From Chloroflexota bacterium (lineage in GTDB: Bacteria > Chloroflexota > Dehalococcoidia > Lucifugimonadales > UBA3495), in contig VXOG01000096.1 in the NCBI GenBank assembly GCA_009840165.1, positions 1 through 48,706 on the forward strand: 48,706 bases of DNA, given 5' to 3'. Positions 1-48,706 of the stretch are shown here, piece after piece. A program made the position numbers and the translations under genes. How positions within the stretch are numbered: the first letter of the stretch is position 1; each line of letters begins with the position of its first letter. Below the pieces are notes generated by a model. It did not search any database, had not been told where the DNA came from, and worked only from the letters and a program-made list of their open reading frames with translations.

Positions 1-50
1 AACTTCAATCGGAAGCACATGGTAAAGGTTCTTGATTTTGTCCAGCTTGG

Positions 51-124
51 TGGGCGATGGTGGACTCGAACCACCGACCTCTTGCGTGTCGAGCAAGTAC
101 TCTAACCAACTGAGCTAATCGCCC
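51..124 (-). tRNA. tRNA-Val (anticodon GAC)
   Basis: On the minus strand this 74-nt segment folds as a complete cloverleaf: a 7-bp acceptor GGGCGAT/ATCGCCC, a D arm GCTC/GAGT, a 5-bp anticodon stem CTTGC/GCAAG, a T arm GGTGG-TTCGAGT-CCACC and discriminator A. The 7-nt anticodon loop is TCGACAC, giving anticodon GAC for valine. The CCA end is not encoded. Position 33 reads C instead of the almost universal U, which is odd because every arm is otherwise well formed. Confidence 0.93.
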
Positions 125-230
125 ACGTTCCGTATCCGAATGTTACCACACAGCCCGCCGGTCGCTCAACAACCCTTGCCCGATCCCAGGGTCTTTCGAT
201 TATTCACGTCATGCCCAGCCTCACCACGTC

Positions 231-251
231 ATGCCGGACTTGATCCGGCAT
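231..251. repeat. Palindromic repeat, 8-bp stem
   Basis: ATGCCGGA and TCCGGCAT pair around a 5-nt loop. Such imperfect dispersed palindromes are common between genes in many high-GC bacteria; a function cannot be read from the sequence. Confidence 0.6.
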
Positions 252-301
252 CCAAGAACGCCTTGCTGCCACCAACTTACCCTAATGCCATCATCTCCTG
301 G

Positions 302-321
302 ATTCCGGCGAAAGCCGGAAT
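302..321. repeat. Dispersed palindrome, ATTCCGGC stem with GAAA loop
   Basis: An 8-bp stem ATTCCGGC/GCCGGAAT closes a GAAA tetraloop and is followed by TGACGG. The same unit, with C or G at the variable stem position, recurs at 1943, 37987, 39675 and 47513, so this is a dispersed REP-like family. Confidence 0.8.
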
Positions 322-458
322 GACGGTTTGAGGCGGAAGGCCGCTATCCACGACTTTGAAAAAGCCATGGTGAAGAGGGGGTGGAGGTTGGCGCAAGGCA
401 GCAAAATGGGGCGAGTTTGTCACTCGCCCCATAACGCGCTGGCGATGGGCCGGCGTTC

Positions 459-1799
459 TCATGGACATTCGGAACAGGTAACCTGGCCCGTGCCCTGGCT
501 GTTGGTGACGGTGCCCTGGTTGTTTCCTACCAGGTTTCCGACTTCGGTTCTGCCGGTTACACTGCCGGATGCGGTGCTGCTGAGTATGGAGCCAAAGTTG
601 CCCCCCGCCAGTCCGCCGACGCTGGTGTAGTCGGCGGCATCTACGTCTCCGGTGGCGATGCTGTCACTGATGGTGCCTCGACCAAGGATGCCCGTTAACC
701 CTCCAGCGAAACCGTTTGAGGTTCCCAGTCCGGTTACGGAGACGTCGGCTGAGCTGCGTCGGACGTCTGCCCATCCAGTAGAGTTTGCGTTTGCCCCCAC
801 CAACCCGCCGATGTTGCCACCGAAGCCGGCGACTTCACCGCTGGCACTGCTGTTGTAGATGTTGAATAAGTTTTCTCCGGCCAGCGCGCCAACGTTGTGG
901 CGACCAGTAACGTTGACGCCTTCCAAGACGACGTTTTGTATATCGGCTGAGATGACACTGAACAGCCCAACGTTGTCCGTGGTGCTGCGGCTGATGTAGA
1001 GGTTGGAGATGGCATGGCCGTTGCCGTCAAAGCCTATTGTTACGGGACCTCTGGTTTGGTAGTTGATAGGTTCCCAGCCGTCGCCATTGTTCCAGTAGGC
1101 GTCGCCGGCGTCGGCCTCGCCGTTGCCGTTGGTGTCAAAGTCCAGCGGGGCCATCAGTTCGTAACCCTTGCACCCGGTGGTGGACGAGCAGCCCATGCCC
1201 TCAACTGCGCCGGGGAAGGCCGCGGCATAGGCGTCCGCGGACGCGTCGTCGGGCACGCCGTCGCCGTCCGAGTCGTAACGGATGGCGTCCAGTTGGGCCA
1301 GGTTGATGATTTCAATCAGTCCGTCGTCGTCCGCGTCGTAGTCGCCGGCGTCCGGCGCCGGGACCGGCTCCCCCGTGGGGCAGATGGCCGCGGGAGGCGC
1401 GGTGAGGCTCAGGCTGGTCCAGCCGGTGCATACCGGGGCGTCGCTGTTCAGGTTGCCGCAGGTGATGAACCAGTAGTCTATCCCCGGCGTCAGCCTATTC
1501 ACCGTCCACTCTCGAACGTCGCCGACGTTGGAGTAGGCGAAGTACTTTATCCAGACGTTGTTCTCGAGATTAGCCACGTAATCCTCGTTGGCCAACCAGC
1601 CCACGGTGTACTCAGAGACTTCCGGTAGCGCGTCCCAGGAGAGGTTCACCGTGCCGATGCTATCGGCGTTGGCTGCGGTCACCACTGCCGGGGCTTGTTG
1701 AGCCTGGGCGAATCTTTGCCCCTCCCCTCGTTCCCCCGATATTGCCATGGCGAAAACCGCCACGATGAGGCTTGCGATGATGAAGAAAGTGAATCGCAT
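459..1799 (-). CDS. Secreted GLUG-repeat surface protein with Ca-binding-like acidic motifs
   Basis: A 446-aa protein with a hydrophobic N-terminal signal peptide (about residues 1-22). A fibronectin III-like stretch follows at about 35-130 (NLSWDALPEVSEYTVGW). Next comes an Asp-rich segment (DYDADDDGLIEI, DSDGDGVPDD, DFDTNGNGEAD) resembling thrombospondin type 3 calcium loops. The C-terminal part has at least four degenerate GLUG motifs (VGGLAGGNFGSI, VGALAGENL, GGLVGANAN, VGNLVGNNQG) of the kind found in bacterial adhesins and IgA-protease-like proteins. The start has a good ribosome site (AGGAGG, 8 nt upstream). It likely acts outside the cell as an adhesin or matrix protein; the ligand is unknown. 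It has no LPXTG or other clear anchor. Confidence 0.8.
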   Translation of the reverse strand: MRFTFFIIASLIVAVFAMAISGERGEGQRFAQAQQAPAVVTAANADSIGTVNLSWDALPEVSEYTVGWLANEDYVANLENNVWIKYFAYSNVGDVREWTVNRLTPGIDYWFITCGNLNSDAPVCTGWTSLSLTAPPAAICPTGEPVPAPDAGDYDADDDGLIEIINLAQLDAIRYDSDGDGVPDDASADAYAAAFPGAVEGMGCSSTTGCKGYELMAPLDFDTNGNGEADAGDAYWNNGDGWEPINYQTRGPVTIGFDGNGHAISNLYISRSTTDNVGLFSVISADIQNVVLEGVNVTGRHNVGALAGENLFNIYNSSASGEVAGFGGNIGGLVGANANSTGWADVRRSSADVSVTGLGTSNGFAGGLTGILGRGTISDSIATGDVDAADYTSVGGLAGGNFGSILSSTASGSVTGRTEVGNLVGNNQGTVTNSQGTGQVTCSECP

Positions 1800-2102
1800 G
1801 GTTTGTTACCTCCTGATTCTTGCGGTTCCATCCGGCCGGATAGCGTTAGGCGATCCGTCGAGTCGCCAGTCCTGTGCCACAAGGTACTCAACAAAGCCGG
1901 CCAATGCAAACCGGGGCAGGCCCTTTTCAAAGTCAATCCGTCATTCCCGCGAAGGCGGGAATCCAGGAAATCCCCTCTCCATTGAATTGATGGGAGAGGG
2001 TGACCGGTGACACTTCCCCCTTGCCCCAACCCTTCACCCGTCCTTACCATTAACTAACATCCCAAATCCAACCGCCACCCAGGCCGCGAGCCTTACCATC
2101 CT
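1800..2102. other. Intergenic stretch with one palindrome
   Basis: No gene is supported between the divergent GLUG protein and the HTH protein. A REP-like palindrome lies at 1943-1962. The promoters of both divergent genes should be here, but I see no clear -35/-10 pair. Confidence 0.55.
1943..1962. repeat. Dispersed palindrome, ATTCCCGC stem
   Basis: ATTCCCGC/GCGGGAAT forms an 8-bp stem around GAAG. It belongs to the same family as the copies at 302 and 37987. Confidence 0.8.
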
Positions 2103-2639
2103 ATGCCTACCTCCAAACATCGCACCCCCAAATCCTCCCGCCGGCCTGCCAGAACCAATATATCCTCCCCAGAAACCACTCTCCCGGTGCCCATTCAGCC
2201 CCACGACCCGCCGCCCGCCCTGCCGGAATTATCGGAAATGAGCGGAAATGACCGGGAAATCGACCTTTCGGCCCTTTCCCCGCGCCAGCAGGCCGCCCTT
2301 CCCATCGTCGCCTGCATCCCTACCATCGCCCAGGCTGCCCGCGCCGCCAACGTCGGCGAATCCACCCTCCGCCGCTGGCTCACCAATCCCGCCTTCAGCG
2401 CCTGCCTCGCCGAACTCCGTCGCCAATCCGCCAACATCGCCCGTCAGAAACTCCTCGCCCTAACCCCTCTCTGCGCCTCCGTCCTCGCCGACGCCATGCA
2501 CGACCCCGACCCGGCCATCCGACTCCGCGCCGTTCACTACACTCTCTCCTTCAACCTCCGCGCCACCGAACTCGAAAACCTCCGCTCCGACCTCCACAAC
2601 CTCGAATCCGCCGTCAGCCTCCTCCAACAACCCGCCTGA
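2103..2639 (+). CDS. HTH protein resembling a phage terminase small subunit
   Basis: A 178-aa protein with a basic, proline-rich N-terminus (about 1-50) and then a helix-turn-helix of the phBC6A51/terminase small-subunit kind (about 58-105: LSPRQQAALPIV, IAQAARAANVGESTLRRWLTNPAF). An alanine/leucine-rich helical tail (about 110-175) resembles the oligomerisation region of such proteins. The HTH suggests DNA binding. No large terminase or other phage gene is adjacent, so this is either a phage remnant or a host protein built on the same fold. It sits about 75 nt upstream of a second unrecognised small gene in the same orientation. Start chosen as the first ATG; the N-terminus is uncertain. Confidence 0.6.
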   Translation: MPTSKHRTPKSSRRPARTNISSPETTLPVPIQPHDPPPALPELSEMSGNDREIDLSALSPRQQAALPIVACIPTIAQAARAANVGESTLRRWLTNPAFSACLAELRRQSANIARQKLLALTPLCASVLADAMHDPDPAIRLRAVHYTLSFNLRATELENLRSDLHNLESAVSLLQQPA

Positions 2640-2713
2640 CTCCATCCCGGCCCCAACCCTAAATCCTGTCCATCCTGTATATCGATGTAAAAACTCCCTC
2701 CCGAGGCAATCCC

Positions 2714-3046
2714 ATGACCATCTCCCAAATCCGCACCCGCGTCAACGCTCTCAAACGCAAATTCGCACGCGAACTCGCCATCATCAAACTCCGCCGCATC
2801 GCCGAATCCGTCGCCGACGACTGGGACCCTGACAATCCACCCGAACCCGCCGACGTCATCCAGCGCGTCGCCCAGGCCGGCTTCCGCCTCACCACCTTCA
2901 TCCACCTCCGCCGCTATCTCGACGACATGCGCCGCCAGGGCGATGTCCCCCTGCCCGCCTCCATCGTCTGTAGCCTGCTGCCCTGGGCCGAGGAAGACCG
3001 CTACCGCAACTTCTTCCGGTGGGAACTCCCTTCCCCAACCCCGTAA
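2714..3046 (+). CDS. Hypothetical basic helical protein
   Basis: I do not recognise this 110-aa product. It is rich in Arg and Ala, predicted mostly helical, and begins with a strongly basic segment (RTRVNALKRKFARELAIIKLRR). It shares orientation and C-rich codon use with the HTH gene upstream, so the two may be expressed together. It has no membrane segment, cysteine motif or signal peptide. It could be a small DNA- or RNA-associated partner of the upstream protein, but that is only a guess from context. Confidence 0.5.
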   Translation: MTISQIRTRVNALKRKFARELAIIKLRRIAESVADDWDPDNPPEPADVIQRVAQAGFRLTTFIHLRRYLDDMRRQGDVPLPASIVCSLLPWAEEDRYRNFFRWELPSPTP

Positions 3047-3172
3047 CCTTTACCACTTCCCAAAGTGACCGCGCATGAACATCTCCCCATACCAACACTG
3101 CCCTGCTCCTTGTCCCGCCCGACGTTCTTTGCTACGCTTGCTGGGCATTCCTCAGCAACAGTTGGATCCGCA

Positions 3173-4618
3173 ATGAGTACGCCAGACCGATTCCAGGACT
3201 ACGACCTTGACCAGCGCATTTATGACGAGATGTTCCTTACGGATGGCGAACCTCGCGCGCACTGTCAGCGGTTGTGGGACGCTCTGGATAATTTTTCCGA
3301 CGAGCAACTGAGCAGCATCCAGGAACGGGTGACCCGGTCTTTCTCCAGCGAAGGAATCACCTTCACCGTGTACGGAGATGATGAGGCCGAGGAGCGCATC
3401 ATCCCCGTCGATTGCATCCCCCGCCTGTTGCCCAAAGCGGAGTGGGACTCACTGCACGCCGGCCTCACCCAACGCCTCCAAACCCTGAACCTGTTCTTGC
3501 AGGACGTTTACGGCGACGCCAGGATCGTTGCCGACGGCGTGATTCCCGCCGAGGTAGTGTACGACTGCCCTCAATACCGGCCGGAGATGCGCGGCTTCAC
3601 CCCGCCACAGGGCACTTGGGTCGCCGTCTGCGGCACCGATGTGGTACGAACCAACGACGGCTTTTGCGTCCTGGAAGACAACCTGCGCGTTCCCTCTGGC
3701 GTCTCGTACATGATCGCCAACCGCAAGGCCACCAAAACCAGCCTGCGGAGACTTTACCGAGATTCCCGAGTGCAGGAGGTGGAACACTACGGCCACTTGC
3801 TTAGGGAAACCCTGCTGGAACTGGCCCCCGACGGTCGCCAAGCCCCCAGAATCGCCCTGCTCACCCCCGGCGTGTACAACTCGGCGTTCTATGAGCACAT
3901 GTTCCTCTCCCGCGAGATCGGTGCGGAGTTGGTGGAGGGACAAGACCTGTTGGTGCGCGACGGGTTCCTGTATATGCGCACCACCACCGGATTGCAACGC
4001 ATCGACGTCCTCTACCGGCGCGTGGACGACGACTTTCTGGACCCTTCGGTTTTCCGCTCCGATTCCGTGCTCGGCGTGCCCGGCCTGATGGATGCCTATC
4101 GCGCCGGCAACGTGGCTCTCGCCAACGCTCCCGGCACCGGCGTAGCCGACGACAAGAGCGTGTACGCCTACGTTCCCGACATGGTCCGGTACTATCGGAA
4201 CGAAGAACCTCTGCTGCAGAACGTGGAAACCCACCTGTGCCGCAATCCCGAAAGCCTGGCGTACACGCTGGACAACCTGGACAAGCTGGTCGTCAAGCGG
4301 GTCGGCGAATCTGGCGGCTATGGGATGCTGGTGGGAGTTCACGCCACTCCGGAGGAGCGCGCCGATTACGCCCGGGAAATCAGGGCGAACCCCAACGACT
4401 TCATCTCCCAACCCACCCTCGACCTTTCCCGCTCTCCCTGTTTGATCGAGGGCAATATCGAGCCGCGCCACGTTGATCTGCGACCGTTCATCCTGCATGG
4501 CCGCACGACCCGCATCGTGCCCGGCGCCTTTTGCCGCGTCGCCCTCCGGCGTGGCAGCCTGGTCGTGAACAGCAGCCAGGGCGGCGGTGGCAAAGACGTC
4601 TGGGTGCTGGAGGACTGA
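3173..4618 (+). CDS. Circularly permuted ATP-grasp family protein (COG2308)
   Basis: A 481-aa protein of the cp-ATP-grasp type 2 family (DUF404/DUF407). Recognisable blocks include a central GFCVLEDNLRVPSGVSYMIANRK, split here as GFCVLEDNLRV plus PSGVSYM, then VVKRVGESGGYGMLVG and a late LSRSPCLIEGNIEPRHVDLRPF region. The family is predicted to ligate amino groups to carboxylates using ATP, probably on a peptide substrate; substrates are not established. The ATG at 3173 gives the family's usual length; an upstream in-frame extension would add 36 poorly conserved residues. The alpha-E gene begins 5 nt after the stop, the standard pairing for this family, which supports a two-gene operon. Confidence 0.9.
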   Translation: MSTPDRFQDYDLDQRIYDEMFLTDGEPRAHCQRLWDALDNFSDEQLSSIQERVTRSFSSEGITFTVYGDDEAEERIIPVDCIPRLLPKAEWDSLHAGLTQRLQTLNLFLQDVYGDARIVADGVIPAEVVYDCPQYRPEMRGFTPPQGTWVAVCGTDVVRTNDGFCVLEDNLRVPSGVSYMIANRKATKTSLRRLYRDSRVQEVEHYGHLLRETLLELAPDGRQAPRIALLTPGVYNSAFYEHMFLSREIGAELVEGQDLLVRDGFLYMRTTTGLQRIDVLYRRVDDDFLDPSVFRSDSVLGVPGLMDAYRAGNVALANAPGTGVADDKSVYAYVPDMVRYYRNEEPLLQNVETHLCRNPESLAYTLDNLDKLVVKRVGESGGYGMLVGVHATPEERADYAREIRANPNDFISQPTLDLSRSPCLIEGNIEPRHVDLRPFILHGRTTRIVPGAFCRVALRRGSLVVNSSQGGGGKDVWVLED

Positions 4619-4623
4619 TCGTC

Positions 4624-5682
4624 ATGTTGGCTCGCAGCGCGCAGGGACTCTACTGGATGGGCCGCTACCTCGAGCGCGCGGACCACCTCTGCCGCCTGCT
4701 CAGGTTACAGACTGAAGCTCTGGTTGACCGGCCCATCGCCGAAATCTATAACGGCTGGAACCGCATCTATTCGTGCCTGGACCGCCAGCCCCCCGGGAGC
4801 GGCCCGGATCTATTCCCCGGCAATGACGGCGATTCCAACGTCGGTATGCTCCAGGTAATGGGCATTCCGGGAAGCCGCGCCTGGCAAACTAGCGGCGGCG
4901 ACGAATACACCCTGGCCGATTCCTTCACCCTGGCCGACGACCTCACCTTTGAACGCTCCAACCCCGGTTCCATGTACAACTGCTTCGCCATGGGCCGCGA
5001 GAACGCCCGGCAAATGCGCCACCGCATCAGCGCTGACATGTGGACCTGTCTGAACCTGGCCTACTTGCGCATTCAAGGGATCAACATCCTGGACATCTGG
5101 AACACTTCGCCCGAAACCTTTTACGCCGAAACCGCCGCCGAGATCGACACCTTCATGGGCGTTGCCGCGGCCACCATGTACCGCGATGAGGGCTGGCATT
5201 TCATGCAACTGGGCAGATTCATCGAGCGGGCCCAGCTTGCCGTAGCGCTTTTCACGTCCCAAATCGAAATGTTTCCCCTCGATCAATCCTCGGTTGGTGA
5301 AGGCTCGGAATCGGATTGGATTGCGCTGTTGCGAATGTATCACGCTGTCGAGGCTTACAACCGTACCTACAGCGTGGAAATCCTGCCCGAACAGGTTCTG
5401 GACCTGCTGGTGACCGACCCTCTGCTGCCGGATTCATTGTGTCGCTCCCTGGACGTGGCGGCCACCGAACTTGCGTCCATTCCTCTCGGGCCGAATGTCC
5501 AGTCAGATGCCGGGGCGCGACGGCTTTCCGGCCGGTTGGCCGCCATGGCTCGTTACGAATGGCCAGACACCACCGACCGGGCGCGCCTGCTGTTGTACCT
5601 CAGCAACCACTGTCTTGAGCTGCACGATCTGGTTTCAACCGCCTTCTTTTACTACGATCTACCAGGTGGGTTCGCCAACTGA
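4624..5682 (+). CDS. Alpha-E domain protein (COG2307), partner of cp-ATP-grasp
   Basis: A 352-aa, mostly helical alpha-E (DUF403) protein. The typical N-terminus MLARSAQGLYWMGRYLERADHLCR is seen in two parts (MLARSAQGLYWMGRYLERA, then DHLCRLLRLQ), and a later GWHFMQLGRFIERAQ repeats the same helix-R-E-R-A pattern. The ATG at 4624 starts 5 nt after the cp-ATP-grasp stop. In other genomes the pair often sits with a transglutaminase-like protease and a proteasome-like peptidase and is proposed to make or process a small peptide product. Those partners are absent here. The function is therefore known only by association. Confidence 0.9.
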   Translation: MLARSAQGLYWMGRYLERADHLCRLLRLQTEALVDRPIAEIYNGWNRIYSCLDRQPPGSGPDLFPGNDGDSNVGMLQVMGIPGSRAWQTSGGDEYTLADSFTLADDLTFERSNPGSMYNCFAMGRENARQMRHRISADMWTCLNLAYLRIQGINILDIWNTSPETFYAETAAEIDTFMGVAAATMYRDEGWHFMQLGRFIERAQLAVALFTSQIEMFPLDQSSVGEGSESDWIALLRMYHAVEAYNRTYSVEILPEQVLDLLVTDPLLPDSLCRSLDVAATELASIPLGPNVQSDAGARRLSGRLAAMARYEWPDTTDRARLLLYLSNHCLELHDLVSTAFFYYDLPGGFAN

Positions 5683-5841
5683 CCATCAGGAACGAGCACG
5701 AACTCAGGGTTGCCACAAACTCAGGGCCGAATGAGAGCTAACTACCAAGATTCCGGCGCGCGCCTTTCGAGTTTGCGGAATTTGGCATATCCTTATATCA
5801 TTCCCGGGCTATTACGATTTCCATAGCCGTTACTGCATTGT

Positions 5842-5871
5842 TTCTTATCTGAACGTATTCTTATCCGAACG
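5842..5871 (+). repeat. Two 14-bp direct repeats upstream of the FTR gene
   Basis: TTCTTATCTGAACG (5842-5855) is repeated as TTCTTATCCGAACG (5858-5871), 13 of 14 bases identical with a 16-bp period. The second copy ends 4 nt before the Shine-Dalgarno sequence of the FTR gene. They may be a regulator site, a translation-control element or a chance duplication. Confidence 0.6.
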
Positions 5872-5875
5872 CACC

Positions 5876-5883
5876 GAGGAGGA
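5876..5883 (+). promoter_or_regulatory. Strong Shine-Dalgarno fixing a TTG start
   Basis: GAGGAGGA lies 5 nt upstream of the TTG at 5889. There is no ATG in frame nearby, so this site decides the start of the FTR gene and shows the frame is translated. Confidence 0.8.
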
Positions 5884-5888
5884 TCAAA

Positions 5889-6314
5889 TTGGCCGATCAG
5901 CCCAGCGAAAAAGCCATCCAGCGGATGCGCCTGTTCGTCGACCGTTACTGCGAAAAATCCGGCACGTTTCTGCATCCGGAAGAAGGAATCGCAGAATCCG
6001 TAATCCTGGGCCTGGCCCAGAACGTCGATGAAATCGGCCGGCCGCTCTGCCCCTGCCGCTTCTACCCCAGCAAGGAAGAAGAGATCAAGCACCGCACCTG
6101 GATCTGCGCGTGCGATGACATGCAGATCTACAAATATTGCCATTGACTGCTCTTCGTCAATGAGCAGGGTCTGCCCATCACAGAACATCTACCCGAAGAT
6201 CACGAAGGCCGCGCCATCTACGGCGAGGTGAAAGACCCGACCCCCGACAAGGGACGTCCGTTGCGCCACAAGGCCGAGGAACGCGAGGAAGAGCGCCGGA
6301 ATCGCCCGTCGTAA
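5889..6314 (+). CDS. ftrB: Ferredoxin-thioredoxin reductase catalytic subunit, probable selenoprotein (UGA = Sec86)
   Basis: Read through the UGA at 6144-6146, this is a 141-aa FTR catalytic (beta) chain, the family's usual size. The six redox/cluster positions are C54-P-C56, C73-A-C75 and C84-H-Sec86, spaced exactly as in cyanobacterial FTR (55/57, 74/76, 85/87). There, four cysteines bind a [4Fe-4S] cluster and C57-C87 form the disulfide that reduces thioredoxin; here Sec replaces C87. The 55 codons after UGA (beginning LLFVNEQGLPITEH) match the normal FTR C-terminus and end at TAA 6312. Stopping at UGA would lose the catalytic residue. Other genes in the window end in UGA, so the code is not reassigned. 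A SECIS-like hairpin follows. No variable subunit gene is adjacent; single-chain FTR-like enzymes are known. A nonsense mutation or sequencing error is the alternative. Confidence 0.85.
6156..6181 (+). promoter_or_regulatory. SECIS-like hairpin for UGA recoding
   Basis: The RNA can form GCAG-GGU-CUGC (6164-6174), a 4-bp stem with a GGU apical loop. After an A-C mismatch the stem extends by AUG... pairing 6160-6162 with 6176-6178, and then by GU/AC (6156-6157 with 6180-6181). The GU of the loop lies about 22 nt after the UGA, within the range for bacterial SECIS elements, and the apex resembles the GGU-containing loop of E. coli fdhF that SelB recognises. The hairpin lies inside the coding region, as expected for bacteria. 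Stability was not computed. Confidence 0.55.
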
Positions 6315-6356
6315 CCATCCTGGCGTTGGCCTGCCCCGCGCTGCCAACGATTGCCT

Positions 6357-6381
6357 GGGCCGCTCCCGATGAGCGGCCCTT
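6357..6381 (+). terminator. Terminator-like hairpin after the FTR gene
   Basis: GGGCCGCT (6357-6364) pairs perfectly with AGCGGCCC (6372-6379) around a 7-nt loop. Only a short T run follows, so it is a weak or factor-assisted terminator. It lies 42 nt beyond the TAA that ends the UGA-read-through frame, which supports that longer gene end. Confidence 0.55.
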
Positions 6382-6423
6382 GCTATTAGCGCCCGCCCAT
6401 CCTGAGCCCGTCGTTAGGCCAGC

Positions 6424-6445
6424 CCATCCTGAGCCTGTCGAAGGA
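6424..6445. repeat. Dispersed repeat CATCCTGAGCCTGTCGAAGG
   Basis: The unit CATCCTGAGCCTGTCGAAGG occurs here, a partial copy lies at 6398-6413, and an inverted copy lies at 48128-48151. This short repeat type is scattered through many bacterial genomes, usually between genes. Confidence 0.65.
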
Positions 6446-6457
6446 CGAGCGACGTAG

Positions 6458-7885
6458 TCACCGCCCCGGCTGTCGCGCCCGCAGGCCGAACCATATCGCG
6501 CCCAAGGCCGCCGTGATTGCCCCGATGCGAAACACGTCCCGGTAAGCCAGCAGGAACGCTTCGCTGACCGGCAGCGTAGTTTCGTAGTGATCGCTCAGTC
6601 CGGCAAATATCGCGCCCACTATCGCCACGCACAACACCGTGCCCGACGCTTGCGCCAGCGACATCGCTCCCGACGCGGTTCCGAACCGCTCCGATGGCAC
6701 GCTGCCCAGCATCAGCGCGTAGGCCGCCGACTGGAACCAGCCCACGCCCAGACCCACGATGGCAATCGCCCCGGCCGGATGCCAGATCGCCGAACCATCG
6801 TCCAGCGCCGACATCACCAGCAAACCCGTCGCCGTCAGACCCAGGCCAACCGCTCCAACAGGACGCACGCCCCAACGGTCGCACAGCCAGCCGCCCACCG
6901 GCGACGACATGATGTTGCACGTTGACATGATGGCGAACAGTATCCCCAACGTCACCGGGCTGCGATTCAATGAATCGGTGATGTAAAAGGGAAAGATGAA
7001 CCAGATCACGAATTGCGAGAAATGCCCCAGGAACATCGCTCCCGTCGCCGTCTGAAATCCCCTCAATCGCGCTAACGCGCCCGGCAGTACGGGGGACGCC
7101 GCCCGCCGTTCCACCCACACCAGCGCCACCAGAACCACCGGCGCAGCCGCCAGCATCGTGAGCACCACCGGCGATGCCCAACCAACGGCTTGCCCCAGGC
7201 GCAGCCCGATCATCAGGCACCACAACAGCGCCAACACCAGCACTGCCCCCGCCACGTCGAACCGGGGACGAGCCGCCGCTACGCCTGGGATCGAACTCGG
7301 AATCGCCAACAGGCCAATCCCCAATGCCAACGCTGCCAACGGAATACGGCCCCAGAACACCGCCGGCCAGTCGAACAACTGCACCAGCGGTCCTGCCGCC
7401 AGCGTGGACATCACCATCCCCGACGCCAGGCTTGCCGACGTGAACCCCATGGACAGTCCCCGGCGATGCTCCGGTAAAACCGACGCCGCGATGGCCGGCG
7501 CCGTACTGTACAAGCATCCCGTTCCCAACGCCTGTAACACGCGGAAGCCCACCAGGGGTTCCAGAGTGGGGGACAGCGACATGCACACCATCGACACCAG
7601 GTAGGTCACCGTCCCGAACAGATACACCATCCGCAGCCCGAAGCGGTCGGCGAACGCTCCCGCTCCCAGCGCCAGCCCCGCCCGCGTGGCGATGAACACC
7701 ACGATCACCCACTGCACGGCGGCCAGGTCGGTGCCGAAGGCGTCCCGCATCGCCGGCAATCCCACGTTGACCGCAAAGTCCAGCGACGCCAGCACCATCC
7801 CCAGCGCTGAAGCTGACGCCAGCGCCAGCGTTCGCCACGTTATGCGGACGCTGGCGTCGATGCTCGGTTCTGCGGCAGCAGGCAT
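6458..7885 (-). CDS. MFS transporter, drug:H+ antiporter type
   Basis: A 475-aa polytopic membrane protein. The first helix ends SLDFAVNVGLPAMRDAFG and is followed by the MFS motif A version GAFADRFGLRMVYLFG between helices 2 and 3. The many hydrophobic segments suggest 12 to 14 spans. This is closest in style to the DHA2/EmrB-QacA exporters, which expel small molecules using the proton gradient; the substrate cannot be told. It is transcribed toward the FTR gene, and a REP-like repeat lies between the two stops. No regulator gene is adjacent. The ATG start at 7885 lacks an obvious ribosome site. Confidence 0.85.
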   Translation of the reverse strand: MPAAAEPSIDASVRITWRTLALASASALGMVLASLDFAVNVGLPAMRDAFGTDLAAVQWVIVVFIATRAGLALGAGAFADRFGLRMVYLFGTVTYLVSMVCMSLSPTLEPLVGFRVLQALGTGCLYSTAPAIAASVLPEHRRGLSMGFTSASLASGMVMSTLAAGPLVQLFDWPAVFWGRIPLAALALGIGLLAIPSSIPGVAAARPRFDVAGAVLVLALLWCLMIGLRLGQAVGWASPVVLTMLAAAPVVLVALVWVERRAASPVLPGALARLRGFQTATGAMFLGHFSQFVIWFIFPFYITDSLNRSPVTLGILFAIMSTCNIMSSPVGGWLCDRWGVRPVGAVGLGLTATGLLVMSALDDGSAIWHPAGAIAIVGLGVGWFQSAAYALMLGSVPSERFGTASGAMSLAQASGTVLCVAIVGAIFAGLSDHYETTLPVSEAFLLAYRDVFRIGAITAALGAIWFGLRARQPGR

Positions 7886-7969
7886 GGCGGTTGATTGTAC
7901 GTCATTGCCACACTACTGGTGCGTCGCGGGACCTGATCAGAAGCGCGCTACGTGCGCTGCCTACGGGGT

Positions 7970-8662
7970 CTAGAGTGGCTCGTCACTTTCATCGCCAACC
8001 AGTGGCATAAAATCAGCCACGGCCAGGATTACGTCGGGAAATGCGCGGGGACTGATGCTCTCACCCACTCGGTAGGTACGGACGCTGGCGTACTCCGAAC
8101 CCGACGGCTCTGCGTAGGCGGTAACCTCCCGCGCCCGCAGGTTGGCGACCCACACCTCGGGGATGCCGGCGGCGGCATAGCGCGCCAGCTTTGGACCTTG
8201 GTCGTATGCTAGTGTGCTATCCGAAACCTCGACAACCAAGTGTACGTCAGATGGGAAATATGGCCCCATCTCACTCAAAGGACGCTCTCGCAAGACGGCA
8301 ATGTCGGGTTGCGGCGCGCTGCGGTCATTCAGCCGGATTGACCCCTGCACTCGCACAATCGCCCTGCCGATCAATGGTGGTACAAACAGTCGGTTCAGCC
8401 AATCAGTGCTGGATTCGTGAGGTTCGCCGAGAGGCGGCATGATGATTATCTCTCCATCTATAAGTTCGACGCGGTCATCCTCGTACAGGATGCCGGCAAC
8501 TTCCATCGCCAAGTACTCTTTCACCGTGAAGCTACGGCGACCAGCCAGCACTTCAGCCTGCTCGTCCGCGTTTATGATGCTGGCCTGAGCTAAAGCGGCG
8601 CATTCCTCCGCATTGAAAGGCCGCGCCGGCGGCATCGCAGTCGTCGTCAACGTTGTCGTCAT
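7970..8662 (-). CDS. Uma2 family (DUF820) restriction-like nuclease
   Basis: A 230-aa protein of the Uma2/DUF820 family, which has a PD-(D/E)XK nuclease fold. Visible family marks are YLAMEVAGILYEDDRVELIDGEI, seen as RVELIDGEIIIMPP, then APQPDIAVL, DVHLVVEVSDSTLAYD and KLARYAAAGIPEVWVANL. The acidic D of QPD and E of VEVSD fit the active site. The true start is the ATG at 8662 with GGAGG 8 nt upstream; a longer frame from 8698 has no ribosome site. Family members are abundant in cyanobacteria and Chloroflexota, but their role is not established. Confidence 0.88.
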   Translation of the reverse strand: MTTTLTTTAMPPARPFNAEECAALAQASIINADEQAEVLAGRRSFTVKEYLAMEVAGILYEDDRVELIDGEIIIMPPLGEPHESSTDWLNRLFVPPLIGRAIVRVQGSIRLNDRSAPQPDIAVLRERPLSEMGPYFPSDVHLVVEVSDSTLAYDQGPKLARYAAAGIPEVWVANLRAREVTAYAEPSGSEYASVRTYRVGESISPRAFPDVILAVADFMPLVGDESDEPL

Positions 8663-8803
8663 CTGCGGTTCCTCCGCGTGGTATCGCGCTTGGGGCAAAG
8701 GGATTGACAGTATGCGGATTTTATCATGCCGGTCATGCCCAACAGCGGTATGCTAATATCTCCCCATATCACATCGTCATTTCCTGCCCGGAGGTTCACT
8801 ACT

Positions 8804-10771
8804 ATGACTCAAAGCAACGGGACGCAAAATACCGGCGCTTTCGAGGCCCTGCTCCAGGAAGACCGCACCTATCCGCCGCCCGCCGAGTTCGTCGCCAACG
8901 CCAACATCGCCGACCCGGCTGTGTACGAGGAGGCGATGCAAGATCCCGAAGCATTCTGGGCTCGTTTCGCAGGCGAACTGGACTGGTTCAAGCCCTGGGA
9001 CACCGTGCTGGACTGGTCTGACGCCCCCTTCGCCAAGTGGTTCGTCGGCGGCAAGCTCAACGCCGCCTACAACTGCATCGACCGTCACCTCGACGGCCCC
9101 CGCAAGAACAAGGCGGCCATCATCTGGGAGGGAGAACCCGGCGACTGGCAGGTCTATACCTACCGGGACCTCTACCGCGAGGTCTGCAAGTTCGCCAACG
9201 GCCTGAAGAGCCTGGGCGTGCAGAAGGGCGACCGGGTTACGCTGTACCTCCCCATGGTGCCGGAACTGGCCATCGCCATGCTGGCCTGCGCCCGCATTGG
9301 CGCCCCTCACAGTATAGTCTTCGGCGGCTTCAGCGCCGAGTCCCTCCGCGACCGCATCGAGGACTCCCAGTCCAAGGTCATGATTACCGCCGATGGCGGC
9401 TGGCGCCGCGGCGGCATCATCCAGCTCAAGCAGAACGCCGACGCATCCATCGAGGGCGACACCCCCGTCGAGAAGGTCGTCGTCGTGAAACGCACCGCCC
9501 ACGACGTCCCTATGGTTGAAGGCCGCGATGTCTGGTGGCACGATCTGGTCGCCGACCAACCTCTCACCTGCGAGCCGGAGCAGATGGACAGCGAGGACAT
9601 GCTGTTCATGCTCTACACCAGCGGCACCACCGGGAAGCCCAAGGGCATCGTCCATACCACCGGCGGTTACATGACCGGCACCTACGCCACCAGCAAGTGG
9701 ATCTTCGACCTCAAGGAGGACGACGTTTACTGGTGCACCGCCGACATCGGTTGGGTCACCGGCCACAGCTACATCATCTATGGCCCGTTGGCCAACGGCG
9801 CGACCACGGTGATGTACGAAGGTTCGCCTGATTACCCCGACCGAGATCGCTTCTGGACCATCGTCGAGAAGTACGCCTGCACCATCTGCTACACCGCGCC
9901 CACTGCCATCCGCACGTTCATGCGCTGGGGCGAGGAATACCCTAACAAGCACGATATGTCCTCCCTGCGCCTGCTGGGCTCCGTCGGCGAACCCATCAAC
10001 CCCGAGGCCTGGGTCTGGTACTGGCAGCACATCGGCGGCGGGCGTTGCCCGGTGGTCGATACCTGGTGGCAGACTGAGACCGGCGCCATCATGATTTCCG
10101 CCCTGCCCGGCATCACCACCCTCAAGCCCGGCTCGGCCACGCAGCCGTTCCCCGGCATAGATGCCGCCATCCTGGACGAGCAAGGCAACGAGATCGGCCC
10201 CGGTGGTGGCGGTTACCTGGTCGTCCGCAAGCCCTGGCCCAGCATGCTGCGCGGCATCTACGGCGACCCCGAGCGGTTCGTGCAGCAGTATTGGTCCAAC
10301 TACGACGGCATCTACTTCACCAGCGACGGCGCCAAGCTGGATGAGGAATCCTACTTCTGGCTCCTCGGCCGCGTGGACGACGTGATCAACGTGTCGGCCC
10401 ACCGCATCAGCACCATGGAGGTTGAGTCCGCCCTGGTGGACAACCTCAAGGTCGCCGAGGCCGCCTGCATCGGCCGCAGCCACGAAGTCAAGGGACAGGC
10501 TATCGTCGCCTTCGTTACCCTCAAGGACCAGGTGGCCAGCTCTGACGACGTCATTAATGAATTGAAGCAGCACGTCGCCGGCAAGATCGGCCCCATGGCC
10601 CGCCCCGACGACATCTATTTCGCCGCCGAACTCCCCAAGACCCGCAGCGGCAAAATCATGCGTCGCCTGCTCCGCGACGTAGCCGAAGGCCGCGCCCTCG
10701 GCGACACCACCACCCTGGCCGACCCCGCCGTCGTAGAAATGCTCAAATCCCAGTACGACGACGAGGAGTAA
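8804..10771 (+). CDS. acs: Acetyl-CoA synthetase (AMP-forming)
   Basis: A 655-aa enzyme, close to the 652 aa of E. coli Acs. It activates acetate with ATP and CoA through acetyl-AMP, in the cytoplasm. The adenylation motif [11 protein letters not shown] begins at residue 271; [10 protein letters not shown] is present; the C-terminal [11 protein letters not shown] carries Lys617, the residue that is acetylated to switch the enzyme off in other bacteria. The ATG at 8804 has CGGAGG about 11 nt upstream; a frame extending to 8726 adds 26 unlikely residues. It is a single gene followed by a hairpin, then gatB. Confidence 0.96.
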
Positions 10772-10807
10772 AGCCAATCGCGTCCGACGTCATATCCGAG
10801 GCAACAC

Positions 10808-10839
10808 GGGGCAAGGCCAAATATCAGGTGCCTTGCCCC
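10808..10839 (+). terminator. Hairpin after acs
   Basis: GGGGCAAGGC (10808-10817) pairs perfectly with GCCTTGCCCC (10830-10839) around a 12-nt loop. There is no T tract, so termination is probable but not certain. Confidence 0.5.
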
Positions 10840-10878
10840 ATCAAGAATCGCTAATCAATCTCCTTAACGGGACCACCC

Positions 10879-12363
10879 ATGCAATACGAAACCGTCATCG
10901 GCCTCGAAGTCCACGTCCAGCTCGACACCCGCAGCAAGATGTTCTGCGCCTGTCCCGCTGACTACCAAGATGCCGAGCCCAACACCCGCACCTGCCCGGT
11001 CTGCCTCGGATTGCCCGGCGCGTTGCCCGTCATCAACCGCAGCGCCGTCGAGTACACCATGCTGACCGGCCTGGCCCTGCACTGCAGCATCCCCGAATTC
11101 ACCAAGTTTGACCGCAAGAACTATCCCTACCCCGACCTGATGAAGGGCTACCAGATCTCCCAGTACGACCTGCCCCTCGCGCTCGACGGCTACCTGGAAA
11201 TCGCCGGCGACTCCGACATCGGCCACGACCGGCGGCGCATCGGCGTCGAGCGTGTCCACCTTGAGGAAGACGTCGCCAAGATGCAGCACTTCCCCGACGG
11301 CGACGGCGGCGAGGGCTACTCCCTGGTGGACGTCAACCGCTCCGGCGTCCCCCTCATGGAAGTCGTCAGCAAGCCCGACCTGCGCTCCCCCGAGGAAGCC
11401 CGCCAGTACCTAACCTCATTGCATTCCCTGGTGCAGTACCTCGGCGTCTCCACCGCCAACATGCAGGACGGCAATTTCCGCTGCGACGCCAACGTCAGCA
11501 TCCGACCCATGGGCAGCGACACCTTCGGTACCCGCACCGAAATCAAGAACATGAACAGCTTCCGCTCCGTGTTCGATGCCCTCCAGTTCGAGGTTGAACG
11601 CCAGCGCCGCGTCCTCGAGGACGGCGGCCAAGTCGCCCAGGAAACCCGCGGCTGGGTCGAGGAACGCGAGGTCACAGTCTCCCAGCGCAGCAAGGAATAC
11701 GCCCACGACTACCGCTACTTCCCCGAACCCGACCTGCCGCCGCTGAATATCGGCCGCGATTGGGTCGCCCAACTCCAAACCGCGCTGCCGGAACTCGCCC
11801 CCCAGCGCAAAGCCCGTTTCATGTCCGACTACGGTCTGTCCGAATATGATGCTGACCTGCTCACCGGCTCCCGTGCCATGGCCGAATACTTCGAGGCAAC
11901 ACTGGCGCAGCACGACCCCGATAGCTCCTCCAACGCCGCCAAAGAAGTCGCCAACTGGATCCTGGGCGACCTTTCCCGCCTGCTCAACCAGGACCACCGG
12001 GACATCGCAGACTCGCCCGTCGCGCCGGCCGGCCTCTCCGACCTGCTGTCCCTCATCGCGGACGGAGCCCTGTCCACCTCCCTGGCGAAAACCGTGTTGG
12101 AGGAGATGTACGCCACCGGCGGTAACGCCGCCGACGTAGTAGAAGAAAAGGGTCTCGCCCAGATCAGCGACACCGGCGCCATCGAAGCCGCCGTCGCCGA
12201 GGCTATCGCCACCAACCCCAAAGCCGTCGCAGACTATCTCGACGGCAAGGAAAACGCCGCCCGTTTCCTCATGGGCCAGGTCATGCGCATCACCAAAGGC
12301 CAGGCCCAGCCCGATCTAGCCCTCCGCCTTGTCCAGGAAGGACTGGAAGCGCAGAAACCCTAA
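10879..12363 (+). CDS. gatB: Asp-tRNA(Asn)/Glu-tRNA(Gln) amidotransferase subunit B
   Basis: A 494-aa GatB, full length. It binds mischarged Glu-tRNA(Gln) or Asp-tRNA(Asn) in the GatCAB complex and activates it with ATP before transamidation. The catalytic cradle opens [15 protein letters not shown] and includes [22 protein letters not shown]-like [18 protein letters not shown], and [17 protein letters not shown]. The C-terminal GatB/YqeY domain (about 330-494) ends [18 protein letters not shown]. gatA and gatC are not in the window. secG follows 32 nt later. Confidence 0.96.
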
Positions 12364-12365
12364 CG

Positions 12366-12374
12366 TGATACAAT
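12366..12374 (+). promoter_or_regulatory. Extended -10 promoter candidate for secG
   Basis: TGATACAAT right after the gatB stop fits the extended -10 form TGnTATAAT with one mismatch, 22 nt before the secG ATG. Confidence 0.4.
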
Positions 12375-12395
12375 CAACGGTCACGGAGACACACA

Positions 12396-12611
12396 ATGGC
12401 CTTCCTCAACATCGCCCAGATCATCGCTTCCATCGTATTGGTGCTCATCATCCTGTCCCAGGTGCGCGAGGCCGGCAGCGGAATGTTCGGCAGTGCCCAG
12501 AACACTGTCCGCACGCGCCGCGGCCTGGAGCGCACCCTGTTCCAGCTCACCATCGTCCTCATCGTGATCTTCCTGGTCGTATCCACCGTCAGCGCGCGCT
12601 TCCCAAGCTAG
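12396..12611 (+). CDS. secG: Preprotein translocase subunit SecG
   Basis: A 71-aa protein with two transmembrane helices (about 4-22 and 49-67). The family's loop sequence follows the first helix (ILSQVREAGSGMFGSAQN, compare VLLQ...GxGLGxAFGG-type SecG loops). SecG assists SecYE during export driven by SecA, whose gene is also in this window but far away. The size and two-span layout match SecG well. A weak GGAG lies 7 nt upstream of the ATG. Confidence 0.85.
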   Translation: MAFLNIAQIIASIVLVLIILSQVREAGSGMFGSAQNTVRTRRGLERTLFQLTIVLIVIFLVVSTVSARFPS

Positions 12612-12621
12612 CTCGTCGTTC

Positions 12622-13527
12622 GTGGCCGGCATGACCGCGCCGCCCATCGTACTGCTCACTGACTTCGGCCTGTCCGACGCCTACGTCGGCATGATGCGCG
12701 GCGTCATCCACGGCATCAACCCGGCCGCCCACGTCATCGACCTCACCCACGGCATCGGCCCCCAGGACGTGCGCCACGGGGCCGTCGTCCTCGCCGATTC
12801 CTGCCGCTATTTCCCCACTGGCAGCGTCTTCGTCGCCGTCGTCGATCCCGGCGTTGGCACCGACCGCGCCGCTATCCTGCTGGAAACCCCCGATGCCCGG
12901 TTCGTCGCCCCCGACAATGGCCTCCTCACCCTGGTCTGCCGCCAGTACGTCCCGTCCTTCGGCGACACCAAGCAACCCGGCCTCGCGGCCGTACCCGCCG
13001 TTGGTTCCGCAAGCAGTGTTGCTCGCCCGAATGCGCCCTTTCCCAACCATTGCCGCGCCTGGCGCCTCACCAACCCCGACTACTGGCAACACCGCGTCAG
13101 CGCCACCTTTCACGGCCGCGACGTGTTCGCCCCCGTGGCCGCCCACCTGTCCGCCGGCGCGTGCGCGGACGCTCTCGGCGAACCCGCGCCGACCATCACC
13201 GCCCTCTCTCTACCCATCCCTCAACCCAACGGAAACACGATACGCGGCCAGGTCATCTTCGCCGACGCCTTCGGCAACCTGGTCACCAACATCACCGCCG
13301 ACCTGACGGATCAAATCGGCGCAACCGCCGGCAACCCCAACGCAACCGTCGCCATCGCCGGCCACACCATCACCGGCCTCTCCCGCACCTTCCACGACCC
13401 ACCCGGTCACGGCCTCCGCGCGCTGATCGGCAGCCACGGACGCCTTGAAATCGCCCTAGTGGACGGCAGCGCGTCGGCAACGCTAGGCGTCGGCAGTGGC
13501 GCGCCAGTGGTTGCAACCGCGTGTTAA
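12622..13527 (+). CDS. S-adenosyl-L-methionine hydroxide adenosyltransferase (DUF62)
   Basis: A 301-aa member of the DUF62/SAM hydroxide adenosyltransferase family, related to fluorinase and chlorinase. These enzymes split SAM to adenosine and methionine with water. The family opening IVLLTDFGLSDAYVGMMRGVI, seen as LLTDFGLSDAYVGMMRG, and DLTHGI, VVDPGVGTDR, ARFVAPDNGLLT and FHGRDVFAPVAAHL are present; GDAFGNLVTN-like ADAFGNLVTNIT lies in the C-terminal domain. No insertion typical of fluorinases was noticed. The start may instead be the ATG at 12631. It begins 10 nt after secG and is probably cotranscribed. Confidence 0.88.
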   Translation: MAGMTAPPIVLLTDFGLSDAYVGMMRGVIHGINPAAHVIDLTHGIGPQDVRHGAVVLADSCRYFPTGSVFVAVVDPGVGTDRAAILLETPDARFVAPDNGLLTLVCRQYVPSFGDTKQPGLAAVPAVGSASSVARPNAPFPNHCRAWRLTNPDYWQHRVSATFHGRDVFAPVAAHLSAGACADALGEPAPTITALSLPIPQPNGNTIRGQVIFADAFGNLVTNITADLTDQIGATAGNPNATVAIAGHTITGLSRTFHDPPGHGLRALIGSHGRLEIALVDGSASATLGVGSGAPVVATAC

Positions 13528-13621
13528 TACCCGGGAGGTCACCCGTAGTATCCAAAAGTCGCGCCTCGACATGAAACGCGCCTTATGCCACAGCAGCGTC
13601 GTCAGTGTCCACACCTGCCCG

Positions 13622-13630
13622 TGCTATAAT
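13622..13630 (+). promoter_or_regulatory. Extended -10 promoter, TGCTATAAT
   Basis: A perfect extended -10 (TGCTATAAT) lies 25 nt before the ATG at 13656, leaving a leader just long enough for the GAGGAA ribosome site. No good -35 is seen, as is usual for extended -10 promoters. Confidence 0.6.
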
Positions 13631-13655
13631 CGGGCATAGGATTGAGGAACCTGAA

Positions 13656-14573
13656 ATGTTGGATGCCGCGACCCAACAAGCCTTCCTGCAAGCCTTGGAA
13701 GAACAGCCAGACTTCCGGGCTGCTGTCCGCCGGCATCTGCTCACGCAGGAGTTATTAGAGCTGCCCGAGCGTTTCGCTGAATACTCAGTTGCTACCGAGC
13801 GACGCCTGACCAACCTGGAAACCACGTTGGCCAGTTTCATGGAATCCACTGAGCTGCGTCTGCAAGCCTTGGAGCAAGGCCAGGACGAACTCAAATCCGG
13901 CATGTCTGAAGTCAAGGCCGAACTGGCCAAAGTGCATACCAGACTCGGCAGCATGGACGGGCGACTCGACAGCATGGACGCGCGATTCGACAGTATGGAC
14001 GCGCGATTCGATAGCATGGATGGGCGACTCGACAGCATGGACGCGCGATTCGATAGCATGGATGGGCGACTCGACAGCATGGACGCGCGATTCGATAGCA
14101 TGGACGCGCGACTCGACCGGATGGACGGGCGGATGGATAACGGTTTCGGAACCAACTACGAAATCAAAGTCGCCAACAACTTCGGCAGCATCGCGGGGCG
14201 CAACCTCCGGCTGAGACGAACCAGAGTGCTGAAGGCCGCCATGACCCGCGCTGACGGCAATCTGAACAACATGATTGCCGACGCGGAAGATCGGGGCGCG
14301 ATAACCGAGGAGCAGGCCGTTGAATTGCTGGCCGTGGACCTGATTGCCAGTGGGCGCAGTCGGGACAACGGCCACGACGTGTATGTGGCCGCGGAGGTAT
14401 CCATCACCGTGGCCGACCAGGACATCGCCAGAGCCGCAGAGCGAGCTGAATACTTGGCAAGAGCCACCGGCCAAGCCGCAGTGCCGGCCGTTGTCGGAGA
14501 AAACATCGCTCCGGAACAGGAAGAACTGGCTCGTCAGCGGAGCGTAACTGTAATGCTGCTGCCGGCGGGCTGA
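13656..14573 (+). CDS. Coiled-coil protein with heptad repeats and PD-(D/E)XK-like C-terminus (DUF3782-like)
   Basis: A 305-aa protein. After a helical head (1-95) come nine 7-residue units (about 98-160) of the form DSMDARF/DSMDGRL, a regular coiled coil. The C-terminal part (about 165-305; NYEIKVANNFGSIAG, DVYVAAEVSITVADQDI, GQAAVPAVVGENI) resembles the nuclease-fold domain of DUF3782-type proteins common in cyanobacteria and Chloroflexota. Catalytic residues are not clearly intact, since the E-x-K site reads EVS. The start at 13656 has GAGGAA 8 nt upstream, so the 17-residue longer frame is rejected. Its role is unknown. A terminator follows. Confidence 0.75.
   Translation: MLDAATQQAFLQALEEQPDFRAAVRRHLLTQELLELPERFAEYSVATERRLTNLETTLASFMESTELRLQALEQGQDELKSGMSEVKAELAKVHTRLGSMDGRLDSMDARFDSMDARFDSMDGRLDSMDARFDSMDGRLDSMDARFDSMDARLDRMDGRMDNGFGTNYEIKVANNFGSIAGRNLRLRRTRVLKAAMTRADGNLNNMIADAEDRGAITEEQAVELLAVDLIASGRSRDNGHDVYVAAEVSITVADQDIARAAERAEYLARATGQAAVPAVVGENIAPEQEELARQRSVTVMLLPAG
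13947..14135 (+). repeat. Nine tandem 21-bp units inside a gene
   Basis: Units of 21 bp (GACAGCATGGACGCGCGATTC and close variants ending CGACTC) run without a break from 13947; the last unit is diverged. Each encodes one heptad, so copy-number change would keep the frame and only lengthen the coiled coil. Confidence 0.9.
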
Positions 14574-14620
14574 TTAACCCTATCTGCGACATCTCCGCGT
14601 GCTACCATTGCCCCATCCTC

Positions 14621-14647
14621 AAACCGGCGCACTACCCGCCGGTTTTT
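14621..14647 (+). terminator. Rho-independent terminator
   Basis: AAACCGGCG pairs with CGCCGGTTT (9 bp) around a 7-nt loop and runs into TTTTT. It ends the coiled-coil gene and sits just before the promoter of the E1 operon. Confidence 0.85.
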
Positions 14648-14649
14648 CG

Positions 14650-14655
14650 TATAAT
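14650..14655 (+). promoter_or_regulatory. -10 box before the E1 alpha gene
   Basis: A perfect TATAAT lies 38 nt upstream of the ATG at 14694, directly after the terminator hairpin. It is preceded by CG rather than TG, and the -35 would fall inside the hairpin. Confidence 0.4.
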
Positions 14656-14693
14656 TGCCCCACCTACCAACCAAACACAAGGAGCGTGCACCC

Positions 14694-15704
14694 ATGGCGC
14701 CCGACCGCGACACCTTATTGAAACTCTACCGCACCATGACCACCATACGGCACTTCGAGGAGCGCGGAGTCCCCGAAACCGGACAGCGCGGCATGTCCTC
14801 CTCTGTGCACTCGTCCGTCGGCCAGGAAGCCGTGCCCACCGGCGTTTGTGCCCACCTCTCTGACGACGACTACATCGGCAGCACCCACCGCGGCCACGGC
14901 CACTGCATCGCCAAGGGCGTCGATCCCAAGCTGATGATGGCCGAACTTTTCGGACGCAGCCACGGCCCCAACAAGGGCAAGGGCGGCTCCATGCACATCG
15001 CCGACATGAGCAAGGGTATGCTGGGCACCAACGGCATCGTCGCCGGCAGCGTCCCCCTGGCCGTCGGCGCCGCCCTCACCTCCAAGATCCAGCGCCTGGG
15101 CCGTGTCGCAGTGGCCTTCTTCGGCGACGGCGGAGCCAACCAGGGTGTGCTCCACGAGTGCATGAACCTGGCCTCCGTGTGGAAACTTCCCGTCATCTTC
15201 TGCTGCGAAAACAACGGCTACGCCGAATCCACTCCCGTCGAATACGGTCTCTCCGTGGCCAACGTAGCCGATCGCGCCGCCGGCTATGACATGCCCGGGT
15301 TCCACGTGGACGGCATGGATGTGCTCGCCGTGTACGAAGCCGCCGGAGAAGCCGTCTCCCGCGCCCGCGCCGGCGATGGCCCCGCGCTGCTCGAAGCCCG
15401 CACCTACCGCTACTACGGCCACACCGTTTTCGACAATCCTCTGACCTATCGCACCAAGGAGGAGGAAGACCACTGGCGCGCCCGCGACCCGCTGCTCACC
15501 TTCCGCAACCACATGATCGCCCAGGGCAACGTCATCACCGCCGAAGAGCTGGATCAGATGGACGAGGAAGCCCGCGTCCTGATGGAAGAGGCCGTGGCCT
15601 TCGCCGACGCCAGCCCCCTGCCCGAACCTCACGAAATCTACGAGGACGTGTACGCCGACTACCCCGTCGATATGATGCGCCGCGGCGCCAACATGGCCGT
15701 GTAA
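14694..15704 (+). CDS. Thiamine-diphosphate-dependent dehydrogenase E1 alpha subunit
   Basis: A 336-aa E1 alpha of the pyruvate/acetoin/branched-chain 2-oxoacid dehydrogenase family. It carries the ThDP motif GDGGANQGVLHECMNLASVW...NN, seen as FFGDGGANQGVLHE and CENNGYAEST, and the phosphorylation-loop region YRYYGHTVFD. GHGHCIAKGVD, FGRSHGPNKGKGGSMH and NGIVAGSVPLAVGAAL are very close to acetoin and pyruvate dehydrogenases. AAGGAG precedes the ATG at 14694; the longer frame from 14655 overlaps the promoter. It works with the E1 beta encoded 43 nt downstream. No E2 or E3 gene is nearby, so the 2-oxo acid cannot be fixed from context. Confidence 0.93.
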   Translation: MAPDRDTLLKLYRTMTTIRHFEERGVPETGQRGMSSSVHSSVGQEAVPTGVCAHLSDDDYIGSTHRGHGHCIAKGVDPKLMMAELFGRSHGPNKGKGGSMHIADMSKGMLGTNGIVAGSVPLAVGAALTSKIQRLGRVAVAFFGDGGANQGVLHECMNLASVWKLPVIFCCENNGYAESTPVEYGLSVANVADRAAGYDMPGFHVDGMDVLAVYEAAGEAVSRARAGDGPALLEARTYRYYGHTVFDNPLTYRTKEEEDHWRARDPLLTFRNHMIAQGNVITAEELDQMDEEARVLMEEAVAFADASPLPEPHEIYEDVYADYPVDMMRRGANMAV

Positions 15705-15747
15705 CGCGCTTGCCCCGGAACCATCACTCCCATTGGAGGCTGAAAAT

Positions 15748-16803
15748 ATGACCACCATGGTTGAAACCCCTATGATGCCGCCACCCGGCGAAACTCGCGA
15801 AATCCAGACCCGCGAAGCCATCAATGAAGCCCTCATCCAGGAAATGCGTCGCGACCCCACCGTCATCATCATGGGCGAGGAAATCGCCGGCGGCGCCGGC
15901 CGCGAGCATCTGGGCATCGTGGACGCCTGGGGCGGCGCGTTCCGCACCACCCGCGGCCTGATTCAAGAGTTCGGCAACGAGCGTGTGCTGGACACCCCGC
16001 TCTCCGAGGCCGCATTCGTGGGCACCGCCATCGGCGCCGCTTCTACCGGTATGCGCGCCGTCGCCGAGTTGATGTTCGTCGATTTCGTCGGCGTCTGCAT
16101 GGACCAACTGCTCAACAATGCCGCCAAGATGCGCTACATGTTCGGCGGGCAGGTCAAGGTTCCATTCGTCATGCTCACCCGCATCGGCGCGGGGTTCGGC
16201 AGCGCCGCCCAGCACTCCGAGTCCTTCTACTCGCTGTTCAGCCACATCCCTGGACTCAAAGGCGTCTGCCCGTCTGATGCTTACACCGCCAAGGGCCTGC
16301 TGCTGTCCGCCATCCGCGACGACGACCCTGTAGTCTTCTTCGAGCACAAGGGCCTCTACGGCGATACCTGCCCCGTCCCTGAGGAACCCTACACCCTCCC
16401 GCTGGGCAAGGCTCGCACCGTCCGCCCCGGCGCCGACATTACCATGGTCGGCATCAGCAAGATGACCTGGGTCGCCGTGGAAGCCGCCGAGGAACTGGCA
16501 AAAGAAGGAATCAACGCCGAGGTCATCGACCTGCTCAGCGTGTCGCCCATAGACTACGACCATGTGCTCGACTCGGTGCGCCGCACCCATCGCCTGCTGG
16601 TGGTGGACGAGGATACGCCAGTGTGCAGCATCTCTTCCGACATCTGCGCCCGCGTCGCCGAAGAGGCTTTCGACTACCTGGACGCTCCCCCGTCCCGCGT
16701 CACGCCGCCGCATACCCCGGTGCCGTACAGCCGCGCCCTGGAAAACCTCTACGTCCCCAACGCCGAGCGAGTGGTAACCACCGCCCGCCGGCTGATGTCC
16801 TGA
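15748..16803 (+). CDS. Thiamine-diphosphate-dependent dehydrogenase E1 beta subunit
   Basis: A 351-aa transketolase-like E1 beta subunit. Visible are REAINEALIQEMRRDP near the N-terminus, IMGEEIAGGAGREHLG, RVLDTPLSEAAFVGTAIGAA, the pyrimidine-domain E/D residues of LMFVDFVGVCMDQLLNNAAK, and a C-terminal transketolase domain (EVIDLLSVSPIDYDHVLDSV, seen as VIDLLSVSPIDYD). The ATG at 15748 has TTGGAGG 9 nt upstream; the frame at 15733 begins inside that site. It forms the alpha2-beta2 E1 with the upstream product, which decarboxylates a 2-oxo acid and passes the acyl group to a lipoyl E2 encoded elsewhere. Confidence 0.93.
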   Translation: MTTMVETPMMPPPGETREIQTREAINEALIQEMRRDPTVIIMGEEIAGGAGREHLGIVDAWGGAFRTTRGLIQEFGNERVLDTPLSEAAFVGTAIGAASTGMRAVAELMFVDFVGVCMDQLLNNAAKMRYMFGGQVKVPFVMLTRIGAGFGSAAQHSESFYSLFSHIPGLKGVCPSDAYTAKGLLLSAIRDDDPVVFFEHKGLYGDTCPVPEEPYTLPLGKARTVRPGADITMVGISKMTWVAVEAAEELAKEGINAEVIDLLSVSPIDYDHVLDSVRRTHRLLVVDEDTPVCSISSDICARVAEEAFDYLDAPPSRVTPPHTPVPYSRALENLYVPNAERVVTTARRLMS

Positions 16804-16813
16804 GGAGGCCAAC

Positions 16814-17698
16814 ATGACCACCGTCGGATCCGGCAAACACACTTACACCCTCACCTCCGACTGGGCCAAAATGCCCTACGCCCACCCTCTGGGCGCCGTC
16901 AGCGCTATCGCCAGCGACTCCGCCGGCGACATCTACGCCTTCCATCGCGCCGACCCGCCCATCGCCATCTTTGACCGCGCCACCGGCGATTTCAAGAGCG
17001 GTTGGGGCAACGGCGGCTACGTCTATGCCCACGGCTTCTACATCGAGGACGACGTCGTGTACCTCACCGACCGGGACACGTCCACTTGCATGATGTACAC
17101 CCTGGACGGCAAGCTAATCCAGATGCTGGGGCGCTACATGGTTCACTCCGACACGGGAGCCGAAGTAGCCGGCCAGTTGGTCCCACGCGCCGCCGGGCCG
17201 TTCAACTACCCCGCCGAGCTGGTGCCTTCGCCCAGCGGAGACCTGTACGTGGCCGATGGCTATCGCAACGCCCGCGTCCACCGCTTCGACAACGACGGCA
17301 ACCACAAGTATTCCTGGGGCAAGCCAGGCAAGGAACATCCCTACGAGTTCCACCTGCCCCACAGCCTGCTGGTGACCCGCGATGACCGTGTGTACGTCTG
17401 CGACCGGGAGAACAGCCGCGTCCAGGTGTTCAATACCTCCGGCGACTTCATCGCCATGTGGACCGACGCCCAGCGCCCCACCGACATCGCCGAAACCCCC
17501 GAGGGCGATTTCGTCGTCAGCGAGCTGGCGACTCTCGACGAGTCCCGTTCGCCGCGCGTCAGCATCTTCGACCGCGACGGCAACATCCTGGCCCGCTGGG
17601 ACAGCCGCTCCGCCCACGGAATCTGGTGCGACGCCCGGGGCGACATATTCCTCGCCCTCACCGGCGATAAAGCCGTGGACAAGTACGGCCGCAGCTAG
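16814..17698 (+). CDS. NHL-repeat beta-propeller protein
   Basis: A 294-aa protein of six-bladed NHL/peptidyl-alpha-hydroxyglycine lyase-like repeats. Blades repeat the pattern hydrophobic-D-x-x-G-x-h-Y-V-x-D (DSAGDIYAFHRAD, SPSGDLYVADGYRNARVHRFD, TRDDRVYVCDRENSRVQVF, DARGDIFLAL). No signal peptide is seen, so it is likely cytoplasmic. It starts 10 nt after the E1 beta stop with GAGGAGG in between, so it is probably translated from the same mRNA. The link to the dehydrogenase is unexplained. It could be a lactonase-like or binding protein; no catalytic residues are recognised. Confidence 0.85.
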   Translation: MTTVGSGKHTYTLTSDWAKMPYAHPLGAVSAIASDSAGDIYAFHRADPPIAIFDRATGDFKSGWGNGGYVYAHGFYIEDDVVYLTDRDTSTCMMYTLDGKLIQMLGRYMVHSDTGAEVAGQLVPRAAGPFNYPAELVPSPSGDLYVADGYRNARVHRFDNDGNHKYSWGKPGKEHPYEFHLPHSLLVTRDDRVYVCDRENSRVQVFNTSGDFIAMWTDAQRPTDIAETPEGDFVVSELATLDESRSPRVSIFDRDGNILARWDSRSAHGIWCDARGDIFLALTGDKAVDKYGRS

Positions 17699-17804
17699 CC
17701 TCGCCGGAATCGCGCCGCCAAATTGCAGGGGGGCGGGCACCAAGTCTATCCCCTTGCAGCCTCTTGCAAGAGGTTGTCCGTTCTGCTAGCATCGCTACGG
17801 AGGG

Positions 17805-17877
17805 TGCCCCGAGCGGGATTCGAACCCGCAACCTCATCCGTGGGAAGGATTTGCTCTATCCATTGAGCTATCGGGGC
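17805..17877 (-). tRNA. tRNA-Gly (anticodon CCC)
   Basis: On the minus strand a 73-nt cloverleaf is complete: acceptor GCCCCGA/TCGGGGC, D arm GCTC/GAGC, anticodon loop TTCCCAC with U33 and anticodon CCC, and T arm GCGGG-TTCGAAT-CCCGC. The anticodon stem has one A-G mismatch at 27-43. CCA is not encoded. Confidence 0.93.
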
Positions 17878-17885
17878 TAGCCTTG

Positions 17886-17918
17886 AGGCAGGGAGCTGTA
17901 TACTTCCTGCCTTGTTTT
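17886..17918 (+). terminator. Terminator on the plus strand after the NHL gene
   Basis: AGGCAGG (17886-17892) pairs with CCTGCCT (17906-17912), followed by TGTTTT. On the plus strand it would end read-through from the E1-NHL operon across the antisense tRNA. Confidence 0.5.
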
Positions 17919-17924
17919 ATAGCA
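17916..17924 (-). promoter_or_regulatory. Extended -10 for tRNA-Gly, TGCTATAAA
   Basis: Read on the minus strand, TGCTATAAA lies about 38 nt upstream of the tRNA 5' end, a suitable place for its promoter. Confidence 0.45.
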
Positions 17925-17962
17925 CAAGCGAGCATAGCGCTGTCAACCCTTAAAAGTGCAAC

Positions 17963-17980
17963 AAGTAGTTACGGGCTTGA
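17963..17980 (+). repeat. Left terminal inverted repeat
   Basis: AAGTAGTTACGGGCTTGA here matches the reverse complement of 20099-20116 (AAGTAGTTAGGGGCTTGA) at 17 of 18 positions. Confidence 0.8.
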
Positions 17981-17995
17981 AAGTCATTGCTGACC

Positions 17996-19615
17996 TTACC
18001 GGGGGATACCAGGGAATCGGGGTTGTGGTGTATGCCTCCCCGCTACGGTCGGCGTCATAAACCGCTTGCCGTCTAGTATCTCCGCAACAGTCAATATCTG
18101 CATCCGGGGGTACTGGATGCCCAAAATGTCCAACTCGCCAGCCTCCGCCATAAACTGGGCAAAGTTCCGGGCCTGCCGTTCGGCCGGCGGATGCAACACT
18201 ATTAGGCCTGCCATAAGCGCATCATCGTAATCTAGTACACCCCTCAGGGCTCGTAGCACACTGATATTGACGCTTTTGCCGCCTTTTACTTCTATGACCA
18301 TAGACTGCAATTCCTCGGCATGCGGCACGGCAAAATATAGCCGTCCGTCAACCCCGCCGTCCGCCGACCTGCGGTTAGTAACGAATCCGTCCGATTGCTC
18401 AACCGCCCATTTTTGGAAATGGTATGGGTCTCGCTCCCACAAGTCTTGCGCTCCCTCGACAGTCCGGGGCACGCCCTCGACAATGTAATCCTGGCCTTCT
18501 ACCAGCCCCAGCCGCTGCCCCAAACGCACGCTGGCAACTCGCTTGATGGCGTGTATGGCAATGTCTATGCCTACCCACCGCCGCCCCAGATTGTGCGCCG
18601 CCTCAATGGTAGATGCGCAACCACAAAACGGGTCAAGCACCACATCGCCGGGATTGCTGCTAGCTGCTATGATGCGCTCCATCAAGGCTAGGGGCTTTTG
18701 AGTAGCATACCCCATCCGCTCGGCGGCTTGTGAGTTGATAGGCGGAATGTCGCTCCATATTGATTGTGCTGGCCGGCCCGGTAGTTCGTCCAAGTATCTC
18801 TTTATGCGGATACCACCCCGGTTGGTGAAGTGCAACCGTCCTTCGCTGTCTAACCGCTCCATTGTAGACAAAGGGACACGCCACAAGTCCGTTTTACCCT
18901 TATAGGGGTACTCGTAGCCACCACCCGTCAACCCTTTGGCGGTCAAGTCGCCGTCCGTCCATAATCGACCGTCCGGGTCTTTGCGGCGGAATCGCGCCTT
19001 GTAATCATCGCCGTAGGGCTGGTATTGCGGGTTCCACTCCCACGATTCGCTCCGGCTGTAAAACAGGATGGTATCGTGTATCGCCCCATACCGATGAGCG
19101 TCATTGTGGGCGGATGTTCTTTGCCAGATAATTTCGTTCTGGAAGTTTTGATGCCCAAAAATGGCGTCCATCAAGGCCTTCACGTAGTGACTAGCTGTCG
19201 GATCGCAATGCAGGTACAGACTGCCCGTCGGTTTCAAAATTCGGTGCATTATCAACAGGCGCTGCGCCATATAGGACAGATAAGCCAGCAGCCGGGGTTG
19301 CGTACCGCGCAACGCGCTCATCCACAGCCGCCAGAACTCTACTACGGGGTCGTCAATCCCCGCTTCCCGCATTAATACCGGCATTGCTCGGATTGCTCGC
19401 TCCCGCTCAGCATCCAGCTCCCACATATCGCAAAACGCCTCAACTTGGTCCGGCAGAGGGCGTCCCGTTTCGTCCTTGTAGATGGCGTTGTACTGGCGGT
19501 TGCTGTTGAACGGCGGGTCCAGGTAAATCAGATCGACGCAATGCGACGGCCATTCCAGCATAATGGTCAGGCAATCGCCATAGTACAAGCGGTTGGGAGT
19601 ATCCTGCGCGATCAT
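17996..19615 (-). CDS. DNA methyltransferase fused to a PD-(D/E)XK nuclease domain
   Basis: A 539-aa protein. The N-terminal part is an amino-methyltransferase of the circular (beta-type) order: catalytic DPPF at 33-36 and the SAM-binding motif LDPFCGCAST at about 327-336, with GIDI following. This type methylates adenine N6 or cytosine N4. The C-terminal part (about 395-500) looks like an Mrr-like restriction nuclease, with D423 (GVDGRLYF) and E442-x-K444 (VIEVKGGK). Both activities in one chain would make a self-contained restriction-modification enzyme like type IIG. Its ATG overlaps the stop of the transposase-like gene as ATGA, with GGGGAGG inside that gene, so the two are translationally coupled. 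Confidence 0.85.
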   Translation of the reverse strand: MIAQDTPNRLYYGDCLTIMLEWPSHCVDLIYLDPPFNSNRQYNAIYKDETGRPLPDQVEAFCDMWELDAERERAIRAMPVLMREAGIDDPVVEFWRLWMSALRGTQPRLLAYLSYMAQRLLIMHRILKPTGSLYLHCDPTASHYVKALMDAIFGHQNFQNEIIWQRTSAHNDAHRYGAIHDTILFYSRSESWEWNPQYQPYGDDYKARFRRKDPDGRLWTDGDLTAKGLTGGGYEYPYKGKTDLWRVPLSTMERLDSEGRLHFTNRGGIRIKRYLDELPGRPAQSIWSDIPPINSQAAERMGYATQKPLALMERIIAASSNPGDVVLDPFCGCASTIEAAHNLGRRWVGIDIAIHAIKRVASVRLGQRLGLVEGQDYIVEGVPRTVEGAQDLWERDPYHFQKWAVEQSDGFVTNRRSADGGVDGRLYFAVPHAEELQSMVIEVKGGKSVNISVLRALRGVLDYDDALMAGLIVLHPPAERQARNFAQFMAEAGELDILGIQYPRMQILTVAEILDGKRFMTPTVAGRHTPQPRFPGIPR

Positions 19616-20043
19616 GCGTCTACCTCCCCACGGATGTAAGCTTTGTCCGCTCCAACGATACCGGACAGCAGGGCGCCGTCGTCCACAATGGCCTCACGAA
19701 TTCGCATCATCATGTACCACGCTGACTTTTGATTCAGGTCTAGGTCTCGGCTCAACTGGTGGCTAGACACGCTTTTCTTGGCGTTTAGGATAATGGCAAT
19801 ACCTAGGAACCACTTTTGCAGGGGTATTTTGGTCTTTTCAAAAATGGTGCCCGACAGCACGTTAAAGCTGGACTTACACTCGTGGCAATTCCAACGGCCA
19901 ACCCTGTCGCCGTCGGCCTTGCGGCCAACGGTTACGCAACCGCACAACGGGCAAGCGGGTATCTCACCCCAGCGGACGGCTTCAAGGTGCTCAATGCAGG
20001 ATTCGTGGTCAGGGAACCGCTGGAATACGGCAATCAGGTTCAT
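19612..20043 (-). CDS. Truncated IS1595-family transposase: zinc ribbon and HTH only
   Basis: A 143-aa protein matching the start of IS1595/ISXO2 transposases. It has a zinc ribbon (CPLC...CHEC, about residues 35-62) and the family's DNA-binding region (IILNAKKSVSSHQLSRDLDL, then NQKSAWYMMMRIREAI). It ends where the first DDE catalytic strand begins: GADKAYIRGE aligns with the usual DETYIGG, with the second and third residues changed. Full proteins have about 300 aa, so the nuclease domain is absent. The stop overlaps the methyltransferase start by 4 nt. It may be a relic or a retained DNA-binding protein for the element's ends. Confidence 0.8.
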   Translation of the reverse strand: MNLIAVFQRFPDHESCIEHLEAVRWGEIPACPLCGCVTVGRKADGDRVGRWNCHECKSSFNVLSGTIFEKTKIPLQKWFLGIAIILNAKKSVSSHQLSRDLDLNQKSAWYMMMRIREAIVDDGALLSGIVGADKAYIRGEVDA

Positions 20044-20098
20044 AGCGGGTTGCGCTCTGTTCGTGTTGACGATACGATACGCTCACCAGCTAAGTTTA

Positions 20099-20116
20099 TC
20101 AAGCCCCTAACTACTT
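20099..20116 (-). repeat. Right terminal inverted repeat
   Basis: TCAAGCCCCTAACTACTT, the inverted partner of 17963-17980. Confidence 0.8.
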
Positions 20117-20122
20117 ATTTCG

Positions 20123-20869
20123 TCAGCCGATGCGGCCCAGGAAATCGCTGGCGCCCCGGGCTACCCAGGCATTCCACGACGTCATCAGGAACCGCGCCCC
20201 CTTGTCCACATAGGCCGCCACGTTGTCGTCGTTCACCAGCGTGCCGGCCGTGCGGCCTGCGTTGACGATGCGGGCGATGGCGTCGTCGATGGCAGCCTGG
20301 ACTTCCGGATGCCCCACGTTTCCGATGTGCCCCATGGTCTGCGACAGGTCCGTGGGAGCGACAAAGAAAACGTCGATGTCATCCACCTTGAGGATGTCAT
20401 CCAGGTTGTCCAGCGCCGTCACTTCCTCAATGAGGACGACCACCATGGTCTGGTCATTGGCTTGATGCACGTAATCGGGAACACCGAACGACTGCCGGCC
20501 GCCGAACATCCCGCGATAGCCCAATGGTGCGAACTTCGCGGCGCCGGCGGCGGCTTCCGCTTCTTCCCGCGTGTTCACGTGGGGGAGAACCACGCCCATG
20601 GAGCCGCGATCCAGCGTGCGCGTAATGAGTCCGGCGTCATTGGCGTTGCACCGGGTGATTGAGGCCATGCCCCACAGGTCGCAAGCCCGCGTCATGTCGC
20701 CCAGCGTTTCCCAGTCCACCGGCCCGTGCTCGCACTCCATCCAGACGGAATCGAACCCCACCGGGCCGAGAAAGTCGATGATTTCGCTGCTCATGAGGCC
20801 GGAGATGCAGGTCGCGGGTTCGCCTCGCTGCAACTTTTCTTTCACTGGGTTGGGACGTATGGTCGGCAC
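20123..20869 (-). CDS. HpcH/HpaI family aldolase
   Basis: A 248-aa class II aldolase of the HpcH/HpaI (2-dehydro-3-deoxy-sugar/4-hydroxy-2-oxo acid) family. It has the metal and substrate motifs FDSVWMECEHGPVD, LDRGSMGVVLPHVNT, APLGYRGMFGG and VVLIEEVTALDNLDDI, and FFVAPTDLSQTMG. Members cleave 4-hydroxy-2-oxo acids to pyruvate or glyoxylate and an aldehyde, using a divalent metal; the substrate here is unknown. The start is GTG with AGGAGG about 9 nt upstream. The inverted-repeat element begins just 6 nt after its stop. It lies downstream of cbiH and may be transcribed with the cobalamin genes. Confidence 0.9.
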   Translation of the reverse strand: MPTIRPNPVKEKLQRGEPATCISGLMSSEIIDFLGPVGFDSVWMECEHGPVDWETLGDMTRACDLWGMASITRCNANDAGLITRTLDRGSMGVVLPHVNTREEAEAAAGAAKFAPLGYRGMFGGRQSFGVPDYVHQANDQTMVVVLIEEVTALDNLDDILKVDDIDVFFVAPTDLSQTMGHIGNVGHPEVQAAIDDAIARIVNAGRTAGTLVNDDNVAAYVDKGARFLMTSWNAWVARGASDFLGRIG

Positions 20870-20936
20870 AGTTGGGCCTCCTGTTCGCGGGAGTCTGTCT
20901 CAAATTTCGGCGCAGTATAACAGCAACGGTTTGTCG

Positions 20937-21695
20937 CTAGCCCTTGGCCTCGTATCCGCGTGGGGTGACCATCCGCCCATTGTGGACGTAGGTGTTCGAG
21001 TTGCCGATGACGACGGTGGTGAACATATCCACGCCCAGCCGTTCCCCGTCCAGGCCGCCCAGAACGGCCAGCGAAACGGCCTGCTCCGGTCGGAAAGCGT
21101 GTCGCACGATGCCTACCGGCGTATCGGAACTGCGATGCGCCAGGTAAATGTCTCGTGCCTCCTGCAACTGACTGACCCGCCGCCGGCTGCGCGGGTTGTA
21201 CAGAACGGTAACGAAATCGCCAGCCGCGGCAGCCTCCAGCCGTCGCCGGATCTGTTCCCAGGGCGTGAGCAAGTTGCTCAGGCTGATGGCGCAGAAGTCC
21301 TGCATCAACGGTGATCCGAGTAACGCCGCCGCCGACTGCAAAGCCGAAACCCCCGGCACCGTTTCTACTGCCGGATTATGTCCATTCCATTGCCGGTCGG
21401 TCAGCACGCGAAACACCGGGCCAGCCATTCCGTAGATGCCGGCGTCGCCGGAGGATACCACCGCCACGGTCTTGCCGGAGTACGCGATGTCCACGGCCAG
21501 AGCAGCCCGCTCCAGTTCCTGACCCAGTTCCATGGCGTGGCTGACCTTGCCCGCTGCCTCGCCGGCGACCTGTTCAATGTAATAGTGGTAGCCGACCAGT
21601 TCGTCGCTGTCCGCGATGGCGGCAGCTGCGGCCGGCGTCAGATTACCGGCATCGCCGGGCCCCAGACCCACCAGATATAGTTTGCCTGTGTTCAC
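20937..21695 (-). CDS. cbiH: Precorrin-3B/cobalt-factor III C17-methyltransferase
   Basis: A 252-aa tetrapyrrole methylase of the CbiH/CobJ group. It adds a methyl group from SAM to C17 during corrin ring contraction. Motifs: GKLYLVGLGPGDAGNLTPAA at the N-terminus (SAM site), VVSSGDAGIYGMAGPV, ETVPGVSALQSAAALLGSPL, FCAISLSNLLTPWE and TVLYNPRSRRR. A TTG at 21707 could extend it by four residues, but the GTG at 21695 has GGGAG 5 nt upstream. It is the last cobalamin gene of this run, separated from cbiG by two HEPN-like genes. Confidence 0.92.
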   Translation of the reverse strand: MNTGKLYLVGLGPGDAGNLTPAAAAAIADSDELVGYHYYIEQVAGEAAGKVSHAMELGQELERAALAVDIAYSGKTVAVVSSGDAGIYGMAGPVFRVLTDRQWNGHNPAVETVPGVSALQSAAALLGSPLMQDFCAISLSNLLTPWEQIRRRLEAAAAGDFVTVLYNPRSRRRVSQLQEARDIYLAHRSSDTPVGIVRHAFRPEQAVSLAVLGGLDGERLGVDMFTTVVIGNSNTYVHNGRMVTPRGYEAKG

Positions 21696-21734
21696 GAGTT
21701 CTCCCAATGCTTCAACGATGGATTGGCGAAAGCG

Positions 21735-22139
21735 CTAAATGGCTGGTGAACCACCCGCCGCTTGCGGTTGCGATGCGATTTGCAGCAAGCGTCCAATGAA
21801 ATCAATTCCGGTTCGTATGTATCTTGCGAGTTCAACAGCGTTCAGCTGCCCTGTGTAGAAATGGTTGTGCAGTCGTTTTTGAGTAATGTCTAACCCTCGA
21901 GATATGCTGGCGCGAGCCGTGTCATCGGTGACAGCGCTCATCAATAATCTTTCGACATCCCTGACGTGGCGTGGGTGTCTGGGTCTCCTATTAACACGAT
22001 GCGCGATGACGGCGCTGGCGTGTATCACCGCACCCCATACCAGTTCACCCGCCGCCAAAGCAGTCCGGGGATCCTGGGCGAGGGACTCAGCCGTATCAAT
22101 CAGCATTCTGACCGTTGCAATGTGTTCATCCTCCATCAT
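21735..22139 (-). CDS. HEPN/PaREP1-like protein, first of pair (downstream member)
   Basis: A 134-aa helical protein that resembles the PaREP1/HEPN fold: AAGELVWGAVIHASAVIAHRV matches the usual 'gA-x-x-x-W-gA' helix, and RLHNHFYTGQL matches the LHxNFY motif of PaREP1 proteins. HEPN proteins are often RNases of toxin systems; the classical R-x4-6-H is not exact here (R-L-H-N-H). It starts at ATG 22139, overlapping the TGA of the preceding gene, so the pair is translated together. Its place inside a cobalamin gene run is odd. Confidence 0.7.
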   Translation of the reverse strand: MMEDEHIATVRMLIDTAESLAQDPRTALAAGELVWGAVIHASAVIAHRVNRRPRHPRHVRDVERLLMSAVTDDTARASISRGLDITQKRLHNHFYTGQLNAVELARYIRTGIDFIGRLLQIASQPQAAGGSPAI

Positions 22140-22561
22140 CTCGCCGTGTCCACCTTTTGATAATGGTTCAGGGAATCTATGAAACGCCGCACAGAATCGA
22201 GATACAGGAGATACTCATCGGGGTCCCATTCAAACTCGGTGCCCTTGAATTCGTCTAATTCTTCGCAATGTTCCCGATATGTTTCGGCCACGGAGAATGC
22301 CATCAAGTTCCGGTAAGTGTAATGAAACTCACCAGGCGGCGGGGGCATCGCTATGTCATCCAGATGGTTAACCACCTTTACCGCTTCCTCGCGGTTGCGG
22401 CATGGCATACCGTATCCCTCAGCGACGGCGGCCAGTGTTTCCATGACGGCCCGCCACACTAACCCAGCTCCTTCTCGCAGGTTGCCCTTACCGATTTCAC
22501 GTTCACCCATCGCCAGCAGGCGCTCACCGGGTAGCGTCGTTTCCCGATTGTGCTTGGCCAT
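22136..22561 (-). CDS. HEPN/PaREP1-like protein, second of pair (upstream member)
   Basis: A 141-aa helical protein with the PaREP1-type signature GNLREGAGLVWRAVMETLAAVAE followed by YGMP and a long helix pair ending SVRRFIDSL. It is a distant paralogue of the next gene. The ATG at 22561 is preceded by AAGGAG 9 nt upstream; an ATG three codons earlier sits right against that site and is unlikely. It begins 15 nt after the cbiG stop. The two products may form a hetero-oligomer. Toxin-antitoxin or nucleotide-binding roles are possible; none is shown by the sequence. Confidence 0.7.
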   Translation of the reverse strand: MAKHNRETTLPGERLLAMGEREIGKGNLREGAGLVWRAVMETLAAVAEGYGMPCRNREEAVKVVNHLDDIAMPPPPGEFHYTYRNLMAFSVAETYREHCEELDEFKGTEFEWDPDEYLLYLDSVRRFIDSLNHYQKVDTAR

Positions 22562-22576
22562 GACCGACATCTCCTT

Positions 22577-23707
22577 TCAACCTCGCCGATCCGGCGGAAT
22601 ACGAGCTATCGCTATGGTAGCACGGTCCGATTTCGTGCGCGGCGCCACCAGCCCGTTCGCTCCGGCCGCCAGCATCGCCGCCGGCTCCGACACGCCGAAC
22701 ACGCCGAGCAGATCCTGTGCCGCCGATGGGGTGGGGCGGTTCAACTCGCTGTCGGACTCAGAGGCTACGGGCCGGTTCACGACTGCGTTCAGCTCGGCGG
22801 CGGTGTAAATCTCAAGGGGAACGTCCAGCGATTCCGCCAACGCGATGATCCCCGGCTCGTTCGCTTTTATGTCAATCGTGGCGATTTTCGCTAGGCTGTG
22901 CCGGGCCAGCCCGTAGTCTTGCAGAGTGCTTTCCAGCAATTCGCGCAGATGCACAACATCAACACCTCTACGACACCCCACGCCGGCAACCAGCGTGGGC
23001 GGCCGATACGCGACAACAGGATGCGATACATCGACCGCCAATAACCGGTCCGACACTATCAGGGTTGCGGCGAAATCGTCAGCCACCGCTTCGGCAAGGC
23101 TGTCCACCTCAACTATGCAGTCAGACTTTGAAGAGTCTTCGGGCCACGCCACGCCGCAGTCCGGGTCCAGCCACAGCGCCACGGGCTTGCTGTTCACAAC
23201 CGCCGCGGCCGCCCGCGTCAAGTCGGTAGGGGAAGCATCAATTCGCCAACCCTGCGCCTTGCCCACCAGGTCAATGGCAGTGACGTTCAGCGCGTCAGAT
23301 GCTGACGTGATTATAGGTTGTGCGCCAATCGCCTCGGCAACCTGTCGGGCCAGTTCGTCGCCGCCGCCCACATGACCGGACAGAACGCTGATCGCGTAGC
23401 GGCCGGCGTCGTCCACACACACCACGGCGGCGTCGCGCTTTTTGCCGGCGAACACCGGAGCCAAAAGACGCACGGCAGCGCCAATGGGCAGAAACACGAT
23501 CAGGGAGTCGCGGTTGACGAAAAGGTTCTGCAACACCGGACGCAGCGGCAGGTCGTAATACCGCGTGTCGTCATCCTCACCGGCGGCGAGTTTCCGCTCC
23601 AGGTGCAATTCCGCGTCAGGTATTGCTGATGCCAAACGCCGGGCCAGCGCTGCGCCGGGTTTGGACACCGCCACAATCGCCGTTGTCGTGCTATAAGCGG
23701 ACGACAC
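22577..23707 (-). CDS. cbiG: Cobalt-precorrin-5A hydrolase
   Basis: A 376-aa CbiG. It opens the delta-lactone of cobalt-precorrin-5A and releases acetaldehyde in the anaerobic cobalamin route. The conserved central part DSLIVFLPIGAAVRLLAPV, DDAGRYAISVLSGHVGGGDELA, ITSASDALNVTAIDL and a C-terminal CobE-like domain (VAGVGCRRGVDVVHLRELL, TIDIKANEPGIIALAE) are both present. The start is GTG 12 nt after the cbiF stop, with no strong ribosome site, suggesting coupling. CbiG marks the oxygen-independent pathway. Confidence 0.93.
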   Translation of the reverse strand: MSSAYSTTTAIVAVSKPGAALARRLASAIPDAELHLERKLAAGEDDDTRYYDLPLRPVLQNLFVNRDSLIVFLPIGAAVRLLAPVFAGKKRDAAVVCVDDAGRYAISVLSGHVGGGDELARQVAEAIGAQPIITSASDALNVTAIDLVGKAQGWRIDASPTDLTRAAAAVVNSKPVALWLDPDCGVAWPEDSSKSDCIVEVDSLAEAVADDFAATLIVSDRLLAVDVSHPVVAYRPPTLVAGVGCRRGVDVVHLRELLESTLQDYGLARHSLAKIATIDIKANEPGIIALAESLDVPLEIYTAAELNAVVNRPVASESDSELNRPTPSAAQDLLGVFGVSEPAAMLAAGANGLVAPRTKSDRATIAIARIPPDRRG

Positions 23708-23719
23708 GACTGGTCGCGG

Positions 23720-24613
23720 CTAGTCGTCGCCGGTGGACGCGGAGGTGGCTGGCTCAGGATGTATCTCGTAGCCGCCGGCATCGTACAGGTCGGCGCGGTC
23801 GGCGTCGGCGTGGGAGCCTTGCCCGGCGCGGCGGTAGAGGTGGGTGTAATCGTCGGAGTACAAGTGGGAAACCGCGACCTGCTCATCGGAATCAGGATTG
23901 AGTAATTCGGGATCAACCGCCTTGCCCACAATGATCAGGGCTTGCAGGGTGATCTTGGCTTCACGCACTTTTTCGGCGATGTCAACCAGCGTGCCGCGTA
24001 TGATTTTCTCGTCGGGCCAACCGACGCGATACGCCACCGCGACGGGTGTGTCGGCAGGATAACCGGCTTCCTGTAACTGGTTGGCGATGCGGAACATCCG
24101 GGTGACGCTCAGGAAAATCGCCAGGGTGCTCTGGTGCCGCGCCAAATCTACCAGCGCCTCGCCCTCGGGCATTGGCACACGACCCTCGGCGCGGGTCATG
24201 ATTACAGTCTGCGAAACCTCCGGAACGGTGAGCTCGGCCTTCAGCACTGCGGCCGCGGCGAAAACCGCGCTGACGCCGGGGATGATTTCGTAGTCAATCT
24301 GCTCCCGTTCCAGGATCCGCATCTGCTCCAGCGTCGCGCCGTACAAGGATGGGTCGCCGCTCTGGATGCGGGCGACGGTCTTGCCTTCGCTCACCGCCCT
24401 CAGGGTGACCTCCATGATTTCCGGCAGGGCCATCTCCTTGCTGCCGTACACTTGCGCGCCCGGCTTGGCAAATCCGGCAATCTCGGCTGGCACCAGCGAG
24501 TCGGCGTAGATAATCACGTCGGCATCGTCAATGATGCGCTTGGCTTTCAGCGTCAGCAGTTCAGGATCGCCGGGGCCGGCCCCGATGATGTACACCTTGC
24601 CGTTGTTGTTCAT
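23720..24613 (-). CDS. cbiF: Cobalt-precorrin-4 C11-methyltransferase
   Basis: A 297-aa SAM-dependent tetrapyrrole methylase of the CbiF/CobM group. Motifs: KVYIIGAGPGDPELLTLKA, VIIYADSLV, VARIQSGDPSLYGA, YEIIPGVSAVFAAAAVLKAEL and QTVIMTRAEGR. The C-terminal tail (after about residue 255) is longer than usual and hydrophilic (SDDYTHLYRRAGQGSHADAD). GGAGGG lies 6-7 nt before the ATG. It acts at C11 right before CbiG, whose gene follows. Confidence 0.94.
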   Translation of the reverse strand: MNNNGKVYIIGAGPGDPELLTLKAKRIIDDADVIIYADSLVPAEIAGFAKPGAQVYGSKEMALPEIMEVTLRAVSEGKTVARIQSGDPSLYGATLEQMRILEREQIDYEIIPGVSAVFAAAAVLKAELTVPEVSQTVIMTRAEGRVPMPEGEALVDLARHQSTLAIFLSVTRMFRIANQLQEAGYPADTPVAVAYRVGWPDEKIIRGTLVDIAEKVREAKITLQALIIVGKAVDPELLNPDSDEQVAVSHLYSDDYTHLYRRAGQGSHADADRADLYDAGGYEIHPEPATSASTGDD

Positions 24614-24642
24614 GTGGTGTCCCTCCGGGGCACGCTCGCCGG

Positions 24643-25359
24643 CTACCGTCGTATGATAAGCAGCGAGAAGTAGTCGAGGTCTTCAGCGGACAGTTCCTGT
24701 ATGTTGCGCACTACCCGCTCACGTTCGGTGGTGGCCCGCCGCACGTAGATGGTACGGCCGGCCAAGCCCAAACGTTCCAGGTTGGCCAGGGCGTCCAGCA
24801 ACGTCCGATTGACCTTCATCAGCACGATGGTGTCGTAAAGCGCGATGGCCTCGCGCAGGTCGTCGATCCCGTACACCGCCGGCAGGATGGCGAGACGCTG
24901 GCCGTGATGCACCAGCGGAGCCGCCGCCGATGCCGCCGCTGCCATCACCGACGAAACGCCCGGAACTACCTCCACCGGCAGGTGGGGATATTCTTCCTGG
25001 ATGGTCTCCAGCACGTAGGCAAAGGTGCTGTACAGCATCGGATCGCCTTCGGTGATGAAGGCCACGTCTTTGCCGGCTTCCAGATGCACCGCCAAGTCGC
25101 GGGCCGCGTTGCGCCAGACTTCGCCGGCGGCGTCTTCGTCGTTGGTGGGAAACTTGGCCCGCACCACTTCCTGCCGTCCCTCGTCGATCAGGTGCTTGAC
25201 GATGCTATAAGCGTAGCTCTCGCGGCTCACGCCGGCCTGCGGCACCCAGATTACCGGCACCGATTGCAAGACCCTTTGTGCCTTGACGGTCAGCAACTCC
25301 GGGTCGCCAGGACCCACGCCGACGCCGTATAGTCGTCCAAGATTGGAGGCGGTCGTCAT
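24643..25359 (-). CDS. cbiL: Cobalt-factor II (precorrin-2) C20-methyltransferase
   Basis: A 238-aa methylase of the CbiL/CobI group, the first C-methylation after cobalt insertion. Motifs: GRLYGVGVGPGDPELLTVKA, VIWVPQAG, VAFITEGDPMLYSTFAYVLE and VEVVPGVSSVMAAAA. The ATG at 25359 overlaps the cbiT TGA as ATGA; an ATG four codons earlier (25371) is also in frame. cbiF follows 29 nt downstream. Confidence 0.93.
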   Translation of the reverse strand: MTTASNLGRLYGVGVGPGDPELLTVKAQRVLQSVPVIWVPQAGVSRESYAYSIVKHLIDEGRQEVVRAKFPTNDEDAAGEVWRNAARDLAVHLEAGKDVAFITEGDPMLYSTFAYVLETIQEEYPHLPVEVVPGVSSVMAAAASAAAPLVHHGQRLAILPAVYGIDDLREAIALYDTIVLMKVNRTLLDALANLERLGLAGRTIYVRRATTERERVVRNIQELSAEDLDYFSLLIIRR

Positions 25360-26003
25360 TTCTGCCCCCATACTACAAAAACTGGATTCATGGCTTCCAA
25401 TCGTAAAGTTCCATCCGGTAGTTCACGTCCCCTTGACGCCGCAACCATCGTCAACTGCGGCGACATCGACGCTTGTTTCATCGCTTGATATGTCGCGTTG
25501 GCCCGCTCCATAGCCGCGAAATTTGCTACGACCCTGCCGCCGGGTCGCAGCCTGGCCATCACTGCGGCGATGATATGCGGCATGGCGGTTCCGCCGCCGC
25601 CGATGAACACTGAGTCAGGGTCGGGCAACTCCCGCAGAGCTTCCGGGGCCGCGCCAATAGTTATCTTGACTCGCCCATTCCCGTACTTAGCTACATTGCT
25701 CTCCAGCAATCCGGCGCTCTCCACGTCCTTGTCCACCGCGTAAACCTGCCCACGGTACGCGATCCTCGCCGACTCAACCGCGACCGAACCTGTGCCGGCG
25801 CCGATGTCCCACACGATGCTGTCGGGCCGCAGACCGAGCGCATATAGGCTCGCCGCGCGCACTTCGGACTTGGTAATCTGTCCCCGTACCGGCCGGCGCT
25901 GCTCAAATGCGTCGTCGGCGAGGCCCAAAGGACGCTCCCGGCCCTGGTCGCCATCCACAAGGACGGTCGAGGCAGCTCCCACCATCGAATCAGCCTTCAA
26001 CAT
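25356..26003 (-). CDS. cbiT: Cobalt-precorrin-6B C15-methyltransferase/C12-decarboxylase
   Basis: A 215-aa CbiT with the class I SAM-binding motif VWDIGAGTGSVAVESAR, preceded by RPVRGQITKSEVRAASLYAL and followed by DKDVESAGLLESNVAKYG and FIGGGGTAMPHII. It methylates C15 and decarboxylates the C12 acetate side chain. The C5-methylase partner CbiE, often fused or adjacent, is not encoded here. Its start overlaps the cbiD stop by 14 nt. Confidence 0.93.
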   Translation of the reverse strand: MLKADSMVGAASTVLVDGDQGRERPLGLADDAFEQRRPVRGQITKSEVRAASLYALGLRPDSIVWDIGAGTGSVAVESARIAYRGQVYAVDKDVESAGLLESNVAKYGNGRVKITIGAAPEALRELPDPDSVFIGGGGTAMPHIIAAVMARLRPGGRVVANFAAMERANATYQAMKQASMSPQLTMVAASRGRELPDGTLRLEAMNPVFVVWGQK

Positions 26004-27225
26004 TGGCCGCCGCAGTCGCCGAGTCGCGCATGGGAATGCCGTCCGCCGAGGTGCTGGCCGAACCCAGCAGGTTGCCCTCGAAATCGAAACACAGGGCGTC
26101 CACTACAATAGCGTCGCCATCATCGCCCAGGTACTTTTGCGCTTGCTGACACACCAGTTGGCACATCACCGGAAACACCTCCATCACTCCATGCTCCTGC
26201 GCTAGTTCCTGGAAGTGCCGGCCGCTGGCGGCGTTCCGCATCTCTTCTTGCAGTTCCGGTGAAGCGCCGCATTGCCCGGCAAGCTCGGCCAGGAAACCGC
26301 AGTCCACCTGGTTGCCGGCCACGTGGGTCACGAAATAGCCCATGGCCATCTTGGAGAACTTGCCCACCATGCCGACGTGGGCCACTCGCTTGATGCCCTT
26401 GTTCACGCACCGCTTCATCGACGGGCCGGAGAATATGCCGGCTTCGACGTAGGCCATGTCCGGTAGATCCAGTAACTCCCGCGTGTACTGTTCGCTGCGG
26501 GTGCCAGTGGAAAGGACCAGGTGATCCAGCCCATTGGTTGCCGCAACGTCGATGGCCAAGTGTACGCTGGCTCGCCACGCGGCGGTGCTGAACGGCTGCA
26601 CGATGCCGGTGCTGCCCAGGATGCTGATGCCGTTGAGTACGCCCAGCCGCGCGTTGGTGGTCTGTTTGGCGATCTCCTCGCCGTTGGGAACCGAAATACG
26701 CGCCCTCACTCCGGTGTCCGCCGGCCAGCCGCATTCCACCAGCCCCTCAGCGACGGCGTCGGCCATCATCCGACGGGGCACCCGCGTTACTGCCGGCTCT
26801 CCAACCTCAATACCCGTACCGGGTCGGGTCACAGTACCCACGCCGGGTCCACCCCTGATCTGCAACCCCTTGATGCCGTCGGGCAACCGCCATACGCCGA
26901 CGACGATCTCCGCGCCGTGCGTAACGTCCGGGTCGTCGCCGCCGTCCTTGATGACCGAGCAACGGACGCCCTCCGAGGGTTCCATCGCCCAGCTGTTGTG
27001 GACTTTCAGCGTCGCGTATCCGCGTCCGCCCGGCAGCGGAACCGATACTTCTTCCGGCGCCCGGCCCGACAGCATCAGGATCACCGCCGCCTTGGCCGCC
27101 GCCGCAGCGGTGGTGCCGGTGGTGTACCCGGTGCGCATACCGCGCGGGTCCCGCTTGGTGGGACGGGAGTAGTCGCTTTCCGGGCGCGCCGATTCGCTAG
27201 TGTTGATTTCCGGTTCAGTAGCCAT
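25990..27225 (-). CDS. cbiD: Cobalt-precorrin-5B C1-methyltransferase
   Basis: A 411-aa CbiD, somewhat longer than the common 360-390 aa because of a polar N-terminus. The family opening RTGYTTGTTAAAAAKAA and GVVTRPGTGIEVGEPAV-like GTVTRPGTGIEVGEPAVTRV, NGISILGSTGIVQPFSTAAW and VAHVGMVGKFSKMAMG are all present. It methylates C1 after CbiG opens the lactone. It is the first gene of the cbiDTLFG run, with 90 nt separating it from cbiX. Confidence 0.95.
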   Translation of the reverse strand: MATEPEINTSESARPESDYSRPTKRDPRGMRTGYTTGTTAAAAAKAAVILMLSGRAPEEVSVPLPGGRGYATLKVHNSWAMEPSEGVRCSVIKDGGDDPDVTHGAEIVVGVWRLPDGIKGLQIRGGPGVGTVTRPGTGIEVGEPAVTRVPRRMMADAVAEGLVECGWPADTGVRARISVPNGEEIAKQTTNARLGVLNGISILGSTGIVQPFSTAAWRASVHLAIDVAATNGLDHLVLSTGTRSEQYTRELLDLPDMAYVEAGIFSGPSMKRCVNKGIKRVAHVGMVGKFSKMAMGYFVTHVAGNQVDCGFLAELAGQCGASPELQEEMRNAASGRHFQELAQEHGVMEVFPVMCQLVCQQAQKYLGDDGDAIVVDALCFDFEGNLLGSASTSADGIPMRDSATAAANVEG

Positions 27226-27315
27226 ATCGTGGAATGCCGGGTTCCTAATTCTTCAGTAACGATTGTACCCCATTATTGCCAGAACAATGCTGACGAGCGT
27301 GTCAGCGCGTTCCCG

Positions 27316-28203
27316 TCAGGCAGCGGCCTGCGCTGCGCGCACCCGGTCGCTGGCAACCTGCACCAGCCGGTCATCCACTCCCAACGGAGGCGCTACCGAC
27401 ATGGGAATATCCGGATAGGTCTGTTGCAGCCGATTCATCGTGCCCAAAACATTCCGCTGTAAGATCAGGCCGGGGAAGAAAAGGTACGGCGCGCAGATGA
27501 TGCTGCCCACTCCGCGCCCTTCAACCAGTTCGGCCGCGGCAAACTCCATGGTCGGATCTCCGTAGTGCGACTGCGCCACGGACACGGCATAGTTTTCGCC
27601 CAGGTCTCGCTCAACCCAGCTGCCCAGTTCCTTGAGCCACAGGCAGTCATCGTAGCGCGTCTGCGTCCCTGCTTTCACCAGCATGATACCCGTGGGCTTT
27701 CCATCTCCCGAACCCGTCGCGTATTCCGGCAGCGCGGAAATTCGCTCTCGCACCAGGTCGGCGATGCGTGTATCCGCTCCCAATCCCTGGGCTAATCTCA
27801 GTTCGACGCCCGGAGTTTCGGCCGCAATCTCTTCCAGTACCTCGTCCATTTCCAGCGTTGCGTGCTTGCCGTTGCCCAACAGGTACGGCGCGATGACCAC
27901 GCGACTCACGCCGGATTCGGCGAGTATCGAGACGGCTTCGGGCGGATGCGGCGGCAGAAATTCCAGGCACGATACGATCACCTGCTCCGCGTCGGCGCCC
28001 AACGATTCGGCCAGCCGCTCGCCGGCCTGCCGCAGTCCCACCGGCGTATTGGGACACCCCAGGCACCATGCCGGGAACCGTGCGCCGTCGGCGGCCCAGG
28101 CGCAGGAACATTCGTCACGGCTGGCGCCCCGCTGACTGCCGTGGCACAACAGCACCACACCCCAGCCGTCGCTGCCTTCGTATTCTCGCGCATCGACAGC
28201 CAT
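27316..28203 (-). CDS. cbiX: Sirohydrochlorin cobaltochelatase, two-domain, with a cysteine-rich insertion
   Basis: A 295-aa CbiX with two chelatase repeats. The first domain carries VVLLCHGS with His21, then an unusual insertion with C32-x-C34 and C47-x2-C50, then EFLPPHPPEAVSIL and VVIAPYLLGNGKHATLEMDE. The second domain begins PTGIMLVKAGTQTR and has no His in the equivalent place, but YLFFPGLILQRNVL is conserved. It inserts cobalt into sirohydrochlorin, the entry to the anaerobic pathway. The four cysteines could bind zinc or an Fe-S cluster, by analogy with the Fe-S sites of long CbiX proteins, but those lie at the other end. It begins 3 nt after the cbiC stop. Confidence 0.9.
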   Translation of the reverse strand: MAVDAREYEGSDGWGVVLLCHGSQRGASRDECSCAWAADGARFPAWCLGCPNTPVGLRQAGERLAESLGADAEQVIVSCLEFLPPHPPEAVSILAESGVSRVVIAPYLLGNGKHATLEMDEVLEEIAAETPGVELRLAQGLGADTRIADLVRERISALPEYATGSGDGKPTGIMLVKAGTQTRYDDCLWLKELGSWVERDLGENYAVSVAQSHYGDPTMEFAAAELVEGRGVGSIICAPYLFFPGLILQRNVLGTMNRLQQTYPDIPMSVAPPLGVDDRLVQVASDRVRAAQAAA

Positions 28204-28206
28204 GGG

Positions 28207-28854
28207 TCAGTCCTCCAATAGGTCAAGGAGGGCGTTGACGGTGGCAGCGGCAGCCGAACTTCCGCCTCGCCTTCCCAAGATTGCAATGTGCGGCACATCG
28301 CGCGCCGCCAGTTCCGCCTTGGATTCGGGACAGGCGACGAATCCCACGGGCATCCCAATCACCATCGCCGGCGATACTCTACCCGAATCAATCAGATCCA
28401 AGAGAGCCAGCAGCGCGGTGGGCGCGTTGCCAATGGCAACTATCGCTCCATCCATCTGCGGCGCCAGTTCCCGAACGGCAGCGACGCTGCGGGTGGTTCC
28501 CTCTCGTCGGGCGCGCTCGGCTACCGAAGGCACGTCGATCAAACAGTCGGTTTCTACGCCCCGCCGCGACAACGCCGCCCGCGAAATGCCTACCTGCACC
28601 ATCCGCACGTCCGTTACGACCCGCCGGGTGTCCCGCAACGATTTGAGCGCGGCACCGACGGCATTGTTGGCAAACCTGACGTCGGCGGAGATAGCGGGGT
28701 CGCCCTCCGCGCGCACGATGCGGTGCAGGACGTACCGCTCAGCCGGTGACAGCCGCGCCTCGAATTCATCGCCTTCAAGGCTCTCTGCAACCATCACCAG
28801 GCTCTGCCGGTCGATCTCATCCGGCAGCAGCGCGTATTTTTCAACGAGAGTCAT
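28207..28854 (-). CDS. cbiC: Cobalt-precorrin-8 methylmutase
   Basis: A 215-aa CbiC/CobH. It moves the C11 methyl group to C12 to make cobyrinate. Conserved stretches are YVLHRIVRAEGDPAISADVRF, TDVRMVQVGI, VAAVRELAPQMDGAIVAIGNAPTAL and GMPVGFVACPESKAEL, containing the catalytic His (in LHRIVRA). It is followed 3 nt later by cbiX. Upstream, 15 nt away, is a small aspartic protease-like gene and then leuS, so the mRNA may start before leuS. Confidence 0.94.
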   Translation of the reverse strand: MTLVEKYALLPDEIDRQSLVMVAESLEGDEFEARLSPAERYVLHRIVRAEGDPAISADVRFANNAVGAALKSLRDTRRVVTDVRMVQVGISRAALSRRGVETDCLIDVPSVAERARREGTTRSVAAVRELAPQMDGAIVAIGNAPTALLALLDLIDSGRVSPAMVIGMPVGFVACPESKAELAARDVPHIAILGRRGGSSAAAATVNALLDLLED

Positions 28855-28869
28855 ACGGGAGTCCGTCAG

Positions 28870-29226
28870 CTAACGGTGCGTCGGAATGTCGATCAACACA
28901 TGGTTGACCGGATCAACTCCCAAGCGCAACCCCTGGAGGGTATCGCTGCCCAAAAGTTTCGGACAGTCCTCCTCACCAAATACAAAGAGTCGAGTCAGGC
29001 TTTCTTCTCCGTAGCGGACGCGAACTTCTCCCACTTCAACTGTCGTCTGTGTGCCGTCCACCAAATCCGCTCGGAGACGTGGCAATGTGGGAATCCAGCC
29101 CAGATCCCGCAACGTCTTGCCCGGAAGCTGGCTGAATGACGCTCCAGTGTCAACTCGCATATTTATATTTTCTATCCGAGAACCATCGGCAGCCCAAATC
29201 CCCAGAGTGGCAACGACTTCGCCCAT
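28870..29226 (-). CDS. Clan AA (retropepsin-like) aspartic protease-like protein
   Basis: A 118-aa protein with the retropepsin active-site form VDTGASFSQLP (D-T-G at about 27-29) and the second family mark LLGSDTLQGLRLGVDP. A single copy of this size would work as a dimer, as in retroviral proteases. Similar small clan AA proteins are common in cyanobacteria and Chloroflexota with unknown targets. There is no signal peptide. AAGGAGG lies 6 nt before the ATG, and leuS stops 11 nt upstream, so expression is probably joint. Confidence 0.85.
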   Translation of the reverse strand: MGEVVATLGIWAADGSRIENINMRVDTGASFSQLPGKTLRDLGWIPTLPRLRADLVDGTQTTVEVGEVRVRYGEESLTRLFVFGEEDCPKLLGSDTLQGLRLGVDPVNHVLIDIPTHR

Positions 29227-29237
29227 GACCGCCCTCC

Positions 29238-31718
29238 TTACCCCACCACCACGTTCACCAAGCGCCCAGGCACGTACACCACGTTGCGCACGGATTTCCC
29301 ATTGACGTGTGCCTGTACCCGTTGGCTGTCCAGCGCCAACTGCCGCGCCTCATCCTCACCGATGCCGGCCGACACGGTGATGCGATCCCGCACCCGACCG
29401 TTCACCTGCACCACCAGCGTGATCTCTTCCTCTGCGGCCAGGTCGTCGTCCCAACTGGGAAATGCCTGCTGATGCACGCTGTAAGCGTGTCCGTTGCGCT
29501 CCCACAATTCTTCGGCCACGTGGGGCGCGATGGGGGCCAGCATCAGCAGGAATTTTTCGATGCAGTCCCGCCAAGTGTTCGCATCCACCGATCGGTCGTT
29601 CCACACCCGGCTCAGGTGATTCACCAACTCCATCAAAGCGGCGATGGAGGTATTGAACTTGAACTTGTCCAGGTCCTCGTAGCACTTGCGAATCGTCTGG
29701 TGCAGAATTCGCTGGGTGTCGCGGACGGCTGCCGGATCCGTCGGTTGCGTATCCAGCCCGCCGGCGTCGTATTCCACCAGGTTCCAGACCCGGTTGAGCC
29801 AGCGCACCACGCCGTTGATGCCCTCATCGCTCCATGGCCCGCCCTGATCCCACGGGCCGATGAACATCAGGAAACAGCGCACGGCGTCCGCTCCCACTTG
29901 GCCCACCACGTCGTCGGGATTGACCACGTTGCCCCGGCTCTTGCTCATCTTTTCGTGGTCGGAGCCCAGGATAACGCCCTGGTTGAACAACCGCAGGAAC
30001 GGCTCGTCGATGTCCAGCATTCCCATGTCGCGCAGGGACTTGATGAAGAACCGGCTGTACAGCAGGTGCATCACCGCGTGCTCCGCGCCGCCAGTGTACT
30101 GTTGCACTGGCATCCAGTCGGCGGCGGTTTCCGCCTCAAAGGGGCCGCCGTCGAATTGGGGGGTGCAGTATCGCAGCATGTACCAGGACGAGTCCATGAA
30201 GGTGTCCATGGTGTCGGTTTCCCGGCGTCCTGGTCCACCGCACTTGGGGCATACCGTATTCACAAACGCCTCGTTGATGGCCAGAGGCGACTCTCCCGTG
30301 GGTCGGAACTCGGCGTCCTCGGGCAGCAACACCGGCAATTCCGATTCAGGTACGGGTTGAACTCCGCAGTGATCGCAATAGACCATGGGAATGGGCGTGC
30401 CCCAGTATCGTTGCCTGGAAATCAACCAGTCCCGCAGCCGGTAGGTGACCGTGCGGTGCCCCCAGCCGCGCCGCTCCACGTCGTTGGCAATGGCGATGGC
30501 GCCTTCCTCGTCGGTCATCCCATCGTAAGCGCCCGAGTTGGTCATAAATCCCGGGCCGATATGGGCTTCCTCGGGTTCCCTGCCATCCCACTCGATGGGA
30601 GCGATTACGGTGCGGATCGGCAGCCGGTACTTGCGGGCAAACTCAAAGTCCCTGGTATCGTGGGCCGGCACTCCCATCACAGCGCCGGTGCCGTAGGTGG
30701 TCAGAACGTAGTCGGCCACGTAGATGGGCACCTGCTCGTTGTTGAGACGATTGCGCGCGCTGGCTCCAATGAACACGCCGGTTTTTTCCCGCTCGGCGGA
30801 AAGGCGGTCGATTTCCGACGCGGCCCGGGCCTGCTCGACGTACGCCTCTACTTCCGCGCGCTTGCCCTCTGAGGTGAGCTTGGCAACCAGCGGATGCTCC
30901 GGCGCCAGCACGATGAACGTCACGCCGAATATGGTGTCAATGCGCGTGGTAAAGGTGCGGATTTCCCGCTCTTCCAGCCCGTAGTCGGAAATGTCGAACC
31001 CGATCTCCACCCCATCGCTCCGGCCGATCCAGTTGCGCTGCATCGTGAGAATCTTGTCGGGCCAGTCGTCCAGCGTGTCGAAGTCAAGCAGTTCGTCGGC
31101 ATAGTCCGTGATGCGGAAAAACCACTGCTCAAAATCCCGCCGCGTGATCGGCGTGTCGCAGCGTTCGCAGACGCCGTTCAATACCTGCTCGTTGGCCAGC
31201 ACGGTCTGGCACGACGGACACCACACTACCGGCGCCTTGGCCCGATAAGCCAACCCCTGCTCGTACAGCTTGATGAAAAACCACTGATTCCAGCGGTAGT
31301 ATTGCGGCAGACAGCACACCACTTCCCGGTCCCAGTCGTAGATCGCCCCCAGAGACCGCAACTGCCGGCGCATATTCTCCACGTTGGACATGGTCCACTC
31401 GTAGGGGTGCACGCCCCGGGAAATGGCGGCGTTCTCGGCCGGCAGGCCGAATGCGTCGAAACCTATCGGATGCAAAACGTTGTAGCCCTGCATCCGCCTG
31501 AACCTGGCGTGGGCGTCCGACGGAGCCATGGCGTACCAGTGGCCAATGTGCAGATCCCCCGAAGGGTAAGGATACATGGTCATCTCAAACCATTTCGGGC
31601 GCGGGTCGTCGTCATCAACCCGATAAATCCGGTCTTGCTCCCACCGCTCTTGCCATTTGCGGTCGATGGCAACCGCGTCATAACGGGGTTCGACTTGACG
31701 CTGGGCTGTGGTCGTCAT
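29238..31718 (-). CDS. leuS: Leucyl-tRNA synthetase
   Basis: An 826-aa class I synthetase that charges tRNA-Leu. The HIGH motif is exactly HIGH at residues 57-60 (YPSGDLHIGHWYAM) and KMSKS is at 590-594 (DHEKMSKSRGN). The CP1 editing domain (about 220-420) contains TTRIDTIFGVTFIVLAPEHP and the late GTGAVMGVPAHDTRDFEFA. A C-terminal anticodon-binding region and LVVQVNGRVRDRI end the protein. It is of normal length for bacteria. A zinc-type knuckle (CPSC...CERC) lies near 165-190. Confidence 0.97.
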   Translation of the reverse strand: MTTTAQRQVEPRYDAVAIDRKWQERWEQDRIYRVDDDDPRPKWFEMTMYPYPSGDLHIGHWYAMAPSDAHARFRRMQGYNVLHPIGFDAFGLPAENAAISRGVHPYEWTMSNVENMRRQLRSLGAIYDWDREVVCCLPQYYRWNQWFFIKLYEQGLAYRAKAPVVWCPSCQTVLANEQVLNGVCERCDTPITRRDFEQWFFRITDYADELLDFDTLDDWPDKILTMQRNWIGRSDGVEIGFDISDYGLEEREIRTFTTRIDTIFGVTFIVLAPEHPLVAKLTSEGKRAEVEAYVEQARAASEIDRLSAEREKTGVFIGASARNRLNNEQVPIYVADYVLTTYGTGAVMGVPAHDTRDFEFARKYRLPIRTVIAPIEWDGREPEEAHIGPGFMTNSGAYDGMTDEEGAIAIANDVERRGWGHRTVTYRLRDWLISRQRYWGTPIPMVYCDHCGVQPVPESELPVLLPEDAEFRPTGESPLAINEAFVNTVCPKCGGPGRRETDTMDTFMDSSWYMLRYCTPQFDGGPFEAETAADWMPVQQYTGGAEHAVMHLLYSRFFIKSLRDMGMLDIDEPFLRLFNQGVILGSDHEKMSKSRGNVVNPDDVVGQVGADAVRCFLMFIGPWDQGGPWSDEGINGVVRWLNRVWNLVEYDAGGLDTQPTDPAAVRDTQRILHQTIRKCYEDLDKFKFNTSIAALMELVNHLSRVWNDRSVDANTWRDCIEKFLLMLAPIAPHVAEELWERNGHAYSVHQQAFPSWDDDLAAEEEITLVVQVNGRVRDRITVSAGIGEDEARQLALDSQRVQAHVNGKSVRNVVYVPGRLVNVVVG

Positions 31719-31761
31719 TGGAAAGGGTCCCTCATACTGCTACAGAATACAATTATCGCCC

Positions 31762-31770
31762 AATATAGCA
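31762..31770 (-). promoter_or_regulatory. Extended -10 candidate for leuS
   Basis: On the minus strand TGCTATATT lies 43 nt upstream of the leuS ATG. It matches the TGCTATAAT form found before several other genes here. No T-box leader is visible between it and leuS, since the space is too short. Confidence 0.45.
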
Positions 31771-31902
31771 CAGGCGAGAGAGGAGCCGTGGCTACAAACA
31801 GTATAACAGCCAAGGCAATCACATCTTAATGGGATTTTTAGAAATGCGCTAACGTGCCATGATTCGCATGAATGTCGTGGAGGCAGGAGGTAACTTTGCT
31901 GT

Positions 31903-32352
31903 TTGCAGAGCTTCCTGGAACTGCCCCACGGCATTCCGTCCCAAGACACCTTTCGGTGTTGTCTCGCCCCGTTGGACCCAGTGCAGTTGCAGAATTGCTG
32001 CGTGTCCTGGACCTGGGCCATCGCAGAACTGTTGCCCGGCGAGGCAGTCGCTATCGACAGGAAGACGGGCCGGCGGTCTTTTGCTCGGGCCGGTAAGAAG
32101 GGAGCCATCCACATACGATCTTTGACCAATCGCGTGCCTGGGCCACCCAGCAGACCCTGACCTTGGGCCAAGTGCAGTCGGGAAGACCAGCGGCGAGTGC
32201 GCAAGGATCACGGGCCACAAAACATCAATACCCTGCGCCAGATCGGACACAACCTCTTGAAAAGCGAGAGAACGTTGAAAGTAGGCATCCAGGGCAACCG
32301 GCTCAACGCCGGATGGGACGAGAACTACCTGCTCAAAGTCATCCTCGGATAA
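31903..32352 (+). pseudogene. Decayed ISAs1-family transposase
   Basis: Fragments of an ISAs1-type transposase appear in order but in shifted frames: FLELPHGIPSQDTFRCC and LLPGEAVAIDRKTGRRSF (first catalytic Asp region) from 31903, WATQQTLTLGQVQSG in another frame near 32145, and the C-terminal end RKDHGPQNINTLRQIGHNLL, VGIQGNRLNAGWDENYLLKV up to TAA at 32352. About 150 residues of the middle are missing. It cannot make a working enzyme. No inverted ends were identified. Confidence 0.8.
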
Positions 32353-32546
32353 GACGCGATTGCCCTCCGAATAACAGCAGAGCGATTGACATATTCGCAG
32401 TTGCGCCGATAATAGCGCTGGCCGACATAATGTAGCAGGCGTCCATCAATAGCAATCGCGCCTGCAAATCCCCGCTCATCCTGATGTCGCCGCAGGCCCG
32501 CCTGCGGATGATCGAAGGATGAGACCTTCCTTTTTCTGACATTCGC

Positions 32547-34025
32547 GTGGTGAACCAGCAAAACGAAGGCGCTACCGGGTCGGCAACTCCCGCCGTTCGC
32601 TGGCGCAGAGTGCCGCCGCTGCGGGTGCCCATCCGGAGACGAGTCCCGCCCCGCAGATTGACATCGGCGCCCGCGATTCTGCTGGGCCTTTTCCTTCTGC
32701 TGAACGTCTCGGGCGGCGTTTTGCTCTGTCTTCCTTTCGCCGCCGCCGACGGAGTACGGGCAAGCCCGCAAGTCGCGTTTTTCACGGCAATCTCCGCTTC
32801 CACTGTCACCGGCCTCACGCAGGTGGACACCCAGACTTTCTGGTCGCCCTTCGGACAGGCCGTCCTGTTTGTCCTCATGCTGGTGGGGGGGCTGGAGTTT
32901 ATGACTGCGGCCACAGTCCTCGTTTTTTTCGGACGCCGCACCACCGTACTGGAAGAGGAGGTGTACCGGGATACCGTGGGTTCCGGCCACACGTCCAGCG
33001 TCGCCAAGGTCGCCCGCAACATTGTCCTCGCTTTCATGCTGGGTTATTTTATCGGCGCGGCGCTGATTTTCTACCAGATGCGTTCGTTGCCCGACATGTC
33101 CCTGGCCCAGGCCGCCTGGCAATCGCTGTTCCTGTCGGTATCGGCTTTCAACAACGCCGGTCTTTCTATTCTGCCCAATGCCGCCAGCGGCAACAACCTG
33201 GATACCTTGGGAGCATACCCTTACTTCGCCGGAGTCATCACGCCCATGATCATCCTCGGGGCGCTGGGCTGGCCGCTGATGGTGGATATGCGCAGAAACT
33301 GGAGGCCCGGATTGGGACGCGGACGGCTCTCCGGTCTCTATCTGTTCAACTTCTCCCGGTTCACCCTGGACACCAAGCTCGTCCTGATTCTCACCCTGGG
33401 GCTATACGCGCTCAGCGCCGCCGCTTTTCTATTCGCCGAATGGAACGGAGTCCTAGCCGGTCACTCGTTACTCGGGAAAGCGGGATCTTCCATATTCCAC
33501 GGCGCCAGCGGCAGAACGGCGGGCTTTGCGGCGCTGGACTGGAGTGGCGTCCGAGACTTTACCCTGCTGGTGTACGGCGGCTTGATGTTCATTGGAGGCT
33601 CTACTGCCTCCGTCGCCGGCGGCATTAAGGTAAATACGGTGGCGGTGCTGCTGGCAGCAGCGCGTTCAGCGGCATTGCGACATCCCAGAACCGAGGTTTT
33701 TCGACGCGAGATAGGCGCAGCGCTGGTTGCCAGGGCCCTTATGATAGCTTTGATCGCCGTTGCCTATCTTGGCGTAGTGGTTCCGATATTAACCTACACA
33801 GACCCCCACTTGAATTTCGAGAAGTTGATGTTTGAGGCCGTTTCCGCTTTCGGCACCAATGGCATGTCCACGGGAGTATCCGCCGACCTGAGCCTGGCAG
33901 GGTCTATAATATTCATGGTCACCATGCTCGCCGGCCGCATCGGGCCGCTCACCCTGGTGATGCTGCTGGCGCCCCGGGAAGAGGCCTCCTATCGTTATCC
34001 CGAAGAACCAGTTAGAATTGGATAG
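32547..34025 (+). CDS. Potassium uptake protein, TrkH/KtrB family
   Basis: A 492-aa membrane protein of the Trk/Ktr/HKT cation transporter family, with four M1-P-M2 repeats. Pore-loop regions are visible as AISASTVTGLTQVD, SVSAFNNAGLSILPN, GASGRTAGFAALD and AVSAFGTNGMSTG; each holds the selectivity glycine that lines the K+ filter. The first about 45 residues are basic and cytoplasmic. The start is GTG at 32547 (a second GTG follows at once). The cytoplasmic KtrA-type regulator is encoded 5 nt downstream, so the pair forms a potassium uptake system. Confidence 0.93.
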   Translation: MVNQQNEGATGSATPAVRWRRVPPLRVPIRRRVPPRRLTSAPAILLGLFLLLNVSGGVLLCLPFAAADGVRASPQVAFFTAISASTVTGLTQVDTQTFWSPFGQAVLFVLMLVGGLEFMTAATVLVFFGRRTTVLEEEVYRDTVGSGHTSSVAKVARNIVLAFMLGYFIGAALIFYQMRSLPDMSLAQAAWQSLFLSVSAFNNAGLSILPNAASGNNLDTLGAYPYFAGVITPMIILGALGWPLMVDMRRNWRPGLGRGRLSGLYLFNFSRFTLDTKLVLILTLGLYALSAAAFLFAEWNGVLAGHSLLGKAGSSIFHGASGRTAGFAALDWSGVRDFTLLVYGGLMFIGGSTASVAGGIKVNTVAVLLAAARSAALRHPRTEVFRREIGAALVARALMIALIAVAYLGVVVPILTYTDPHLNFEKLMFEAVSAFGTNGMSTGVSADLSLAGSIIFMVTMLAGRIGPLTLVMLLAPREEASYRYPEEPVRIG

Positions 34026-34030
34026 CAGTC

Positions 34031-34687
34031 ATGTCGAACACAGTATGCGTAATCGGGTTGGGTCGATTCGGCGCCAAACTGGCCACCACTCTGTTCCAGA
34101 GCGAGCACGAAGTATTGGCCATCGACCAGAACGACCTCAGAGTTCAGGCCATGTTGGGGCGGGTCACCTACGCTGTCGAGGCTGACGCTACCAGCGAAAC
34201 CGCACTCCGCGACCTGGGCGTGGCCGATATGGACGTAGCCGTCGTCGCCCTGGGCAGCCAGGTGCAGTCCAGCATCATAACCACCATGCTGCTCAAAACC
34301 ATGGGACTGCCCTTCGTAATCGCTCGCGCAACCGACACGCGACATGCCGAAATCCTACACCGGGTTGGGGCTGACAAGGTAATCTTTCCCGAAGAGGAAG
34401 CCGCCATACGCGCCGCCAGCCTGGACCTCACGCCCAACTCCATCGACTTTATCGGTATCACCGAAACCGATGGAATCCACAAACTTCGTCCCCCGGAACG
34501 CATGCGGGGACGCAGCCTGCGCGACGTTGGACTGGGCGGCGACTACAGCAACCGCCTGACTCCGATGGTGATACAACGCGGACACGAGTACATCATGAAC
34601 CCCGACGACGATGAGATTATCGGAGATGGCGACATCCTCGTCGTTGTCGGCAGCCATGAGCAGATCGCCCGCACATTCGAACGATGA
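34031..34687 (+). CDS. Potassium uptake regulator, KtrA/TrkA type
   Basis: A 218-aa RCK protein. The N-terminal Rossmann domain binds NAD(H) or ADP/ATP through GLGRFG (residues 9-14) and a following acidic IDQND. The C-terminal RCK_C domain (about 135-218) includes RGRSLRDVGLGGDYSNRL and DGDILVVVGSHEQI. It gates the TrkH/KtrB pore encoded just upstream. It is of standard KtrA length (single RCK, unlike the double TrkA of E. coli). Confidence 0.94.
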   Translation: MSNTVCVIGLGRFGAKLATTLFQSEHEVLAIDQNDLRVQAMLGRVTYAVEADATSETALRDLGVADMDVAVVALGSQVQSSIITTMLLKTMGLPFVIARATDTRHAEILHRVGADKVIFPEEEAAIRAASLDLTPNSIDFIGITETDGIHKLRPPERMRGRSLRDVGLGGDYSNRLTPMVIQRGHEYIMNPDDDEIIGDGDILVVVGSHEQIARTFER

Positions 34688-34721
34688 GCGCAAATCAACG
34701 CGCCGCCTGCGGTGAACACTG

Positions 34722-35558
34722 ATGCCTGACCGAATCGGTTACCTGGGCCCGGCCGGAACCTATACCGAGCAGGCCGCCCTGCTTTACGCCCCCGACGCCG
34801 AACTTGAGCCCTATCCCACCATCAGCGCGGTGGGCGCCGCAGTGGCCGATGATGAGCTGGAATCGGGCGTGGTACCCATCGAAAACAGCCTGGAAGGCTC
34901 GGTCACCTTCACCCTCGACCTCCTTATCGCGCAGTCGGGTCTCTCGATCCGGAACGAAGTGGTGATCCCAATCGACCACTACCTCGTCGCCCCTCCGGGG
35001 GTATCGGTAGATTCCGTAGAGGTTATCTATTCCCATCCGCAGGCTCTCGCCCAATGTCGGGGCTACCTCGGCGAAAACTTCCCAACGGTTGCCCGCGAAG
35101 CGTCGCTGAGCACCGTGGCCGCGGTGCTCGATATGCAGTCCAGCAGGGCGCCGGCGGCGGCAATCTGTCCCCAGCGCGCCACCGAGATTTACGACGTCCA
35201 GATCCTCGCCCAAAGCATCCAGGACAACTCCACCAATCAGACCCGCTTCGTCGTCCTGGCCCACGATGACCACCCTCCCACGGGTCACGACCGGACTTCG
35301 ATCAGCTTCGCTTTCGCAGTGGACCGTCCGGGCAACCTGTATCATGCCATCGGAGAATTCGCCGAGCGTAACATTAACCTGGTCAAAATCGAAAGCCGCC
35401 CCACCAAACAGGAGTTGGGCCGGTACATTTTCCTCATTGACTGCGATGGCCACCGGGAGGAGCCTGAGGTAGCCGCTGCTCTCCGGGGCCTCCGGGAATA
35501 CGCCGACGTTTTCAAAATCCTGGGCTCCTATCCCCATTGGGAACCCCTCGGCCACTGA
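34722..35558 (+). CDS. pheA: Prephenate dehydratase
   Basis: A 278-aa monofunctional prephenate dehydratase that makes phenylpyruvate for phenylalanine synthesis. The opening IGYLGPAGTYTEQAA, VPIENSLEGSV, IYSHPQALAQCRGYL and the catalytic TRF at 174-176 (TNQTRFVVLA) are all seen. A C-terminal ACT domain (about 191-275) has the regulatory ESRP at 224-227, so feedback inhibition by phenylalanine is expected. There is no chorismate mutase domain. It lies 34 nt after ktrA and 8 nt before lepB. Confidence 0.96.
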   Translation: MPDRIGYLGPAGTYTEQAALLYAPDAELEPYPTISAVGAAVADDELESGVVPIENSLEGSVTFTLDLLIAQSGLSIRNEVVIPIDHYLVAPPGVSVDSVEVIYSHPQALAQCRGYLGENFPTVAREASLSTVAAVLDMQSSRAPAAAICPQRATEIYDVQILAQSIQDNSTNQTRFVVLAHDDHPPTGHDRTSISFAFAVDRPGNLYHAIGEFAERNINLVKIESRPTKQELGRYIFLIDCDGHREEPEVAAALRGLREYADVFKILGSYPHWEPLGH

Positions 35559-35566
35559 ACGACCGT

Positions 35567-36085
35567 ATGAGCTTATTCCGGTCTGCTGCTGCGCTCGTCG
35601 TGGGAGGGTCTGCTTTCCTCTTCCGATCCCACTTCCGCGTTCACGGCGACAGCATGAGCCCCGGTTTGCGCCACGGCGACCTGCTGCACGTCATACCGAG
35701 ATTATGGACTCCCGGCAGGTTTGAACGCGGCGCGGTCGTAGTGGCGATGTCTCCGGTTGAGGACGGTTCTTTCTGGGTTAAACGGGTGATCGGACTGCCG
35801 GGCGAATTTGTGGCTTTTGACTACGACGGAGCCGTCCTCATAGATGACGCTCCACTGCCTGAGCCGTACCGCTCGGGAACGTCGTATGAGCCAGTAACCC
35901 CACGGGAGCAGCAGCGTTCAACTCCGTGGCTGTGCGACGACGGGTACTTCCTGATGGGCGACAACCGAGATGACAGCAACGATAGCCGCCGCTACGGGCC
36001 GGCGCCGTTTCATACCATCGTGGGCCGCGTGTGGTTCCGCTGGCCCTCCCGGCGCGCCGCTTTGCTACGGGAGCGGGCGCAATGA
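35567..36085 (+). CDS. lepB: Signal peptidase I
   Basis: A 172-aa type I signal peptidase that removes signal peptides at the outer face of the membrane. One N-terminal anchor (about 5-20) is followed by VHGDSMSPGL with the nucleophile Ser29, and WVKRVIGLPGE with the general base Lys72. The box GDNRDDSNDSRRYGP is intact. It is short but complete for a Gram-positive-like form with one anchor. The ATG at 35567 is used; an upstream frame at 35537 overlaps pheA. Its TGA overlaps the ATG of the next gene. Confidence 0.93.
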   Translation: MSLFRSAAALVVGGSAFLFRSHFRVHGDSMSPGLRHGDLLHVIPRLWTPGRFERGAVVVAMSPVEDGSFWVKRVIGLPGEFVAFDYDGAVLIDDAPLPEPYRSGTSYEPVTPREQQRSTPWLCDDGYFLMGDNRDDSNDSRRYGPAPFHTIVGRVWFRWPSRRAALLRERAQ

Positions 36086-37053
36086 TCCTGGACCGGGCTT
36101 CGGAAAAGGTCTCCGCCTGGGTTGGCGGCATTTCGTGGTTGTTGCACCTAAACCGGCAGATGGAGGCCGCGGCCGCCAGATGGCGACCAGTGCGGGTAGT
36201 CCTGGCCACCCTGGCCGCCGTAACCCGCAACGACGCGCAACAGTTGATTGCCGGCATCGCCTATTACGGTATGGTGGCTTTGATTCCTATCTCCGTTGCC
36301 CTCCTGCAATTTTTAGGTCTGGCGCTGGGGCCGGAACTGTCGTTGGACTGGTTCGAGTCATGGTCATCCCGCGTGCTGCCGCCCACCATCGACTTGGGGA
36401 GTATCCTCGCGCCGGGCGACGTCACCGCCCTGGGCGTCACCGGCATTTTCGCCCTGCTGGGTCTGGCCTGGGGATCCTACAAGTTGTTCGGAGCCGTGGG
36501 CCTGGTGGTCAATCGAATGTGGGGTATCGCGCCCAGTCAGGTGGGCATAATCGGCAGAACCAGGCAATACCTGCTGATGAGCGCTACTGCGGTCGTGCTG
36601 TTGTTGTCCAGCGTTTCCACGTACCTCATGTCCCAGGATGAAGATACCTTGGTGTTGCTGCAACCGGGTCGGACCGGTTGGAGCGACACGGTAATATCAT
36701 CTGCTGCCCCGGGCTGGTGGCCCAACCTGATCGCTGGACTATTGGCCGGGGCTGCTTTCCTGATCGTGTACCGGTACGTCCCGGAACGCCCGGTGCGATG
36801 GCGATGGGCCGCCATCGGAGCCGGAGCAGCCGGCGTGGCTTTGCAGATGGTTAACATTGGCGTTGCGATCTTCATCACTTACCTTGCCCCGTCCCATCTG
36901 GTGTATGGCCCGCTGGCATCGGTGCTTCTCGTTCTGGTCTGGCTCTTCGCATCGTCGATAACGCTGGCATCGGGCGCAGCGGTGGCAGCCTACGGGCAGA
37001 GCGTGTACGACGGAGATGGCCCAGCTCCCGGGCCCGGCTGGTTCCTGAAATAA
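36082..37053 (+). CDS. YihY/BrkB family membrane protein (UPF0761)
   Basis: A 323-aa inner membrane protein with about six hydrophobic spans. The family features are visible: AVTRNDAQQLIAGIAYYGMVALIPI (seen as AQQLIAGIAYYGMVALIP), GITGIFALLGLAWGSYKLFG-like GVTGIFALLGLAW, an internal RYVPERPVRWRWAAIGA loop and VYGPLASVLLVLVWLFASSITLASGA near the end. The family was once called ribonuclease BN in error; its function is unknown. The start ATG overlaps the lepB stop as ATGA. Confidence 0.9.
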   Translation: MILDRASEKVSAWVGGISWLLHLNRQMEAAAARWRPVRVVLATLAAVTRNDAQQLIAGIAYYGMVALIPISVALLQFLGLALGPELSLDWFESWSSRVLPPTIDLGSILAPGDVTALGVTGIFALLGLAWGSYKLFGAVGLVVNRMWGIAPSQVGIIGRTRQYLLMSATAVVLLLSSVSTYLMSQDEDTLVLLQPGRTGWSDTVISSAAPGWWPNLIAGLLAGAAFLIVYRYVPERPVRWRWAAIGAGAAGVALQMVNIGVAIFITYLAPSHLVYGPLASVLLVLVWLFASSITLASGAAVAAYGQSVYDGDGPAPGPGWFLK

Positions 37054-37077
37054 GGCGCGCCGGCAAACGCAAAAATG

Positions 37078-37103
37078 TAGGGGCGAATAGTTATTCGCCC
37101 CTA
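37078..37103. terminator. Long palindrome between convergent genes
   Basis: TAGGGGCGAATA pairs with TATTCGCCCCTA (12 bp) across a 2-nt loop. It lies between two convergent operons, and a near copy sits between convergent genes at 44175-44202. The symmetric form suits a bidirectional terminator; it may also be a dispersed repeat. Confidence 0.55.
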
Positions 37104-37125
37104 TCAAGTTTCTGGCCGCAGTGCG

Positions 37126-37395
37126 CTACAGCTTCCAGAAAGTCCCAACCTGGCAAACAATGTCCACCCTGTTGATGGACTCCGCCGGCCAGCCCACCAT
37201 GGTCAGCCAGTCCTCAAAATGCGACTGTTCCACGGCTTCGCATTCGGAAATCAACTTTCCGTTTTCCAGGTCCCCGTACACCTTGACGATGGTAGTCCTG
37301 CGGTCGGGACGCCATTTTTTCACGGCGTCGAGCTTGCTGCGAAAATCCTCTTCCGTGATGCCCGGTATGTTGTGGACGGCGATGAATCGTGCCAT
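37126..37395 (-). CDS. Small conserved-looking hypothetical protein
   Basis: I do not recognise this 89-aa product with confidence. It looks like a small alpha/beta (ferredoxin-like) domain: MARFIAVHNIPGITEEDFRSKL begins like a strand-helix unit (MARFIAVHNIPGITEEDF), and WLTMVGWPAESINRVDIVCQVG ends it. It has a good GGGAG site 9 nt before the ATG. It lies 15 nt after the MaoC-like gene and is probably in the same operon. Dimeric alpha-beta barrel proteins of this size are one possible home. Confidence 0.65.
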   Translation of the reverse strand: MARFIAVHNIPGITEEDFRSKLDAVKKWRPDRRTTIVKVYGDLENGKLISECEAVEQSHFEDWLTMVGWPAESINRVDIVCQVGTFWKL

Positions 37396-37410
37396 TGCTC
37401 CAATCTCCCA

Positions 37411-37971
37411 TTAGTCGGCCGGGGGTACGAACGGATACGGAATCGGCGGCCCGTCCTTGAGCGGCAGCACTACTGTCGCCGTGCCGGGCATGCTCTCGAT
37501 GCCGTCCTGGGTTTTCATCCCGATTTCCAGCTCGATGAACCCCATCCGGTTCTTTTCGTACTTGCTGGTCACTCGCCCCCACATGATCAACACGTCGCCG
37601 GGAACCAGCATCGCCCGATGCTCGAACCGCGCCTTCCACGGCCACCCGTTGGGCAGCGTCCAGTCCTTCAGATATTGCGGCACCACGCTTTGTTTCCATG
37701 AACCATGCACCAGGATGCTGGGGTTGCGGTCATGGTTCAGGCCAAAGTCCAGATCGTAGTGGATCCGGTGGAAGTTCTCGATGGCCGCGCTCCACCGGAA
37801 CAGGTGAGTCGGCGTCGGCTTGTAAATGTACTTGGGCAGTTCGTCGCCCTCGTTGACGTCTTCGTAGTAGATCTGGGCCTTGTCGCGCAACCCGTCGGCG
37901 TCAGGCCGCTCGTTGCGCCGCCAGATCTCCTCCGGTTCCATGTTGAGGAGGTCGTCAAGTAGTGTGGTCAT
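37411..37971 (-). CDS. MaoC-like hot-dog dehydratase
   Basis: A 186-aa protein of the MaoC/FAS1-type hot-dog fold, which hydrates enoyl-CoA or dehydrates 3-hydroxyacyl-CoA. Core features are FHRIHYDLDFG with the likely catalytic Asp/His pair, ILVHGSWKQSVVPQYL and RFEHRAMLVPGDVLIMWGRV, seen as EHRAMLVPGDVLIMWG. Such proteins often work as heterodimers with a second MaoC-like chain, and one is encoded just upstream. The ATG at 37971 has CAGGAG 7 nt before it. Tandem palindrome-derived repeats fill the gap to the next gene. Confidence 0.82.
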   Translation of the reverse strand: MTTLLDDLLNMEPEEIWRRNERPDADGLRDKAQIYYEDVNEGDELPKYIYKPTPTHLFRWSAAIENFHRIHYDLDFGLNHDRNPSILVHGSWKQSVVPQYLKDWTLPNGWPWKARFEHRAMLVPGDVLIMWGRVTSKYEKNRMGFIELEIGMKTQDGIESMPGTATVVLPLKDGPPIPYPFVPPAD

Positions 37972-37986
37972 CGTCAAGACTCCTGG

Positions 37987-38066
37987 ATTCCCGCTTTCGC
38001 GGGAATGACGGTTAAAGGCAGGGAATGACGGTTAAAGGTCTGCGAAATGACGGTTGAAGGTCTGCG
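37987..38066. repeat. Palindrome with three tandem tails
   Basis: ATTCCCGC/GCGGGAAT (37987-38006, TTTC loop) is followed by three copies of AATGACGGTTRAAGG spaced about 20 nt apart. The unit looks like a REP-type repeat whose flank was duplicated. Confidence 0.75.
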
Positions 38067-38082
38067 ATTGGCGTTCAGAGTG

Positions 38083-38637
38083 TTAGCGGCGTATGGTCGA
38101 GGCGCGCGTGATGCACAGCGTCACGTCGTCCTGGTTCCAGTAGCGCGTCTCCCGCGTGATAATCAGGAACGGAGTGCCATCGCGCCCCAAACGCTCCCGA
38201 ATGTCCGAGTAGTGGTTCTGGAAAAAAATCGTGTCGCCGATGCTGGGATATGCGAACACCTCGAGTTCGTTGCCGGCGTTGAGCACCCGCACCAGGTTGG
38301 TCGGAACCGGCGGCAACTCGCCCGGCCGTTCCACCGACCCGATGCCGTCCGACTCGGGGTTTTCCTCAAACGCCGCCGTGATGGGGTCGTCCTGGTCGGG
38401 GCGGATCCGGCTGGCCAGGTAACTGACCATAATGGGCGGGGCGATCAGTTCGCCGTACCGGGTTGATTTGGCGAAGTCATCGTCCCAATAGCGAGGGTCC
38501 GGGTCCATCAGGGCCTGCGTGAACCGGCGCATGTACTCGCCGTCCATCACGCCCCAGGATTCTACGATGTCCCCGCTGACGCCAATCATCGCCTGAACTT
38601 CCGGCGTCAGCGCGGTGGGAGGGGCTTGTTGTGTCAT
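38083..38637 (-). CDS. MaoC-like (FAS1-type) hot-dog protein, partner chain
   Basis: A 184-aa protein similar to the N-terminal half of FAS1/HadA-type dehydratases: MRRFTQALMDPDPRYWDDDFA, then YGELIAPPIMVSYLA, NAGNELEVFAYPSIGDTIFF, and a C-terminal strand RYWNQDDVTLCITRAS. The expected catalytic Asp/His hydratase motif is weak, so it may be the non-catalytic partner of the downstream MaoC-like chain. The ATG at 38637 is preferred; an ORF extending upstream overlaps the kinase gene and is unlikely. Confidence 0.8.
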   Translation of the reverse strand: MTQQAPPTALTPEVQAMIGVSGDIVESWGVMDGEYMRRFTQALMDPDPRYWDDDFAKSTRYGELIAPPIMVSYLASRIRPDQDDPITAAFEENPESDGIGSVERPGELPPVPTNLVRVLNAGNELEVFAYPSIGDTIFFQNHYSDIRERLGRDGTPFLIITRETRYWNQDDVTLCITRASTIRR

Positions 38638-38702
38638 ACAAAACGCTCCGAAATTTGCGGATGCTGAACTGCCGAAAAGCCTAGCGCAGCCCGCCCGGTT
38701 CG

Positions 38703-39644
38703 TCAATGCGATGGCTGCCTGCCATACGCCCGTTGCAGCGCCGCCTCCAGTTCGTCCATCGTGTAGCGGTACTCCTGCGTGCCCCGTTGCTGAATCACAA
38801 AATGCGCGCACGCCGACCCAATCTGAGCGGCGCGTTCCAGTCCTTCCTTGTGGATGAGCCCAAGAATCAATCCGCCTCGGAAAGCGTCGCCGGCGCCCGT
38901 GGGGTCCACCACGTTCTCGGTGGGCACGCAGGGCACGATAACCTCGCCCTCCGCAGTAGTGATCCGCGTCCCCTGCTCGCCCAGCGTGGTGACCATAGCG
39001 CCCGTCAGTTTCATCAGCCCGCCCTTGTCGATCCCCGTGCGCTCGGAGATCAATGCCATCTCGTAGTCGTTGGCGATCAGCAGGTCGCTGTTGCGGATGC
39101 ACTCCGTCAGTCCTTCAGCATCCCACACGGGCAGGGATTGGCCGGGGTCGAAAATGGTGTAGATGCCGGCCTTCTTAGCGTCCGCAGTGAAGTTGGCCAT
39201 GTCGGTCAGGTTGCCAGGGCCCACTATGTTGATGGCTTCCGCAGGATCAAGTTGACTGAAGTCAAACCCCGCCGCGTGTTTCATCGCGCCCGGATTGAAT
39301 CCCGTAATCTGGTTGTCCGCCAGGTCGGTCACGATGAACGCCGACGCCGTGGCCTCTTCCTCAACGATCTTGATGTCGTCCGTGGGGATGCCGTTCGCCT
39401 CCAACCGGGTGAAGTAGTCCCGGTAGTCGTTCCCGATGGCTGCGATGAGCCTCGGCGTCTGCCCCAGCATCGCCAGCGAATAGGCAATGTTGCCGGCCGT
39501 CCCACCGAAATAGGCATTGAACCCGTCCACGGTAAAGCTCAGGTTTATCTGGTGAACCCGTTCGGGCACGATGTGGTCGCCGAAACGACCGGGAAACGTC
39601 ATGATGCGGTCAATGGCCAGGGAACCGGATACTAGTATGTCCAT
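38703..39644 (-). CDS. PfkB family carbohydrate/nucleoside kinase
   Basis: A 313-aa ribokinase-like (PfkB) kinase. The N-terminal FGGTAGNIAYSLAMLG and the C-terminal DPTGAGDAFRGGLILG are the two family signatures; the GAGD aspartate is the catalytic base. The overall sequence is nearest in style to the adenosine-kinase-like group of bacteria and archaea, but the substrate cannot be assigned with certainty. GAGGAAAG stands 7 nt before the ATG. It may head an operon with the two MaoC-like genes. Confidence 0.92.
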   Translation of the reverse strand: MDILVSGSLAIDRIMTFPGRFGDHIVPERVHQINLSFTVDGFNAYFGGTAGNIAYSLAMLGQTPRLIAAIGNDYRDYFTRLEANGIPTDDIKIVEEEATASAFIVTDLADNQITGFNPGAMKHAAGFDFSQLDPAEAINIVGPGNLTDMANFTADAKKAGIYTIFDPGQSLPVWDAEGLTECIRNSDLLIANDYEMALISERTGIDKGGLMKLTGAMVTTLGEQGTRITTAEGEVIVPCVPTENVVDPTGAGDAFRGGLILGLIHKEGLERAAQIGSACAHFVIQQRGTQEYRYTMDELEAALQRAYGRQPSH

Positions 39645-39674
39645 TTACGTTCTTTCCTCATTTGAATTTTCTGG

Positions 39675-39694
39675 ATTCCGGCTTTCGCCGGAAT
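39675..39694. repeat. Dispersed palindrome, ATTCCGGC stem with TTTC loop
   Basis: ATTCCGGC/GCCGGAAT around TTTC, followed by two copies of AATGACGGGAAAAGG. It is the same family as the copies at 302 and 47513. Confidence 0.8.
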
Positions 39695-39729
39695 GACGGG
39701 AAAAGGGGGAGAAATGACGGGAAAAGGGT

Positions 39730-40512
39730 TCAGCAGCCCCATTGCCCTGCGATTTGACCGTCGAACTCCACCGCGCCGCCGGGTTGGATGCTGTGCATTG
39801 CCGCTTGGCCTGCATTCAGTTCCAGGATAAAGCGCACCAGGCCGGACGAAGGATACAGTTCCAGCTGATCCCGCGGCGTGTCCAGCGGTGGGTTCGGTAC
39901 GTCTGCCGTAACTCCCGCCACCGTGCAGTCCGCCCGGATCCACACCATGTCCAGCGGAAAGTGCATGTCTGGCATCCAGAAGGTCCGCGCCCCGTCCTCT
40001 TCATACACGAACAGCATACCGCGCTCCGCAGCCATGGATGGCCGGCCCGATAGCCCTTGCGTCCGCTCCGCTGGAGTCACCGCCAGGTCAACCACGTACA
40101 CCGTGTCGCCGATGTGCACCAGAGGGCCAGCGGGCAACGGTGTGGGTGTGGGTTCTGGCGTATCGGTCGGCGCGATCGTTGGCGCAGCTGTGGGCGACGC
40201 TGTGGGTGGTGTCGTGGCGGTTGGGGCCACCGTGGGCGAGGTCAAGGTTGGCGTGGGGGGCGGGTTCGATATCGGCGTCGGGGTGCTCACAGATGTCGGA
40301 GCTTGTATCTCCGCTGCCGCTACGGTTGGTTCGGTCGGAGGCAACGTGCCCCCTCCCGCTGTTTGCGTGCAGGCTATAGCTGCGAACAGCGTAATCGTCA
40401 AAATCAGGATTCGCCAGATTAGAGGATTTGCAGGATTGAGTTGATGGCGTTGGGGTGACAACAATCCCGATAATCCGGCAATGCTGTGAATCCTGATTCT
40501 AACGAAGGACAT
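39730..40512 (-). CDS. DUF192 lipoprotein with a Thr/Pro-rich linker
   Basis: A 260-aa protein. A hydrophobic stretch ending LFAAIACTQ looks like a lipoprotein signal with lipobox cysteine at residue 48. A long low-complexity P/T/A linker (about 58-127) follows. The C-terminal DUF192 domain (about 130-258) contains VTPAERTQGLSGRPSM, GMLFVYEEDGARTFWMPDMHFPLDMVWI and ILELNAG. DUF192 proteins are secreted and of unknown function. The first about 30 residues precede the signal peptide, so the true start may be downstream; no internal ATG exists there. Confidence 0.8.
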   Translation of the reverse strand: MSFVRIRIHSIAGLSGLLSPQRHQLNPANPLIWRILILTITLFAAIACTQTAGGGTLPPTEPTVAAAEIQAPTSVSTPTPISNPPPTPTLTSPTVAPTATTPPTASPTAAPTIAPTDTPEPTPTPLPAGPLVHIGDTVYVVDLAVTPAERTQGLSGRPSMAAERGMLFVYEEDGARTFWMPDMHFPLDMVWIRADCTVAGVTADVPNPPLDTPRDQLELYPSSGLVRFILELNAGQAAMHSIQPGGAVEFDGQIAGQWGC

Positions 40513-40520
40513 GAGATTCC

Positions 40521-41306
40521 TTAGCCGATCTCGGACTGAATATCGGAGATTCGCTGCTGTAGCGAGCGGAGCAGCAGCGCCGTGGGCGGCGGCGCGACAT
40601 GGGTGTACCCCACGTCCATTTCCTGTAACTCCCTGGCCGTCAGCGGAAAAGCCGGATGGTTCATTGGCATGGACAGTTTGGCCCCGCCGGCCGCTTTGAC
40701 CTCCGCCGCCAGTTCCTCCAGCCGCGCTCGAATCACCGGGCTCTGCGGGTCCCGGATGCCCATGTACTCGGAGAAGTCGGTCGGCCCGATGGAAACCAGG
40801 TCGATGCCCGGCAACTGCGCGATCTGTCCGATTTCGCTGATGCCCTTCTCGTCCTCGGTCATCACGGACAGCACGATGTTGTCGTTGGACGTGCGGGTGT
40901 GCTCGTCCCAGCTCACCGTGCCGAACCGGGCCGCCCGCGTTCCGCCGGCGCCGCCGCGATGACCCAACGGCGCGTATCGCACGGCATCAACCGCGCGTTT
41001 GGCCCCTTCCAGGCCGTCGATGTGCGGAATGATGATGCCCTGCGCGCCGGCGTCCAGCAACCGCAGGATCAGGTTTTCGTCGTTGCCCGGTATGCGGATC
41101 ATGGAAGTCACGCCCACCAGATCCGCGGCCATGATCATTTGCGTGACCAGGCCCAGGTCGAACGTGGTGTGCTCCATGTCGATAAACGCGGCGTCGAAAC
41201 CGGCCAGCCCGATGATCTCCACCACCTGCGGATCGGCGAACGTTACGTATGTGCCCAGCGCCAACCGATTTTCGCGCAGCGCCTTTCTGACTTTGTTCTC
41301 CTGCAT
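40521..41306 (-). CDS. HpcH/HpaI family aldolase, second copy
   Basis: A 261-aa metal-dependent aldolase of the HpcH/HpaI family, clearly different from the copy at 20123. Motifs: AGFDAAFIDMEHTTFDLGLV, LDAGAQGIIIPHIDGLEGAK, APLGHRGGAGGTRAARFG, LSVMTEDEKGISEIGQIA, VSIGPTDFSEYMGI. It should cleave or form 4-hydroxy-2-oxo acids in the cytoplasm; the natural substrate is unknown. AAGGAG before the ATG at 41306 supports this start over the longer frame from 41342. It is followed closely by the DUF192 gene. Confidence 0.92.
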   Translation of the reverse strand: MQENKVRKALRENRLALGTYVTFADPQVVEIIGLAGFDAAFIDMEHTTFDLGLVTQMIMAADLVGVTSMIRIPGNDENLILRLLDAGAQGIIIPHIDGLEGAKRAVDAVRYAPLGHRGGAGGTRAARFGTVSWDEHTRTSNDNIVLSVMTEDEKGISEIGQIAQLPGIDLVSIGPTDFSEYMGIRDPQSPVIRARLEELAAEVKAAGGAKLSMPMNHPAFPLTARELQEMDVGYTHVAPPPTALLLRSLQQRISDIQSEIG

Positions 41307-41413
41307 GGGAACAGTCTCCTTGACTGAAGTGGCAAACATCATAGCAGACGAATTGCCGGCTCAAACGGCACGTTGCATCCGTTCGCGCGCGCCAAGCGTA
41401 TCCCCGGCAACCT

Positions 41414-41422
41414 TGCTATACT
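41414..41422 (+). promoter_or_regulatory. Extended -10 for secA, TGCTATACT
   Basis: TGCTATACT stands 57 nt upstream of the secA ATG, between divergent aldolase and secA genes. Confidence 0.5.
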
Positions 41423-41479
41423 GTGGGCATACCGCCGGATCGCTACCTGACCAAGGGCCATCCGGGGGAGGGTTCTTAT

Positions 41480-44155
<2,676 letters not shown>

Positions 44156-44174
44156 CTGCGCTAATCACAACCAT

Positions 44175-44202
44175 GTAGGGGCGAATAATCATTCGCCCTT
44201 AC
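44175..44202. terminator. Palindrome between secA and the YHS gene
   Basis: GTAGGGGCGAAT pairs with ATTCGCCCTTAC with few mismatches. It is a close copy of the repeat at 37078 and again lies between two convergent genes. Confidence 0.55.
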
Positions 44203-44225
44203 GTTTTCGGTAACGCCGTTCTCCA

Positions 44226-44459
44226 CTACTGGCCGCGTCTGAACAAGCGCCGCACGAAGGTCACCGGTTGCGGCTGTGGTTCTTCCATCGCGATGGGCTT
44301 GTTGCGGCCTGAAGCCCAGCCTTCGGGGTCGCGCTCGAAGGCGATGCGGCAGCCGGGAGCGCAGAAGTAGTAGGTTTGCCCCTCAAACTCGCTGGTCCCG
44401 CCGTTAGGTTTCTCGGTATCCACCTGCATCAGGCAGATGGGATCGGTTGCGGTTGCCAT
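44226..44459 (-). CDS. YHS domain protein
   Basis: A 77-aa protein that is almost entirely one YHS/TRASH-like metal-binding domain: TDPICLMQVDTEKP, FEGQTYYFCAPGCRIAFERDPEGW, with Cys at the expected places (ICLMQV and FCAPGC). Such domains bind copper or similar metals and are often linked to P-type copper ATPases; copA lies 1.3 kb away on the same strand, but pcm separates them. AAGGAG is 7 nt before the ATG. The gene is divergent from pcm with 78 nt between. Confidence 0.88.
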   Translation of the reverse strand: MATATDPICLMQVDTEKPNGGTSEFEGQTYYFCAPGCRIAFERDPEGWASGRNKPIAMEEPQPQPVTFVRRLFRRGQ

Positions 44460-44537
44460 TTTGATTCTCCTTCCGTGGACAAACCGTTGGTTGGCAGGAT
44501 TATACTCCCCTCAAACGTGTACCCGGAGGGACGCCGT

Positions 44538-45776
44538 ATGCCGACGGAATCAAACCCGCAGGATCAGGCTGACGATCTACGTGACGCGCTGGTAGCGGAA
44601 CTCGTTCGGCAAGGCGCCATCCGCAACTCCGCAGTACGGGATACTTTTGCAACGGTGCCGCGTCACCTGTTCGTGCCCCAAGCGGACCTCGCCACCGCCT
44701 ATGGGGACCAACCCGTGTTCATACGCTGGGACGCGGAAACGCCAATTAGCTCTTCAACGCAGCCCACCATGATGGCTATCATGATCGAGCAGCTGTGCCT
44801 CGAACCCGGGAATCGGGTGCTGGAAATAGGCGCCGGCTCCGGCTACAACGCCGCCATCATGGCCCACATTGTCGGCGATACCGGTAATGTCGTTACTGTG
44901 GACATTGACCAGGACATCGTGGATGAAGCCGCCGCCAACCTGTCCCAAACGGGATTCCACAATGTGACGTGCGTATGTGGCGACGGATTTGAAGGCGTCC
45001 CAACAAAGCAGCCCTACGACCGGATCATCGTCACCGTGGGCGCCTACGATGTCTCGCCCCACTGGGTGAATCAGTTGAAAGACGGCGGAATACTGGTCGT
45101 ACCGTTGTGGTTCAGGGGTGCCAACCTGAGCGTTGCGTTGCGGAAGCAAGGCAGCGAAATCACCGGGCTGTCCGCGTCGCCCTGCACGTTCATCCCGATT
45201 CGCGGGATCTGGCAGCGGACCGAAGGATACTATCCGGTGGGCGATCCGCCCGACGAAGCCCTGCAAATGGCCATCGCGTTGGACTCCGACGATGCAGCTT
45301 ACCGCCGGGAATTGGGTCAGGTGTTCAACCAAAGCGCCGAGTTGCGCGAAATCGGGCGTTCGCTGGATGGCCAGTACTACACTCAGAACATCTACTCCGG
45401 CCTGTTCATGTTCCTCACGGCCCACCCCGACGTTTACAACGTCTATTCATCATCCGAGAGTGGTCCTTTCCAGGGCGCCGGTTACGGCTTGATCGACCTC
45501 GACACCATGAGCGCGGCTGTACTGTCGGATCACTACCCTGACAAAGCACTGGTGTATGGAAACGATGTAGCCTACGAGCAGTTACTCGACTTACTGGAAC
45601 AGTGGGATGAGTTGGGACACCCTGCGATTCATAACCTGTCCATCCGCGCCCTCTACGAGGCTCCCGGCGCTCTGTCGGAAGGGGAGTGGACCATCGCAAA
45701 ACGCTCGATCTACACCTGGGTCATGTCTTGGCGCGCCGCAACCGCAACGAGTTGCTCACCACGCTCACTGAGCTGA
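44538..45776 (+). CDS. Protein-L-isoaspartate O-methyltransferase with a long C-terminal extension
   Basis: A 412-aa protein. The first about 215 residues are a PCMT that repairs isoaspartyl residues using SAM: VPRHLFVPQADLATAYGDQPV, AETPISSSTQPTMMAIMIEQL, VLEIGAGSGYNAAIMAHIVG and YDRIIVTVGAYDVSPHWVNQL. Typical Pcm proteins end near there. The remaining about 195 residues (from GYYPVGDPPDEAL on) match no domain I know. CCGGAGG precedes the ATG at 44538. The last 56 nt overlap the 3' end of copA on the other strand, so the final about 18 residues may be a run-on. Confidence 0.88.
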   Translation: MPTESNPQDQADDLRDALVAELVRQGAIRNSAVRDTFATVPRHLFVPQADLATAYGDQPVFIRWDAETPISSSTQPTMMAIMIEQLCLEPGNRVLEIGAGSGYNAAIMAHIVGDTGNVVTVDIDQDIVDEAAANLSQTGFHNVTCVCGDGFEGVPTKQPYDRIIVTVGAYDVSPHWVNQLKDGGILVVPLWFRGANLSVALRKQGSEITGLSASPCTFIPIRGIWQRTEGYYPVGDPPDEALQMAIALDSDDAAYRRELGQVFNQSAELREIGRSLDGQYYTQNIYSGLFMFLTAHPDVYNVYSSSESGPFQGAGYGLIDLDTMSAAVLSDHYPDKALVYGNDVAYEQLLDLLEQWDELGHPAIHNLSIRALYEAPGALSEGEWTIAKRSIYTWVMSWRAATATSCSPRSLS

Positions 45777-48096
45777 ACGCCATCGCCAGGGCCGCCAGGA
45801 TCGGATTCAGGAACCCGGCGTCGCCGAAGAAGAAGGTCAGGCCGCCGGGCACTCCGCCCATCGCCGCGAACACCGGATACAGCGCGCCCGCCGCCACCGG
45901 AATCAGCAGCGAGTTGTAGAAGAACGCCCAGAACAGGTTCTGCCGTATCGTCCGCATCGTTTCGCGGGACAGTTTGAGCGCCGTGGCAATGCCCGACAGG
46001 TCGTCGCGCATCAGCGTGACGTCCGCCGTCTCCCGAGCGATGTCCGTGCCGCCGCCCATAGCGATGCCCACGTCGGCCCTTGCCAGCGCGGGCGCGTCGT
46101 TAATGCCGTCGCCGGCCATCGCCACCACGCTGCCGTCGGACTGCAACAGCGCCACCGCGCCGGCCTTGTCGGCCGGCAGCATCCCGGCGTGGTACTCGGT
46201 TATCCCGCACTGCGACGCCACCGATTCAGCGACTTCGGGTCGGTCGCCGGTCAGCATCACCACGCGCACCCCCACGGACTGCAACGCGGCAACCGCTCCC
46301 CGCGTCTCAGGCTTGACGCCGTCGGCCACCGCGATGACTCCCACCATCCTGCCGTCTTTTGCCACCAGCATCGGCGTCTTGCCTGCGGTGGCGAGTCTCC
46401 CTGCCATCTCTGACAAACCGGCATCCACCACGATTTTCTCGTCCACGATTAGGAACGCATTGCCCACCACAACGTCCTGCCCGTCCACCCTGGCCGTTAC
46501 GCCAGCCCCTCGATGTGCTACGAAATCGGTTGGCGGAGTCAGCGTCAGGCCTTCGTCCCGCGCGCGTTCGACCACCGCGCGGCCTATCGGATGCTCCGAT
46601 AGCTGCTCCGCCGACGCCGCGATAGCCAGTACCTCCGCCGAATCCGCGCCGTCGCCGGTAATCACGTCCGTAACCTGCGGCCGGCCAACAGTCAGTGTAC
46701 CCGTCTTGTCCACCGCGACCACGCTCACCCGGTGCGCCGTTTCCAGCACGGCGGCGCTCCGAATCAAAATGCCCCGCTCGGCGGCTTTGCCCACGCCCAC
46801 GATGATTGCCGTCGGCGTCGCCAAGCCCAACGCGCACGGGCAGGCGATGATGAACACCGCAACCAGGGTGAGCATGGCGTACTGCCACGCCGCTCCCGAC
46901 AACGCCGGCACCGGCCCCACGAACAGCCATATCACCGCCGCAGACAGCGCGATCAGTCCCACCGCAGGGACGAACCACGCCGAGACACGGTCGGCCAGCC
47001 GTTGCACCGGGGCGGCGGAACCCTGCGCCTCCTCGACCAGCCGGATGACCCGGGCCAGCGTCGTATCCGCCCCCACCCGCGTCGCCCGCATGATGAAACC
47101 GCCGGTTCCGTTCAGCGCGCCGGTGAGGACCGCGTCGCCGGGTGATTTTTCGGCCGGCATACTTTCACCCGTCAACGCCGATTCGTCCACCTCGGTGCTG
47201 CCGCTGATGATTTCGCCGTCCACCGGAATCTGTTCACCTGGCCGCACGGCCAGCGTGTCGCCGACGGCAACGCGATCTACTGCAACGTCGTTGATGCTGC
47301 CATCGTCCGACATCAGGTGCGCCACCTGGGGCCGCAAGTCCATCAACCTGCCGATGGCGTCCGACGCCCGCGACAGCGCCCGCGCTTCCAGCCAACGGCC
47401 CAGCAGGATCAGGGCAACGATGATGGCCGCCATGTCGAAATGCAGCTGATGCCCACCCTCCACCGTCATCACTCTCCCCTCTGCTCCTGTCATTCCGGCC
47501 CACGCCCCCGTCATTCCGGCGAAAGCCGGAATCCACATCAACAGCACAATCACGGCACTGTACCCGTAGGCCACCGATGTGCCCAGCGCGATCAGGGTGT
47601 GCATGTTGGGCTGCATCCGTCGCAATCCTGCGAATCCGGCCACGTAGAACGGCCAACCCGCCCACAGTTGCACCGGAGTCGCCACCGCCCACAGCAACAG
47701 CGGATACCACCATCCGCCGGTAGCGAACAATCCATCAGTCCAGGGCAGCGCGGGAAATCCGCCCAACAGCAGCAGGATGCCGCCGGCCATGGCGACGAGC
47801 ATCCGCCAGAGCAGATCGCGTTCCTCGTCGGAGCGGCCGGTATCCGCTTCGGAGTTGGTGGCGTCGGTATCCAGCCGGTAGCCGGCATCGGCGACCGCAC
47901 GGGCCAGCGCATCCAGCGGGGGTTCCGCAACGGCTACGTCGTCCAGGCTCACCGTCGCCCGCGCCGTAGCCAGGTTGATGGACACGCCGGCAACGCCGGG
48001 CACGGTACGGATCGCCTCGCCCACGTGATGCACGCAGGCGGCGCAGGTCATCCCCGAAACAGGGATGATGAGCGTATCGGAATGTGATTGGGCCAT
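45721..48096 (-). CDS. copA: Copper-translocating P-type ATPase
   Basis: A 791-aa P1B-type ATPase that exports Cu+ across the membrane. One N-terminal heavy-metal domain has C18-A-A-C21 (SGMTCAACVHH). The membrane metal site is C419-P-C421 (CPCALGLATP), the phosphorylated Asp463 lies in DKTGTLT, and GDGINDAPALARADVGIAMG closes the P domain. About residue 188 the extracytoplasmic loop between membrane spans contains WIPAFAGMTGAWAGMTG, which is a translated REP palindrome inserted in frame. The ATG at 48096 is close behind a strong -10. The YHS gene nearby fits copper handling. Confidence 0.95.
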   Translation of the reverse strand: MAQSHSDTLIIPVSGMTCAACVHHVGEAIRTVPGVAGVSINLATARATVSLDDVAVAEPPLDALARAVADAGYRLDTDATNSEADTGRSDEERDLLWRMLVAMAGGILLLLGGFPALPWTDGLFATGGWWYPLLLWAVATPVQLWAGWPFYVAGFAGLRRMQPNMHTLIALGTSVAYGYSAVIVLLMWIPAFAGMTGAWAGMTGAEGRVMTVEGGHQLHFDMAAIIVALILLGRWLEARALSRASDAIGRLMDLRPQVAHLMSDDGSINDVAVDRVAVGDTLAVRPGEQIPVDGEIISGSTEVDESALTGESMPAEKSPGDAVLTGALNGTGGFIMRATRVGADTTLARVIRLVEEAQGSAAPVQRLADRVSAWFVPAVGLIALSAAVIWLFVGPVPALSGAAWQYAMLTLVAVFIIACPCALGLATPTAIIVGVGKAAERGILIRSAAVLETAHRVSVVAVDKTGTLTVGRPQVTDVITGDGADSAEVLAIAASAEQLSEHPIGRAVVERARDEGLTLTPPTDFVAHRGAGVTARVDGQDVVVGNAFLIVDEKIVVDAGLSEMAGRLATAGKTPMLVAKDGRMVGVIAVADGVKPETRGAVAALQSVGVRVVMLTGDRPEVAESVASQCGITEYHAGMLPADKAGAVALLQSDGSVVAMAGDGINDAPALARADVGIAMGGGTDIARETADVTLMRDDLSGIATALKLSRETMRTIRQNLFWAFFYNSLLIPVAAGALYPVFAAMGGVPGGLTFFFGDAGFLNPILAALAMAFSSVSVVSNSLRLRRAKT
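47513..47532. repeat. REP-like palindrome inside copA
   Basis: ATTCCGGC-GAAA-GCCGGAAT, identical in stem and loop to the intergenic copy at 302, with a partial direct copy (CATTCCGGCC) 20 nt away. It is read in frame as WIPAFAGMT. Confidence 0.88.
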
Positions 48097-48104
48097 AGGA
48101 CCCA

Positions 48105-48113
48105 ATTATAGCA
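48105..48113 (-). promoter_or_regulatory. Extended -10 TGCTATAAT for copA
   Basis: On the minus strand TGCTATAAT ends 8 nt before the A of the ATG at 48096. Transcription would then start at or next to the start codon, giving a leaderless or near-leaderless mRNA; no Shine-Dalgarno sequence is seen. Confidence 0.6.
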
Positions 48114-48127
48114 ACACCACTACCCGC

Positions 48128-48151
48128 TCATCCTTCGACAGGCTCAGGATG
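48128..48151. repeat. Inverted copy of the CATCCTGAGCCTGTCGAAGG repeat
   Basis: CATCCTTCGACAGGCTCAGGATG is a palindrome and the inverse of the unit at 6424. It lies in the gap between copA and the DUF35 gene. Confidence 0.65.
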
Positions 48152-48177
48152 AGCGTTCCCACGAACGGGGAATCCCG

Positions 48178-48618
48178 TTACGCGGGACGGAACATCGGCA
48201 GGGAGATGTTGTCGTCAATGTCCTCGAAGACGACCTCCACCGCCATGCCACACTGCACCGAATCGGGCCGAATTTCGCCCTCAGCGAAGTCGATGCCAAC
48301 CAGCCAGGTGGGGATGCGCGCGCCCTCTTCCAGCTCGACGACGGCGGTGATGTAGGGCACCTTGTCACGGAAGGCCGGCGTGGGTCCCCGGTGCACGATG
48401 GCGAAAGTGTGCAACGTGCCGCGCCCGCTGCTCTGAATCCACTCGGTTCCGGGGCGGAAGCAGTCGGGGAAGGGGCAAAAGTCTCGGGGGTAGAAGAAGG
48501 TGCGTTCGCCGCAGGCGCAGCGGCGCAGCCACAACTCGTGGGCCTTGCATTTCTCCCAGTAGAAATCGGATTCCGGTTGCGGCACTGGCAGGGGAATCTG
48601 GGGGGCGGCCTGGGTCAT
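48178..48618 (-). CDS. DUF35 OB-fold protein with a zinc ribbon
   Basis: A 146-aa protein with the usual DUF35 layout: a helix (ESDFYWEKCKAHELWLRRC), a rubredoxin-like zinc ribbon (CACGERTFFYPRDFCPFPDC, cysteines near residues 34, 36, 48, 53) and an OB-fold (GRGTLHTFAIVHRG to the end). Such proteins bind acyl-CoA and pair with thiolases or MaoC hydratases in lipid or steroid side-chain breakdown; a thiolase gene may lie beyond the window edge. The start is supported by GGGAG 9 nt upstream. Confidence 0.9.
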   Translation of the reverse strand: MTQAAPQIPLPVPQPESDFYWEKCKAHELWLRRCACGERTFFYPRDFCPFPDCFRPGTEWIQSSGRGTLHTFAIVHRGPTPAFRDKVPYITAVVELEEGARIPTWLVGIDFAEGEIRPDSVQCGMAVEVVFEDIDDNISLPMFRPA

Positions 48619-48706
48619 TTTGCGAATCTCCCGTCGTGGATGGTCAATGAATATCTAACCATGGTCGGCAGCAAGGATAGCGGCAGACTCCGGGCATCGC
48701 AAGGAG

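Follow-up and report, generated by a model that had tools for sequence, protein, structure and literature searches.

The window that we have studied, by which we mean the whole stretch of 48,706 nucleotides, contains a homologue of the catalytic chain of ferredoxin-thioredoxin reductase (FTR), ftrB, with a coding frame (5889-6311) of 141 codons that holds one TGA, at codon 86, and runs on to a TAA stop (6312-6314). The features of the gene are collected in Table 1. A purine-rich site similar to the probable ribosome binding site lies ahead of the start in the 11 other copies of ftrB from the same genus. Upstream of the gene is a CP-ATP-grasp and Alpha-E gene pair (window positions 3065-5682) and downstream a gene for an MFS transporter. 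Flanking genes are shared within some small clades and differ even between congeners, and the gene neighbourhood names no partner, any one family, in a loose clustering of mechanically called open reading frames over 81 loci, being found near ftrB in 15 of them at most.

Table 1. Features of the ftrB locus, in window coordinates.
Feature	Position	Strand	Basis
Probable ribosome binding site GAGGAGGA ahead of the TTG start	5876..5883	+	Sequence
ftrB, FTR catalytic chain homologue, 141 aa with predicted Sec86	5889..6314	+	TTG start, TAA stop; frame, profile and alignment evidence
CPC motif (Cys54, Cys56)	6048..6056	+	Homology
CAC motif (Cys73, Cys75)	6105..6113	+	Homology
Cys84 codon	6138..6140	+	Homology
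UGA, predicted selenocysteine codon 86 of the CHU motif; second redox position	6144..6146	+	Frame and conservation among relatives
SECIS-like hairpin, apical GGU at 6168-6170	6160..6178	+	Folding; recurs in relatives

Read through the TGA, the ftrB product matches PF02943 with an E value of 2.1e-21 (76.4 bits, cut-off 22), and in the genome to which the window belongs (G000; 3.76 Mb in 115 contigs, 96% complete) it is the only match to this family at E values up to 0.01. Searched by themselves, the residues ahead of the TGA match at 1.8e-17, and those after it match no Pfam family. Cysteines 54, 56, 73, 75 and 84 together with the UGA at 86 give the pattern CPC...CAC...CHU, so that both the six FTR-spaced positions and the in-frame UGA in the sixth of them, with the frame continuing to TAA, are as an earlier reading made from the letters of the sequence (the sequence-only reading) had claimed. 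With U entered as C, phmmer pairs residue 86 with the final Cys of CHC in the solved FTR chains 7bzk (8e-23) and 1dj7 (3.9e-20), in alignments that run without gaps from residue 3 or 4 to residue 91 and end there. The further description of the region past the UGA as a typical FTR tail holds for the bacterial family, where it is conserved among 20 aligned members, but not for the solved FTRs, whose match goes no further than residue 91. In these 20 members, which were chosen by us, the six Cys/Sec columns are invariant when U is shown as C. The cyanobacterial and chloroplast catalytic chains (1dj7, 2puk, 7bzk) share with ftrB a six-position CxC, CxC, CxC pattern and differ from it in having Cys where ftrB would have Sec. 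By homology we take Cys54, Cys73, Cys75 and Cys84 to be cluster ligands and Cys56 to be the first redox Cys, and the last Cys of CHC, in the column of residue 86, to form the redox disulfide with it and to be the cluster-facing member of the pair. That two cysteines make up the redox-active bridge of FTR is stated in the accessible part of PMC2398784; the individual roles of the two are not named in the accessible portions of PMC9025218 and PMC7278568.

In order to place the UGA among its relatives we have compared ftrB with genes from 197 searched genomes, 58 of which have an ftrB-type match at 1e-5. The family of ftrB itself (E below 1e-60) accounts for 41 matches in 40 genomes, 18 with one TGA and 23 without a stop, as counted manually. 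Within the genus the gene is present in 12 of 14 genomes and each of the 12 copies has TGA at codon 86; genomes G003 and G006 (99% and 97% complete) gave no ftrB match. A wider search of genome contigs yielded 91 confirmed loci, and among the best 80 of these TGA occurs in 23, the named records nearest to the window in that set being Dehalococcoidia, Chloroflexota and SAR202 metagenome genomes. The 110 loci (L009-L118) from the two overlapping searches, drawn partly from the best 80 of 91, reduce to 87 distinct sequences in which the codon 86 column is TGA in 25, TGT or TGC in 62, and nothing else, so that homologues with UGA and with Cys at this column, for which the earlier reading had proposed a search, both exist. 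At the first redox position all 110 loci have a Cys codon (TGC or TGT), and none of the 87 sequences has Sec there (position 56). Judged from this comparison and from the TGA kept in the 12 genus copies, the UGA of ftrB is not there by chance. One TGA row, L094, comes from a record named Proteobacteria. Several further observations concern individual relatives: a group of Sec sequences (L102, L107, L114-L118) has an extra Cys four residues past the Sec (ULLFC), where other rows have Val or Thr; G031 holds two near-identical Sec copies of ftrB on two short contigs (L138, L139), perhaps a strain or assembly duplicate; and L140 (G044:C33) is a degraded copy from which the region surrounding the UGA is missing.

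Under the standard code the open reading frame ends at 6146, and standard gene calling would terminate ftrB there with loss of the second redox residue, as had been pointed out beforehand. Taken at face value the UGA would then be a true stop, leaving either a pseudogene or a truncated protein of 85 residues, and the two near-complete genus genomes without a match, which show that the gene is dispensable, fit such a stop. We nevertheless consider it very improbable. In the genus (12 sequences) pN/pS comes to 0.099 upstream of the TGA and 0.101 downstream of it, and on this equality of purifying selection on the two sides we have rejected a truncated gene or pseudogene; in addition, reading frame and length are kept in all 12 copies, and the restriction of codon 86 to TGA or Cys in the 87 distinct relatives argues in the same direction.

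Decoding of UGA as selenocysteine calls for a dedicated machinery, and the sequence-only reading had named absence of the sel genes as grounds for giving up its proposal. All four are present in G000: tRNA-Sec (selC; 66.4 bits, cut-off 47, RF01852), SelA (551.8 bits, cut-off 267.9), SelB (363.4 bits, cut-off 242.25) and SelD (373.5 bits, cut-off 125). The RF01852 search also matched a tRNA-Ser above cut-off, and ARAGORN, which reports a tRNA-SeC with anticodon tca, was used to separate the two. The SelD gene (L132, G000:C7) has an in-frame TGA of its own in the motif CAGUAAK, which we take to be the SelD catalytic position, with a predicted hairpin of -10.5 kcal/mol behind it. At L001 (G000:C46:3396-3829) the tRNA-Sec match follows a thioredoxin match of the same strand, beginning ∼45 bases beyond it. 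SelA, present in 168 of 197 genomes of the order, was rejected as a discriminator between Sec and Cys forms; by manual cross-reading it occurs in 16/17 TGA genomes vs 19/23 Cys genomes, the one TGA-bearing genome without a SelA match being G047 (75% complete). SelA and SelB are also described in most sponge-symbiont bins in the accessible part of PMC5649159. Seven of the 12 genus genes terminate in TGA, at codon 142, so that within one gene UGA acts as a stop at the end but not at codon 86. It is for this reason, and on account of the same TGA in all 12 genus copies from separate genomes, that we have rejected a further explanation, according to which the code is altered and the UGA specifies another amino acid, or the sequence is in error and the codon is really TGC or TGT, from either of which TGA arises by a single-base change; with the tRNA-Sec gene also present, this explanation is even more improbable than a true stop.

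A selenocysteine UGA is expected to be accompanied by a SECIS element, and the earlier reading had suggested that one be looked for close to the UGA. We have taken folds from base 13, the first base of the UGA being base 1. Most TGA-bearing sequences then form a hairpin whose apical loop contains GG (bases 25-26), its forms in different groups being GGGC-GGUCU-GCCC, GGCA-GGUC-UGCC and GGAA-GGUC-UUCC. The best energy of such a GG-apical hairpin averages -7.5 kcal/mol in the 25 TGA rows vs -1.6 in the 62 Cys rows (Mann-Whitney 4e-10, a p-value that overstates the evidence, the rows being related), and synonymous recodings average -2.55 and -1.24, respectively. A hairpin at -4 kcal/mol or better is found in 23/25 TGA rows vs 10/62 Cys rows; the TGA rows L085 and L094 have none at the tested place, and both have a hairpin shifted upstream. 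Pairing examined by column gave a mixed picture. Some inner pairs favour TGA rows (23-30 in 13/25 vs 9/62, 18-34 in 20/25 vs 16/62, 21-32 in 24/25 vs 27/62), whereas other pairs, those of the outer stem among them, occur in Cys rows at least as often (13-38 in 18/25 TGA vs 59/62 Cys, 16-35 in 24/25 vs 61/62, 22-31 in 24/25 vs 59/62). Synonymous change in the hairpin span compared with further downstream is 0.22 vs 0.48 for the 12 genus rows and 0.23 vs 0.57 for the 7 rows of the L102 group; the same comparison in four chosen Cys groups (27 of the 62 rows) gives 0.53/0.66, 0.72/0.63, 0.48/0.71 and 0.08/0.15, so that a dip is seen in three of these as well, clearly in two.

The hairpin of the window itself pairs one register over (GCAG-GGU-CUGC) and at -5.3 kcal/mol is the weakest of the genus, where the other 11 copies range from -8.8 to -10.1; 19 of 200 synonymous recodings of the window fold as well as its own sequence. 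When the first 12 bases are included, a different fold wins in the window and in 7 of the 25 TGA rows (manual reading of 45-base folds). A CUGCUC/GAGCAG hairpin directly after the UGA, formed in two of three folds, was considered as the SECIS and rejected, since z-scores for the three folds were only -0.3 to -0.8 and it is the later hairpin that recurs in relatives; bases so close to the UGA would, moreover, be covered by the ribosome. The outcome of the search is therefore divided, with a SECIS-like element that appears well supported by folding for the family and only moderately so for the window alone. Taken together, the Sec machinery, the conservation of UGA vs Cys, selection of the same strength ahead of and behind the UGA, and the SECIS-like element in the UGA-bearing relatives make selenocysteine at the sixth FTR cysteine very likely at the level of sequence, in support of what had been proposed for the redox Cys. 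The most likely product of the gene is an FTR-type iron-sulfur redox enzyme in which selenocysteine takes one of the two active-site positions.

Selenium at this site in FTR is not new in kind. As far as its accessible text goes, PMC2398784 predicted Sec-FTR in 2008 from two sequences of the GOS survey, one with two Sec at both redox Cys; ftrB shares with these a predicted Sec in the FTR catalytic subunit, but those are survey reads without genomes whereas ftrB sits in a genome. In the accessible parts of PMC13188914 and PMC9312934 Sec-FTR is listed with the motif CxU, and the former gives two Sec and NF041072, a curated double-Sec family (FtrB_double_U). This too is an FTR catalytic family, represented in the same order, and its second redox position is occupied by Sec, as predicted for ftrB; ftrB keeps Cys56, however, while in NF041072 the first position is Sec as well (CPU...CIU or CLU), and its members are 30-35% identical to ftrB. 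The window gene, with one Sec, scores 47 bits on NF041072 (cut-off 160 bits) vs 214.2 for a double-Sec relative, and by sequence it is a further, single-Sec branch separate from the curated family. We found no description of this branch in the open-licence literature consulted. A double-Sec FtrB of the pattern CPU...CPC...CIU or CLU, distinct from the window gene, occurs in 14 order-level relatives (L141-L154); the stretch behind each UGA folds locally at -6.8 to -12.8 kcal/mol.

A quick tree was calculated from 103 rows (62 Cys, 27 single-Sec, 14 double-Sec) and 141 columns, four of 20 additional stretches having been left out as duplicates or a fragment. The double-Sec set forms one side of a starred (well-supported) branch, subject to a long-branch warning that concerns L113 with that set. 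Within the single-Sec/Cys family there are at least 8 Sec/Cys changes, 4 of them forced by starred branches, on a tree in which 43 of 98 inner branches are open and gain and loss are indistinguishable. All of these changes are at the second redox position and none at the first. Such repeated swapping, confined to what would be the cluster-facing position, may indicate that the advantage of selenium lies in contact with the cluster rather than in the attack on the substrate disulfide, a proposal to which we give slightly less than even odds; if true, an Fe-Se contact on the [4Fe-4S] cluster would be a possible catalytic intermediate.

With regard to function, ftrB is most likely a ferredoxin-dependent disulfide reductase. 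The cyanobacterial and chloroplast enzyme works with a variable chain, which according to the accessible part of PMC9025218 is exclusive to oxygenic phototrophs. No match to this chain (FeThRed_A, PF02941) was found in G000 (control: Synechococcus, found), an absence that is thus expected. The genome encodes an NADPH-type thioredoxin reductase above cut-off (352.3 bits) as well as thioredoxins, so that FtrB is not the sole possible thioredoxin reductant. The missing variable chain and the NADPH-type reductase, together with a neighbourhood that names no partner and a weak phmmer match (2.4e-7) to 4tpu, a chain named Rubredoxin that we take to be a Methanosarcina FTR-rubredoxin fusion, would fit an enzyme that has Sec inserted and reduces a different disulfide or a metabolite, as ferredoxin:disulfide reductases do, and is not a thioredoxin reductase. 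We regard this as possible but somewhat against the odds, given that the closest solved relatives are FTR catalytic chains, that thioredoxin is encoded in the genome and that the missing variable chain is as expected outside oxygenic phototrophs. The reading that we prefer, with a probability of roughly 0.9, is that of a stand-alone FTR-type chain in which SelB and tRNA-Sec would insert selenocysteine at UGA 86 under the guidance of the hairpin that starts ∼14 bases past the UGA. We infer that a [4Fe-4S] cluster on Cys54, Cys73, Cys75 and Cys84 would lie beside a Cys56-Sec86 selenenylsulfide, that electrons would be taken singly from a ferredoxin-like donor, and that the Sec protein would reduce a thioredoxin-like disulfide, with Sec86 facing the cluster and Cys56 attacking the substrate.

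The close Cys and Sec relatives of ftrB constitute natural matched pairs from which the gain that selenium brings to a disulfide working directly against a [4Fe-4S] cluster might be read, and the repeated swaps at one redox position alone point to which half-reaction matters.
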